From: Neisseriaceae bacterium PsAf
Lineage (GTDB): Bacteria; Pseudomonadota; Gammaproteobacteria; Burkholderiales; Neisseriaceae
Length of the DNA: 64,000 nucleotides
Direction: 5' to 3'
NCBI GenBank assembly: GCA_017114885.1
Contig: WNLJ01000015.1
Coordinates: forward strand, 1 to 64,000
In this document: positions 1 through 64,000 of the stretch, in pieces
How positions within the stretch are numbered: position 1 is the stretch's first letter
How the letters are laid out: the number at the start of each line of letters is the position of its first letter
Position numbers and translations under genes: made by a program
Notes under the pieces: generated by a model
The model's input: only the letters and a program-made list of their open reading frames with translations
Told to the model about the DNA's origin: nothing
The model's database searches: none

Positions 1-101
1 TTAATTATCTTACAGCGATGTTATTTATTATTATATTTTTTTTGATTAAAATCAACAGGTTTTAAATGATTGATATTACCAATAGCAATCAGTGATACCA
101 G

Positions 102-263
102 TTAAAACAACGCAATTCTAGTGAGGCCTCCTAATGCCAAAGTGGAATAACGCGAGCCTTGCGTTTCTAAATACTCATACATGGCCACATAACCTTGGTT
201 TTTCAGTAATTCTTCGGCATAGTTAAGGTCGGTAGTGCGATTCAGTTCTGATGAAAATAATAA
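102..263 (-). pseudogene. Gene remnant, unrecognised
   Basis: An open stretch of about 53 codons on the minus strand, bounded by stops and with no good start codon at its 5' end. It reads like protein, with segments such as SSELNRTTDLNYAEELL and YLETQGSRYSTLALGG. It is probably the C-terminal scrap of a longer gene whose 5' part is gone. I do not recognise the family. The remaining bases of 1-334 are AT-rich and show no other gene. It lies next to another broken gene, which suggests local decay. A chance open frame is possible. Confidence 0.35.
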
Positions 264-334
264 TCAGTATAATTCTTGATGTAAAGATTGAGGAGCATCT
301 CCACAATAATTCAATATGATTATTTATATCGAAT

Positions 335-1055
335 TTATTTATTCTCTATTCCTGAAAGAAAAGCTGCTGCCTGTTTTGTTGCCTCCAGTCTTTTAGCAAT
401 CATTTCAGACATTTGATGAGTGACTTGTGTCACGACTTCTTTAGGTGCTGTTTGTATGTTACCAGCACAAAAAGGTGGTTGTGGATCATATTCTAGATAG
501 AGTTGAATCGATTCTGCTAGTTCTTTATCATAAAGCGTCGAAATTACTTCTAAAGAAAAATCAATGCCTGACGTTACACCCGCCCCAGTAATAATATTTT
601 TATCATGAACTACTCTTTCTTTAACTGGTATTGCTCCCAACAAAGTCAATTGATCGAGCGATGCCCAATGACAAGTTGCTCGATATCCTTTTAACAAACC
701 AGCAGCTCCTAGTACCAAAGAACCCGTACAAACCGAAGTAATATATTTAACTTCTTTAGCTTCTTTCTGACAAATAAATTCTAAAGTTTCTCTATCTTGC
801 ATAATATCAATTTGCCCCGGTCCTCCTGGAATACAAATTACATCCAATTTTGGGCAATTGTTAAAAGTAGCAGTAGGCAAAAATGACAAACCACAATCTA
901 CAATCTGAAGTAATAGAATTTAATTCTTTGGCAATTAACTCAATTTGAATATTAGGCACATGAGAAAAGACCTTATAAGGAGCCGTTAAATCTAATTGTG
1001 TTAAATCGGGAAATAACAAAAATCCAATCTTTAATGGGGGATAATTTCTTGACAT
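335..1055 (-). pseudogene. DJ-1/PfpI family protein (GATase1-like), frameshifted
   Basis: Two adjacent frames together give one DJ-1/PfpI-type protein of about 235 residues, the usual length for isocyanide-hydratase-like members. The N-terminal part (from 1055) carries IGFLLFPDLTQLDLTAPYKV. The C-terminal part carries VICIPGGPGQ and the nucleophile-elbow motif SVCTGSLVLGAAGLL. The break is at a perfect 7-bp tandem duplication (acaatct twice, 893-906 on the plus strand). Removing one copy restores ITSD-CGLSFLP in frame. The downstream part could only start at TTG (889), so a functional protein is unlikely. Family members are amidase-, hydratase- or regulator-like; the substrate is unknown here. 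Confidence 0.8.
893..906. repeat. 7-bp perfect tandem duplication causing a frameshift
   Basis: The heptamer acaatct occurs twice without spacer inside the DJ-1/PfpI gene. Because seven is not a multiple of three, the extra copy shifts the frame. Loss of one copy by slippage would repair the gene exactly. Confidence 0.9.
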
Positions 1056-1082
1056 TTTACCCTACTTTTTCAATACACTACA

Positions 1083-2942
1083 CTATTCTTCTAATTGTGA
1101 TACATCACGAATCGCCCCTCTATCAGCACTAGTCGTCATCGCTGCATAGGCTTTTAGAGCACTTGAAACTTCACGCTGTCTAGAATGTGGTTTCCAAGCA
1201 TTTTTTCCTTTAGCCTGCATTTTTTCTCGTCGTTGTTGCAGCTCTTCATCTGAAATAAGCAATTCGATACGACGGTTTGGAATATCAATCTCGATTAGAT
1301 CTCCATTTTCTACCAAGGCAATATTGCCTTTTTCTGCTGCTTCTAGTGAAGCATGTCCAATAGATAAGCCTGAGGTCCCTCCTGAAAAACGACCATCAGT
1401 TAGCAAAGCACAACTCTTACCCAGTCCTTTAGATTTTAAATAAGAAGTCGGGTATAACATTTCTTGCATGCCTGGACCTCCCTTAGGCCCCTCATAACGA
1501 ATCACTACCACATCGCCTGCTTTAACTTTTCCTCCTAATATAGCATCTACTGCCTCTTCCTGACTTTCCAATACAATCGCTGGACCTTTAAATTTTAAAA
1601 TACTTTCGTCCACCCCTGCGGTCTTCACCACACAACCTCTCTGAGCAATATTGCCAAATAAGACCGCCAAACCTCCATCTTCAGAATAAGCATGTTCCAC
1701 ATCACGAATACAGCCTTTTTCACTATCTGTATCCAAGTTATCAAATTCATTATCTTGGCTAAAAGCCTTAACGCTTCTCACGCCACCTGGTGCTGCTCTA
1801 TAGCGCTCTTTTGCACTAGCACTGGCTCTTTCATCTTTAATATCCCAGTTCATTAAAGCCTCTTCTAGATTTTTACTGTGCACAGTAGAACATTCCGTAT
1901 GGATGAGATTTTTACGATTTAGCTCTCCTAAAATTCGCATCACACCACCAGCACGATGCACATCTTCCATATAGTAATCATGAGTATTGGGTGCAACTTT
2001 ACACAAGCAAGGCACGTGACGACTGAGACGGTCAATATCTGCCATTTTAAAATCAACGCCTGCCTCTGAAGCGGTAGCTAATAAATGCAAAATCGTATTA
2101 GTAGAACCCCCCATCGCAATATCCAAACTCATGGCATTTTCAAATGCTTGTTTGGTGGCAATACTTCTAGGCAAAACTGATTCATCTCCTTTTTCGTAAT
2201 ATTGCTTGGTTAATTCAACTATTCTTCTACCCGCTTCTAAAAACAATTCTTTACGTTTTACATGAGTTGCTAATAAAGAACCATTTCCCGGCAGCGACAA
2301 ACCTAAGGCCTCTGTTAAACAATTCATGGAATTGGCCGTAAACATACCCGAACAAGAACCACAAGTAGGACAAGCTGAATCTTCAACAATCGCTACTTCA
2401 TCATCCGAAATCCTATCATCTGCTGCATCCACCATGGCATTAATTAAATCTAGTTTTCTAATCACTACTCCTTCAGGATTTTGAAATTTACCTGCCTCCA
2501 TCGGACCACCTGAAACAAAAATAGTAGGAATATTCAAACGCATAGCTGCTAATAACATTCCAGGGGTAATTTTGTCACAATTAGAAATACACACTAAAGC
2601 ATCAGCATAATGAGCATTCACCATATATTCGACTGAATCGGCAATCAAATCGCGACTGGGTAAACTATACAGCATGCCTTCATTTCCCATGGCGATTCCA
2701 TCATCAATCGCAATCGTATTAAACTCTTTAGCAATCCCACCAAATTTTTCAATTTCTTGAACCACGATTTGCCCAATATCGTGTAAATGCACATGCCCTG
2801 GTACAAATTGCGTAAATGAATTAGCTACTGCAATAATAGGTTTCCCAAAATCATTATTTTTGACCCCAGTGGCTCGCCATAAAGCACGTGCTCCTGCTGC
2901 ATTGCGACCATGTGTTGATTTTTTTGAACGATATTCTGGCAT
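1083..2942 (-). CDS. ilvD: Dihydroxy-acid dehydratase
   Basis: IlvD dehydrates 2,3-dihydroxyisovalerate and 2,3-dihydroxy-3-methylvalerate to the 2-oxo acids that precede valine/leucine and isoleucine, in the cytoplasm. The 619 residues match the E. coli-type enzyme. Iron-sulfur cluster cysteines are visible in [11 protein letters not shown] (about residue 122) and in [19 protein letters not shown] (about 193-211). The C-terminal swivel domain has the conserved [14 protein letters not shown] stretch. The start at 2942 has a GAGGGA ribosome site upstream. It is transcribed alone, divergently from lgt. Identification is firm. Confidence 0.97.
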
Positions 2943-3051
2943 GTTGAATTCCCTCTGTTAATTTATTAATTATTTTTCAATCAAGGTATAAGATTACCTC
3001 ATTTTACGACTTTTTCATAGAATACCAAATACTATCAATCCCAAAACAAAT

Positions 3052-3079
3052 TTTGACTTTAGCATCTGTTTGCTATAAT
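3052..3079 (+). promoter_or_regulatory. Sigma-70 promoter for lgt
   Basis: The -10 TATAAT at 3074-3079 is preceded by TGC (extended -10). The -35 is TTTGAC (3052-3057, 16-bp spacer) or TTGACT (3053-3058, 15-bp spacer). It lies about 30 bases before the lgt start. Confidence 0.7.
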
Positions 3080-3108
3080 GTCGTTTTCAGTTACTCAAGG
3101 AAATCTTT

Positions 3109-3972
3109 ATGATTGTTCATCCTCAATTTGATCCTGTTATATTTTCTGTTGGGCCATTAGCAGTGAGATGGTATGCACTGGCTTATATTTTAGGATTTAT
3201 CGCTTTTTTATATTTAGGCAAAAGACAAATTAATAAAGGTGATGCCTATCTTCGCTCTACAGATGATTTGGACTCACTCTTTTTTTACGGAGTGCTTGGC
3301 GTTATTTTAGGTGGACGATTAGGTTATGTATTTTTCTATAATGCCTCTTACTATCTTGCTAATCCTGCTGATATCTTCAAAGTGTGGGAAGGAGGCATGT
3401 CCTTTCATGGTGGACTCATTGGCGTTATTATCGCCATGGCTATTTTTGCCTATCAAAAACACTATAAATTCCTAGAAGTTTCTGATTTTGTTGCCCCTTT
3501 TGTGCCTATTGGTTTAGGTTTAGGCCGACTGGGAAACTTTATAAACGGTGAATTATGGGGACGCATTACTGACCCCAATAATTTTTGGGCAATGGGATTT
3601 CCACAAGCTCATAATGCTGATGTAAAAATACTACCCACCCTATCAGAAATTTACCAACAAGCATTCACCCAATATGGTTGTTTGCCAAGACACCCATCAC
3701 AGCTATATGAATTTGCACTAGAAGGCGTTGTCCTATTTCTTGTTTTATATTTTTTCACTCGTCAAAAACGACCATTAGGTCAAATCTCAGCTGTATTTTT
3801 AATGGGTTACGGCATATTTAGATTTATTATTGAATTTAGCCGTGAACCAGATGCACAATTGGGCTTATTAAGCCTCGGATTATCAATGGGACAATGGTTA
3901 TGTATCCCCATGGTTTTAGCCGGTGTTTTACTTTATATTTATGCCACTAAAAAATATCCCGTTCAAGCTTGA
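3109..3972 (+). CDS. lgt: Prolipoprotein diacylglyceryl transferase
   Basis: Lgt transfers the sn-1,2-diacylglyceryl group from phosphatidylglycerol to the lipobox cysteine of prolipoproteins, the first step of lipoprotein maturation in the inner membrane. The 287-residue polytopic protein has about seven hydrophobic segments. It carries the family signature [14 protein letters not shown] (about residues 144-157) and the HGGLIG motif (about 104-109) that includes the essential histidine. An AAGGA-type ribosome site sits just before the ATG. It is monocistronic; its last 10 bases overlap the end of the convergent gph. Confidence 0.97.
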
Positions 3973-4625
3973 TATTGTTGAATGATAGGCAATAGTTCTA
4001 ATGGGGTGTCGATTTTAAAATCTTCACCCCATTTTTCTTGTTTGTCTTCTTCTGTAAGATAACCCCAGTTAGCTAATACCGTTATCATACCAGCATTTTT
4101 TCCTGCTTCTATATCTCTTTTGGCATCCCCAACATAAATACAATTTTTTGCTTTAACCCCCATTTCATCACAAGCAAAAAACATGGGCTTAGTACTTGGT
4201 TTCGACTCCGATGTAGTATCTCCACTCACAATTACGCTAGGAGGACATACAAACCCTAACTCATTGACCAAACGATTAGTAAATGCTTTGGGTTTATTAG
4301 TAATAATGCCCCACTCTAAACCTAAACGAGTAATTTCTTTAATCAAAGGATTAATTTCAGGAAATAAACCCGTTTTATCTGTAAAAGTTTGTTCATATTG
4401 ATCTAAAAATGCTTGTTTTAATTCTGCAAATTCTGCACTAGATTCATCAACATTCATACCTAATTTTAAAAGACCTCTTGTTCCATGACTCGCAATTGGT
4501 CGAATTAAATCCATAGGTAAAGGTGATAAATCTCTATCAACAAGTAACTGATTTAAAGCACCTCCTAAATCAAGCGCTGTATCCGCTAATGTCCCATCCA
4601 AATCAAATAAAACTGCTTGTAACAC
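3963..4625 (-). CDS. gph: Phosphoglycolate phosphatase, HAD family
   Basis: A HAD-superfamily hydrolase of 220 residues that fits Gph, which removes 2-phosphoglycolate formed by DNA repair or oxidative metabolism. Motif I is FDLDGTLAD with the catalytic aspartates D8 and D10. Motif II is in ITNKPKAF, and motif IV is [16 protein letters not shown]. The cap domain lies between motifs I and II. It converges on lgt with a 10-bp overlap and no visible terminator. HAD substrates are hard to assign from sequence alone, so another small phosphomonoester is possible. Confidence 0.82.
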
Positions 4626-4639
4626 ATTTATCCCTTTTT

Positions 4640-5268
4640 TTAATTATAGTAAGTAATACCGTAAATACTGGCCATATGCGATAAACTACCTAGCAACACA
4701 AATACATGCCATATTCCATGCCCATGTTTGATTTTTTCATCATTAACATACCAATATATGCTTACCGTATAAAATAAACCACCCAATACTAAAAACACAA
4801 TGCTAAATAGACTTAATGCCTCCCAACCAGGCTTGGCTGCTAGAAAACCTATCCAGCCCATTGCTAAATAAATTACTAAAGAAATAGGTCGCGTCCCTTT
4901 GGCCTTGAAAATAAATTCTTGAATAATGCCAACGATTGCTAAACCCCATACAATCGAAAAAATAGACCAGCCCCACCCTCCTTGAATCGCGACCAACATA
5001 AAAGGAGCATAAGTTCCTGCAATTAAAATATAAATAGCTAAATGATCTACTTTTTGAAAAATTTTTTTAAACTAGGCTTTCTAACACTATGGTACAAAAA
5101 TGAACCTGCATATAAGATAATCATAGAACTAACAAAAATACTATTAGCCACAATCTTATAGGCATCTGCCAAAATACCTGAATAAACAATTAAAGCAGAG
5201 CCGAAGGCCGTTACCAAAATTAATCCTAGCAAATGCGAATACGCATTGAATCTTTCTGTATAGTACAT
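4640..5268 (-). pseudogene. trhA: Hemolysin III / TrhA family membrane protein, frameshifted
   Basis: Two frames (5268-5047 and onward to 4640) make one hemolysin III-like (YqfA/TrhA, PAQR-related) membrane protein of about 209 residues, the normal family length. The 5' frame has MYYTERFNAYSHLLG and SFLYHS. The 3' frame supplies VDHLAIYILIAGTYAPF and the end GHGIWHVFVLLGSLSH. The histidines typical of the family are present across the two frames. The break is in an A7-T5 run (coding strand) just before VDH. One extra T restores KKFFQKVDHLA; one extra A also restores the frame. It could be a pseudogene, a slippage-corrected gene or a homopolymer sequencing error. Confidence 0.75.
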
Positions 5269-5291
5269 AATCCTCCTTTAGATAGATAAAA

Positions 5292-6149
5292 TTACTTAGT
5301 TCTGCTTAAAGCGAATTTCCATTGCTGTTGTGGTTCTAAACTTTTTTCAAAAACTTCTAATAAGTTTAACTCTAACTCTGAAAATCCCGCTTCGTACCTG
5401 GCTTCTTTGTTCACATAACCTTTACAGATGAACAATTCATACCGACTAATTAATTGCTTAAACAACTCAATTGCATCTAATCCTCTTTGATTAGCTAAAT
5501 GCTGATACCAATAATTGCCAATTTTAACATGACCCACTTCATCATGATAAATAATCTCTAAAACTTCACAAGTTTTAAAATCCTTTTTTTGAGCAATTTT
5601 TTTTTGCATGGCAGGTGTCACATCTAAACCTCTAGCCTCCAACACTCTTGGAACCAAAGCCATGCGTACTAAAGGGTCATAAGAAGTTTTATAGGCCATA
5701 TCCCATAAGTTATTATGGGCTTCAAAATCACCATAGTCAAAACCTAATTCCTGAAGACGTTCTCTCATTAAAGAAAAATGATAAACCTCTTCAAAGGCCA
5801 CTTTCAACCAATCAAACGTGAATTTTTTGGGTAATAGTCGAAAACGATAAGCCGCATCCAACGCTAAATTAATTGCATTAAATTCAATGTGGCAAATAGA
5901 ATGCAATAAAGCCGCATATCCTTCTACAGAAACATAACTTCTTTTTTTAACTTGATTGGGAGGAACTAGCTGTAAATTTTTAGGAATGCCTGCTTGGTCA
6001 ATATCCAAAATACCAGAATCATCACTTTCCCAATAACCAGTGTGGCCTGTAAGATGCTTAATAGAATTTTTTATTAAGTTAACCGATTGAATTTTATCTT
6101 CAATTTCACAGGACAATAAGGATTTCTCTAATAAGTCAAACAAATGCAT
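5292..6149 (-). CDS. DUF455 family ferritin-like protein
   Basis: The 285 residues match the DUF455 family, whose members have a ferritin-like four-helix fold. Putative metal ligands are visible in the helices: HIEFNAINLALDAAYRF, FEEVYHFSLMRERL and YHDEVGHVKIGNYWY supply paired Glu and His residues in the expected order. The biochemical role is not established. It lies directly after amiC in the same orientation with a five-base gap, so co-transcription with miaB-tsaE-amiC is likely. Nothing in the sequence shows a link to cell-wall work. Confidence 0.8.
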   Translation of the reverse strand: MHLFDLLEKSLLSCEIEDKIQSVNLIKNSIKHLTGHTGYWESDDSGILDIDQAGIPKNLQLVPPNQVKKRSYVSVEGYAALLHSICHIEFNAINLALDAAYRFRLLPKKFTFDWLKVAFEEVYHFSLMRERLQELGFDYGDFEAHNNLWDMAYKTSYDPLVRMALVPRVLEARGLDVTPAMQKKIAQKKDFKTCEVLEIIYHDEVGHVKIGNYWYQHLANQRGLDAIELFKQLISRYELFICKGYVNKEARYEAGFSELELNLLEVFEKSLEPQQQWKFALSRTK

Positions 6150-6154
6150 GTTAA

Positions 6155-7603
6155 TTATGTAGTAATTGATTTTGCAAAACTAGTTACCCCATCAGAAATA
6201 GATTTCGCCATTTTTAAACGAAAACTTTCTGTTTTTAATAAATTTTCTTCTGTTGGATTGGATATAAAAGCCGTTTCTACTAATACAGAAGGGATATCAG
6301 GCGCTTTTAAGACCGCAAAATTTGCTTGATCTACATATTCCTTATGCAGTTTATTTACTTTTTCCAGCTCTTTTAAAATTAAAGCTCCTAATTTTAAACT
6401 TCGGTTAATAGTAGCAGTTTGAGTTAAATCAAATAAGGTATTATCCACATTTTTATCACCAACTTTTTTAACTCCACCAATTTCGTCTGATTGATTTTGC
6501 GTTTTAGCTAAATATTTTGCAGCCTCACTGGTTGCTCCCTTTTGACTCAATGCATACACACCCGTCCCTCTAGCAGAGGGCTTGGTAAAAGCATCTGCAT
6601 GAATAGAAACAAATACATGCGCTTTTAATTGTCTTGCTTTTGCTACCCTAACTCTCAATGGAATAAAGACATCCTCATCTCGAGTCATGTAAACCTTAAA
6701 ACCTTTATTACGTAACTCAGTACGTGCCTTTCTAGCAATATTCAAGACTACATCTTTTTCACGAGTTCCTTTAGAACCAATAGCACCTGGGTCTTCGCCT
6801 CCGTGACCTGGGTCTAGAACAATAATAGTGTCCTTAACACTTCTTGGTTTAGGTGTTTTTACAGGTTGAGGAACCGGTGTTGGCGTTTTGGGTGATTTAG
6901 GTTTTGAGTCCACTGGATTTTTAGTCGTAGTCTTACCAGATGAATTATTATTACTTCCCTTATTCGTCGCCACAACAACAGGAGCAGGGACTGGCTTAGC
7001 ATTATTGTTACCGGTAATCTGACTAATTTTCTCACCTAAAATATCCCTGCCATTATTTTGTACAGCAACAGAAACAGGGGTATCAGCCGTACTTCCATAG
7101 CTAGATACTTGTCCTTTATTGTATTCTTGTAATAATACTAATAATGGATCATCATCACTGGCAACAGAAGCAGGATATAAATCGACAACCAAACGGTTTT
7201 TAAACTCTGAAACAGGTTTTAAAGTAAATAACTGAGGATTAACTTTTTCTTTTAAATCGAAGACAATTCGAACGGTATTATCATCATATTGCCCAACCCT
7301 CGCCTTAGAAATATAAGGATCTCTTTCCAACACTTTAACTGAAATACTTTTAATCACTTCATCTAAATGGGCGTTTTGAATATCCAAGACCAACCGATCG
7401 GGGTTTTCTAAATGAAAGTATTTATAATCCAAAGTCTGTTGTGATTCGATCGTTACCCTAGTATAAGCAGAAGCAGGCCAAACCCTAACTGCAACAAAAT
7501 TAGCAGATCTTGAGGCTGCTACAACAGAAGTGGATGTAATACTGAACAATAGGGTTCCCCCTATTGTTTTTAACATGTCTCTACGACTTATTTTATTATC
7601 CAT
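6155..7603 (-). CDS. amiC: N-acetylmuramoyl-L-alanine amidase (AmiC type)
   Basis: This periplasmic Zn amidase cleaves the MurNAc-L-Ala bond of septal peptidoglycan during daughter-cell separation. The N-terminus has a Tat-type signal (ISRRDMLKTIGG, with R7-R8, then a hydrophobic stretch). Residues about 34-160 form an AMIN domain that targets the division site. A Pro/Lys/Thr/Ser-rich linker follows. The Amidase_3 domain shows LDPGHGGEDPGA, the zinc His in SIHADAF, and VLVETAFISNPTEE near the C-terminus. Its first codons overlap the end of tsaE by 16 bases, so the two are translationally coupled. The tsaE-amiC order is common in proteobacteria. Confidence 0.93.
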   Translation of the reverse strand: MDNKISRRDMLKTIGGTLLFSITSTSVVAASRSANFVAVRVWPASAYTRVTIESQQTLDYKYFHLENPDRLVLDIQNAHLDEVIKSISVKVLERDPYISKARVGQYDDNTVRIVFDLKEKVNPQLFTLKPVSEFKNRLVVDLYPASVASDDDPLLVLLQEYNKGQVSSYGSTADTPVSVAVQNNGRDILGEKISQITGNNNAKPVPAPVVVATNKGSNNNSSGKTTTKNPVDSKPKSPKTPTPVPQPVKTPKPRSVKDTIIVLDPGHGGEDPGAIGSKGTREKDVVLNIARKARTELRNKGFKVYMTRDEDVFIPLRVRVAKARQLKAHVFVSIHADAFTKPSARGTGVYALSQKGATSEAAKYLAKTQNQSDEIGGVKKVGDKNVDNTLFDLTQTATINRSLKLGALILKELEKVNKLHKEYVDQANFAVLKAPDIPSVLVETAFISNPTEENLLKTESFRLKMAKSISDGVTSFAKSITT

Positions 7604-8037
7604 TGATCTACCAGTTCTCTTCCTCTTGTTGAGTGACTTTCAATATCAACACAACGAATTAATCCTTTATAGTCTATCTTTAATATGATATCTGGATTTA
7701 AATCTATTCCTGAAATTTTTTTAGGCCACTCAATTAAATTAACTGATTGAGTATCGACAACATCATCAAATCCAAGATCATACCACTCCAGTGCATGACT
7801 AAAACGATATAAATCAAAGTGATTGATTAGACCAATATTGGTGTGATAAGTTTCTAAAAAACTATAAGTAGGACTTTTTACAGTACCCGAAAAATCTAAA
7901 GCACGGAGCAAAGAACGTACAAAAAAAGTTTTACCCGCGCCTAACCCTCCCACCAAATAGACAATTAAAGGAGGTTCTATCACCAAGGCAAAATCTTGAG
8001 CTAATTTTCGAGTATCTTCCTCACTTTGTAGTATCAT
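7588..8037 (-). CDS. tsaE: tRNA threonylcarbamoyladenosine biosynthesis protein TsaE
   Basis: TsaE is the ATPase partner of TsaB/TsaD in making t6A at position 37 of ANN-decoding tRNAs. The 149-residue protein has a Walker A motif GGLGAGKTFFVRSLL (about residues 31-45), the switch-like SPTYSFLETY, and the FDLYRF and LIEWP motifs typical of the family. It sits between miaB and amiC and overlaps amiC by 16 bases. Confidence 0.95.
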   Translation of the reverse strand: MILQSEEDTRKLAQDFALVIEPPLIVYLVGGLGAGKTFFVRSLLRALDFSGTVKSPTYSFLETYHTNIGLINHFDLYRFSHALEWYDLGFDDVVDTQSVNLIEWPKKISGIDLNPDIILKIDYKGLIRCVDIESHSTRGRELVDQWIIK

Positions 8038-8051
8038 TTTTCTAATTATTG

Positions 8052-9377
8052 TTAGTCATTTAATAGTTCTCCCTTTAAGGAAAACGTATGCACCTTGCTT
8101 ATTTTAATATTAACCATCTGATTTAACAAGTCAATATTGCCATTAAAGTTAACAACCCTATTATTCGCTGTTCTTGCTTGCAACTGGTTAGGGTCTTTTT
8201 TCGATATCCCCTCAACCAAACATCGTTGTACGGTACCTAACATCCCTTGGTTGATTCTTAGTGTTTCTGCTTCAATAAGCTCATTTAACTGCTCTAATCG
8301 CTTCACTTTGGTTTCATAAGGCGTGGTATCTGGTAAATCTGCAGCCGGTGTGCCAGGACGAGGACTATAAATGAATACAAAACTTAAATCAAAAGCAATA
8401 TCCTGTACTAGTTTTAGGGTTTTTTCAAATTCTTCATCTGTTTCAGTCGGAAAACCAACAATAAAATCAGAACTGAGACATAAATCAGGTCGGATTTTTC
8501 GTAACTTTCTGATAATAGATTTATATTCTAATGCCGTATAACCTCTTTTCATAGCAGCCAAAACCCTATCTGAACCGCTTTGAATAGGTAAATGCAAGTG
8601 AGAAACTAATTTGGGTAAATCTCGATAGCATTCAATAATAGCATCGGTAAATTCTCTTGGATGACTGGTTGTAAACCTAATTCTTTCAATTTCAGGAATT
8701 TCATGCACTATTCTTAACAAGGAAGCAAAATCACATGTTGAACCATCACTAACCGATCCTCGATAAGCATTGACATTCTGACCTAATAAATTAATTTCTT
8801 TAACTCCTTGATCAACCAACTCCATAATCTCAGTTAGAACATCCTCTAGGGGTCTAGAAAATTCCTCTCCTCGAGTATAAGGCACCACACAAAAACTGCA
8901 ATATTTAGAACAACCTTCCATGATAGAAATAAAAGCACTACCCCCTTTTACTTCAGCTGGAGGCAAATGATCGAATTTTTCAATCTCTGGAAAAGTAATA
9001 TCAACTTGAGATTTACCTGTTTTATGCTTTTGATCTATCAATTGTGGCAAGCGATGCAATGTTTGAGGCCCAAAAACAACATCAACATAAGGTGCTCGTC
9101 TAACAATTTTTTCACCCTCCTGAGAAGCAACACAACCGCCCACACCTATAATCAAATTTTGATTATTATATTTTAGATGTTTAATTCTACCCAAGTCAGA
9201 AAAAACTTTCTCCTGAGCTTTTTCTCTCACGCTACACGTATTAAAAAGGATAATATCTGCTTCTTCTGGTTTATCTGTTTTTTGACACTCTTCATTATCA
9301 GCTAAAACAGAAACCATCTTATCAGAATCATATTCATTCATCTGACAGCCAAAAGTTCGTATATATACTTTTTTCAT
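8052..9377 (-). CDS. miaB: tRNA-2-methylthio-N6-dimethylallyladenosine synthase
   Basis: MiaB is a radical-SAM methylthiotransferase that converts i6A37 to ms2i6A37 in UNN-decoding tRNAs. The 441 residues show the N-terminal domain with three cluster cysteines (C11, C48, C82). The radical-SAM core [15 protein letters not shown] lies near residue 156, and a C-terminal TRAM domain follows. With tsaE it makes a small tRNA position-37 modification cluster. It is the first gene after the terminator that closes the ribosomal cluster, so it should have its own promoter in the 85-bp gap, although none is obvious. Confidence 0.96.
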
Positions 9378-9410
9378 TTTTAGTTCCTAAACACTCTCAC
9401 TTTAAAATAC

Positions 9411-9436
9411 AAAAGCCAACTTATATCAGTTGGCTT
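9411..9436 (-). terminator. Rho-independent terminator after rplQ
   Basis: A nine-bp perfect stem AAGCCAACT / AGTTGGCTT with a six-base loop is followed in the minus direction by TTTTG. It sits 28 bases after the rplQ stop and closes the alpha operon. Confidence 0.8.
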
Positions 9437-9463
9437 ATTTTAAAAATTAGTTAATTAAATTTC

Positions 9464-9916
9464 TTATTCAGCAGACTCAACCTTTTCAGAAATAGCCTCT
9501 TTTATTTTAGTTGCAGCTTTTTTCTTTGGTGCTGGTTTTGGTTCTTCTACCTCATCCGTAGCCAATTCTACTAACTGAACTAATGCTAAAGGTGCATTAT
9601 CTCCGTCACGATAGCCATATTTTAATATTCTAACATAACCACCATTACGATTACTAAAGCGTGGGCCCAATTCATCAAATAATTTAACAACCACATCACG
9701 ATCACGTGTGCGATTAAAGGCCAGACGACGATTAGCTAAACTTGGTTTTTTTCCCAATGTGATTAAAGGCTCTGCCACTCTACGCAACTCTTTAGCTTTT
9801 GGCAAAGTAGTCACGATAGTTTCTTCAGTCAAAAGAGAATTAGTCATGTTACGCAACATGGCTATTCTATGACTGCTAGTTCTATTTAATTTACGATTAG
9901 AATTACGATGACGCAT
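9464..9916 (-). CDS. rplQ: 50S ribosomal protein L17
   Basis: L17 lies near the peptide exit on the 50S subunit. The conserved core is [20 protein letters not shown] through the [15 protein letters not shown] block. The protein is 150 residues, longer than the 120-130 usual in proteobacteria. The extra length is a charged C-terminal tail of about 30 residues (Glu/Lys/Pro/Ala-rich, from about residue 120). It is the last gene of the alpha operon, 23 bases after rpoA. Confidence 0.97.
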
Positions 9917-9939
9917 GTCACTATTCCTTTATTTAATAA

Positions 9940-10923
9940 TTATAATTTATCCAACCCAACCGGTGGCCAAGAATCTAATTTTGTTCCTAAAACTAAGCCC
10001 TTAGACGCTAAAACTTCTTTAATTTCATTAAGCGACTTACGACCAAGATTAGGTGTTTTTAACAATTCTGTTTCAGTACGTTGAATTAAATCTCCAATAT
10101 AATAGATACTTTCTGCTTTCAAGCAATTTGCAGAACGTACAGTCAAATCCAAATCATCTACTGGTTGTAATAATACTGGATCGATTTCTGGCTCTTGCTC
10201 TTCTTCTACCTCTTCTAATTTACCTTTAAGGTCAGCAAAAATAGACATTTGATCAATTAAAATACGAGCTGCTGTTCTCACCGCATCTTCTGCATCTATT
10301 AATCCGTTAGTCTCAATATCTAATACTAAACAGTCCAAATCAGTTCTTTGTTTCACACGGGCTGGTTTTACTTCAAAGCTCACACGACTAATTGGTGAAA
10401 AACTAGCATCCAATTGAATGGCACCAATTTGTCGAGAATCTTCATTTTGTTCTCTTGAAGTAGCTGGTTGATACCCTCTTCCACTCTCAACTTTAATCAA
10501 CATTTCCAATTCGCCACCTTCTGCTAAGTGACAAATAACATGTTCAGGGTTAATAATTTCAACATCATGAGGCAATTGAATATCAGAAGCAAAGACCACA
10601 CCTGCTTGATCTTTCTTCAACAACAAAGTTGCTTCATCCGAACCATGAAGTTTAAACACAACCCCTTTTAAGTTCAAAAGTACATCGACCACATCTTCTT
10701 GTACATGATCAATGGTAGAGTATTCATGCAATACACCTGTAATATTCACTTCAGTCGGTGCAAAACCGGTCATAGAAGATAATAAAATTCTTCTTAACGC
10801 ATTACCTAGCGTGTGACCAAATCCTCGTTCGAAAGGTTCCATGGTAACTAAAGTACGATTAGGTGAAATAACTTCTACTTCAACACTACGTGGTTTTAAA
10901 AATTCAGAAGTACTATTTTGCAT
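9940..10923 (-). CDS. rpoA: RNA polymerase alpha subunit
   Basis: Alpha dimerises to nucleate RNA polymerase assembly and contacts UP elements and activators. The 327 residues show the N-terminal assembly domain (about 1-235, with [17 protein letters not shown]), a short acidic linker, and the C-terminal DNA-binding domain (about 250-327). That domain has the RSANCLK segment, containing the UP-element arginine, and [13 protein letters not shown]. It lies in the standard position between rpsD and rplQ. Confidence 0.98.
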
Positions 10924-10953
10924 TTATCTTTCCTCAAATAGCATCAAGTATTA

Positions 10954-11577
10954 TTATTTAGAATAAAACTCAACTACTAATTGTTCATTAATTTCTTGAC
11001 TTAATTCTGAGCGATCAGGATGATTCTTATACTCAGCAGTCATCTTGTTAGCATCTACTGTTAACCAAGAAGGAAAACCTACTTGTTCTGCAAGAATTAA
11101 TGCTTCTTGTATTCTCGATTGTTTCTTGGCTTTCTCTTTAACAGAAACTATATCACCTGGTTTTACAAGATAAGAAGGAATATTGACTGGTTTTTCATTA
11201 ACTAAAATAGCGCCATGAGAAACTAATTGTCTAGCTTCAGAACGCGTTGAACCAAAACCAGCTCTATATACAACATTATCTAATCTTGATTCTAATAATT
11301 GTAATAAGATTTCACCAGTAGAGCCTCTTCTTCTATCTGCTTCAGCAAAATACTTACGGAATTGTCTTTCTAACACACCATAAATTCTGCGAATTTTTTG
11401 TTTTTCTCTTAACTGTACGCCATAATCAGATAGTTGCTTTGGTCTAGCACCATGCTGTCCCGGTGCTACATTAAAATTTTTACATTTAGAGTCTAAAGAA
11501 CGACGTTTGCTTTTTAACTCTAAATCTGTCCCTTCACGACGGGATAATTTACATTTAGGTCCTAAATAACGTGCCAT
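10954..11577 (-). CDS. rpsD: 30S ribosomal protein S4
   Basis: S4 is a primary 16S rRNA binder that starts assembly of the 30S body. The 207-residue length is normal for proteobacteria. The start [16 protein letters not shown] and the S4 RNA-binding domain ([24 protein letters not shown], given here only as landmarks) are present. It lacks the four-cysteine zinc motif found in some lineages. In E. coli S4 represses the alpha operon; no equivalent site could be recognised before rpsM here. Confidence 0.98.
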
Positions 11578-11593
11578 TGAATTCTTCTCCTAA

Positions 11594-11986
11594 TTAAATA
11601 CGACGACGTTTCGGAGGGCGACATCCATTATGAGGTATTGGAGTCACATCTGAAATACTGGTAATTTTAAATCCAAGAGCATTTAGCGAACGAACTGAAG
11701 ATTCACGACCAGGTCCAGGACCCTTAATTAAAACCTCTAAATTCTTTACACCATACTCTTGGGCAACTTTACCAGCTGATTCCGCTGCTATCTGAGCAGC
11801 AAAAGGTGTGCTTTTACGAGAACCTTTAAATCCTGCACCGCCAGAGGTAGCCCAAGACAACGCATTGCCTTGACGGTCAGTAATTGTAATAATAGTGTTG
11901 TTGAAAGATGCATGAATATGAGCAACTCCATCACTAACAGATTTACGTACTTTCTTGCGCACACGAGCTGTGTTTGCTTTAGCCAT
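11594..11986 (-). CDS. rpsK: 30S ribosomal protein S11
   Basis: S11 sits on the 30S platform by the mRNA exit near the E site. The 130-residue protein has the conserved [17 protein letters not shown] motif, [11 protein letters not shown], and the basic C-terminus [11 protein letters not shown]. It lies between rpsM and rpsD in the alpha operon. Confidence 0.98.
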
Positions 11987-12012
11987 TACATATTATCCTT
12001 AAAAAATTAAAT

Positions 12013-12375
12013 TTATTTCTTACCAGCAATCGCCTTACGAGGACCCTTACGAGTTCTTGCATTAGTGCGAGTACGCTGACCACGACACGGTAAGCCACGA
12101 CGATGGCGAAAACCGCGATAACATCCCATGTCCATTAAACGTTTAACAGACATAGATACTTCACGACGTAAGTCACCTTCTACATCATATTTAGCAACTT
12201 CGTCACGCAATCTTTCTAGTTCTGCATCAGATAAATCTTGAACTTTTTTAGAAGGTTCAACATCAGCAGCTACACAAATCAACTTTGCACGAGTATCTCC
12301 AATACCATAAATCGATTGCAAACCAATCACAACATGTGCTTTATTGGGGATATTCACTCCAGCTATACGAGCCAT
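12013..12375 (-). CDS. rpsM: 30S ribosomal protein S13
   Basis: S13 forms intersubunit bridges in the 30S head. The 120 residues run from [19 protein letters not shown] to the basic tail [12 protein letters not shown], with the conserved [19 protein letters not shown] segment before it. Only 34 bases separate it from infA upstream. rpmJ (L36) normally lies there in this lineage and is absent. Confidence 0.98.
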
Positions 12376-12409
12376 AAATATTTCCTTTTATTAAAAATCT
12401 ATTTTTAAT

Positions 12410-12628
12410 TTATTTTGATCGAAATGTAATCCGACCTTTAGTTAAATCATATGGTGTCATTTCTACAGTAACTTTATCACCTGGGGAAATACGAATATAA
12501 TTCATCCTCATTTTCCCAGAAATAATACCTAATACCTCATGTCCATTTTCAAGTCTAACTTTAAATGTTGCATTAGGTAGCATTTCAAGAACTTCACCTT
12601 CCATCTCTAATGTATCTTCTTTTGCCAT
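12410..12628 (-). CDS. infA: Translation initiation factor IF-1
   Basis: IF-1 binds the 30S A site and helps IF-2 and IF-3 during initiation. The 72-residue OB-fold protein shows the standard sequence from [19 protein letters not shown] to [12 protein letters not shown]. It starts three bases after the secY stop, so it is part of the spc/alpha read-through unit. Confidence 0.98.
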
Positions 12629-12631
12629 ACT

Positions 12632-13942
12632 TTACTTTCTTCTTGAAGTAGAACGGTTCATCAAATTTTCATACTGTTGACTCACTTGGTACGAACTCAA
12701 CTGCGCAGTAAAATCCATGGTTACCACTACTAAAATTAATAAAGAAGTACCCCCTAAATAAACAGGGATATTAAAGAATTGAATTAACAATTCTGGAATC
12801 ACGCATACAAAAGTGATATACAAAGCACCATAAAAAGTTAATCTTAAAATAACTTTTTCTAGGTACTTAGAAGTTTGCTCTCCTGGTCTAATTCCAGGAA
12901 TAATAGCACCACCTTTTTTTAAATTCTCAGCAATTTCTCTTGGGCTATACATAATAGCTGTATAGAAATAACTAAAGAAAAATATAGAAGCTGCAAAAAT
13001 AATCAAATAAACAGGTTGACCTCTAGTAACCATCACAGAGAAGGTCTGTAAAAAACTCATTGCATTAAAAGAGGTAATCCAATTAATTGCCATGCCTAAA
13101 AAAGCTAAAATACTAGAAGCGAAAATAGGCGGAATAACCCCTGCCATATTTAACTTAAATGGCACATGCGATGTTTGACCCCCAGCCATAGAACGAGTGG
13201 TCACTTGTCGTTTAGCATAGTGAATAGGAATCTTTCTTTGTCCACTTTCCACAAAAACCACAAAATATATTAAAACTAAGGCTCCTGCAAAAATCATCAC
13301 ACCAACAAATAAATTCATAGAACCACTTCTGATCATATCCAAAACTTTATAGATGCCTGTTGGGATAGAAGCTGCAATCCCAGCACAAATAATGATCGAA
13401 ATTCCGTTACCAATACCTCTTTCAGTAATTTGTTCACCTAACCACATTAAGAACATCGTTCCTGTTACCAAACAAACCACTGTCGATAAATAAAACTCAT
13501 AAGGGCCAATAATAACAATACCTGGTTGAGCTAATAATAATTTTGCCATTCCCAGCGATTGAAAAGTGGCTAAAATAATTGTACCAATACGCGTATATTT
13601 AGTAATAACCCTTCTTCCAGCTTCTCCTTCTTTTTTCAATGCTTTGAGAGAAGGAATAATCTCTCCTGCTAACTGCATAACAATAGAAGAGGAAATATAA
13701 GGCATAATACCAATTGCAAAAATAGAAAATCGCTGCAATGCACCACCTGAGAATAAATTTAACATCCCCAGTAAGCCATTACTAGACTGCTGTACCATAT
13801 TACTCATAGCAACAGGATCCACACCAGGAACAGGTATATGCGCACCAAATCGATACACAAACAACGCACCTAAAACAAACATAATCCGATTCATTAAATC
13901 GGATGAAACGTTTGTTTTACTTAATTTCTGAGAATTTGCCAC
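12632..13942 (-). CDS. secY: Protein translocase subunit SecY
   Basis: SecY is the channel of the Sec translocon. The 436 residues contain the ten transmembrane helices expected, with the conserved IPVPGVDP loop near the start and GIRPGEQTSKYLEKV in the cytoplasmic C5 loop region. It follows rplO in the spc operon. Its partner secE lies in the same supercluster at 40065-40583. Confidence 0.98.
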   Translation of the reverse strand: MANSQKLSKTNVSSDLMNRIMFVLGALFVYRFGAHIPVPGVDPVAMSNMVQQSSNGLLGMLNLFSGGALQRFSIFAIGIMPYISSSIVMQLAGEIIPSLKALKKEGEAGRRVITKYTRIGTIILATFQSLGMAKLLLAQPGIVIIGPYEFYLSTVVCLVTGTMFLMWLGEQITERGIGNGISIIICAGIAASIPTGIYKVLDMIRSGSMNLFVGVMIFAGALVLIYFVVFVESGQRKIPIHYAKRQVTTRSMAGGQTSHVPFKLNMAGVIPPIFASSILAFLGMAINWITSFNAMSFLQTFSVMVTRGQPVYLIIFAASIFFFSYFYTAIMYSPREIAENLKKGGAIIPGIRPGEQTSKYLEKVILRLTFYGALYITFVCVIPELLIQFFNIPVYLGGTSLLILVVVTMDFTAQLSSYQVSQQYENLMNRSTSRRK

Positions 13943-13958
13943 TTAATTTCCCTTTAAA

Positions 13959-14390
13959 TTATTCAACTTTTCCACCAGCTTCTTCTAAAGCTTTCTTCGC
14001 TCCTTCAGAAACTTTTAAACCTCTAATAGTAACTGCTTTAGAAATAGATCCTGTAGCAATTACTTTAACATTCTCGCTAATGCTTGGAATTAATTTGGCT
14101 TGTTTCAAAGCTAAAATATCAATATCAGTAACAGGTAATTGATCTAATTGAGTTAACGTTACTTGTGCATTATATTTATTAGTAAGAGATCTAAAGCCTC
14201 TCTTAGGTAAACGACGTTGGATAGGCATTTGACCACCTTCAAATCCAACTTTATGATAACCACCAGTACGACTCTTCTGACCTTTATGGCCACGACCACA
14301 AGTCTTACCTAAGCCACTTCCGATACCACGGCCAACTCTCTTAGCTGCTTTTTTAGAACCTTCTTTAGGTTGGATAGTATTTAAATACAT
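13959..14390 (-). CDS. rplO: 50S ribosomal protein L15
   Basis: L15 is a late 50S assembly protein. The 143 residues show the Gly-rich, basic N-terminal tail ([24 protein letters not shown]) and the globular C-terminal half ending [11 protein letters not shown]. The gene is four bases from rpmD and 16 bases from secY. Confidence 0.98.
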
Positions 14391-14394
14391 TTTA

Positions 14395-14898
14395 TTACTC
14401 CACTTTAAGTAGATAACTAATCTTATTAATCATACCTCTGTTTTCAGGGGTATCTAAGACTTCTACTGTATGTTCACGATGGCGCAAACCTAATCCTCTA
14501 GCACAAGCTCTATGTGATTGCTGACAACCAATCAGGCTCTTTTCTAAAGTAACCTTTATCGTTCCTGCAGATGATTTAGCCTTACTTGTCGCCTTACTCT
14601 TATTGTCACTAGCAGATTTAGACTTAGAAGAAGCCTTACTAGCTGATGTTTTAGGCTTAGCCGCTGTTTTCGAAGTACTTGCTTTAGAAGAAGTCGTTTT
14701 ACTCTTGGTGCTACTTGTTGTTTTCTTTGTTGTTGACTTCTTAGCTGTACTTGATGCATTAGCACTACTTGTTTTTTTGGTTTGAGCAACTTTTTTTTCA
14801 GCAGTATCTTGTTTTTTTGCTGCTGCTGTCTTTTTTTCAGTCTCAGCCACTGCTTCTTTTGAATCTTTTGTTGCTACATCTAATTCTTTATCACTCAT
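14395..14898 (-). CDS. rpmD: 50S ribosomal protein L30 with long low-complexity N-terminal extension
   Basis: The last 55 residues (about 113-167, [20 protein letters not shown] through [11 protein letters not shown]) are a normal L30 (uL30) core, which by itself is usually about 60 residues. They are preceded by about 111 residues made almost entirely of Lys, Ser, Thr and Ala, resembling histone H1-like tails. No ATG, GTG or TTG start lies near the core, so the extension should be translated. The ATG at 14898 overlaps the rpsE stop by eight bases (ATGAGTGA), the usual coupling geometry. Whether the tail stays on the mature protein or is processed is unknown. Confidence 0.93.
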
Positions 14899-15406
14899 GA
14901 CTTGTTCCTAAAATTTCTTCTACTGACAAACCTCTCTTACGAGCAATCTCATCAGGTGTTTTAATTTTCATCAATCCATCCAAAGTAGCACGGACGATAT
15001 TATAAGGATTGGTAGATCCATGAATCTTAGCAGATACATTATGCACACCCATCACATCAAATACCAAACGCATAGGACCCCCTGCTTTTACACCACTACC
15101 TTCTTTAGAAGGTTGCATAAAAACTTTAGTTGCACCATGCTTACCAATCACTTGGTGATGAATTGTTCTATCATTTAAAGGGATTTTGACCATGTTTTTT
15201 CTTGCTTGATCCATCGCTTTTTGAATCGCCAAAGGCACTTCTTTCGCTTTCCCTTTACCCATACCCACTTGTCCATCGCCATTGCCCACTACAGCAAGAG
15301 CTGAAAAAGACATAATGCGTCCACCTTTTACAACTTTAGTTACACGGTTAACGGAAACCATTTTCTCTAATAAACCATCACCGCGTTCTTCTACTTGTTT
15401 TGCCAT
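14891..15406 (-). CDS. rpsE: 30S ribosomal protein S5
   Basis: S5 forms part of the mRNA entry channel and affects decoding accuracy. The double-stranded RNA-binding domain ([20 protein letters not shown], about residues 22-41) and the ribosomal-fold C-terminal domain are complete. I start it at the ATG of MAKQVEER (15406), the usual N-terminus, rather than the ATG six bases upstream. It ends in an eight-base overlap with rpmD. Confidence 0.97.
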
Positions 15407-15425
15407 TATCACTCCGTTTATTTTA

Positions 15426-15779
15426 TTAACAGTTCAAGCCATTTTCTCTAGCTGCATCAGCCAAAGCTTTTACGCGGCCATGATATTTATATCCAGACCT
15501 ATCAAAGGCTACATCGGTAATCCCTGCAGATTTAGCACGTTCAGCAATCAACTTACCTACTTCAGTTGCCACATCAGTAGTATTACCAATTTTATACTTA
15601 GAACGTATCGCAGATTCCACACTCGAAGCATGAGCTAAAACTTTCTCGTTATCCGAAGACAAAATTTGAGCATAAATATTGTTGTTACTTCTATAAACTG
15701 TCAGGCGGACGGCTCCTGAATTCGCTATTTTGGCACGAGTTTTACGTGCTCTGCGTATTCTTGCTTGATTTTTATTCAT
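15426..15779 (-). CDS. rplR: 50S ribosomal protein L18
   Basis: L18 binds 5S rRNA with L5 and L25 in the central protuberance. The 117-residue length and the end [20 protein letters not shown] are standard for bacteria, as is the basic N-terminus [16 protein letters not shown]. It is in the usual rplF-rplR-rpsE order. Confidence 0.98.
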
Positions 15780-15792
15780 TTTATTGCCTCAA

Positions 15793-16329
15793 TTATTTCT
15801 TAGTAGTTTCTTTAATTGCAACATATTCATCAGCATATCTAACCCCTTTACCTTTATAAGGCTCAGGAGGTCTATACCCTCTTACTTCTGCTGCGACTTG
15901 ACCTACCTTTTGTTTATCAAACCCTGAAATAACAATTTCCGTTTGGGATGGAGTTTCTGCCGTAATACCTTCTGGCAATTGATAGGCTACTGGATGTGAA
16001 AAACCTAAAGAAAGATTTAAAACTTTACCTTGGGCTTGAGCACGATACCCTACCCCAATTAATTGTAATTTCTTTTGAAATCCTTCAGATACTCCATGAA
16101 CCATATTAGCAACAATTGCTCTTAAAGTACCAGACATCGCATTTGATGCTTTAGATGATGATTTAGCTTCAAATTTAACTTCGTTGTTTTCCACCACAAC
16201 ATTCACCAAGTTTGATTTGAACTTCTGTTTCATCTCACCTTGCTTGCCTTTAACAATAATCTCATTATTGTTAACTTTTACATCAATCCCTTCAGGAATG
16301 CTAACCGGGTTTTTTGCAATTCTAGACAT
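15793..16329 (-). CDS. rplF: 50S ribosomal protein L6
   Basis: L6 stabilises the base of the L7/L12 stalk near the sarcin-ricin loop. The 178-residue protein has two repeats of the L6 fold, starting [14 protein letters not shown] and ending with the conserved [16 protein letters not shown] block. It is part of the spc operon. Confidence 0.98.
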
Positions 16330-16344
16330 GATTAATTTCCTCTC

Positions 16345-16737
16345 CTAAGCGACGATGCACAACAACTCGCCACCTACTTGATTAGCACGAGCTTTACGAT
16401 CTGTCATTACACCCTTCGATGTACTGACAATAGCCACTCCCAAACCATTCATTACACTTGGAATGTCGTTTGTACCCTTATATACCCGTAAACCCGGACG
16501 AGAAACTCGTTTAATTAATTCAATAACCGGTTTACCAGCATAATATTTCAACTCGATTTCCAAAGTTGGTTTGCCTTCATTATTTAATTTATAATCTTCA
16601 ATATAACCTTCTTCTTTCAAAACTTGAGCAATAGAACACTTAAGTTTTGAAGATGGCATTGCAACAGACTCTTTACCTGCTACTTGTCCATTGCGAATAC
16701 GGGTCAACATATCAGAAATAGGATCATGCATACTCAT
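16345..16737 (-). CDS. rpsH: 30S ribosomal protein S8
   Basis: S8 binds the central domain of 16S rRNA and in E. coli represses the spc operon at the L5 cistron. The 130 residues start [18 protein letters not shown] and contain the [21 protein letters not shown]-terminal motif. The N-terminus closely resembles that of Neisseria S8 as I remember it. No S8-like mRNA site before rplE was recognised. Confidence 0.98.
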
Positions 16738-16752
16738 TGATTAATCTCCTAC

Positions 16753-17058
16753 TTACCAACTAGATTTAATCACACCAGGAATTTCGCCCTTCATTGCAAG
16801 TTCGCGAACCTTAGTACGACCTAATCCAAATTTTCTAAAAGTACCACGTGGTCTACCTGTCATTTCACAACGACGTCTTTGACGTACAGGCATAGCATTA
16901 CGTGGAATAGATTGAAATTTTAAACGTGCTTCAAATTTTTCTTCTTCCGTTGCGTTTGGATCATTAATAACTGCAATGATCGCAAGACGTTTCGGTTCAT
17001 ATTTTTCAGCCAAACGTTGACGTTTCACATCTCTATAAATTAACGATTTTTTTGCCAT
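16753..17058 (-). CDS. rpsN: 30S ribosomal protein S14 (zinc-free form)
   Basis: S14 helps fold the 30S head. At 101 residues it is the long form without zinc. It has no CxxC pairs and only one cysteine in [12 protein letters not shown], followed by [16 protein letters not shown]. It lies in the usual place between rplE and rpsH. Confidence 0.98.
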
Positions 17059-17064
17059 ATATTT

Positions 17065-17604
17065 TTAACTCTTAAAAGGAAAATTCATTAACGTTAACAA
17101 CTCTCTTGCTTCTTCATCAGTTTTTGCTGTGGTTGTGATGGTAATATTTAAACCACGCAAAGTATCGATTTTATCATACTCAATTTCAGGAAATATAATT
17201 TGCTCTTTAACACCCATATTATAATTTCCTCTACCATCAAATGACTTAGGATTTAAGCCTCTAAAGTCACGAATACGAGGTAAAGAAACAACAATTAGTC
17301 TTTCTAAAAACTCATACATCTGACGACGACGTAAAGTCACTTTACATCCAATGGGATAGTCATCACGTATCTTAAAACCAGCAATAGATTTTTTAGCTTT
17401 AGTCACAACAGGTTTTTGTCCTGAAATTTTTGCTAAATCAGATAAAGCAAATTCCATAACCTTTTTGTCAGCCACTGCTTCACCTACACCCATATTTAAA
17501 GTGATTTTTTCAATACGAGGCACTTCCATAATAGACTTATAGCCCATTTTTTCCATCATCTGTGGAGCAATTTCTTCCAAATACTGCTTTCTTAAACTAG
17601 ACAT
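17065..17604 (-). CDS. rplE: 50S ribosomal protein L5
   Basis: L5 binds 5S rRNA and contacts P-site tRNA. The protein shows [16 protein letters not shown] and [18 protein letters not shown], diagnostic of L5. I prefer the ATG at 17604 ([12 protein letters not shown]), giving 179 residues, the usual length. An upstream ATG at 17616 would add four residues and overlap the rplX stop by one base. Confidence 0.96.
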
Positions 17605-17615
17605 ATTTAACTCCA

Positions 17616-17942
17616 TTAAGCCTCAATAGTTTGTCCATCCGATTTATAAATACGAACGCGACGTACCTTTTTACCTTCTTCTGCAACAACCTTAATCCCA
17701 ACACGATCAGCTTTTTTAGTTTTAGGATTTAAAATTGCTACATTAGAAATTGCTATTGGCATAGTTTTAACTACTATTCCGCCTTCTTGTCCTTGTGCAG
17801 GATTAGGTTTGGTGTGACGTTTCGCTACATTAACACCTTCAACCACAACTTTATCATCAGTCACTTTTAAAACTTTGCCCTGACGTCCTTTATCTTTACC
17901 TGCAATTACTACAACCTGATCGCCTTTGTGAATTTTATTCAT
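17616..17942 (-). CDS. rplX: 50S ribosomal protein L24
   Basis: L24 is one of the two proteins that initiate 50S assembly and lies at the tunnel exit. The 108 residues have the KOW motif [20 protein letters not shown] near the N-terminus. It follows rplN by nine bases. Confidence 0.97.
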
Positions 17943-17951
17943 TTGAACTCC

Positions 17952-18320
17952 TTAAATCACTTCTGGTGCCAATGAAACGATTTTCATAAATCGTTCCGAA
18001 CGTAATTCACGCGTTACTGGTCCAAAAATACGAGTACCTAGAGGTTCAAGTTTGGCATTCAATAGCACCGCAGCATTACGATCAAATTTAATTAAATTAC
18101 CATCAGCACGACGTACACCTTTTGCAGTTCTAACAACAACTGCATTATATACATCACCTTTTTTAACACGGCCATGTGGCGCCGCATCTTTCACTGTAAC
18201 TTTTATGACATCGCCAACTGTTGCATAACGACGTTTTGAGCCGCCCAACACTTTAATGCACATTACTTTACGTGCACCAGAATTATCAGCCACATCCAAA
18301 ATGGTTTGCATCTGAATCAT
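17952..18320 (-). CDS. rplN: 50S ribosomal protein L14
   Basis: L14 lies at the subunit interface and contacts 16S rRNA helix 14. The 122-residue sequence, [18 protein letters not shown] to [11 protein letters not shown], is complete. A 252-bp gap with a near-consensus promoter precedes it, so it is the first gene of a separately started spc operon. Confidence 0.98.
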
Positions 18321-18511
18321 GATGATTACCTTTACTTGCTTGCAATAATTAATTCAACAACTCTAAACCAACTTAACTTATCATTGTTAAAAAGCCTTTT
18401 AAATACCTCTTAAACTTCTTAACACTCTATATTTTCCTACAGAGTTCTAATAAATCAGTCTTGGCTCCCGAAAAGGATCTAGATTTATCTGTTTTTTATA
18501 AAAAGAAGGAG

Positions 18512-18540
18512 ATTGTAACATGCTTTATTCATCCTAACAA
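18512..18540 (-). promoter_or_regulatory. Sigma-70 promoter of the spc operon
   Basis: On the minus strand TTGTTA (18535-18540) and TACAAT (18512-18517) are separated by exactly 17 bp, with TGT directly before the -10 (extended -10). The expected transcript starts near 18505 and has a leader of about 185 nt before rplN. A short ACTCT/AGAGT inverted pair is present in that leader, but no known regulatory fold was recognised. Confidence 0.75.
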
Positions 18541-18572
18541 CCCCCTTCCCGCTATGTATGGCTAATTTATTA

Positions 18573-18833
18573 TTAAATAATTTTAGCTTTTTCAACTAAA
18601 GAAGTAACAACCCAGGCTTTAGTTTTTGAAATCGGTTTATTTTCCGAAATACGAACAATATCACCTTCTTTACATTCATTGGCTTCATCATGAGCGTGGA
18701 TTTTACTTGTCTTACGGATGAACTTACCATAAAGAGGATGTTTCACTTTTCTCTCAATCAATACAGTCACCGTTTTATCCATCTTATCACTAACCACTTT
18801 CCCAGTTAGAGTACGTATATTTTTATCACTCAT
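18573..18833 (-). CDS. rpsQ: 30S ribosomal protein S17
   Basis: S17 is a primary 16S rRNA binder of the 30S body. The 86-residue OB-fold protein contains [19 protein letters not shown] and the [15 protein letters not shown] segment. It is the last gene of the S10 operon; its start overlaps the rpmC stop by four bases. Confidence 0.98.
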
Positions 18834-19024
18834 ACCGCTACTCCTTTTTCAGCCAAAACAGTTTTAATACGTGCAATTTCACGTTTAATTTTTTTAACTT
18901 CACTGGTCTTAGCCAATTGACCTGATGATAATTGCATTCTTAATCCAAAACTAACTTTATTTAATTCCAAAAGTTCTTTTTTTAAATCTTCTGGACTTTT
19001 TTCTCTAAGTTCTACTATGTTCAT
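18830..19024 (-). CDS. rpmC: 50S ribosomal protein L29
   Basis: L29 is a small helical protein at the tunnel exit that contributes to the SRP and trigger factor docking site. The 64 residues show the standard two-helix pattern [16 protein letters not shown] and [18 protein letters not shown]. It overlaps both neighbours by one to four bases. Confidence 0.97.
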
Positions 19025-19440
19025 TATTGACCCACCTGTCTAGTCACAAAAACAGTCGAAATAGGTAATTTAGCAGCCGCTAAAGCAAATGCTTGACGTG
19101 CCAAATCTTCGGACACTCCGTCCATTTCATACAATACTTTCCCAGGGCGTATTTCAGCAACGAAATATTCAGGAGAACCTTTACCACCCCCCATACGTAC
19201 TCCGATTGCCTTTTCTGTGATAGGTTTATCAGGAAAAACTCTAATCCAAATACGTCCGCCACGTTTAATATGACGAGTCATTGCACGACGAGCTGCTTCG
19301 ATTTGTCTTGCTGTTAGGCGTCCTCTACCAGTAGCTTTTAATGCAAAATCACCAAAATTAACATCAGTACCATTAGTCGCTACACCTGTATTACGACCTT
19401 TATGGTGCTTACGAAATTTCATTCTATTTGGCTGCAGCAT
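19024..19440 (-). CDS. rplP: 50S ribosomal protein L16
   Basis: L16 organises the A-site architecture of the 50S subunit. The usual N-terminus [17 protein letters not shown] starts at 19440 with an AGGTGG ribosome site just upstream. That gives 138 residues, the normal bacterial length, so I reject the start nine bases further upstream. The conserved [20 protein letters not shown] motif is present. Confidence 0.97.
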
Positions 19441-20128
19441 TTCTACCACCTGCCTTTCTTCTTCTGTTTAATTGAGGTTTTTCATCAGAGATATGATCTG
19501 GAGAACCTACTTCTCCTTTATAAATCCAAACCTTAACACCAATAATTCCATAAGTGGTTAAAGCTTCACTTGTTGCATAATCCACATCAGCACGCAAAGT
19601 GTGTAAAGGAACTCTTCCTTCTCTATACCACTCACTTCTTGCAATATCAATTCCATTCAAACGACCAGAACACATTATTTTAACGCCCTTAGCGCCTTGT
19701 TTCATCGCATTTTGCATCGCACGACGCATTGCTCTTCTAAAGGCAATACGTTTTTCCAACTGTTGGGCGATACCATCTGCAACGACTTGTGCATTCAATT
19801 CAGGTCTACGAATTTCTTCGATATTAACATGAACTGGAACTCCCATTAATTTTTGTAAATCATTTCTTAAACTCTCAATGCCTTCACCTTTTTTACCAAT
19901 AACAACGCCAGGTCTAGCACTGTGAATTGTAATACGGGCAGACTTAGCTGGTCTTTCAATAACGACTCTACCAACTGATGCGCCTGATAATCTTTTATCT
20001 AAATATTCTCTAACTTCTATATCTTGTTTCAATATTGTAGGAAACTCACTAGATTTAGCATACCACTTAGAAGACCAGTCTTTATTGACCGATAAGCGAA
20101 AACCCGTAGGATTAATTTTTTGACCCAT
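19424..20128 (-). CDS. rpsC: 30S ribosomal protein S3
   Basis: S3 lies at the mRNA entry tunnel and helps unwind mRNA. The 234 residues begin [20 protein letters not shown]. They include a KH domain with [17 protein letters not shown] (about residues 75-91) and end in a basic tail. It overlaps the preferred rplP start by 17 bases. Confidence 0.98.
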
Positions 20129-20139
20129 TCTGTTTTCCT

Positions 20140-20469
20140 TTAATCACTTAACGTCACATTGATGTGACAAGTTTGTTTTTCAATACGATTACCACGTCCC
20201 TTAGCTCTTGCACGAAATCTCTTTAAACTTCCTGATTTATTTACAAAAACTTCATAAACTTTGAGTGTGTCTATATCAGCACCCTCATTGTTTTCCGCAT
20301 TAGCAATCGCCGATAGCAAAACCTTCTTGACTAAATCAGATCCTTTTTTAGGACTGAAAGTTAGAATATTTAATGCTTCTTCAACTTGTTTACCGCGAAT
20401 CATATCCACTACTAATCTTGCTTTTTGCGCAGATATTCTCGCATTCTGATGATTTGCTGTAACTCTCAT
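20140..20469 (-). CDS. rplV: 50S ribosomal protein L22
   Basis: L22 lines the peptide exit tunnel and forms part of its constriction, relevant to macrolides and stalling peptides. The 109 residues include [20 protein letters not shown] and the extended hairpin [20 protein letters not shown]. No unusual insertion is seen in the loop. Confidence 0.98.
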
Positions 20470-20482
20470 ATCTTACCCCTTA

Positions 20483-20758
20483 TTATTTCTTAGCTTTTTT
20501 ATCAGCTAGATGACCTTTAAAGGTGCGTGTTAACGAGAATTCACCCAATTTATGCCCTACCATGTTATCACTAATGTAAACAGGAACATGAGTACGACCA
20601 TTGTGTACTGCAATAGTCAAACCAATAAAATCAGGCAAGATGGTTGAACGACGTGACCATGTTTTGATTGGTCTTTTATCATTGGTCTCACGAGCTGCAT
20701 CCACTTTTTTCAAAAGATGCAAATCAACATAAGGACCTTTCTTTAATGAACGTGCCAT
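20483..20758 (-). CDS. rpsS: 30S ribosomal protein S19
   Basis: S19 forms a complex with S13 in the 30S head. The 91-residue protein begins [19 protein letters not shown] and ends with the basic [10 protein letters not shown], with the signature [15 protein letters not shown]. It lies six bases from rplB. Confidence 0.98.
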
Positions 20759-20763
20759 ATTAA

Positions 20764-21600
20764 TTAACCTTTACTAGAATAACGACGACGTACAATCATA
20801 CTATCTGTACGTTTGTTAGAACGAGTACGATAACCTTTTGCCGGTGTACCCCATGGACTGACTGGTTCACGAGCTTCACCAGTTTTACCCTCACCACCAC
20901 CATGTGGGTGATCTATCGGGTTCATAGCTACACCTCGAACAGTAGGACGAATACCTCTCCAGCGATTAGCACCAGCCTTACCTAATTTCTTCGCACTTTG
21001 CTCTTCATTTCCAACCTCACCTATAGTCGCTCTGCAACTAATGTGAACTTTTCTAATCTCACCAGAACGTAAGCGAATTTGAGCATAAATACCTTCTTTC
21101 GCTAATAAAATTGCTGAAGATCCAGCCGCTCTCGCTAATTGAGCCCCTTTGCCTGGTTTCAATTCAACACAATGAATAGTAGTACCCACTGGTATATTTT
21201 GGATTGGCAAGTTATTACCAACCCTAATAGGTGCTTTCGAACCAGCAAGCAAAGTATCACCAGCTTTAAGTCCTCTTGGTGCAATAATATAGCTTCTTTC
21301 TCCATCTAAATAACAAATCAAAGCAATCAATGCACTACGATTAGGATCATATTCAATTCTTTCGACTTTAGCCTTAATCCCATCTTTCGTATTTCTCTTA
21401 AAGTCAACAATACGGTAGTTTTGTTTATGTCCACCACCTCTGTGACGAGTGGTAATATGCCCGTTATTATTACGACCAGCATTACCCTTCTTTTTCTCTA
21501 CTAAAGGCGCATAAGGAGCACCTTTATGCAAGCCTTCTACTTTAACGCGAATCATACCGCGTTGACCAGCAGAAGTAGGTTTCATTTTTACAATAGCCAT
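20764..21600 (-). CDS. rplB: 50S ribosomal protein L2
   Basis: L2 is needed for subunit association and peptidyl-transferase structure. The 278 residues contain [15 protein letters not shown], and the C-terminal signature [17 protein letters not shown] with the conserved histidine implicated in peptide-bond formation. Length and order (rplW-rplB-rpsS) are standard. Confidence 0.98.
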
Positions 21601-21610
21601 TTATTTCTCC

Positions 21611-21922
21611 CTATTCCGCGCTCTTAGAAGTCGTTGCTTCTACATCTAAATTTTGACCAGGAACAAGAGTTACATAAGCTTTTTTTACATCACTTCTTTT
21701 TCCTTCATACCGACCAAAACGCTTGTTCTTACCCATTTGATTAACTGTATTAACAGCCTGAACTTTAACCTCAAACAATAATTCAACAGCCGCTTTAATT
21801 TCACGCTTAGTTGCAGTGCGTTTTACTTTTAAAACAATTTGTTCTTTGTTTTCAGCTAAATCGTTACTTTTCTCAGAAACTACTGGAGCAACGATAACCT
21901 TCATTAAACGTTCTTGATTCAT
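21611..21922 (-). CDS. rplW: 50S ribosomal protein L23
   Basis: L23 docks trigger factor and SRP at the tunnel exit. The 103-residue sequence has the conserved [19 protein letters not shown] start and the tip-loop region [20 protein letters not shown]-like segment (about residues 58-77). It overlaps the rplD stop by four bases. Confidence 0.97.
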
Positions 21923-22539
21923 ACTAATTGCTCCTCTAGTTGTACCACCGCATCCTTAGTTAAAATCACTTTGTTGTAATACAACAAGCTATAAGGATCG
22001 ATTCTTTGAGTTTCTAATACCAAGACATCTGCTAAATTTCTACTCGATAAATAGATGTTTTCTGATAATTCATTAGTCAAAAATAAAGTTTTATCTAAAC
22101 CCATATTCTTGATTTGCGCTGCAAAATCCTTGGTTTTTGGTGATTGAGCATTTAATTCATCAATCACAAACAAGCGTTCATCACGAGCCAATTGAGATAA
22201 GATAGTCGCCATTCCTGCGCGATACATCTTTTTATTAACCTTTTGTGAGAAATTTTCCCATGGTTTACTAGGAAAGGCACGTCCACCTTTTCTCCAAATA
22301 GGAGAGGCAGCAGAACCAGCACGAGCACGACCAGTACCTTTTTGTCTCCATGGTTTTTTGTTAGTGAATTTCACTTCGGCTCTTGTTTTTTGAGCTCTTG
22401 TACCACTTCTTGCATTCGCTAAATATGAAGTTACTAGTTGATGAACCAATGATTCATTATATTCCCTAGCAAATAAAGCATCGGAAGCTGTCACATTACC
22501 AGAAACATTACCTTTACTATCAATAACTTTAAGTTCCAT
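21919..22539 (-). CDS. rplD: 50S ribosomal protein L4
   Basis: L4 reaches into the exit tunnel and in E. coli also represses the S10 operon. The 206 residues include the tunnel-loop block [20 protein letters not shown] (about residues 62-81). It overlaps the rplC stop by one base. The terminator upstream of rplC is a possible place for L4-type control, although in E. coli that leader precedes rpsJ. Confidence 0.97.
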
Positions 22540-23183
22540 TAAGCACCTCTCTTCACGCTAGGACGCACAATAACATCACTATTAATAGAACCTGGAACAG
22601 CACCTCTAATGAGTAGTAATTGTTTTTCCGCGTCAACTCTAACAATTGTTAAATTTTGTGTGGTTGTACGTTTAGAACCTAAATGACCGGCCATCTTCTT
22701 CCCTTTAAATACACGTCCTGGATCTTGGCATTGACCAATAGAACCTGGCGCACTATGTGAGAGGGAATTACCGTGTGATGCTCTTTGAGAACTGAATTTG
22801 TTTCTTTTGATATTACCAGCAAAACCTTTACCTTTACTGACCCCAGTAACATCAACTAATTGACCTTCTTCAAAAATAGAAACATCAATATTTTTACCTA
22901 ATTCTAATTCTGCTAATTGGGTTTCATCCAAAAGGAATTCAATCAAACCGGAACCAGCTTCAACGCCCACTTTAGCAAAGTGACCCGCTTCTGCCCTGTT
23001 AACACGATTTGCTTTTTTTTGACCAAAAGCTAACTGAACAGCATTATAACCATCAGTTTCTTTGGATTTTTTTTGAGTAACGCAGTTAGCCGATACCTCA
23101 AGAACAGTTACAGGAATAGCTTCTCCCTTTTCACCAAAAATTCTTGTCATACCGACTTTACGTCCTACTAGACCTAAAGCCAT
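22539..23183 (-). CDS. rplC: 50S ribosomal protein L3
   Basis: L3 is an assembly initiator whose loop reaches the peptidyl-transferase centre. The 214 residues start [18 protein letters not shown] and contain the loop [20 protein letters not shown], including the glutamine methylated by PrmB in E. coli. A 174-bp gap holding a terminator separates it from rpsJ, so it needs read-through or a local promoter. Confidence 0.98.
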
Positions 23184-23246
23184 AACAAATACCTTTAAAA
23201 AATTATTCTAATTAATTAGACAATTACGATTGACTGCCTAAACCAA

Positions 23247-23286
23247 ATAAAAAGCCCAACTTGAAAATAAATTCCAAGTCGAGCTT
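23247..23286 (-). terminator. Rho-independent terminator or attenuator between rpsJ and rplC
   Basis: In the minus direction AAGCTCGACTTG pairs fully with CAAGTTGGGCTT (12 bp, with a few G-U pairs) around an 11-base loop, followed at once by TTTTTAT. It lies about 70 bases after the rpsJ stop and about 65 before the rplC start, inside what is normally one S10 operon. Confidence 0.8.
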
Positions 23287-23357
23287 TACATTTTAACAGA
23301 TGTTTTAAAAGTAGACAATACAATTAACTAATTCTAATCAATATTGTCTTAATCTTA

Positions 23358-23669
23358 CTACTGAACTTTAATTTCCACATCTACACCTGCGGGTAAATCA
23401 AGTTTCATTAATGCATCAGTAGTTTTATCTGTCCAATCTACAATATCCATCAATCTCAAATGTGTTCTTATCTCTAACTGCTCACGAGATTTTTTATTCA
23501 CATGAGGAGAGCGCAAGATATCAAATCGTTCAATTTTAGTTGGTAAAGGAATAGGTCCCTTTACTACGGCACCAGTACGTTTAGCAGTATCCACAATTTC
23601 TTGGGCCGAATGATCGATTAAATTATAATCATACGCTTTTAGTCTAATTCTAATTTTTTGAGTTTTCAT
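23358..23669 (-). CDS. rpsJ: 30S ribosomal protein S10 / NusE
   Basis: S10 works in the 30S head and, as NusE, in transcription antitermination with NusB and NusG. The 103-residue sequence has [20 protein letters not shown] and [20 protein letters not shown], both standard. It follows tufA by 17 bases, as in Neisseria, so it belongs to the str transcript. A terminator follows it. Confidence 0.98.
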
Positions 23670-23686
23670 TAAGTTAACCCCTAAAA

Positions 23687-24877
23687 TTAAGCGACAATTT
23701 TAGAAACAACACCAGCTCCAACCGTGCGACCACCTTCTCTTATCGCAAAGCGTAAGCCTTCTTCCATCGCTATCGGCGCTATCAATTCTACGTCCAAAGT
23801 AACATTCTCTCCAGGCATTACCATTTCTGTTCCTTCTGGTAAACTTACCGCGCCTGTTACGTCAGTTGTTCTAAAATAAAATTGTGGACGGTAATTGTTA
23901 AAGAATGGTGTATGACGACCACCTTCTTCTTTACTCAATACATAAACTTCTGCTGAGAATTTAGTATGTGGTGTAATTGAACCTGGTTTCGCTAATACTT
24001 GACCACGTTCTACATCTTCACGTTTCGTTCCTCTTAACAAGACCCCTACGTTATCACCAGCTTGTCCTTGATCCAATAACTTACGGAACATTTCAACACC
24101 AGTAACTGTGGTTTTTTCTGTCGGTTTCAAGCCTACGATTTCTACTTCATCTCCAACATTAACCACACCACGTTCAACACGTCCAGTAACTACTGTACCA
24201 CGACCTGAAATAGAAAAAATGTCTTCAATCGGCAACAAGAATGGTTTGTCAACTGCACGCTCTGGAGTTGGAATATAACTATCCAAGGCTGCTGCTAATT
24301 CTAAAATGGATGGCTCACCAATTGGTGATTGATCACCTTCTAGTGCTTTCAATGCAGAACCTTTAATGATAGGCGTATCATCTCCTGGAAAGTCATAACT
24401 AGACAACAAATCTCTTACTTCCATATCTACCAATTCTAATAACTCTTCATCATCTACTTGGTCACATTTGTTTAAATACACCAAAATATAAGGTACACCT
24501 ACTTGACGTCCCAATAAGATATGCTCACGTGTTTGTGGCATTGGACCATCCGCTGCTGATACCACTAGTATCGCGCCGTCCATTTGTGCCGCACCTGTAA
24601 TCATATTCTTAACATAGTCCGCGTGTCCTGGGCAGTCTACGTGTGCATAGTGACGAGCCTCCGTTTCATATTCAACGTGTGAAGTATTAATCGTAATACC
24701 ACGTGCCTTCTCTTCCGGTGCATTATCAATTTGATCGTATGCTTTAGCAGTTCCACCAAATTTATTCGATAATATCGTCGTTAAAGCCGCTGTCAATGTC
24801 GTCTTACCATGGTCAACGTGACCAATGGTGCCAACGTTTACGTGCGGTTTACTTCTCTCAAACTTTTCTTTAGCCAT
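23687..24877 (-). CDS. tufA: Elongation factor Tu (copy A)
   Basis: EF-Tu delivers aminoacyl-tRNA to the ribosome. The 396 residues show G1 [10 protein letters not shown] (about 19-28), [11 protein letters not shown] and NKCD motifs, then domains 2 and 3. The protein is identical to the copy at 40785-41975, and the coding DNA looks identical wherever I compared it. It sits between fusA and rpsJ in the str operon. Confidence 0.99.
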
Positions 24878-24931
24878 GAGCTAATTCCTTTTAAAAATTA
24901 ATTAAAGAACACTACTATTTAAAATAGTAAA

Positions 24932-27031
24932 TTATGATTTCCTACTTTCAATAATTTGCTGTGCCACATGTTGTGGTGCTTCAGCATAATGCTTAAATTC
25001 CATACTGTAAGTAGCACGTCCTTGAGTTAAAGAACGCAATGAGGTTGCATAGCCAAACATTTCAGATAATGGAACTTCAGCTCTAATTTTCTTACCACCA
25101 ATACCATCATCATCCATTCCTTGAACCATACCACGACGAGTGGATAAATCACCCATCACATCACCCATGTAATCTTCTGGAGTTTCTACTTCCACAGCCA
25201 TCACAGGTTCCAACAGAACAGGGTTAGCTTTACGCATACCATCTTTAAATGCCATTGAACCTGCTAATTCAAATGCTAATTGTGATGAATCGACATCATG
25301 ATAAGAACCGAAAACTAAACGAGCTCTAATATCAACAACAGGATACCCTGCTAAAACACCACTTTGTAAAGTATCTTTGATACCTTTGTCTACTGAAGGG
25401 ATAAATTCACGAGGAATAACACCCCCTTTAATTTCATCAACAAATTCATAGCCAGAACCAGGTTCTAATGGTTCAAGTTTTAAAACAACATGACCATATT
25501 GACCCTTACCACCTGACTGTTTAATATGCTTCGCTTCTGATTCAACTTCTTTACGAATCGTTTCACGATAAGCAACTTGTGGTGCACCTACCGCAGCTTC
25601 AACACCAAATTCTCTCTTCATTCTATCTACAATAATTTCAAGATGTAACTCTCCCATACCTGAAATAATTGTTTGTCCTGATTCTTCATCAGAACGAACT
25701 CTGAACGAAGGATCTTCTTTTGCCAAACGATTCAAAGCCAAACCCATTTTTTCTTGGTCTGCTTTTGTTTTAGGTTCAACTGCGACGTGAATAACTGGTT
25801 CTGGAAACTCCATTCTTTCAAGAATAATAGGTTTATCTTCAGAACTTAGAGTCTCACCTGTTGTTACGTCTTTTAGGCCAATTGCTGCCGCAATATCACC
25901 AGCTCTAACTTCTTCAATCTCGTCTCTATCATTAGCCTTCATTTGCACCAAACGACCAATTCTTTCACGAGTACCTTTAACTGTATTAATAACAGTATCT
26001 CCTGATTTAAGGATTCCAGAATAAACACGGATAAATGTTAACTGACCGACATATTTATCATTCATCAGTTTAAACGCTAAAGCTGAGAAACTTTCGCTAT
26101 CTGACGCTTCACGATTGTCTTTTTCACCTTCTGGATTTTCTCCTGCTACCGGTGGAATATCAGTTGGTGAAGGTAAAAACTCAACCACAGCATCCAACAT
26201 TCTTTGTACACCTTTATTTTTAAAGGCAGAACCACACAAAACTGGCTGAATTTCTGTCGCTAATGTTCTCTGTCTTAAGGCTTCAACAATTTCTTCCTCA
26301 GTTAACTCTTCACCACCTAGGTATTTATTCATCAATTCTTCATTGGCCTCAGCTGCCGCTTCTATCATTTTTTCACGCCATTCTTCAGCCACAGGTAATA
26401 AATCTTCAGGAATATCAACATAATCAAACTTAGTACCTTGAGATGCTTCATCCCAAATAATACCTTTCATTTTGATTAGATCAATAACACCTTGGAAATT
26501 ATCTTCCGCACCAATAGGAATTACGATAGGAACCGGATTACCACGCAAACGTGTTTTCATTTGATCGACAGCACGGAAAAAGTTAGCACCTTGTCTGTCC
26601 ATCTTGTTCACAAAAGCCAAACGAGGTACTTTATACTTATTTGCCTGACGCCACACAGTTTCTGACTGCGGTTGAACACCACCAACAGCACAATAAACCA
26701 TGACTGCACCATCCAATACGCGCATAGAACGTTCTACTTCAACAGTGAAGTCCACGTGTCCCGGAGTATCAATAATATTCAAACGGTGTTTTGGAAATTG
26801 GTGTGCCATACCATCCCAGAATGTAGTCACAGCAGCGGAAGTAATCGTAATTCCGCGTTCTTGCTCCTGCTCCATCCAGTCTGTGGTAGCTGCACCATCA
26901 TGCGTTTCACCTATTTTATGGTTAACGCCTGTGTAAAATAAAATACGCTCTGAAGTAGTGGTTTTCCCTGCATCAATATGTGCACTAATACCAATATTTC
27001 GGTATAAATTAATAGGGGTTGTACGAGCCAT
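24932..27031 (-). CDS. fusA: Elongation factor G
   Basis: EF-G drives translocation and ribosome recycling. The 699 residues contain G1 [15 protein letters not shown] (about 17-31), the [16 protein letters not shown]3 block and NKMD, then domains II to V. Domain IV shows the conserved [10 protein letters not shown] stretch. It lies between rpsG and tufA in the str operon. Confidence 0.99.
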
Positions 27032-27054
27032 GATTGTTACCTCTTAAAATTTAA

Positions 27055-27525
27055 TTAAAAACGGAAATGTGAGAATGCTTTATTAGCTTCTGCCATACGA
27101 TGAACCTCGTCACGTTTTTTCATGGCGCCACCACGTCCTTCAACAGCATCTAAAAGCTCTCCTGCTAAACGCAATTGCATTGATTTTTCACCGCGTTTAC
27201 GTGCAGAATCACGAATCCAACGCATTGCTAAAGCTGTTCTACGAGTAGGTCTTACTTCTACGGGAACTTGATAGTTAGCACCACCCACACGACGACTCTT
27301 AACCTCTACAATAGGTTTAACATTAGCAATCGCTTCATCAAATACTTCAATTCCTGATTTTCCTGTTTTTTGTTCAATAATCTCTAAAGCACCATAAACA
27401 ATGTGTTCAGATACAGATTTTTTACCACTAATCATCACCACATTCATGAACTTAGATATGTCTGTGCTAGCAAACTTAGGATCTGGAAGCACTTCTCTTT
27501 TTGGGACTTCTCTTCTTCTAGGCAT
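27055..27525 (-). CDS. rpsG: 30S ribosomal protein S7
   Basis: S7 organises the 30S head and contacts E-site tRNA; in E. coli it represses the str operon by binding the rpsL-rpsG intercistronic RNA. The 156 residues start [18 protein letters not shown] and contain [20 protein letters not shown]. The 92-bp gap upstream contains three inverted repeats, which may be the equivalent binding site. Confidence 0.98.
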
Positions 27526-27548
27526 TTTATATTCCTTTATTCTTCAGT

Positions 27549-27605
27549 TGAGTATGACTCACAGATAGTCAACAAACTATCCACTTACTCGATAGTTATC
27601 TATCG
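27549..27605 (-). promoter_or_regulatory. Structured rpsL-rpsG intercistronic region (candidate S7 site)
   Basis: Three short inverted repeats lie in tandem: TGAGT-ATG-ACTCA (27549-27561), GATAGT...ACTATC (27564-27581) and CGATAG-TTAT-CTATCG (27590-27605). The related GATAG/CTATC arms could also pair in alternative ways. In E. coli the S7 operator lies in the same gap; similarity here is by position, not by recognised sequence. Confidence 0.4.
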
Positions 27606-27617
27606 TTAAATTAATTA

Positions 27618-27989
27618 TTATTTAGGTTTTTTAGCACCATATTTAGAGCGAGATTGTTTTCTATCTTTCACTCCAGCTGTATCTAAAGCACCACGAACAG
27701 TGTGATAACGGACACCAGGTAAATCAGGTACACGACCACCTCTAATCAAAACCACACTATGTTCTTGCAAGTTGTGACCTTCACCACCGATATATGAAAT
27801 CACTTCATAACCGCTCGTTAATTTCACTTTACAAACTTTACGCATTGCTGAATTTGGTTTTTTCGGTGTAGAAGTATACACACGTGTACATACGCCACGA
27901 CGTTGCGGGCATTGTTTCAGTGCAGGTACCTTATTTGGATAAATAGGCGCCTTGCGTCCTTTTCGGACTAACTGATTAATTGTAGGCAT
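27618..27989 (-). CDS. rpsL: 30S ribosomal protein S12
   Basis: S12 controls decoding accuracy and is the streptomycin-resistance protein. The 123 residues include [20 protein letters not shown] with the accuracy-related lysine, and [17 protein letters not shown] with the second accuracy loop. Both loops are wild type in appearance. It is the first gene of the str operon, after a perfect -35 box promoter. Confidence 0.99.
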
Positions 27990-28060
27990 TTATTTAGTTC
28001 CCTTCATTTCTTAATTACAATAATAAACTACTTAACTTTATTAAATTAAGTAAACTAGCT

Positions 28061-28089
28061 ATTTTATGTTTTATATGAAAACATGTCAA
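28061..28089 (-). promoter_or_regulatory. Sigma-70 promoter of the str operon
   Basis: On the minus strand the consensus -35 TTGACA (28084-28089) and -10 TAAAAT (28061-28066) are separated by 17 bp. It lies about 70 bases before the rpsL start and downstream of the rpoC terminator, so rpsL-rpsG-fusA-tufA-rpsJ starts here. Confidence 0.8.
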
Positions 28090-28201
28090 GTTTGTGTTTG
28101 TCTAATAACAAAAATTCTCACTATGTGCCTTTCAGGCATTTAGACATTGCACTACATCTTTTAGTCTATTTCTCTGTACCGATTCTATTTTTATTTTGAA
28201 T

Positions 28202-28232
28202 AAAAAAGCACAAAATAAATTTGTGCTTTTTT
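28202..28232 (-). terminator. Terminator after rpoC
   Basis: A 13-bp A-T rich perfect hairpin (AAAAAAGCACAAA / TTTGTGCTTTTTT, five-base loop) has T-runs on both sides, so it can work in either direction. It lies about 20 bases after the rpoC stop and ends the rif operon. Confidence 0.85.
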
Positions 28233-28250
28233 ATTCAACAGTATATAGAG

Positions 28251-31200
28251 TTATTCATTAACTGCCATATCGATTTCATTGGCTGATGATGTTTCTTCTT
28301 TATTATTCTTGTGGTAAATATAGCCAGTCCCTGCTGGAATTAATCTACCAACAATAATATTCTCTTTCAAACCTCTCAAATCATCCCTCTTACCCATAAT
28401 AGCAGCTTCAGTTAATACTCTAGTTGTCTCTTGGAATGATGCCGCCGACAAGAAAGAGTCCGTAGATAAAGATGCTTTAGTAATTCCTAGCAAAACATCC
28501 TCATATTTAGCAGGTTCTTTACCTTCTGCCATTAACTTCTCATTGGCAATTACCAAATCAGTTCTTTCAACTTGTTCACCTACAATAAAGTCACTATCAC
28601 CTGCATCGACAATATTTACGCGACGTAACATTTGACGAATAATTACCTCTATGTGTTTATCACTAATCTTAACACCTTGCAAACGATAAACTTCTTGTAC
28701 TTCTTGAACAATATAGCGAGTCAACGGTTCTATCCCTTGTAAACGTAAAATATCATGAGGATCGCTACTGCCCGAAACCACCATTTCACCTTTATTAACT
28801 ACTTGACCATCGTGAACAAGCAATTGTCTTTCCTTAGAAATCAAAGTTTCATGATCAATACCATCAGCATCAGTAATCACCAATCTTTGTTTCCCTTTAG
28901 TTTCTTTCCCGTAAGAAACTGTTCCAGACACTTCTGCCAACACACCCGCATCTTTAGGAACACGTGCTTCAAACAATTCTGCCACACGAGGTAAACCCCC
29001 AGTAATATCTCTGGTCTTAGTAGATGCTTTTGGTAATCTTGCTAAAACATCCCCTCTACCTACTGTTTGTCCTTCTTTAACAGTAATCACTGTATCCACA
29101 GGGAATGAAGTGAAGAAGATAGGTGTTTCTGTACCTGGATAATTAAGTTCGTTTCCTTCTTCATCCAACAACTTGATAATAGGTTTGCTTTGTTTTGTTT
29201 TAGAAGAGCCAATTTTGTTATCTACAACCACTAAAGTAGAAATCCCTGTAATTGGGTCTGTTTGTTTCTCAACATTAACACCCTCTTCCATATTTTCAAA
29301 CGCAATAACACCTTCGTGTTCAGTAATCATTGGATGAGTATGCGGATCCCAAGTCGCAAGAATCGTACCTTCAGTAATTTCTTGCCCATATGATACCAAC
29401 AAAGTAGCTCCGTATGGTATTTGATGTCTTTCTCTCTCTCGACCAATTTCATCATGAATAACAATTTCACAAGAACGACCAATCACAATCAATTCATCTT
29501 TCTTATTGGCAACGTATCGCATTTGACTACCAAAGCGAACCGTACCTTTTGTTTTTACCTCGACCTGACTGGCTGCAGCTGAACGAGAGGCCGCACCACC
29601 AATATGAAAAGTACGCATGGTTAACTGAGTTCCAGGCTCCCCAATTGATTGAGCTGCAATGACACCAACAGACTCGCCTATATTGACCATTTTACCTCTA
29701 GCCAAATCACGACCATAGCAATGAGCACATAAACCATAATGAGTCTTACAAGTAATCGGTGTTCTAACTTTAACTTCATCCACCCCTAGGCTATCAATTA
29801 ATTCAGCCAAAGATTCAGTAATCAATGTATTTCTATCTATCAGTGTTTCTCCTGTAATAGGATCAATCACAGGTTCCGCTAAAACTCTACCCAAAACTCG
29901 ATCACGAAGTGACTCAATTACATCGCCACCTTGTACCACCGCTTTAAGAGTTAGACCATCTCTAGTACCACAATCATCTTCAATAACCACTAAATCTTGA
30001 GTTACATCCACTAACCTTCTTGTTAAGTACCCAGAGTTTGCGGTCTTTAATGCTGTATCGGCCAAACCTTTACGAGCACCGTGGGTAGAAATAAAGTATT
30101 GTAATACAGTCAAACCTTCTCTAAAGTTAGAGGTAATTGGTGTCTCAATAATAGAACCATCTGGCTTAGACATCAAACCACGCATTCCCGATAACTGTTT
30201 GATCTGAGCCGCCGAACCACGGGCTCCAGAATCAGCCATCATGTAAATAGAATTAAATGACTCTTGTTCAACTTCATTGCCATCTTTATCTATAGTCTTT
30301 TCAAATGATAAATTGTCCATCATGGATTTGGCAATTTTATCACCAATTTTACCCCAAATATCCACCACTTTATTGTAGCGTTCGCCTTGGGTAACCAAAC
30401 CATGTCTGTACTGCTCTTCAATATCTTTTACTTCTTCTTGTGCCTCTTGCAAAATTTCTGACTTCTCTTTAGGAATCAGCATATCTCCTACCGCAATAGA
30501 AATGCCCCCCTTAGTAGAATAGGCAAAACCTGTATACATTAAGTGGTCAGCAAAAATAACCGTATCTCTTAAACCACACAAACGGAAAGAAGCATTAATT
30601 AATTTTGAAATCTCTTTTTTCTTCAAAACCGTATTAATATATTTGAAAGGCAATCCCTGAGGTAAAATATCTGATAACAAAGCCCTACCAACTGTTGTTT
30701 CATAGCGATTCACTACAGGCACGTAACTACTGTTATCGTCTTTTACCCACTCATTGATTCTTACTGTAATCTTGGCAGAAAGTTCAACTTGTCCTGTTTC
30801 GTAAGCTCTATGTACTTCCTTGATATCTGTAAAAATACCACCCTCTCCCTTAGCATTAATTTTGCTACGAGTCATGTAATAAAGACCTAACACGATATCT
30901 TGAGAAGGAACAATAATTGGCTCTCCATTAGCAGGAGATAACACATTATTGGAAGCCAACATTAGTGTTCTGGCTTCTTCTTGCGCTTCTAAGGATAAAG
31001 GCACATGCACCGCCATTTGGTCACCGTCAAAGTCGGCATTAAAAGCAGCACAAACCAATGGATGTAATTGAATCGCCTTGCCTTCAATCAATATTGGTTC
31101 AAAGGCTTGAATCCCCAATCTATGAAGAGTTGGCGCTCTATTTAATAGCACTGGATGTTCACGAATAACTTCTTCTAAAATATCCCAAACTTCAGGTATC

Positions 31201-32420
31201 TCTTGTTCTACTAACTTTTTAGCAGCCTTTACGGTGCTAGCCATTCCTTGTTCTTCCAATTTATTAAAAATAAATGGTTTAAACAATTCTAAAGCCATTT
31301 TTTTAGGCAAACCACATTGATGCAATCTTAAATAAGGCCCTACTGTAATAACAGAACGTCCAGAATAATCAACACGCTTACCCAATAAGTTTTGACGGAA
31401 ACGTCCACCTTTACCTTTAATCATATCTGCTAATGATTTTAAGGAACGTTTGTTCGCGCCTGCCATTGCTTTGCCACGGCGACCATTGTCTAATAATGAA
31501 TCAACAGCCTCTTGCAACATTCTCTTTTCATTACGAACAATGATTTCAGGTGCATGCAACTCCAACAGTCTGAATAAACGATTATTCCTATTAATAACTC
31601 TGCGGTATAAATCATTTAAATCAGAAGTAGCAAAGCGACCACCATCTAATGGCACTAAAGGTCTTAAATCAGGCGGAAGAACAGGTAATACTTCAAGAAT
31701 CATCCATTCTAGTTTCATACCTGTACGTTGAAAGGCCTCTAATATCTTTAACCGTTTGGCTAGTTTTTTAATCTTTGCATCTGAACTAGTACTGTCTAAT
31801 TCTTCATTTAATAATTTAACTTCTTTATCTAAATCGAAACGTTGTAACATTTCTTTGATGGCTTCTGCACCCATTTTGGCTACAAATTCTCCATCACCAT
31901 ACTCTTCTAGCAAATTATAATATTCTTCTTCTGTTAACAACTGGCCTTGTTTAAGGTTGGTTAACAAAGGATCAACAACAATATACGCTTCAAAATAGAG
32001 TACTTTTTCAATATCTCTCAAGGTCATATCTAAAACCATACCTAGTCTAGATGGTAAAGATTTTAGAAACCAAATGTGAGCAACGGGACTCGCTAAATTA
32101 ATATGTCCCATTCTTTCACGTCTTACTTTAGATAAAGTAACCTCTACACCACATTTTTCACATGTAACACCTTTATATTTCAAACGCTTATATTTACCAC
32201 ACAAACATTCATAATCTTTTACTGGACCAAAAATTTTAGCACAGAAAAGCCCATCTCTCTCGGGCTTAAATGTTCTATAATTAATGGTTTCAGGTTTTTT
32301 TACTTCTCCATACGACCAAGATCGAATCGTCTCTGGTGATGCAATACCTATTTTAATAGCATCAAAATCTTCTTCTTGAGTGTTTTGAAACGGATTATAT
32401 TCACTTAACAAAGCTTTCAT
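28251..32420 (-). CDS. rpoC: RNA polymerase beta' subunit
   Basis: Beta' carries the catalytic magnesium site of RNA polymerase. The 1389 residues include the N-terminal zinc finger ([20 protein letters not shown], about 71-90), the catalytic [14 protein letters not shown] (about 463-476), and a second zinc site with CAHCYG (about 900). Length is normal for betaproteobacteria, with no insertion noticed. It follows rpoB by 49 bases. Confidence 0.99.
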
Positions 32421-32469
32421 TATCTGTTTGCTCCAAATTCTGTCGAACTATTTTCGACATTAATATTTT

Positions 32470-35400
32470 TTAACGATTTTCTAAATCAATGTCTAAAGCC
32501 AAGGAACGAATTTCTTTTATCAGCACATTAAAGGATTCTGGCATTCCCGCTACCATCTTATGTTCGCCTTTAACAATATTTTCATACATTGCTGTACGAC
32601 CAGAGATATCATCAGATTTAACCGTTAGCATTTCCTGTAAAGTATATGCGGCACCATAAGCTTCAAGTGCCCAAACTTCCATTTCCCCGAATCTTTGTCC
32701 ACCAAACTGAGCTTTACCTCCTAGTGGTTGTTGTGTTACTAAGCTATAAGGTCCAGTAGAACGGGCATGCATTTTCTCATCTACCAAGTGATGTAATTTC
32801 AAATAATGCATCACACCTACGGTCACTTTACGATCAAATGGCTCTCCAGTACGACCATCAAATAAAGTAATTTGAGTTTTACTGTCATTAAAGCCTAGCT
32901 TTTGTATTTCAGGATCATCACTCGGATAAGCAAGGTCCAACATCTGTTTAATTTCAGATTCTTCCGCACCATCAAAAACAGGAGAGGCAAATGATGCGCC
33001 TTTTCTCAAGTTTTTAGCTAATTGAATAATTTCATCATCAGTCAATTCATCTAAATTTTCTTGCTTCCCGCTAGTGTTATAAATTTTCTCTAGGAAAGAT
33101 CTTAATTCTGCTATCTGTCGATTTTCCTCTAGCATTTTATTAATTCTTTCACCGATACCTTTAGCCGCCCAGCCCAAGTGCACTTCTAAAACCTGTCCAA
33201 TATTCATACGACTTGGCACCCCAAGAGGATTTAAAACAATATCCACAGGTCTACCATCAGCCATATAAGGTAAATCTTCAACTGGTAAAATTCTGGATAC
33301 CACACCTTTATTCCCATGACGTCCAGCCATTTTATCCCCAGCTTGTAAGCGACGTTTTATCGCCACAAAGACTTTTACCATCTTTTGTACACCTGGTTGC
33401 AGTTCATCACCACGAGTCAATTTGTTTTTCTTTATTTCATACAAAGAATCTGATTCTTCTCTTTTTTGTTCAAGATTTTCTTTGATTTTTGCTAATTGTT
33501 TCGCTAAATTCTCATCTTCTAAACGTATATCAAACCATTCATATTTCGAACTGAAAGAATCTAAATATTCCTTGGTGACTTCTTTGCCTTTAGCTAATTT
33601 TTTAGGTCCACCTTTTACTTTTTGACCAATAATTGCTTTCTCAATACGCGCAAAAGCATCTGTATCATAAATTCTTAATTGGTCATTTAAGTCTTGGCGA
33701 TATTTTTTTAGCTCAAAATCAATAATATCTTGGGAACGAGCATCACGCTTAATTCCTTCCCTAGTAAATACCTGAACATTAATAACCGTGCCACTAATCC
33801 CTGTAGGCATTCTTAATGAGGTATCTTTAACATCAGAAGCCTTTTCACCAAAAATGGCTTTTAAAAGTTTCTCTTCTGGCGTTAATTGAGTTTCTCCTTT
33901 AGGTGTTACCTTACCTACCAATACATCTCCAGGACCTACCTCACTACCAATATAAATAATGCCAGATTCATCTAATCGATTTTGCATTCTCTCAGACAAA
34001 TTAGGAATATCTCGAGTAATTTCTTCAGGTCCTAACTTGGTATCACGAGAAACGATATTCAACTCTTCAATGTGAATTGAGGTATAACGATCATCCGCAA
34101 CAACTTTTTCCGAAATTAAAATTGAATCCTCAAAGTTATAACCATTCCAAGGCATGAAAGCAACTGTTACATTTTGACCTAAAGCCAACTCACCTAAATC
34201 GGTAGAAGCGCCATCAGCAATAACGTCACCTGCTTGCAGTACATCACCAACCTGAACAATAGGCGTTTGATTAATATTAGTATTTTGATTAGAACGTGTA
34301 AATTTAATCAAGTTATAAATATCAACACCAATCTCACCTACTTCTGCTTCTGAATCATTTACTCGAATGACAATTCTACCTGCATCAACGTAATCAACAA
34401 TACCACCACGTTTAGCCGTAACCAATGTTGCAGAATCTTTTGCTACCGCTTTTTCAATCCCTGTTCCTACCAAAGGTTTTTCTGGTATCAAACAAGGAAC
34501 TGCTTGACGTTGCATGTTCGCACCCATCAAGGCACGGTTCGCATCATTATGTTCCAAAAAGGGAATCAGAGAAGCAGCCACTGATACAATTTGACCAGTA
34601 GATACGTCCATATAATTAACCATATCAGGCGTAGCAAATATAGTTTCGCCATTTTCACGACAAGTCACTAAATCATCCACTAATTTACCGTTCTCATCTA
34701 AATTTGAGTTCGCTTGGGCAATGATATAACGACCCTCTTCAATGGCAGATAAATAATCAATTTGATTAACAACCTGACCGTTTTCAACCTTAATATAAGG
34801 CGTTTCTAAGAACCCATATTCATTTGTACGCGCATAAACCGATAAGGAGTTAATTAACCCAATATTAGGTCCTTCAGGTGTTTCAATAGGACAAACTCGT
34901 CCATAATGTGTTGGGTGAACGTCACGAACCTCAAATCCTGCACGTTCTCTTGTTAAACCCCCTGGTCCTAAAGCTGAAACACGTCTTTTGTGGGTAATTT
35001 CAGAAAGGGGATTGGTTTGATCCATAAACTGACTTAATTGACTTGAGCCAAAAAATTCTTTAATAGCCGCACTTACTGGTTTCGCATTTACCAAATCCTG
35101 TGGCATTAAATTGTCAGATTCTGCTTGATTCAAACGTTCTTTAAAGGCTCTTTCTACTCTAGCCAAACCCGATCTAAACTGATTTTCAACCAGTTCACCC
35201 ACGGAGCGAACACGACGATTACCTAAGTGATCAATGTCATCTACTTCACCATGTCCATTTCTCAATTCAACTAAAGTCGCTATAACCGCTAAAATATCAG
35301 AATAATTTAAAACCAAATCAGAATTACCTTTTTGATCACTCAAAGTTTCATTCATCAATTTTTTAAACCACTCGTTGGCACTGTCCTCCATCTTATTTTC

Positions 35401-36648
35401 ATAAGTACGGGTATTAAATTTCATACGACCGACTTTTGATAAATCATAAACATCATGATCAAAAAATAATCTTTGAAATAATTGAGTGACAGAATCATCG
35501 GTTGGCGGTTCACCCGGTCGCATCATTCTGTATATCGCCACTTTAGCTGATAATTCATCAGTTGTTTCATCAATACGAAGTGTATTTGATATATAAGGAC
35601 CTTGATTTAATTCATTAATATGAATTGTTTGAATCGTTTTAATACCATTCAGTTCAAACTTCTCAAGTAACTCTTCTGTAATTTCATCATTAGCAAAAGC
35701 AATCACTTCCCCTGTTTCAGGATTAATAACATCTTTTGCTAATACCTTACCTATAATAGCTTCTGAAGAAATCTTAATGTCAGTGATATTAGCCTTACTA
35801 ATATCTCTTAAATTTTTCTTGGTAACTTTAGTGCCTTTATTGACAATAATATTGCCATCTTTGTCGACTATGTCAAAATTACATTTTTCACCTAATAGGT
35901 ATTTAGACACTAATTCAGTAGAAACTTGCCCTTCTCCTATAAGTTGATACTCTTCAAATGCATAGAATATAGACAAAATATCTTCTACCGAATAGCCCAA
36001 TGCCTTTAACAAAATTGAAACTGGCATTTTTCTTCTTCTATCTATTCTAAAATAGAGTAAATCTTTAGGGTCAAATTCAAAGTCTAACCAAGAACCGCGA
36101 TAAGGAATGATTCTTGCTGAAAATAATTTTTTTCCAGACGCATGTCCTTTACCTTTATCATGCTCAAAAAAGACACCTGGAGAACGATGTAATTGCGATA
36201 CAACCACACGTTCGGTTCCATTAATAACGAAAGATCCACTAGGGGTCATTAACGGAATCTGCCCCATATAAACTTCGTTTTCCCTAACCTCCTTAATATT
36301 CTTCTTAGAAGATTCTTTGTCTAAAATGACTAAACGAATTTTAGCTCTTAAAGGGGCATCATAAGTCACACCACGAACCTGACATTCTTGAATGTCAAAT
36401 TCTGGTTGACCCAATTTATAGTTAATAAACTCCAATCTTGCAAAACCATTGTGACTAACGATTGGAAATATAGAATTAAACGCGGCTTGTAAACCCTCAT
36501 CTTTTTTTTCTTCAATGGGTGTATCATATTGAAGAAATTGTGCATAAGAATCTTTTTGCATAGCAAGCAAATATGGAAAATCTAATACATTTTGACGTTT
36601 TGCAAAGGACTTACGAATACGTTTTTTATCAGTGACAGAATAACTCAT
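32470..36648 (-). CDS. rpoB: RNA polymerase beta subunit
   Basis: Beta forms, with beta', the active-site cleft of RNA polymerase. The 1392 residues show the rifampicin-region block [20 protein letters not shown] with [11 protein letters not shown] after it (wild-type-like residues), and the C-terminal [20 protein letters not shown] clamp segment. It is the penultimate gene of the rif operon and is preceded by a hairpin that probably tunes expression relative to rplL. Confidence 0.99.
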
Positions 36649-36750
36649 TGATGGAGTCTCCAGTAATGAATAACAGACGAAATAACCAAATATAAAAATC
36701 TAAGATTTCAATATCTGAGAGTTTTATATTTAACTACTTAAATCAAAAAC

Positions 36751-36790
36751 AAAAAAACAGAATTAGGCCGGTAGAAAACCACCAGCCTAT
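36751..36790 (-). terminator. Attenuator hairpin between rplL and rpoB
   Basis: In the minus direction TAGGC-TGGT pairs with ACCG-GCCTA (nine to ten bp, one wobble) and is followed after ATTCTG by seven Ts. It lies just after rplL. In E. coli a partly effective attenuator in this place lowers rpoBC relative to rplJL. Confidence 0.75.
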
Positions 36791-36809
36791 TCATAACAAT
36801 TTAGTTTAA

Positions 36810-37187
36810 TTATTTAACTTCTACTTTAGCGCCAGCTTCTTCTAATTGTTTAACAATTTCATCAGCTTCGTCTTTAGAAATACCTTCTTTAACAGGTTTA
36901 GGCGCTCTATCTACTAAATCTTTGGCGTCTTTTAATCCCAAACCAGTAATGGTTCTAACTACTTTAATAACACCAACTTTTTGAGCGCCAGCTTCAGTTA
37001 AAATAACATCAAATTCAGTTTTCTCTTCTCCAGCGCCAGCGCCAGCGCCAGCTGCTGGTGCTGCAGCTACAGCGATAGAGGCAGCAGAAACACCAAATTT
37101 TTCTTCAAACTCTTTAATTAAATCATTTAATTCAATTAAAGTTAAATTACCAATTGCTTCTAAAATTTCTTCATTTGAAATAGCCAT
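36810..37187 (-). CDS. rplL: 50S ribosomal protein L7/L12
   Basis: L7/L12 is the multi-copy stalk protein that recruits GTPase factors. The N-terminal dimerisation domain (about 1-33), a long Ala/Gly hinge (about 38-54) and the C-terminal factor-binding domain with [20 protein letters not shown] are all present. I start at the ATG at 37187 (MAISNEEIL), which has AGGAG upstream, rather than at the GTG nine bases earlier. The length is 125 residues. Confidence 0.97.
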
Positions 37188-37230
37188 GCTATACACTCCT
37201 AAAATTTTTGTAAATTAATATTATATATTC

Positions 37231-37734
37231 TTAAGCGGCAGGTTCTTCTTCAGATTTCTTCTCTGCCAAAGCTGCTAATGTACGCGCAAATGTCGCCAAA
37301 GGCGCTTGCATCATACCCACAAATTTAGTCAACAATTCCTCTCTTGACGGAATTGATGCTAAATTAGCAATTTCTTCTGCAGATAAAACATCTCCATTAT
37401 AAGAACCTGATTTAATCGCTAACGCGTTTTCTTTTTTTGAATATGTATGCAATAACTTTGCAGCCGCAACTGGATCCTCTGAAGCAGCATAAATCAAAGG
37501 TCCTACCATCTGATCTGCTAATGCTTCAAAAGACGTCCCTTCAACCGCACGTTTTGCCAAGGTATTCTTTAAAACATGTAAATATACATCGGCTTTACGA
37601 GCTTCTGAGCGAAGTTCAGTTAGGCTTGCAACTTTAATGCCTCTATATTCAGCAATTACTAAAGTTTTAGCACCAGAAAGACCTTGGCTAATCTCTTCAA
37701 CAACTGCCTTTTTTTCTTCAGTATTGAGACTCAA
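37231..37734 (-). CDS. rplJ: 50S ribosomal protein L10
   Basis: L10 anchors the L7/L12 dimers to the stalk base. I start it at a TTG (37732-37734), which reads SLNTEEKKAVVEEIS after the initiator, the N-terminus usual in Neisseriales. A strong GGAGGT ribosome site lies five bases upstream. The open frame continues further upstream, but that part is not L10-like. The result is 167 residues, the family length. An L10-leader fold precedes it, so autoregulation by L10-L12 is likely. Confidence 0.95.
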   Translation of the reverse strand: MSLNTEEKKAVVEEISQGLSGAKTLVIAEYRGIKVASLTELRSEARKADVYLHVLKNTLAKRAVEGTSFEALADQMVGPLIYAASEDPVAAAKLLHTYSKKENALAIKSGSYNGDVLSAEEIANLASIPSREELLTKFVGMMQAPLATFARTLAALAEKKSEEEPAA

Positions 37735-37828
37735 GTTAAACCTCCCATATAAACTAAGACTTGAGCAAAATTTGCTCATTTCAGCTCGGCAATCTTAAAA
37801 GAATATTTTAGAAACTTTATTTCGAATT

Positions 37829-37875
37829 ACCGTCTGCGTAGGGTTTTTAGTTTAAATCATGACAATCCCTACGGT
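37829..37875 (-). promoter_or_regulatory. Ribosomal protein L10 leader (L10-L12 binding site)
   Basis: On the minus strand ACCGT-AGGG ... CCCT-ACGCAG-ACGGT folds into two stacked helices joined by a one-sided internal loop, the kink-turn-like form of the L10 leader. It lies 95 bases before the rplJ start. In E. coli the L10-L12 complex binds this element and represses rplJL translation. Confidence 0.8.
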
Positions 37876-37951
37876 CTTTGACCACCTATAACTATAAAAG
37901 CTATAGCCCAAAAAACATCAGTGCTCACAAAAGCAGCACCAATATTAAAAA

Positions 37952-38647
37952 CTATTTGGATACAGAAGTAGTATCTACACCTACTCCTAATCCCATAGTA
38001 CTTGATAGTGCAATTTTCTTAAGATATTGACCTTTAGAGCTCGCTGGTTTTGCCTTTACTAAAGCATCTAGAACAGCGTCAAAATTTTCTTTAAGCGCTG
38101 CATCATCAAAAGAAGCACGACCAATTGTCGTGTGAATAATACCATTTTTGTCCGCACGGTATTGAATACCTACCTTAGCATTCTTAATGGCCTCAGCCAC
38201 ATTAGGTGTAACCGTTCCAACTTTAGGGTTCGGCATTAATCCTCTTGGACCTAAAATAGTACCCAATTGCCCTACTACTCTCATTGCATCTGGAGATGCA
38301 ATAACAACATCAAAATTAATTTGACCTGATTTTACTTCATCTGCCAATTCTTCTAACCCTACCAAATCAGCCCCTGCCTCTTTAGCTGCTTCTACATTAG
38401 CTCCTTGAGTAAATACCGCCACACGAGTTTTTCTACCTGTACCATTAGGAAGTACAACGGAACCACGAATTGCTTGATCTGATTTTCTAGGATCAATACC
38501 TAAATTAACTGCCAAATCAATAGACTCATCAAATTTAGCAGTTGCTGTTTTTTTAACCAAAGAAATCGCATCTTCTAAGGTATATAATTTATCAAAATCC
38601 AAACCTTCTCTTATTGCTTTAGCTCTTTTTGAATTCTTAGCAGCCAT
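37952..38647 (-). CDS. rplA: 50S ribosomal protein L1
   Basis: L1 forms the mobile L1 stalk and represses its own rplKA mRNA in E. coli. The 231 residues contain [14 protein letters not shown] and [18 protein letters not shown] (signature), with the C-terminal [17 protein letters not shown]. Its start abuts the rplK stop without a gap. Confidence 0.98.
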
Positions 38648-39079
38648 TTACACACCCTCCACGTCAATACCCATAGACCTTGCACTACCCGCAATAATCT
38701 TTACGTTTGCATCCAAATCTGCACCTGTTAAATCTGGTTGTTTGGTTTTTGCAATTTCTTCAAGTTGCTCACGAGTCACTCTTCCTACTTTTACCGTATG
38801 AGGAGTTGCACTGCCTTTTTGAATACCTGCCGCTTTTTTTAATAAAATACTTGCGGGTGGTGTTTTCATTACAAATGTGAATGACTTATCTGCATACGCC
38901 GTAATAACAACTGGCACCGGCATACCAGGCTCTAAATTTTGTGTTGCTGCATTAAATGCCTTACAAAACTCCATGATATTTAATCCACGTTGCCCTAATG
39001 CGGGGCCAACTGGAGGAGATGGATTTGCCTTACCTGCTGGTATCTGCAATTTGATATAACCTGCAATTTTTTTTGCCAC
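38648..39079 (-). CDS. rplK: 50S ribosomal protein L11
   Basis: L11 shapes the GTPase-associated centre and is needed for RelA activation and thiostrepton binding. The 143 residues include the N-terminal proline-rich [20 protein letters not shown] and the C-terminal RNA-binding domain ending [13 protein letters not shown]. It is the first gene of the rif ribosomal operon, after a strong promoter. Confidence 0.98.
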
Positions 39080-39098
39080 AATAACACTCCTTAACTAT

Positions 39099-39131
39099 GG
39101 GTAAAACGTATAACTTTGCGTTACACTCCCC
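39099..39131 (-). promoter_or_regulatory. Hairpin in the rplK leader (possible L1 site)
   Basis: In the minus-strand leader GGGG-AG-TGTAAC-GCAAA-GTTATA-CGTTTTA-CCC can fold into a six-bp inner stem and a GGG/CCC outer stem with an asymmetric internal loop. E. coli L1 binds a stem of this general kind before rplK. The match is by position and shape only. Confidence 0.35.
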
Positions 39132-39163
39132 TAAATTGCTACAATTTTAAAAGCTAGCTTTGT

Positions 39164-39192
39164 ATTGTACGATACATTTGCATAAAAAGCAA
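39164..39192 (-). promoter_or_regulatory. Sigma-70 promoter of rplKAJL-rpoBC
   Basis: On the minus strand TTGCTT (39187-39192) and TACAAT (39164-39169) are separated by 17 bp. This is about 85 bases before rplK. The -10 hexamer is the same as in the spc operon promoter. Confidence 0.75.
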
Positions 39193-39515
39193 TATTAAAT
39201 AACTTATTATTTACCTATTTCTTCTTATGCCTTGCTGTATAAAAATTATTAGTTGCTGTACAGAAGTTATCCTACAACTAAAAGATAATGATATTTATAT
39301 AGAATTTCTTGAATCTTTCTACTGTAACCTAAAGTTAATACGGCGTAGAAATAAACAGGCACAGCATAAACTTTATGCAAAGATTTTACTAATCCTATTC
39401 TGTTAGAAAATAAAAAATATAATTTTAGTACCTTGCATGAGCAGTTTGATTGATTTAAATAGAAAAATATAGGGAAACCACTATTTTTTAATGATTTATA
39501 CTCATTAAATTATAA
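39193..39515. other. Long AT-rich spacer between nusG and rplK promoter
   Basis: About 320 bases without a recognisable gene. It contains an eight-bp inverted repeat (TTTAATGA/TCATTAAA, 39487-39509) directly after the nusG stop, without a T-run in the nusG direction. It also holds a plus-strand open frame of 59 codons (39227-39406) with no ribosome site and no recognisable product. It is unusually long for this compact cluster. Confidence 0.6.
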
Positions 39516-40049
39516 TTACACTTTTTCCACTTGGATAAAATCCAACTCAACAGGTGTTTCACGACCAAATATCTGCACTGAAACCTTAAGTTTATTTCTT
39601 TCGTAGTTTACTTCTTCAACCACTCCATTAAAATCCGCAAAAGGACCTTCAGTAACACGCACGCGTTCCCCTACTTCAAACTCAACTTTTGGTTTAGGTT
39701 TTTCAACGCCTGATTGAACTTGATTCAATATGCGATCAACTTCCTTTTGAGTGATAGGTAAAGGCCGATGTGAAGTTCCCCCAATAAAGCCAGTTATCTT
39801 AGGTGTACTTTTTACCAAATGCCAGGTTTCATCTGACATTTCCATTTGAACTAATATATAGCCTGGGAAAAATTTTCTTTCACTAATTTTTTTCTTGCCA
39901 TTTTTGACATCTACTACTTCCTCAGTGGGAATTAAAATCTCTCCAAACTGATCTTTCATTCCTTCTCTAGCAATACGTTCAGTTAGCGTCCTGAGTACTT
40001 TCTTCTCAAATCCAGAATAAGCATGAACCACATACCATTGTTTAGCCAT
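39516..40049 (-). CDS. nusG: Transcription termination/antitermination protein NusG
   Basis: NusG binds RNA polymerase and couples it to Rho or to S10 on the ribosome. The 177 residues show the NGN domain ([30 protein letters not shown]) and the C-terminal KOW domain [22 protein letters not shown] (landmark about residues 126-147). It follows secE in the usual pair. Confidence 0.98.
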
Positions 40050-40064
40050 ATTAACTTCCCCGTT

Positions 40065-40583
40065 TTAACGTCTTAATATAATATCGTATAAAATCCACTG
40101 AATAAAAGTATCTGAAATCCACATAAACAACGCTAAAATAAACACAAAGAACATCACTAACATCGTCATGCGAGTTGCTGTCTTACGATCTGGCCACACT
40201 ACTTTTCTTAATTCAACTGTTGCTTCCTTTATATAATTAATAATATCTTTACCAAAAGAGCACCAGTAAATAATAATTAATAAAAAGGCAATAACCCCTA
40301 AAATCGGACATAAATATGAAAGCAAGGAATTAGCATTAGGAAATAAAATATTGGGTCCTTTGAAATAATAATATCCCCACACACTTAATCCTAAAATAAT
40401 CAATCCTAAAACTATTTTAAGTTTATCAGAATTACTTATTTTTTGAGTATTTTGATTACTATTAGGCGTTTTTTTTGTGTTTTTTACTTTTTTATTAGTC
40501 AATTCAGAAGTGAAATCCTTTACTGATTTATTAGTCGTCACTTTCTTATTTTTAGTTTTCGCCTGCTTATTTTGTTTCATCAT
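40065..40583 (-). CDS. secE: Protein translocase subunit SecE, N-terminally extended
   Basis: SecE stabilises SecY in the translocon. The conserved part is the amphipathic segment EATVELRKVVWPDRKTATRM plus the last transmembrane helix; two further hydrophobic segments (about residues 55-73 and 85-105) precede it. The 172 residues are clearly longer than the 127 of E. coli SecE. The first 50 or so are Lys/Asn/Thr-rich and of low complexity. The start could be the first or second Met. It lies just after the tRNA-Trp terminator. Confidence 0.95.
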   Translation of the reverse strand: MMKQNKQAKTKNKKVTTNKSVKDFTSELTNKKVKNTKKTPNSNQNTQKISNSDKLKIVLGLIILGLSVWGYYYFKGPNILFPNANSLLSYLCPILGVIAFLLIIIYWCSFGKDIINYIKEATVELRKVVWPDRKTATRMTMLVMFFVFILALFMWISDTFIQWILYDIILRR

Positions 40584-40657
40584 TTAATCCAATATAAAAT
40601 ACTTATTTCTAGATTATTTAATTTATACACATCATTATTAAAATAATAATTATAATA

Positions 40658-40687
40658 TAAAAAAACTAATCGGCAGGGCCGATTAGT
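40658..40687 (-). terminator. Rho-independent terminator after tRNA-Trp
   Basis: A perfect 10-bp stem ACTAATCGGC / GCCGATTAGT with a three-base loop is followed by seven Ts on the minus strand. It ends the tRNA-tufB-tRNA-Trp transcript before secE. Confidence 0.9.
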
Positions 40688-40694
40688 CTATTTC

Positions 40695-40770
40695 TGGCAG
40701 GCCAGGAGGGTCTCGAACCCCCAACCCTCGGTTTTGGAGACCGATACTCTACCAATTGAGCTACTGGCCT
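40695..40770 (-). tRNA. tRNA-Trp (CCA)
   Basis: A 76-nt cloverleaf with seven-bp acceptor stem (AGGCCAG/CTGGCCT), G discriminator and encoded CCA end. The anticodon loop CTCCAAA sits on a five-bp stem, giving anticodon CCA for tryptophan. The T-loop is TTCGAGA. Its position between tuf and secE is common in betaproteobacteria. Confidence 0.97.
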
Positions 40771-40784
40771 ATCTAAAATTTAAA

Positions 40785-41975
40785 TTAAGCGACAATTTTA
40801 GAAACAACACCAGCTCCAACCGTGCGACCACCTTCTCTTATCGCAAAGCGTAAGCCTTCTTCCATCGCTATCGGCGCTATCAATTCTACGTCCAAAGTAA
40901 CATTCTCTCCAGGCATTACCATTTCTGTTCCTTCTGGTAAACTTACCGCGCCTGTTACGTCAGTTGTTCTAAAATAAAATTGTGGACGGTAATTGTTAAA
41001 GAATGGTGTATGACGACCACCTTCTTCTTTACTCAATACATAAACTTCTGCTGAGAATTTAGTATGTGGTGTAATTGAACCTGGTTTCGCTAATACTTGA
41101 CCACGTTCTACATCTTCACGTTTCGTTCCTCTTAACAAGACCCCTACGTTATCACCAGCTTGTCCTTGATCCAATAACTTACGGAACATTTCAACACCAG
41201 TAACTGTGGTTTTTTCTGTCGGTTTCAAGCCTACGATTTCTACTTCATCTCCAACATTAACCACACCACGTTCAACACGTCCAGTAACTACTGTACCACG
41301 ACCTGAAATAGAAAAAATGTCTTCAATCGGCAACAAGAATGGTTTGTCAACTGCACGCTCTGGAGTTGGAATATAACTATCCAAGGCTGCTGCTAATTCT
41401 AAAATGGATGGCTCACCAATTGGTGATTGATCACCTTCTAGTGCTTTCAATGCAGAACCTTTAATGATAGGCGTATCATCTCCTGGAAAGTCATAACTAG
41501 ACAACAAATCTCTTACTTCCATATCTACCAATTCTAATAACTCTTCATCATCTACTTGGTCACATTTGTTTAAATACACCAAAATATAAGGTACACCTAC
41601 TTGACGTCCCAATAAGATATGCTCACGTGTTTGTGGCATTGGACCATCCGCTGCTGATACCACTAGTATCGCGCCGTCCATTTGTGCCGCACCTGTAATC
41701 ATATTCTTAACATAGTCCGCGTGTCCTGGGCAGTCTACGTGTGCATAGTGACGAGCCTCCGTTTCATATTCAACGTGTGAAGTATTAATCGTAATACCAC
41801 GTGCCTTCTCTTCCGGTGCATTATCAATTTGATCGTATGCTTTAGCAGTTCCACCAAATTTATTCGATAATATCGTCGTTAAAGCCGCTGTCAATGTCGT
41901 CTTACCATGGTCAACGTGACCAATGGTGCCAACGTTTACGTGCGGTTTACTTCTCTCAAACTTTTCTTTAGCCAT
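40785..41975 (-). CDS. tufB: Elongation factor Tu (copy B)
   Basis: This EF-Tu has a protein identical to that of tufA (23687-24877). The coding DNA also appears identical, while flanks differ immediately before the ATG. The classic tRNA-tufB arrangement is kept: tRNA-Tyr, Gly and Thr upstream, tRNA-Trp downstream. Identity of the copies points to recent or continuing gene conversion. Confidence 0.99.
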
Positions 41976-42078
41976 GGCAATAATCCTTTGATATTAATAT
42001 AATTCAATATAAAAAATTAAATTTTAAAAAATGATTATTTTTAAACAAATCATTTTTAGCTTATCTTAAAATACGTAA

Positions 42079-42153
<75 letters not shown>

Positions 42154-42157
42154 AAAT

Positions 42158-42231
42158 TGGAGCGGGTGAAGGGAATCGAACCCTCACATTAAGCTTGGAA
42201 GGCTTCTGCTCTACCATTGAGCTACACCCGC
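42158..42231 (-). tRNA. tRNA-Gly (TCC)
   Basis: A 74-nt cloverleaf with acceptor GCGGGTG/CACCCGC, T discriminator and encoded CCA. The anticodon loop CTTCCAA gives TCC. The top pair of the anticodon stem (27-43) is a G-A mismatch (GAAGC/GCTTA), and the T-stem has a G-T wobble at its base. It still looks functional. Confidence 0.95.
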
Positions 42232-42258
42232 TTATCTCATACCCAAGCAATAACACTG

Positions 42259-42342
42259 TGGTGGAGGGAGAAGGATTCGAACCTTCGAAGCTTACGCAGC
42301 AGATTTACAGTCTGCCCCCTTTGGCCGCTCGGGAATCCCTCC
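42259..42342 (-). tRNA. tRNA-Tyr (GTA)
   Basis: An 84-nt class II tRNA with long variable arm, acceptor GGAGGGA/TCCCTCC, A discriminator and encoded CCA. The anticodon loop CTGTAAA (stem GCAGA/TCTGC) gives GTA. It is the first gene of the tRNA-tuf operon. Confidence 0.97.
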
Positions 42343-42357
42343 AATTCAGAATCCAAG

Positions 42358-42387
42358 ATACTACAACATTTCTTTGACTCTAGTCAA
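42358..42387 (-). promoter_or_regulatory. Promoter of the tRNA-tufB operon
   Basis: On the minus strand TTGACT (42382-42387) and TAGTAT (42358-42363) are separated by 18 bp, ending about 15 bases before tRNA-Tyr. A second TTGACT lies 16 bases further upstream (42398-42403). Confidence 0.65.
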
Positions 42388-42452
42388 GATTTTTTTAAGT
42401 CAATTACCTATTGTTTATTTTAAGTAACAAAATACAAATTAGTAGTTTTTAT

Positions 42453-42746
<294 letters not shown>

Positions 42747-42831
42747 TTAATTTAAAAATTAACCATTCGATTCAGTAGTCAAAATTAAACTATCATTAAA
42801 ATTAATTCATTTTTGTTAAGTTTTTTTTTAC

Positions 42832-42877
42832 AACATAGTTCTCATTATACTATTAACATAGTTCTCATTATACTATT
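42832..42877. repeat. Perfect 23-bp tandem duplication
   Basis: The unit from aacatagttctc to attatactatt (23 bp) occurs twice in a row without change. On the minus strand each unit contains TATAAT, so the duplication may have doubled a -10-like box upstream of the ferredoxin gene, although no good -35 is at the right distance. Confidence 0.9.
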
Positions 42878-42884
42878 AAATTAC

Positions 42885-42978
42885 AGAAATAAAAAAACCG
42901 CCAAAACTCAGGGGAAGTTAAGGCGGTATAAAATATAAGGGGAAAATACTTACAACTCGATCAACGCTTGTAAGTTAT
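42885..42978 (-). ncRNA. Candidate small RNA, or the distal terminator of emrAB
   Basis: On the minus strand this reads: hairpin ACTTACAA/TTGTAAGT (8 bp, 42948-42975), a 20-nt single-stranded linker with TTCCCCTT, then hairpin ACCGCC/GGCGGT with a 19-base loop containing CTTCCCCT, then a T-run. This is the usual shape of a trans-acting small RNA with an intrinsic terminator. The upstream promoter is weak (TAATAC or TCTAAT as -10). The terminal hairpin could instead end the emrAB transcript after it crosses the convergent DUF218 gene. Confidence 0.35.
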
Positions 42979-43001
42979 GTATTAGACAATTAGTGTTTTA
43001 A

Positions 43002-43015
43002 AAGTTCATGAACTT
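43002..43015. promoter_or_regulatory. 14-bp perfect palindrome, operator candidate
   Basis: AAGTTCATGAACTT is fully symmetric. It lies in the 17-bp spacer of a possible promoter for the DUF218 gene (TTTAAA, 17 bp, then TATTTT with TGC before it), where a repressor would block RNA polymerase. It is also upstream of the small RNA candidate on the other strand. No regulator is identified. Confidence 0.4.
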
Positions 43016-43053
43016 ATGCTATTTTTAACAAATTATTTTTTATTTGAAATTAT

Positions 43054-43686
43054 ATGAAAAAGATTCTAACCATTATTAAATTTTTAGTAGTGCTTTTCCT
43101 GATAAGCTATGTATTGATCTTTGCTAGAGTTGCAAGCGCTAAGCATAAACCAAACTTAAATCCAGCTGATGCTATTATTGTACTAGGAGCCGCAGCCTGG
43201 GGTGAGCGGCCGTCCCCTGTTTTTAGAAATAGGATTGATTATGCTATCGAGTTATACCAAAATGGTTTGGCGGATAACATTATTTTTACCGGTGGAACTC
43301 CGGATAAAAACTATACTTCAGAAGGAGAAGTAGCTGCTAAATGGGCTATTGATAAAGAAATACCTGCTGCTCACATATTTGCTGATACTACTAGCCGCAA
43401 TACTTACGAAAACTTATTGCATGCCAAAAAAATTGCACAACAAAATAACTTTAATACTTTTATCATTGTCAGTGATGCTTACCATCTAACAAGAGCTAAA
43501 ATCATTAGTTTGCTTTTGGGCATGGACGTACAAACAGCGGCAACTCCATACTCAAATTTTAATAGTTCTGATTGGAAAACTAAACTAAAAACTTATTTTA
43601 AAGAAACCAATTCAGTCTACGGATCTATCATTTACCACTACATCCATCCCTATATCTCAAGAAATCAACTAAAAAAATGGTTTTAA
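43054..43686 (+). CDS. DUF218 (YdcF/SanA/ElyC-like) membrane-anchored protein
   Basis: A 210-residue protein with one N-terminal hydrophobic segment (about 5-25) that probably anchors it to the inner membrane with the domain outside. The DUF218 fold is shown by ADAIIVLGAAAWGERPSP, IIFTGGTPDKNYTSEGEV, TSRNTYENLLHAKKI and IIVSDAYHLTRAKII. Relatives such as SanA and ElyC affect envelope integrity, but the reaction is not known. Its end overlaps the emrB end by four bases in convergent orientation without a terminator between. Confidence 0.88.
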   Translation: MKKILTIIKFLVVLFLISYVLIFARVASAKHKPNLNPADAIIVLGAAAWGERPSPVFRNRIDYAIELYQNGLADNIIFTGGTPDKNYTSEGEVAAKWAIDKEIPAAHIFADTTSRNTYENLLHAKKIAQQNNFNTFIIVSDAYHLTRAKIISLLLGMDVQTAATPYSNFNSSDWKTKLKTYFKETNSVYGSIIYHYIHPYISRNQLKKWF

Positions 43687-45186
43687 AATCTCTTCGAGAA
43701 CCAGATAATACCAACCAATAACAAAAATAAAATGGAAGATGCATAAAATATTTCATTCGCACTGATAATAAAAGCTTGCTGAGTGATCATCTGATTGACC
43801 AACTGATTTCCAACATCTGAGGAAGTAATGCCTAATGATTTTAATTGAGTACCCCAGTCAATTGCATTCTGATTAAATAAATTATAATGCTCTGTTAGCC
43901 TAGCATGGTGAAAAGCTTGACGTCTATCCCATAGACTAATCGTTATTGAGGTACCCATAGCCCCTGAAAGTGTCCGCAAAAAATTAGACAAACTCGACGC
44001 TTGAGCAATTTGTTCCGGCTCAAATTGGGATAAAATAATAGTCGTCAAAGGCATAAAAAACAGTGCTGTTGCAATCCCTTGAAAAAACTGAGGCCAAAAC
44101 ACATCCCAAAAAGTCATATTTATATTAAAGGTAACGCTGCGCCAATAAAAATAAATCGCAAATACCACAAAACTGATGGTAATCAACACTCTCATATCCA
44201 GCCTTTTGCCTACCATGCCAATAATAGGTGCTAACAAAACTGGGAAAAAACCTATAGGAGCAGTTACTAAACCTGCAGTGATGGCTGTATAGCCGTATTA
44301 AAGTTGTAGAACTTGTGGAATTAAAACAATGGTTCCCAAATAAACCATAAAAGCAAGACAAGAAGCGACTACACCAATAGTAAAATTAGTCTTTTTAAAC
44401 AGGAATAAATTAATAACAGGATCTTTATCTCCTTTCTCCCATATAATAAAGTATCCTAGCGTAATTAAACTAACAAAAAGCAAGACCACTACTTCAGTAG
44501 ATCCAAACCAACCTAATTCTTTACCCCTATCCAACATTAACTGAAAACTAGCAACCCCAATAACCATCAAAGTAATACCTACAGTATCAATAGGTACTTT
44601 ATATTTAGGAGTTTCTCTACCTTGCAAATATTTCCAACACAGAAATAAGGCTAATAAACCAATGGGTATTTTTATAAAAAATATCCAACCCCAATAGTAA
44701 TTATCACTAATGTATCCACCTAATAATAGGCCCAAATATTGGTGCAACAATTACCACCATAGACCATAACCCCATGGCCATAGTACGTTTTTCTCTAGGA
44801 TATGCGGCTAATAATAAACTTTGGGATAGAGGAATCATGGGACCAGCTACTAACCCTTGTAATACTCGGAAGAAAATAAGCATTCCTAAACTAGTAGATA
44901 GGCCACAAAATAAATAGACCAGTAAGAATAATGAGGTAGAGGCTAAAAATAGCCTAACTTCTCCAAATCTCTTGGCTAAAAACCCTGTTAATGGAATAGA
45001 AATAGCATTCGCAACCGCAAAGGAAGTAATCACCCAAGTTCCTTGCGAAACAGCTGCCCCTAGACTACCAGCAATTGTAGGCAACGCCACATTAGCAATA
45101 GTAGAATCCAAAATCTGCATGAAAACAGCTAACGATAACCCAATGGTTACCAAAGCTAATGGTTTTCCTTGTAAAGGTTGACTCAT
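43683..45186 (-). pseudogene. emrB: EmrB-type MFS drug efflux transporter, broken
   Basis: Three pieces make one DHA2-family 14-helix transporter of about 500 residues. The N-terminal part has MQILDSTIANVALPTIAGSLG. One frameshift lies at about 44721-44730, where one extra A separates PIFGPII from GGYISDNYYWGWIFF. In the restored frame a TAA stop at 44298-44300 interrupts PQVLQL*YGYTAI, and the frame continues open to 43683. Two independent lesions make this a decaying gene. It follows emrA by 10 bases. Confidence 0.88.
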
Positions 45187-45196
45187 TTGTTATGGC

Positions 45197-46373
45197 CTAA
45201 TTAGATTCAGAGAGAATTTCTTCGATAATATTATCAATAGGTTGATAATCTACTGGCGCTATTTCTTCATTTTTATTGCCATGATAGGCAATATTTTCAG
45301 AAGAACTTTGTTGATTTTTCTTCGGGTCAGTAAATACCTTGGTTTTCATGGTCAATCCTATTTTTAAAGGATATTTTTCTAACTCTTCCTGTTTTAAAGC
45401 AATTCTTACTGGCACTCTTTGTACTACCTTAATCCAGTTACCACTAGCATTTTGAGCTGGCAATAAAGAAAATGCACTGCCTGTACCCGCAGAAAGTCCT
45501 ACTACACTTCCATGAAACTTGACGTCAGAACCATATAGATCAGATTCCATTTCAACAGGTTGGCCTTCTTTGATTTTTTTTAATTGATTTTCTTTAAAAT
45601 TCGCTTCAACCCAAAAATCATTTTGTGAAATAACTGAAAGTAAATTTTGACCTACAGCAACTTTCTGACCTATTTGTATATTTCTTTTTTCAATCTGTCC
45701 TGAAATAGGAGATCTAATTTCCGTACGTTGTAAGTTAAGCCAAGCCTGTTTTAAATCTGCAATAGCAACTCTAATAGTCGGTTGTTCTGCAATACTAGTA
45801 CCGTCATTAATATTATTAAGAGCAGTTTGGTACGCTTGTTGAGCAATATATAAATCCTCCTGAGCCTGCTCAACCTGTAGCTTCAAAGGCAGTTCTTTTT
45901 AAATCTACGTTAAGTTTTGCTTGTTGTGCTGAGTTATTCAAATTTTTAAATTCGCTGACTTGATTCTTAAGATTATTTAGGGCTTTATCGTATGCTAATT
46001 GAGAATCTTCCTTATCCAGCAGTACTAATAAATCACCCTGTTGCACAATATCGGTATCCTCCACCAACACCTTATTGACTGTACTAGATACCTGTGCATT
46101 TACATAAACAATATGTCCATTAACATAAGAATCATCAGTATCAACCTCATGTCGCCAAAAAAGTAAATACATGAATAGAAAAAATAAACCAATTAACAAT
46201 AAAATAACAGTAAATATTACTAGATTACGAATTCGTTTATTCATTCTTAATGATGATTTTACTTTAGTTGCTTTTTTTGATGTTCTTTTTTTTTCAGAAG
46301 TTACTTCAACCTTGTTTTCGGTCTCTTTATTATTTTCTTCACTCATAAATAACCTTTCAAAGCTACAATACAA
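45197..46373 (-). pseudogene. emrA: EmrA-type membrane fusion protein (HlyD family), frameshifted
   Basis: The two frames together give about 390 residues, the EmrA length. The first part has a cytoplasmic Lys-rich start, one transmembrane helix (about residues 47-67) and the barrel-sandwich half DTDDSYVNGHIVYVNAQVS. The second has IRSPISGQIEKRNIQIGQKV and the signature SAFSLLPAQNASGNWIKVV. The break is at 45886-45900, where one extra T in GCCTTT separates DLKRTA from LKLQVEQAQEDL. With EmrB and an outer membrane channel it would export hydrophobic drugs or fatty acids. Confidence 0.85.
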
Positions 46374-46470
46374 TAACCACTACCTAATAACGGCAGTGCC
46401 TGATTTTCGCCTAGTTATAAAAAAAGACTTAAGATCTTCGAGAAAGATGGAAAGTAAATTTAAAATTGAT

Positions 46471-46509
46471 ATTTTGAAAAAACTCAAAATGATGTGTTAG
46501 ACTAACACA
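46471..46509. promoter_or_regulatory. Palindromic operator candidate in the emrA-rsmA divergent promoter region
   Basis: TGTGTTAG-A-CTAACACA (46493-46509) is a perfect 17-bp palindrome with a one-base centre, so it cannot be a normal RNA hairpin. It covers possible -10 boxes of both directions: TAGACT (+) 18 bp after TTGAAA, and TAGTCT (-) 18 bp after TTGCGA. A second perfect repeat, ATTTTGA-AAAAAC-TCAAAAT (46471-46490), adjoins it. MarR or TetR regulators of efflux pumps bind sites of this kind. Confidence 0.5.
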
Positions 46510-46591
46510 AAAAAATAATTTTTCGCAATATTATTTCAACATTTTTTATAGTTTTTTTTTATTCAATAGCAAAAAAAAGTGACTTAATATA

Positions 46592-47359
46592 ATGAAATAT
46601 CAAGCAAAAAAAAGATTTGGGCAAAATTTTCTCCAAGATACTTTTTTAATACAACATATTTTGCAATTAATTAAGGCAACAGATTGTGAAACTTTTATAG
46701 AAATTGGACCAGGTTTGGGTGCTTTGACCAATCCCTTAAGCCAAATCATAGAAACAATTCATGTCATTGAAATTGATAACGACATAGTTAATTTTTTAGC
46801 TACTCAACCCTATGCCGATCGACTCATTATTCACCACCAAGATGTTCTTAACTTCAATTTTAACGAATTACCTTCTCCTCAAAAAATAGTAGGCAACTTG
46901 CCTTATAATATTTCTACACCCCTTTTATTTAAACTAAGCGAATACATTCATCTCATTGATAGCATGTTTTTTATGCTGCAAAAAGAAGTTGCCGAACGTT
47001 TAATTGCCCAACCTGGCTCATCACAATTTGGCAAACTGAGTGTTTTACTACAATACTTTTTTGATATTGAAATATTACTGGAAATACCTCCTACTGCTTT
47101 TGAGCCTATACCTAAAGTTGATTCCGCTTTTATACGTATGCTACCAAATGAAGGTTATCACGGCAAAGTAGATGATTGGGCGCAATTCTCTAAACTAATT
47201 AAACAAGCTTTTAGCATGAAAAGAAAAACTATCTTTAATAATTTAAAATCAACTCTAGATAAAAAAACACTTCTTGAATTAGGTATCAACCCAAGTCTAA
47301 GACCTGAAGATATTTCTATTGAAAAGTACGTTCTGTTAAGCAATCACTTGCATAAATAA
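46592..47359 (+). CDS. rsmA: 16S rRNA (adenine1518/1519-N6) dimethyltransferase
   Basis: RsmA (KsgA) dimethylates A1518 and A1519 of 16S rRNA late in 30S assembly. The 255 residues begin KKRFGQNFLQD and show the SAM motif FIEIGPGLGALTNPL, the acidic VIEIDND, and the catalytic motif IV GNLPYNISTPLLFKL. The C-terminal helical domain ends normally. Its promoter region is shared with the divergent emrAB remnants. Confidence 0.97.
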   Translation: MKYQAKKRFGQNFLQDTFLIQHILQLIKATDCETFIEIGPGLGALTNPLSQIIETIHVIEIDNDIVNFLATQPYADRLIIHHQDVLNFNFNELPSPQKIVGNLPYNISTPLLFKLSEYIHLIDSMFFMLQKEVAERLIAQPGSSQFGKLSVLLQYFFDIEILLEIPPTAFEPIPKVDSAFIRMLPNEGYHGKVDDWAQFSKLIKQAFSMKRKTIFNNLKSTLDKKTLLELGINPSLRPEDISIEKYVLLSNHLHK

Positions 47360-47403
47360 TTACTTAAAATTAGTATAATTATTCCGTTTAGACATTTTAG
47401 ACA

Positions 47404-47432
47404 TTGTTTATTAGAAGGGTATGTGCTAGTAT
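47404..47432 (+). promoter_or_regulatory. Promoter of xerD
   Basis: TTGTTT (47404-47409) and TAGTAT (47427-47432) are 17 bp apart, with TGC before the -10 (extended). A strong AAGGAGGT ribosome site follows just before the ATG at 47489. Confidence 0.65.
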
Positions 47433-47488
47433 ATTGAGTAATTACTTTAGTTAGAATTAAAGGTTATTTTATCCTTTAAGGAGGTAAC

Positions 47489-48400
47489 ATGACATATATT
47501 ATGACACTCCCAATAGAACAGTTAATCGATTCTTTCCTAGAAAATTTGTGGCTGCGTGAACAGTTATCAAAAAACACATTACTTTCCTATCAAAGAGATT
47601 TGAATAAAATATTTGCACGATTGAAGCTACAAAATAGTGATTTTTTATCAGCAGATCAATATACCTTGGCTCAGAGTTTGTTTGATAATCAAGAAAAAAA
47701 AACATCTCAGGCACGGGCTTTATCAACCATAAAAAAATTTTATAGTTACTTAATTGAAGAAAAATATATTGAAAAAAATCCTTCTTTATATTTGAAATCA
47801 CCTAAGAAAGAAAAGAATCTACCCCCTATTATCACAGAAAAGTTAGTCGATCAGCTTTTACAACTGCCTGATATATCCAACCCTCATGGCTTAAGAGATA
47901 AGGCTTTTTTGGAATTAATTTATGCGACTGGAATGCGTGTCTCTGAAGTCATTAAAATTCAATTGAATGAAATTGATATGAATCGGGGATTAGTTACTAC
48001 CATAGGTAAAGGAGACAAGCAAAGAATCGTCCCTTTTGGCGAAGTCGCTACTGACTGGATAGAAAAATATCTACAGGAAAGCCGTCCTAAATTACTTAAA
48101 AATAATTCTAGTTGTACTTTTTTGTTTGTCAGTCAAAAAAATAGCGGTATGACTCGGCAACTCGCTTGGATGATTGTAAAAAAATATGCTCCGCTGGTTA
48201 GATTTGAAAACATTAGTCCTCATACCTTAAGACATGCATTTGCAACTCATTTACTCAATAATGGCGCAGACTTAAGGGTAGTACAAATGCTATTAGGTCA
48301 TTCTGATATTAATACGACTCAAATCTATACACATGTTGCCAATGAACGTTTAAAAAACATAATGGACGAACATCACCCTAGAAATAAAGATAAAACTTAA
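47489..48400 (+). CDS. xerD: Tyrosine recombinase XerD
   Basis: XerD acts with XerC at dif to resolve chromosome dimers during division. The 303 residues have a SAM-like core-binding domain (about 10-95) and the catalytic domain. The active-site set is complete: R in GMRVSE, K in IGKGDKQR, H and R in HTLRHAFATHLL, H in LLGHSD and the nucleophile Y in TQIYTHV. XerD fits better than XerC because of HTLRHAFATHLLNNGADLR, but the paralogues are similar. Confidence 0.88.
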   Translation: MTYIMTLPIEQLIDSFLENLWLREQLSKNTLLSYQRDLNKIFARLKLQNSDFLSADQYTLAQSLFDNQEKKTSQARALSTIKKFYSYLIEEKYIEKNPSLYLKSPKKEKNLPPIITEKLVDQLLQLPDISNPHGLRDKAFLELIYATGMRVSEVIKIQLNEIDMNRGLVTTIGKGDKQRIVPFGEVATDWIEKYLQESRPKLLKNNSSCTFLFVSQKNSGMTRQLAWMIVKKYAPLVRFENISPHTLRHAFATHLLNNGADLRVVQMLLGHSDINTTQIYTHVANERLKNIMDEHHPRNKDKT

Positions 48401-48411
48401 TGATGAAGCGC

Positions 48412-48831
48412 TTAAATCATTAAAATATTGGCTCTTGAACTGATGATGAGTTTGGAAAAATCTTCCTGCCAAATTTTACAGTCAAGAGCAGAAATTCTTT
48501 TACCCGTTTTAATAAAATTCACTTGAGCATACATGGCTTCTGATTTGGCCATTAATAAATAATCCAAAGAAAAATCGACTAGTCTAGGTAAATGAGGCAA
48601 CTCTAGTTTTAGATAGCTAAAAACTCTCATTGATTCCTGTGAAAAGCAACCAATAACACCTCCGTGAATAGCAGGTACTTTAGTATTGCCGATTAACTTG
48701 TCAGAAAACGGTAATCTAAAGACCAAATTTTGTTCCTGATAGCCTATTTCAAACCCTAAGTGTTTAAGATAAGGGACCAAACTTTGTATGTGTTCTGTTT
48801 TTTCACGCTCAAGCATAAATTCTTTACTCAT
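48412..48831 (-). CDS. PaaI-type acyl-CoA thioesterase, paralogue 1
   Basis: A 139-residue hotdog-fold protein. AIHGGVIGCFSQESM matches the HGG motif of PaaI-like thioesterases, and the strand pattern after it fits. The substrate is not predictable. Its start overlaps the end of the next PaaI-like gene by eight bases, so the two are co-translated and may form hetero-oligomers. Confidence 0.75.
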   Translation of the reverse strand: MSKEFMLEREKTEHIQSLVPYLKHLGFEIGYQEQNLVFRLPFSDKLIGNTKVPAIHGGVIGCFSQESMRVFSYLKLELPHLPRLVDFSLDYLLMAKSEAMYAQVNFIKTGKRISALDCKIWQEDFSKLIISSRANILMI

Positions 48832-49267
48832 TTTTCTTCCTACTATTAATGCTCATATAAGTCAAAGTTCCTAAGGCTAAAGGATGGCTTTCTTCCTCTT
48901 GATAACAGCGAACCCTTACGAAAAAAACTTGCCTATCCGACTCATAACAATAGGCTTTTGCATATACTGGCTGATAAGACTTAGCTGAATTTAGAAAATC
49001 AATTCTTAAATCCAAAGTAGCAATATCTTGAAAATCTTCTAATTTTGCTGCCACTGCAATAGCACCAGTGGTATCAACTAAAGTTGTTATCACGCCAGAA
49101 TGCAAACCGCTTTCGTGCTCTCCATCTATTAAGTGCTCATTCCAATCAACCAAAGCAATTTGGCTGGTGCCAACATCTCCTGAAACAAATTGCAAGCAAA
49201 TATCCTGACAATGAGGAATATTTAAATAAAGATCACGGTAATAAGTATAAACCTGACTGGATTGCAT
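48824..49267 (-). CDS. PaaI-type acyl-CoA thioesterase, paralogue 2
   Basis: A 147-residue hotdog-fold protein with SGLHSGVITTLVDTTGAIA, the PaaI signature with the helix-start His-Ser-Gly and the conserved Asp. It lies 14 bases after scpA and overlaps paralogue 1. PaaI family members hydrolyse aryl- or acyl-CoA thioesters; the real substrate is unknown. Confidence 0.78.
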   Translation of the reverse strand: MQSSQVYTYYRDLYLNIPHCQDICLQFVSGDVGTSQIALVDWNEHLIDGEHESGLHSGVITTLVDTTGAIAVAAKLEDFQDIATLDLRIDFLNSAKSYQPVYAKAYCYESDRQVFFVRVRCYQEEESHPLALGTLTYMSINSRKKNE

Positions 49268-49281
49268 TTTTTATACTACTC

Positions 49282-50076
49282 CTAGTAAAATTTTTTGACA
49301 AAAATTGGTGCTAAAGGTTTTGCTTGTCTTACCCTCAAAACACCGTTCTTAATCAATTCCAATAAAGCAATAAACGTCACCACCATTACTTGCACATTAG
49401 GTAAATTGAAAAATAAGAGATCAAACTCAAATTCTTGCTCACTTTTCAAGTGAGATAAAATAAAACTAGATTGCTCTTGAACTGTTACCTTACTTCTCTC
49501 TACTTGATGATGTTGAAAATTTTTATTTCTGTTTAAAATTTTTAACCAAGCCATTTGTAGTGTTTCTATGCTAACCTCTGGGAAATGATTAATCACTTTT
49601 TTCTCTACTGGCAAACATGCCCACAAAAAATCTCGACCCGCATGTGGTAATGTGTTTAATTTTTCAGAGGCTGATTTCATCATTTCATACTCAATTAATC
49701 TTCTTACCAACTCACTTCTTGGGTCCTCTACTTCTTCACTTTCTTCTTCTGAAGCTACTTTAGGCAGCATCATTCTAGATTTAATATCCAGCAACATACT
49801 TGCCATTAGTAAATATTCCGAGGCCAATTCAAAATTTACCTGCTCTAAACCCTCTATGTATTGCAAATATTGCTTGGTGATTAAGACCATAGGAATATTT
49901 AAAATATCTAAATTTTGTTTTTTGATTAAATACAATAATAAATCCAAAGGCCCTTCAAATTCAGTTAATATAATATGCAGTGCATTGGGTGGAATAAATA
50001 AGTCCTTAGGTATCTCTAAAACAGGCTCCCCGTATAAAATAGCTATTGGATCATTCTGATTCATCTCATAACCCAT
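49282..50076 (-). CDS. scpA: Segregation and condensation protein A
   Basis: ScpA is the kleisin that bridges SMC heads and binds ScpB in chromosome condensation. The 264 residues show the N-terminal kleisin block FEGPLDLLLYLIKKQNLDIL (about 38-57), the LASEYLLMASMLLDIKSRMMLP segment (landmark about 82-103), an acidic linker and the C-terminal winged-helix part. scpB and smc are not in this window. It overlaps tcdA by 16 bases. Confidence 0.93.
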   Translation of the reverse strand: MGYEMNQNDPIAILYGEPVLEIPKDLFIPPNALHIILTEFEGPLDLLLYLIKKQNLDILNIPMVLITKQYLQYIEGLEQVNFELASEYLLMASMLLDIKSRMMLPKVASEEESEEVEDPRSELVRRLIEYEMMKSASEKLNTLPHAGRDFLWACLPVEKKVINHFPEVSIETLQMAWLKILNRNKNFQHHQVERSKVTVQEQSSFILSHLKSEQEFEFDLLFFNLPNVQVMVVTFIALLELIKNGVLRVRQAKPLAPIFVKKFY

Positions 50077-50822
50077 TTTAAAGCACTATCTGCCAATTGC
50101 ATGGCAAAACTGGTTGTCACAAGCATGCTTGAGCCATAACCTGCACATGACAGTCCTGATTGAACAGGAACATCAGATTCACAGTTTTGTACTGGAAAAG
50201 CGGAAGGCTCTTTCGAAAAAACACAATTGATTTTCATTTTGCCCTTTTTAGGAAAATTAAAATTCTTTCTCAATTGATACCTCATATTAGCCAACAACTT
50301 ATCATGCGTTACCTCACTTAAATCTGAAGTTTGAATAAATTGCGCAGATTGTTTACCACCTGCTCCTCCAGAAACCACAAAAGGTTGTTTATTTTTAATA
50401 AAATGATTAGCCAATAAAGTTTTAATCTTAACTTGATCAATTGCCTCTACCACAAAACTAAAAGGAGAGGAAAATAACTCAAGATAATTACCTTCATCTA
50501 CAAAATCTTCAATAGGTGTTATTTTTATTTCAGGATTAATTTCCAGCATTCTTTCTTGAATAGCCTCTACTTTTGGTTTGCCAAAATTAGAACTTAAAGC
50601 TGGTAATTGTCGATTTATATTCGATTCTGAAACATTATCTAAATCTATTATTGTCAACTGACCGACACCACTTCTCACCAAAGCCTCAACTACCCAAGAA
50701 CCGACGCCTCCTAAACCAATAACACATATGTGAGATTGATTGATTTTATAAAAGTTTTCCTCTCCATAAAGTCGACTAATACCAAAAAATTTTCTACTTA
50801 CCTGCATTACATACCTTAACAA
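50061..50822 (-). CDS. tcdA: tRNA threonylcarbamoyladenosine dehydratase
   Basis: TcdA (CsdL) is an E1-like enzyme that uses ATP to cyclise t6A37 to ct6A37. The 253 residues have the Rossmann motif VIGLGGVGSWVVEALVRSG (about 34-52), SNINRQLPAL and the VVSGGAGGK region. With tsaE and miaB it adds to tRNA position-37 modification in this window. It is in an operon with scpA. Confidence 0.92.
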   Translation of the reverse strand: MLRYVMQVSRKFFGISRLYGEENFYKINQSHICVIGLGGVGSWVVEALVRSGVGQLTIIDLDNVSESNINRQLPALSSNFGKPKVEAIQERMLEINPEIKITPIEDFVDEGNYLELFSSPFSFVVEAIDQVKIKTLLANHFIKNKQPFVVSGGAGGKQSAQFIQTSDLSEVTHDKLLANMRYQLRKNFNFPKKGKMKINCVFSKEPSAFPVQNCESDVPVQSGLSCAGYGSSMLVTTSFAMQLADSALKWVMR

Positions 50823-50937
50823 AATATCTAAAAATCATTCAAAACTTAAGAAATTTATCGCGATTCATATTATACTTGAATGTATAAGACCAATGCTTTA
50901 AAAACTTTATTCAAATTGATAATTTTAGGAGTTAAAA

Positions 50938-51477
50938 ATGATTTATAAACATATTGTGGTTGCAGTTGATGGAAGTAGAACCTCTCTTTTAGCACTTAAA
51001 CATGCTACTGAACTGGCCAAGATGTCTAATGCAAAATTATCACTCATAACCGTTGCTAATCCTACAGAATTCATGGCTCTTGCACCTGAATTTTTACAAC
51101 ATGAGAGCTATGAAGTAGCAGCAAACTCTCAAGGAGAAGAAATACTAAGCCAAGCTGAAAAAATAGCTAAGGACGAAGGCTTAACTGATGTTAATAAAGA
51201 AATTATTATTTCGACCAAAGGCGCAAAAGATATGGCCGAAAAATTAATCCAGAAAGCAGAGGATACTGATGCAGACCTAATCGTTTTGGGAACCCACGGT
51301 AGAACTGGTTTAATGCATCTTTTAATGGGTAGCTTTGCTGAAACTGTTATGCGCCAATCAACTTTGCCTTTATTAATTTTACGTTCCAATCAAGGTGCTC
51401 AAGATGAGTCAGAAGTGGACGCAACAGACAATCAAAAAGAAAATAAAAAAGACAGTACTAACTCTCAAGAAAAATAA
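50938..51477 (+). CDS. Universal stress protein, UspA family
   Basis: A single-domain Usp of 179 residues. The N-terminal HIVVAVDGSRTS strand-loop and the ATP-binding signature GTHGRTGLMHLLMGSFAETV mark the ATP-binding branch. The last 30 residues form an unusual hydrophilic Asp/Glu/Lys/Asn/Gln tail beyond the domain. It is monocistronic, with a terminator that overlaps the end of the convergent ansA. Confidence 0.92.
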   Translation: MIYKHIVVAVDGSRTSLLALKHATELAKMSNAKLSLITVANPTEFMALAPEFLQHESYEVAANSQGEEILSQAEKIAKDEGLTDVNKEIIISTKGAKDMAEKLIQKAEDTDADLIVLGTHGRTGLMHLLMGSFAETVMRQSTLPLLILRSNQGAQDESEVDATDNQKENKKDSTNSQEK

Positions 51478-51490
51478 AAATAATAGGTCG

Positions 51491-52528
51491 TTAATATCCA
51501 CCTTGCTTAAGCAGCGAGGTGGATATTGTTTTATCTATTTCTAATAGCGTTTGTTGTATCCATTGTACTTTATTTCTTTCATGACAACTTAAAGCTACTG
51601 CCGTAAGCACATAACAAAATTCAAAAGTGAAACATTTCCCGCTAATAATTCCAGTATTTAAAATCTCACTGCCCAATGCATAAGTATCATCTACTCTTGA
51701 GATTAATACCTGGCTCACATTAATAACAGGCTTATCTTTTTCCAAAAATGAAAGTATTAATTTTTTAATATTCTCATTAAGACCAAAATTTCCATTACCA
51801 AATGATTGTAGTATTAAAGCATCCCAGTTTTGGCACTTGCCAATAATAGAGACATCTTCTACAAGAGTAGGTGTTAGAAACATATTTAATATCTTGATTT
51901 CATCACAAAATTGAAATACATTACAATCCAATTTTGGGAAGTGAATTGAAAAATTCTCAACTTTATTATTAAATTGCCAAGTATTTTTTTTGCTATAATT
52001 AGCAATCAACTGAGTATTAGGACTAATAAAAGCGTTTTTATCCAACGTACTTATTTTCAAGCAATCAAATGCAGGTAACATTTTTTGATTGAAAACCACT
52101 ACCACTCCTTTATTTAACTGTTCTATTGCTCGTATTGATGAAATAATATTGTCTTTACCATCAGAATCTAATTCAAAAATAGGCAGCATAGAACCCGTAA
52201 TAACAATAGGGATTTTTTGTGTAGAATATAATATACTCAACATGGCAGCTGTGTAAGCCAAAGTATCCGTTCCATGCAAAACGATAATTCCTTGATAAGA
52301 TTCAAGTTCTTGATTAATTAACTGTATATATTCATTCCAATCACTTATTTTTAAGGCACTCGAATCAATCAACGATTGAGTGGTTATTAAATCAATTCTC
52401 TCATTCAATTGCTGCTTATTTAAAAAACATTGGATACTATCCGCATTGGGGAACAAGCCATTAACTCCTTTTTGCATACCAATTGTTCCACCTGTATATA
52501 TCATCTTAATTTTATTTATCTGTTGCAT
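51491..52528 (-). CDS. ansA: L-asparaginase, type I
   Basis: Hydrolyses asparagine to aspartate and ammonia. The 345 residues have the two catalytic threonine motifs, YTGGTIGMQ (about 11-19) and LHGTDTLAYTAAML (about 84-97). There is no signal peptide, so it is the cytoplasmic type. It is divergent from the LytTR regulator gene, whose promoter lies over the ansA start region. Confidence 0.9.
   Translation of the reverse strand: MQQINKIKMIYTGGTIGMQKGVNGLFPNADSIQCFLNKQQLNERIDLITTQSLIDSSALKISDWNEYIQLINQELESYQGIIVLHGTDTLAYTAAMLSILYSTQKIPIVITGSMLPIFELDSDGKDNIISSIRAIEQLNKGVVVVFNQKMLPAFDCLKISTLDKNAFISPNTQLIANYSKKNTWQFNNKVENFSIHFPKLDCNVFQFCDEIKILNMFLTPTLVEDVSIIGKCQNWDALILQSFGNGNFGLNENIKKLILSFLEKDKPVINVSQVLISRVDDTYALGSEILNTGIISGKCFTFEFCYVLTAVALSCHERNKVQWIQQTLLEIDKTISTSLLKQGGY
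51493..51532 (+). terminator. Terminator of uspA, within the ansA 3' end
   Basis: An 11-bp perfect stem AATATCCACCT / AGGTGGATATT with a 13-base inner loop (itself able to pair GCTT/AAGC) is followed by GTTTTAT. It begins about 16 bases after the uspA stop and overlaps the last codons of ansA, saving space. Confidence 0.75.
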
Positions 52529-52549
52529 GTGTATATTTATGTCTATAAT
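52521..52549 (+). promoter_or_regulatory. Promoter of the LytTR regulator gene
   Basis: A consensus -10 TATAAT (52544-52549) has TGTTGC 17 bp upstream, or TTGCAT 15 bp upstream. It partly overlaps the divergent ansA start. Confidence 0.5.
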
Positions 52550-52578
52550 GATAGAGTATTTATAATAAACTAAAAAAT

Positions 52579-54443
<1,865 letters not shown>

Positions 54444-54495
54444 AAGTGTTGTCTGCACAAGGTAATATTAATCATTTAATTCTTTAAAAACTATT

Positions 54496-55911
54496 ATGTT
54501 AAAAATATATAACACCATTACCAAACAAAAAGAAGAGTTTCAGCCAATTAATCCAGAAGCAGTTTCAATGTATGTGTGTGGGATGACTGTATATGATTAT
54601 TGTCACTTAGGTCATGCAAGATTAATGGTGGTTTTTGACATTATCTCTCGTTGGATTAAAGAATTAGGTTACCCTCTAACATATGTCAGGAATATTACTG
54701 ATATAGACGATAAAATTATTGCCGTCGCACAAAAAAATAAGATCCCTTACCAAGAAGTCACTGCTAAATTCATCCAAGCCATGCATGAAGATTCTGATGC
54801 TCTGGGTATTCTCCGACCTGATATTGAACCGAGAGCAACCGAATATATTCCTAAAATCATTCAAATGATTGAAACTTTGATTAATAATCATAAAGCCTAT
54901 GTGGCCGACAATGGAGATGTGTATTATTCAGTTAGAGAGTTCCCTGCTTATGGTCAATTATCAGGAAAAAATCCTGATGATTTAAGAGCAGGTGAAAGAG
55001 TAGATATTAATGAAGCAAAACAAGATCCTTTAGATTTTGCTTTGTGGAAAGCAGCCAAACCAGACGAGCCATACTGGCCTAGCCCATGGGGAGATGGTAG
55101 ACCTGGCTGGCATATTGAGTGTTCCACCATGAGTGCTAGCTTATTTGGTGAAATTTTTGATATTCATGGTGGTGGTGCTGATTTACAATTTCCCCATCAT
55201 GAGAACGAATTAGCACAAAATTGCGGTGTTAATCATCACTTTGCCATAGAACAAACACAACCAAAGTTAATTCAAAGCCATGTTAAATACTGGATTCATA
55301 ATGGATTTATCCGAGTGGATAATGAAAAAATGTCTAAATCATTGGGTAATTTTTTTACTATTAGAGAAATATTAGAACAATATCCTGCAGAAGTTGTGCG
55401 TTTTTTCTTGTTGCGAACTCATTATAGAAGTCCGCTAAACTACTCAGATGCTCATTTAACCGATGCTAAAAATGCGCTAACGCGTCTTTATACAACATTA
55501 AAAAATACATCGCCTTCTCAAGATTTGCAAGATATTTCCTATGAAGATAATAACTACACTGAACGATTTTTTACAGCTATGAATGAAGATTTCAATACTA
55601 CTGAAGCAGTGGCTGTCTTATTTGAACTCTCTAGTGAGATTAACAAAACACAAGACAGAGAATTAGCTAGTTACCTAAAATTTCTAGGAAACAAATTAGG
55701 AATTTTAACGCAAGAACCAATACACTTTTTGCAAGGTGATGAAGATTCATCAAGCTTAAGTAGTGAAGAGATCGAGCATCTAATTGCACAAAGAAAAACA
55801 GCTAGGGAAACAAAAAACTGGGCAGAATCGGATAGAATCAGAGATTTGTTATTGGAAAATGATATCATTTTAGAAGACTCAGCACAGGGAACAACTTGGC
55901 GAAAAAAATAA
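54496..55911 (+). CDS. cysS: Cysteinyl-tRNA synthetase
   Basis: A class I synthetase charging tRNA-Cys, 471 residues. The zinc site uses C28 in [11 protein letters not shown] in [10 protein letters not shown] and H in FPHHENE. The HIGH-like motif is CHLGHARL and the KMSKS motif is [11 protein letters not shown]. Its end is only four bases from the end of the convergent dnaE, with no terminator seen between. Confidence 0.98.
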
Positions 55912-55915
55912 TGAC

Positions 55916-58900
55916 TTATTGATACCACTGAATTTGAACATTAGAAGCCCCAAGCATATTTTCTAATTGGTCCATTAATGTTTGTTCTGGTTTTACTCTC
56001 CACTCATCTGATAATATCAATGAGCTTTCAAGCCTTTCATCTTCATAAACAATAGATAATTTTAAAGCCGAGGAATGTCCTTTGTACGTTTCGAGTAATT
56101 TAAATAACTCTGTTACTGGAGAATATTTGTTTAAACATAGTTTTAAAGCACTGGCATAGGATGCTTTCATATCATCAATTGTCATTACTTGCTTAACGGT
56201 TATCTTTAATTCTTTAGACTTACTGTATTCATCTATTTTAATACGACACGAGCAAAAGATAGGCATATCAGCATGAATAGGAAATCCAGAAGAGGTCATA
56301 ATTTCCTCATTTAATACAAGCTCCTGACGAGCTGTCATATCGTCTAACTCTAAAATCCATATCTTGCGACCAGATTTTGTAATTAAACTCCTGATCTTAT
56401 TAATAAATCCCGCTATCCAAATATTACTATCAGTCGGTTTTAATTGGCTCAAGTGCACTCTTGGCAAATGTTTTAAATCAGATTGATAAGGTTCAAAAGG
56501 ATGTGCTGAAATATAAAATCCAACCGCTTCTTTTTCTTCAGCTAATTGTTGACTCAACTTCCAAGGCTCTGTTTCTTGCATATTAACGGCTGTTTTTATT
56601 TCCTCATCCAAATCAAATAATCCGCCTTGAAATTGATTTGCTTCTTTTTGATCTGCATAGCTTAATGCCAAACCAATATTTTCAAATAACAGTGCTCTAT
56701 TACTTTCAAGTGAATCAAAAGCCCCTGCTTTAATCAAAGATTCTAAAGTCCTTTTATTTACCACGTTTTTATCTAAACGACTACAAAAATCAAACAAATC
56801 CTGATAGGGACCATGCCTTTCACGTTCCAAAACTAAGGCCTCAACTGCCCCCTCTCCTACTCCTTTAATCGCTCCTAAACCATAGCGTATTGAGTCTTCT
56901 CCTTGTGGAATAAAATAATAAAATGATTCATTAATATCAGGCGGAAGAAACTGAATAGCATTTTTTTTGGCATCTTCATAAAATATTTCTAATTGATCTG
57001 TATTGTGTAGCTCACTTGACATAGTAGCGCTCATAAACTCAACAGCATAATGTGCTTTTAACCAAGCTGTTTGATAAGCAATTAAGGCATAAGCTGCTGC
57101 ATGAGATTTGTTAAACCCATAGCCCGAAAAACGTTCCATATAATCGAATATTTCATTAGACTTAGTAGCATCTATTCCCTTTTCTTTAGCTCCTGCCACA
57201 AAAATTTCTCTTTGTTTTAGCATCTCTTCTACTTTTTTCTTGCCCATGGCCCGACGCAATAAATCAGCACCTCCTAGAGAATAACCAGCACAAATTTGTG
57301 CTGCTTGCATGACTTGTTCTTGATAGACCATAATACCGTAAGTCGGCTCTAAGATTTCCTTGAGGAAAGGGTGTAAATATTCAAATTTTGCACCATGAAT
57401 TCTTTGAATAAAATCTGGTATCAAATCCATTGGCCCTGGTCGGTATAGTGCAACAAAGGCAATAATTTCTTCAAATTTAGATGGTTTGGCTTCAAACAAC
57501 ATCCGCTTCATACCAGTTGATTCAAACTGAAATACGGCTGTTGTGTTCGCATTTTGGAAAATTTTAAAGGCATCTCCATCGTCTAATGGAATTTTTGAAA
57601 TATCCACTTGCTCGTTTCTATTTTTTTGTATTAAATCTTGAGCCATTTGTAAAATAGTTAAATTTCGCAATCCTAAAAAGTCAAATTTAACCAATCCTAC
57701 TGCTTCCACATCTTCTTTATCATACATAGAAACAGTTGCACTATCATTTCCCGAAGCTTTATACACAGGACAAAAGTCCGTCAATTTGTTAGGTGCAATG
57801 AGGACTCCTCCTGCATGCATTCCTGTATTCCGAACTAAATCCTCTAGTTTTTGGGCCAGTTCCATTAATTCTTCGGCTTCTTCTAATTGGATTAATCTTT
57901 GAATATCAGGTTCTAGTTCCATGGCTATTTTTAGACCAACAGGTCTATTTACCTCTAACGGAATAAGCTTTGATAACTTATCACAGATACCAAAAGGAAC
58001 ACCTAATACCCTGCCCACATCTCTTATGACTGCTTTTGAGGACATCGTTCCAAAAGTAACAATTTGGCTGACCGCCATTTCACCATATTTACGTCTAACG
58101 TAATCAATAACTCGATTTCTATTCTCTTGACAAAAATCTATATCGAAGTCAGGCATAGAAACCCGTTCAGGATTTAAAAATCGTTCAAAGAGTAAATTAT
58201 ATTTAATAGGATCTAAATCTGTAATTTTTAAGCTATAGGCTACCAGAGAACCAGCACCCGAACCCCTACCAGGACCGACGGGACAGCCATTATTTTTAGC
58301 CCAATTGATAAAGTCTGCCACAATTAAAAAATACCCAGGAAAACCCATCTGAATAATGATATCTAACTCAAAATCTAGTCTTTTTTGATAAATTGGTGAC
58401 TGTTTTATTCTCTCAAATTCATCTGGAAATAAAAATGTTAATCGTTCTTGTAAACCTTGATTTGAAACTTTAATTAAATAATCTTCAAGACTTTCATTAT
58501 TCGGTGTTGGGAAAATAGGTAAAAAACTTTTATTCAGTGTCAAACTAACCGTACAACGTTTGGCAATTTCATAACTATTTTGTAACGCACTTGGTAAATC
58601 TTGAAACAATTGATTCATTTCAGCTTTACTTAAAAAATATTGGCTGGGATGAAAACGCCTAACTCTTCTTTCATCTGCTAAAATACTTCCCGAATTAATA
58701 CAAACTTTCGCCTCATGAGCTATAAAATCTTCTTGTTGCATAAATTGTATAGGATGAGTTGCAACAAGCGGTAAATCTAGTTCTTGTGCTAATGCTAATG
58801 AGCCTGAAAGATTAATTTTTGCTTCTTTTTTTAACTCATCCATCCTTGAACGAATAGAAATATCATTTGCCAAAGGCACATCAAAAAAACGTTGAATTTC

Positions 58901-59407
58901 TAAATAAAAATCATCTTTAAAACAGTTGGTTAATTTTTGAGCGTATTTTCTAGCTTCTTCTGTCTTATTTTGTAATAAATAATAACCAATAACACCCTGT
59001 TGCGCTCCAGATAAACAAATAAGATTTTTTCTATCAGACTGTTCAAGCCATTGCCAACGTATCATCGGTACATCGAGTATTTTTTCATTGTCTAAATAAG
59101 CTTTTGTCAAAAGTTCACACAACGCTAAGTAGCCTGCGTGATTCTTAGCCAACAGTAATATACGATGAGGACAAGATGGTTTGTTCTCATTTTCTAAAGC
59201 AAAATCCACACTAAAAATAGGCTTAATCCCATTTTTTCGACAGGTATTATAAAATTTTATTGCGGCAAACATATTCATGTTATCACTCAGATTTAGAGCA
59301 GGAAAATTTTGATTTTTAGCAAATTCTACTGCCTCACTAATACGAATGATGCTACTATCAATCGAATACTCTGAATATAATCTTAAAGGAACAAATGGCG
59401 TTGTCAT
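55916..59407 (-). CDS. dnaE: DNA polymerase III subunit alpha
   Basis: The replicative polymerase subunit, 1163 residues. The N-terminal PHP domain (about 1-270) is degenerate, as in other proteobacteria. The C-family polymerase core shows GPGRGSGAGSLVAYSL and the catalytic aspartates in MPDFDIDFCQENRN, with the third in VGLVKFDFLGLRNL. Finger and HhH regions and a C-terminal OB fold follow. It begins 12 bases after lpxA. lpxB and rnhB, which separate the two in E. coli, are missing here. Confidence 0.98.
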   Translation of the reverse strand: MTTPFVPLRLYSEYSIDSSIIRISEAVEFAKNQNFPALNLSDNMNMFAAIKFYNTCRKNGIKPIFSVDFALENENKPSCPHRILLLAKNHAGYLALCELLTKAYLDNEKILDVPMIRWQWLEQSDRKNLICLSGAQQGVIGYYLLQNKTEEARKYAQKLTNCFKDDFYLEIQRFFDVPLANDISIRSRMDELKKEAKINLSGSLALAQELDLPLVATHPIQFMQQEDFIAHEAKVCINSGSILADERRVRRFHPSQYFLSKAEMNQLFQDLPSALQNSYEIAKRCTVSLTLNKSFLPIFPTPNNESLEDYLIKVSNQGLQERLTFLFPDEFERIKQSPIYQKRLDFELDIIIQMGFPGYFLIVADFINWAKNNGCPVGPGRGSGAGSLVAYSLKITDLDPIKYNLLFERFLNPERVSMPDFDIDFCQENRNRVIDYVRRKYGEMAVSQIVTFGTMSSKAVIRDVGRVLGVPFGICDKLSKLIPLEVNRPVGLKIAMELEPDIQRLIQLEEAEELMELAQKLEDLVRNTGMHAGGVLIAPNKLTDFCPVYKASGNDSATVSMYDKEDVEAVGLVKFDFLGLRNLTILQMAQDLIQKNRNEQVDISKIPLDDGDAFKIFQNANTTAVFQFESTGMKRMLFEAKPSKFEEIIAFVALYRPGPMDLIPDFIQRIHGAKFEYLHPFLKEILEPTYGIMVYQEQVMQAAQICAGYSLGGADLLRRAMGKKKVEEMLKQREIFVAGAKEKGIDATKSNEIFDYMERFSGYGFNKSHAAAYALIAYQTAWLKAHYAVEFMSATMSSELHNTDQLEIFYEDAKKNAIQFLPPDINESFYYFIPQGEDSIRYGLGAIKGVGEGAVEALVLERERHGPYQDLFDFCSRLDKNVVNKRTLESLIKAGAFDSLESNRALLFENIGLALSYADQKEANQFQGGLFDLDEEIKTAVNMQETEPWKLSQQLAEEKEAVGFYISAHPFEPYQSDLKHLPRVHLSQLKPTDSNIWIAGFINKIRSLITKSGRKIWILELDDMTARQELVLNEEIMTSSGFPIHADMPIFCSCRIKIDEYSKSKELKITVKQVMTIDDMKASYASALKLCLNKYSPVTELFKLLETYKGHSSALKLSIVYEDERLESSLILSDEWRVKPEQTLMDQLENMLGASNVQIQWYQ

Positions 59408-59419
59408 TTTAATTGAATG

Positions 59420-60196
59420 TTACCTTACAATACTTCTTTTAGAATCTTCAAAAAAACTCTGATAAACCGATAATTCAGGATAGATCTCTATCATGGGCTT
59501 AATTTTTCCTTTGGACTCTTCTAAAGTCAAATCCTGTCTATAAATGATATTATAAACTTCTTTAATATGAGCCACTTCTACCTCTGAAAAACCATTACGT
59601 CTCAAACCTTCTGTATTTAAACCTACCGGTTTTAATTTATAACCTGCTGCCATAATATAAGGAGGAACATCTTTATCTACACGAGAAGCAAATGCTGTCA
59701 TCGCGTATTCACCAATCTGACAAAATTGAAAAATTAAAGTAAAACCACCTGTGACTACATAATCTTTAATGGTCACATGACCAGCCAAGCTAGTGCTGTT
59801 GGCAAGTATGGTATGATTGCCTACCACACAATCATGTGCAATATGCACATAAGCCATAATCCAATTATCATTCCCTACTCTGGTTTCACCTATTCCTGTT
59901 ACTGTCCCAATATTAATCGTACAATACTCTCTTATCGTATTATTATCCCCAATAATTAATTGAGTGTCTTCCCCTTTATATTTTTTATCTTGTGGGATTG
60001 CACCAATAGAAGCAAATTGAAAAATACGATTATTTTTACCAATAGTAGTTGATCCCTCGATAACCACATGTGGTTTAATCACGGTACCCTCATCAATTTT
60101 AACATTGGGTCCAATAACCGAATAAGCACCAACTTCTACACTAGGTGCTAATTCCGCTTTTCTATCTATAACAGCTGTTTTATGAATATTACTCAT
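59420..60196 (-). CDS. lpxA: UDP-N-acetylglucosamine acyltransferase
   Basis: LpxA puts the first 3-hydroxyacyl chain on UDP-GlcNAc in lipid A synthesis. The 258 residues form a left-handed beta helix of hexapeptide repeats, with the catalytic His in [13 protein letters not shown] (about residue 124) and a C-terminal helical domain. It is third in lpxD-fabZ-lpxA-dnaE. Confidence 0.96.
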
Positions 60197-60210
60197 TAAT
60201 TACTTTCTAT

Positions 60211-60663
60211 TTATCCAATACTTTTCCTTGCACATGTTATTTCCGCTTCTGTTGCCACTTCGCCATCTACTAGCGCTCTTACTGCAAATTTACCTATCCC
60301 CCTTTTTTGATTTAATATAGAAGCTTCTAGTATAAGCGTACCGCCAGGATGAACTGGTTTTTTAAAACGAGCGTTAGAAATCGAAGCAAAAAAATACAGC
60401 TCATCTTCTTTAGTTTCAAAACTTAAAGTAGCTAAAATAGCCGCTGCTTGTGCCAATGATTCAATAATTAAAACACCAGGCATTACTGGATAACCTGGGA
60501 AGTGCCCTTTAAAATAAGGTTCGTTCATAGAAACATTCTTTAATGCCTTAATTCTTTTCAAAGGTTCTAATTCAAGAACCTTATCCACCAATAAAAATGG
60601 GTTTCTATGCGGTATAATTTTTTCTATATCCTTAGCTTCTATGGGTAAAACAACTGATTTCAT
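60211..60663 (-). CDS. fabZ: 3-hydroxyacyl-ACP dehydratase FabZ
   Basis: FabZ dehydrates 3-hydroxyacyl-ACP in fatty acid elongation and competes with LpxA and LpxD for substrate. The 150-residue hotdog protein has the catalytic His in [20 protein letters not shown] and the Glu after it. It lies between lpxD and lpxA as in most Gram-negative bacteria. Confidence 0.97.
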
Positions 60664-60680
60664 AAATGTGTCCTTTTAAT

Positions 60681-61718
60681 TTATTCTGAATCTTTTATTA
60701 GTTTTTTTTCTATTATTTTTAATTTTTGATTCATCTCTTTTAAATGTCTTAGATAAACTGCATTATACTTCCAATCTCGATATTCTTGAAATGGATAAGA
60801 ACCAGCATATTGTTTGCCTGGCGTCCCAATTGAATGACTGACAATAGTAGCTCCTGCAATAAACGTATTATCAGCCACACTTAAATGCCCTGTGAATTTA
60901 GCTGCACCTGCTATACGACAATTTTTACCTATCTTAGTACTACCTGCCATACCAACCATTGATGCAATAGCAGTATATTCACCTATTTCACAGTTATGGG
61001 CAATCTGGACTAAATTATCTATTTTTACTCCTTGGTGAATAATGGTATTTTCAATCGCTCCTCTATCAATAGATACATTAGAGCCAATTTCTACATTATC
61101 ACTAATGACCACCCTTCCCACTTGAGGAATTTTTTCCCAACCAGTACCATTCCAAGCATACCCAAATCCGTCAGAACCTATAACGGTACCTGAATGAATT
61201 TCTACATTATTGCCTATTATACTACCATAGTAGATGGTTACATTGGGGTGAATCAAACAATTCTCTCCAATTATGACCCCTTGCTCGATAACAGTACCTG
61301 ATAAAATTCGAGAGTAAGCCCCTATTTGAACATTCTTAGCAATAAATACATTAGCACCTATTTCTACTGTTTCAGCAATATCATCTGATTGGACCACAGC
61401 ACTCGGATGTTTTCTTAAATTTGAACTATCTACAGGATTAAAATATCGAGATACCCGCGCAAAATATAAATAAGGATTATCACAAATAATAAAACTTTTT
61501 TCAGGATAATCTTGATAATCAAAAGTCGCATCTACAATCAAAGCACAAGCTTCTGATTGCTTAACTTCGCTCTTCAAGCGATGATCTGTCAGAAATGATA
61601 GTTGTTTTTCATTTGCCAATTTTAATGAAGAGATTCCTTCTACTATGAGGTCTTCTCCCACCAATACCCCACCAAACTGAGCAACCAACTCAGACAATTG
61701 CACTGCCATCTTAGTCAT
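60681..61718 (-). CDS. lpxD: UDP-3-O-acylglucosamine N-acyltransferase
   Basis: LpxD adds the N-linked 3-hydroxyacyl chain in lipid A synthesis. The 345 residues have an N-terminal uridine-binding domain (about 1-100), a hexapeptide beta helix with the catalytic His in [14 protein letters not shown], and a C-terminal helix. A start nine bases downstream (MAVQLSEL) is also possible. It is the first gene of its unit, with its own promoter after the bamA terminator. Confidence 0.96.
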
Positions 61719-61749
61719 AAATTAACCCAAAAATCTAATTATACTTCCC

Positions 61750-61779
61750 ATTATAAGCCAATTAACTTAATGCTCCCAA
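61750..61779 (-). promoter_or_regulatory. Promoter of lpxD-fabZ-lpxA-dnaE
   Basis: On the minus strand a consensus -10 TATAAT (61750-61755) lies 18 bp after TTGGGA (61774-61779). It starts just after the bamA terminator, so the lipid A genes are separately transcribed. Confidence 0.6.
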
Positions 61780-61780
61780 T

Positions 61781-61807
61781 AAAAAAAGGAACTGTATTAA
61801 CAGTTCC
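61781..61807 (-). terminator. Rho-independent terminator after bamA
   Basis: In the minus direction GGAACTG / CAGTTCC (seven bp, extendable by AAA/TTT) with a six-base loop is followed by a run of seven Ts. It lies 25 bases after the bamA stop. Confidence 0.85.
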
Positions 61808-61831
61808 TTTCGCATAAGATAATTTTCTAAT

Positions 61832-64000
61832 TTAAAAAGTATTACCAATATTAAATTGGAAAGCTTGCTCTCTATCACCTGGTTTCTTTTTCAATGGTTT
61901 TGCCCAACTAAATCTCAGCGCACCTAAAGGTGACAACCAAACCATGCCGACACCAGCACTATAACGCAATTCTTTTTTGAAACTACTCTTATAATTTTCT
62001 TCATATTCAAAGTTATCTAGTGGTCCACGAGTTTTTCCATCCCACAAACTACCTGCATCCGCAAACACACTCATACGGACCGCTTGTGAATCTTTCAAGC
62101 CTGGCATTGGGAAGAATAATTCTGCCGTTGCAGTCACTAACCTTGTACCCCCAATATAATCCACATCGCCGTACCAGTTATTAATTTTAGGTCCTAAAGA
62201 TGAAGCATCATAACCTCTCACAGAACCCATACCACCAGTATGGAAGTTATAGAAGAATGGCACATCATCACTATCGCCATATTCTTTAATGTAGCCAGCT
62301 TGCCCTGTCAACATAAAGGTCAAATTTTCAGTTAGTGGGAAGAACCACCATTCTTGGTGTGTTAATTTATAAAACTCATGATCACTAGCGCTAGGAATAG
62401 TTGCTTCTAGTTCACTTTCTAAGATATAACCACGCGTTGGCCATAAATAACTATCAATAGTTGACCTTCTCCAAGAGACAGAGACTGGGTAAATTGTACT
62501 AGAATTACCGTGTTCAGCAACATAGTCCTTATAATAAATAGGACTTCTTTCATATAAGTCAATTCTCTTATGTTCAGCACCAATTCTGAAATTAATCTTA
62601 TCGTAATCAGTTACCGGGAACACAAACTTAACACCACCTGCATAGGTTTTTGCCTTATAAGAACTGGTTTCAATATCATTTGGATCAAATTTAATAGCAG
62701 AGAAGTCAAAGCCAGCACCCACACCGTGTTTGGTATAATATGGATTTAAATAATCCAACGTTAACGCTTTAGAAGTACCACCAGTAGATACATTCAAAGC
62801 AATTTGTCTACCTGTTCCCCATAGGTTATCGTGAGTAAACTTACCACTTACCACAACCCCGTCATCTTGTACATAACCCACTGAAAAATCTAGTAAACCA
62901 ACATTAGCTTCTTTAACATCTACTGCTAAATCTACTTCTTCCTCACTATCTTCCACAGGTACTTCTTCAACAGTCATGTCTTCAAAATAACCTAAATCAC
63001 CTATTCTTTCTTTAGAGCGTTTGATTTTTTGAGCATCATAAGAAGCACCTTCTTGTTGCCTCATTTCACGACGAATGACTTCATCTCTTGTTTTGGTATT
63101 ACCAGTTATATTAATTTGGCGGACATAAACTTTCTGATTAGCACTCACGGCAATATCAAAGCCTAAAGAGCCGTCAGAGTTTCGATTAGGCGTTACTTCT
63201 ACATCTGCTTTAGCATATCCTGATTTACCCAACTCCATTTTAATATCGTTGACCACACGATCTAACTGTGTTTGATTGAACCATTTAGAAGTATTGAACG
63301 CAAATCTCTTATTATGATTATTTGCAATCTCTTGCAAACGATCCAGAGGAACTTCTTTAGAATCTCCAGAGACATTAATCTCACCCCAAGTATAACGTAT
63401 TCCTTCATTTAAGACTACTTTCAAAGTCATATCTTGAGGCGAGTCAATATCAATCTCTGGCTCAAATTTTAAAATGGCAAAATCGTAAAACCCTTTATCC
63501 TTATAGTATTTTGTGAGGGCTTTTTGATCAACGTCACTCTTCACATAAGCATATATGTCATTTTTAGTGAAAAAAGACATAATATTATGTTTTCCCAGAC
63601 TCATGCGACGTTTTAAAGTCCCGTCTGAGAATGTATCGTTTCCTTCAAATTCCACTTTTCTAATTCTGGTTGTTACGCCTTCATCAATACTAATCGTCAA
63701 AGCAACACGATTTCTTTCTAACTCTGTTACTTCAGGAGTAACCACTGCGTTATTTTTACCTAAATTCAAATACTCTTGCTGTAAACCTTGGGTAACTGCT
63801 TTTACAACAGAAGGATCATACACTTTGGCTTCTGCCACTCCTAACCGTTTTAAATTATCCTTAATCAATTGATTAGATATTGCCTTACCTCCAGTCACCA
63901 CCACTGAATCAACAATAGGACGTTCGATAACTGTTAATAAAACTTGGTTATTCTGTACCTCAACTTGCACATCTTCGAAATAACCAGTTGCATATAAATC
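61832..64000 (-). CDS. bamA: Outer membrane protein assembly factor BamA (5' end outside window)
   Basis: BamA inserts beta-barrel proteins into the outer membrane. The frame stays open to the right edge; the residues just before position 63970 read DLYATGYFEDVQ, the middle of POTRA1. The signal peptide and start therefore lie beyond 64000. POTRA domains run to about 420 residues of the visible part. The 16-strand barrel follows with the GGMGSVRGYD motif (VRGY lid-lock) and the C-terminal Phe of QFNIGNTF needed for BAM recognition. The expected downstream gene skp is absent. Confidence 0.96.
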   Translation of the reverse strand, partial: DLYATGYFEDVQVEVQNNQVLLTVIERPIVDSVVVTGGKAISNQLIKDNLKRLGVAEAKVYDPSVVKAVTQGLQQEYLNLGKNNAVVTPEVTELERNRVALTISIDEGVTTRIRKVEFEGNDTFSDGTLKRRMSLGKHNIMSFFTKNDIYAYVKSDVDQKALTKYYKDKGFYDFAILKFEPEIDIDSPQDMTLKVVLNEGIRYTWGEINVSGDSKEVPLDRLQEIANNHNKRFAFNTSKWFNQTQLDRVVNDIKMELGKSGYAKADVEVTPNRNSDGSLGFDIAVSANQKVYVRQINITGNTKTRDEVIRREMRQQEGASYDAQKIKRSKERIGDLGYFEDMTVEEVPVEDSEEEVDLAVDVKEANVGLLDFSVGYVQDDGVVVSGKFTHDNLWGTGRQIALNVSTGGTSKALTLDYLNPYYTKHGVGAGFDFSAIKFDPNDIETSSYKAKTYAGGVKFVFPVTDYDKINFRIGAEHKRIDLYERSPIYYKDYVAEHGNSSTIYPVSVSWRRSTIDSYLWPTRGYILESELEATIPSASDHEFYKLTHQEWWFFPLTENLTFMLTGQAGYIKEYGDSDDVPFFYNFHTGGMGSVRGYDASSLGPKINNWYGDVDYIGGTRLVTATAELFFPMPGLKDSQAVRMSVFADAGSLWDGKTRGPLDNFEYEENYKSSFKKELRYSAGVGMVWLSPLGALRFSWAKPLKKKPGDREQAFQFNIGNTF

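Follow-up and report, generated by a model that had tools for sequence, protein, structure and literature searches.

A minus-strand small RNA (sRNA) gene is almost certainly present between a ferredoxin gene and a DUF218 gene in the Neisseriaceae bacterium PsAf, and its product is predicted to be about 85 nt long (positions 42,891–42,976). The region lies within the 64,000-nucleotide stretch of DNA that was analysed (GenBank assembly GCA_017114885.1, contig WNLJ01000015.1, positions 1 to 64,000; hereafter the window). The RNA is very likely a diverged member of a Neisseriaceae family that Rfam lists, apparently on the complementary strand, as IR_84. The full reading that we favour is of a free-standing intergenic minus-strand sRNA that is driven by sigma-E (RpoE), acts by anti-Shine-Dalgarno pairing and belongs to the reversed IR_84 family; taken with all of its parts, we regard it as likely.

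The genome is AT-rich (about 35% GC) and 1.8 Mb in size. The DUF218 gene (43,054–43,686) is on the plus strand, and the ferredoxin gene (42,704–42,453) is on the minus strand, 170 nt downstream of the candidate sRNA; the pair of sRNA and ferredoxin gene is syntenic in a sister species. The interval that separates the sRNA terminator from the ferredoxin gene holds a 23-bp unit in two exact head-to-tail copies (42,832–42,877; minus strand AATAGTATAATGAGAACTATGTT), each containing TATAAT. The repeat, which includes a Fur-like AATGAGAA, may be a promoter or operator that has been duplicated. Upstream of the candidate, also on the minus strand, emrB ends with a stop codon at 43,683. Both emrB and emrA (43,683–46,373, minus strand) appear broken in the assembly, emrB being split into three open reading frames by a frameshift and an in-frame stop, and emrA into two by a frameshift; the downstream emrB junction is read through in the sister species (L002 2293–3096).

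Re-reading the minus-strand letters bore out the sequence, strand and coordinates of the preliminary description, and the elements that it had listed, an 8-bp hairpin, a 20-nt linker with a C-rich motif, a terminator hairpin and a T-run, are all present. Hairpin 1 (42,948–42,975; 8 bp, ACUUACAA/UUGUAAGU) carries the conserved family motif GUAAG in its 3′ arm. The linker holds the candidate seed UUUUCCCCUU (42,937–42,946), which is unpaired in the fold, and is followed by the terminator hairpin ACCGCC/GGCGGU (42,897–42,927) and a run of seven T (42,891–42,897). The 5′ end is predicted from the promoter to lie near 42,976 (±3 nt), and the 3′ end within the T-run. We agree with the earlier observation that no protein gene requires a terminator at this place.

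The predicted fold has an energy of −23.7 kcal/mol, compared to −10.1 ± 2.4 in dinucleotide shuffles (z = −5.7), and none of 200 shuffles was as good. The terminator loop had been described as 19 nt long, which holds for the outer stem alone, but in the minimum-energy fold five additional inner pairs (AACUU/GAGUU) leave a 5-nt loop, CCCCU. The covarying form in relatives is a long terminator stem of 12 bp. Consequently, while the linker motif is unpaired as had been claimed, the second C-rich motif, CUUCCCCU (42,917–42,910, within the terminator hairpin), is less exposed than first described.

Scanning the candidate with Rfam at gathering cut-offs matched no family. A lax scan of the region with 4227 families listed only IR_84 (RF02861), one CRISPR repeat and one snoRNA. 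The best of these was IR_84, which matched over its full length, on the opposite strand, with 18.7 bits; this is below its gathering cut-off of 51 bits over the full model, and by that model the RNA is not a member. Neisseria-specific Rfam families match many genomes of the Neisseriaceae in covariance scans. When IR_84 members are reverse-complemented they display the motifs GUAAG and UUUUCCC together with a strong CCC-loop hairpin and a T run, and the weaker IR_84 matches in other genera have the same features on the reverse strand. Since the terminator T-run and the promoter-like sites lie opposite to the modelled strand, RF02861 appears to have been modelled on the wrong strand (e.g. L066 1501–1685 and other loci). 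The RNA of the window matches the reverse complement of the 5′ part of this “Neisseria sRNA 84” model; it differs from the strongest members, which adjoin suhB and have a sigma-70-like promoter. IR_84 is known only as an uncharacterised database entry, and searching the literature for it by name and by sequence retrieved nothing. Its name may come from a meningococcal screen of intergenic-region sRNAs (PMC4981724).

A covariance model, R1, was derived from other Neisseriaceae genera, using 16 sequences that were all reverse complements of IR_84-type sequences with GUAAG, a UUUUCCC linker and a C-loop terminator; the window and the sister species were left out. Searching the window genome with R1 revealed one confident match, at 42,953–42,891 on the minus strand (35.6 bits, E = 7e-5, runner-up 19.1 bits), and the same match searched in the window has an E-value of 2.5e-6, both E-values being rough. 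A model from which the window's genus had been excluded thus recognises the RNA as a member of the reverse-strand IR_84 family. The significance of this match should survive the choice of the best among 4227 families, because the place had been fixed beforehand. The remaining R1 matches in the genome were at noise level and apparently unrelated, and a second copy was rejected. In the sister species the RNA core is degenerate (R1 8.7 bits); a terminator-like hairpin is retained, the linker reads UUUUCCUCUU, and GAACTT-N15-TCATA is found at the same place. The degenerate sister copy and the single copy in the genome are what could be said for a chance, functionless fold in an AT-rich intergenic region. 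We consider such a fold extremely unlikely, given its z of −5.7, its standing as the sole confident genome-wide match of an independent model and the conservation of its promoter.

Of 83 Neisseriaceae genomes, 70 carry the R1 family; the number of copies ranges from one to four and is often two or more. By comparison, only 3 of 196 other Burkholderiales genomes have a match at E ≤ 0.01, all of them under 32 bits and below the window match. Within the linker, UUUUCC is invariant and CCC nearly invariant among the relatives in the family alignment, and over 43 distinct homologous sequences the terminator stem has a covariation score of 0.616 versus 0.285 when shuffled. The preliminary description's claim of a stand-alone small RNA is well supported by the Neisseriaceae-wide homologs, the upstream promoter, the varied neighbourhoods and the lack of any gene that would need the terminator.

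Copies of the family have differing gene neighbours across genera, among them genes that we take from their translations to be suhB, rsuA, prpB, leuS, ftsZ and gap. Such variation indicates a free-standing gene and argues against a ferredoxin leader. The shared strand, the upstream position and the synteny of the pair in the sister species would suit an RNA that serves as leader or attenuator for the ferredoxin gene, 170 nt away; we nevertheless judge this very improbable, as the TATAAT-bearing repeat between terminator and ferredoxin means that this gene can have its own promoter, and the homologs of other genera have different gene neighbours, though nearly all of these genomes have the ferredoxin. 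Nor do we expect that the hairpin merely ends a long antisense transcript running from emrAB through the DUF218 gene. Although emrB lies upstream on the same strand, with its stop at 43,683, the hairpin is about 750 nt past emrB, relatives occur in unrelated contexts that have no emrB, and the linker and the upstream promoter are conserved as well as the terminator, all of which makes read-through a very poor explanation. In some Neisseria-type genomes two tandem copies lie beside rsuA (L091 751–817 and 1010–1075; L165 301–366 and 889–954). Both copies have GAACTA sigma-E-like sites, and the pair constitutes a further group of sibling sRNAs besides NmsR.

A sigma-E promoter is predicted upstream of the sRNA on the minus strand (42,982–43,007), consisting of GAACTT (43,007–43,002), a 15-nt spacer and TCTAA (42,986–42,982). 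This is near the E. coli sigma-E consensus, GGAACTT and TCAAA (PMC2893595), and its spacing puts the transcription start at the first hairpin. The window genome encodes RpoE (TIGR02939, 253.8 bits, above the cut-off), so that by sequence the gene combines the two features of a sigma-E-dependent sRNA, a sigma-E-type promoter at the 5′ end and RpoE in the genome. The predicted E. coli-type sigma-E promoter upstream of this sRNA is new here. A search with PF08281 identified a single ECF sigma gene in the genome, followed by genes resembling rseA and rseB. This rpoE is preceded by GAACTA-N16-TCCAA, and GAACT(A/T)...TC is found directly 5′ of rpoE in the window genome, in the sister species and in a third genus, the latter two having a comparable arrangement of the locus. 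The predicted −35 element overlaps with a perfect 14-bp palindrome, AAGTTCATGAACTT (43,001–43,014), which is not kept in the sister species.

Across the family, sites were scored with the pattern GAACTW or GAACCA, a spacer of 15–17 nt, and then TC or AC. A sigma-E-like site lies upstream of 19 of 49 copies, compared to 1.1 in shuffled sequence. Such a site precedes a copy in 16 of the 21 sampled genomes that encode RpoE and in none of the 12 that do not (Fisher p = 2e-5, a value that is too optimistic because related genomes are not independent). Genome-wide the generic sigma-E pattern shows no enrichment, with 15 matches versus 20 in the reversed control, and as it is this common the promoter claim rests on position and comparison. 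A sigma-70 consensus scan revealed no promoter positioned to serve the window copy. Some family copies, such as those beside suhB, lack GAACTT and instead have TATAAT-like boxes. E. coli-type RpoE is missing from several genomes of a Neisseria-type genus (g10); the genomes without it include G002, G010, G013, G062, G066, G074, G082, G085, G090, G093 and G104. The sRNA copies sampled from RpoE-lacking Neisseriaceae genomes have no GAACTT site, and TATAAT-like boxes are found in many. For the window copy we consider control by sigma-E to be probable.

From these features we infer transcription, sigma-E dependence and a mode of action as follows. Under envelope stress, RpoE holoenzyme would transcribe the gene from GAACTT-N15-TCTAA, and transcription would stop at the gene's own terminator to give a two-hairpin RNA of about 85 nt. 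Its C-rich linker UUUUCCCCUU would pair with AAGGGGAA-type ribosome-binding sites, with the CCCC terminator loop contributing secondarily, and translation of stress-relevant mRNAs would be blocked, as by RybB and MicA in E. coli. RybB and MicA are short Hfq-type RNAs with a terminator and a sigma-E promoter, GGAACTT / TC(T/A)(G/A)A, and their targets are outer-membrane protein mRNAs. The candidate resembles them as a short RNA with a terminator and a predicted sigma-E-type promoter, but the lax Rfam scan revealed no sequence relation to them.

UUUUCCC is the most conserved unpaired stretch of the RNA and is complementary to GGGAAAA-type ribosome-binding sites. This anatomy suits anti-Shine-Dalgarno action by way of UUUUCCCC and the CCCC loop, to which we give a somewhat better than even chance. 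When 228 start sites from the window and retrieved stretches were screened for duplexes, six reached −15 kcal/mol or lower; shuffled seeds gave 2.2 on average and 6 at most, and the observed number is thus not significant. Scanning for AGGGGAAR found 78 sites, three of them at apparently true ribosome-binding sites, with no clear excess. Overall, these target predictions performed no better than shuffled seeds. Plausible candidate target sites lie at genes read as rplV, nusG, argJ, sixA and a lipoprotein gene.

The preliminary description had drawn a parallel to the neisserial sibling sRNAs, which holds only as an analogy, as NmsR (RF02877) is not the same RNA: both its location and its motifs differ. 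NmsRA and NmsRB, also named NgncR_162/163 or RcoF (RF02877), have two C-rich anti-Shine-Dalgarno stretches (PMC5362039, PMC9973317), are encoded as a pair between lrp and dsbB in Neisseria, and are controlled by the stringent response (PMC5362039). They share with the candidate a hairpin, an exposed C-rich linker and a terminator. They differ in their UUUCUCC motifs, which flank a small second hairpin with 11 nt between them, and in a terminator with a short tetraloop; the candidate is a single copy with UUUUCCCC, has a predicted sigma-E site and is not part of an lrp–dsbB tandem. We located true siblings between lrp and dsbB, with two UUUCUCC per RNA and RF02877 matches (e.g. L098); at the dsbB locus of the window genome and of the sister species, neither a tandem sibling pair nor lrp was found. 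The candidate has no RF02877 match up to E = 10, and with its differing locus and motifs its identity with NmsR/NgncR_162-163 was rejected. The likeness to the siblings is one of function at most.

NgncR_011, a meningococcal sigma-E sRNA that is induced by an ECF sigma factor in Neisseria (PMC3240639, PMC4176332), was rejected as well. It adjoins dnaE, whereas the window copy lies between the DUF218 and ferredoxin genes, and no dnaE start was found beside any of the retrieved family copies. Meningococcal sigma-E is moreover a different factor with a different consensus, GTMAGBWTT / CGTCTAAH (PMC2893595).

The window RNA could also be a real family sRNA that is mainly transcribed by sigma-70, or one that acts otherwise than by anti-Shine-Dalgarno pairing, for example through Hfq or ProQ binding, RNA sponging or pairing in coding regions. 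The copies with TATAAT-like boxes and no GAACTT, the non-significant target screen and the published siblings, which also act inside coding regions (PMC9973317), point this way. The absence of a rightly placed sigma-70 promoter in the consensus scan, a sigma-E site exactly where it is needed and the fact that UUUUCC is one of the best-conserved parts of the RNA argue for the sigma-E-driven, anti-Shine-Dalgarno reading instead, and we hold these alternatives, taken jointly, to be unlikely.

A wider interpretation, which we offer tentatively, is that the family descends from an ancestral Neisseriaceae sRNA, RpoE-driven and anti-Shine-Dalgarno in action, that was a counterpart of RybB and MicA with an unrelated sequence. 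Where E. coli-type RpoE is missing, including in lineages resembling the pathogenic Neisseria, the gene may have acquired sigma-70-like promoters, turning an envelope-stress RNA into an RNA of ordinary growth, and the database entry on the complementary strand may have hidden this history. We suggest that searches for IR_84 in Neisseria RNA data should use the opposite strand. An anonymous, apparently reverse-oriented Rfam entry thereby becomes a regulon that can be tested, built around a conserved sRNA with a promoter type that, throughout a bacterial family, tracks whether the envelope-stress sigma factor is present. If this is true, sigma-E-controlled sRNAs arose in the Betaproteobacteria as well as in the enterics, and the loss of a sigma factor would have rewired an RNA gene rather than removed it.
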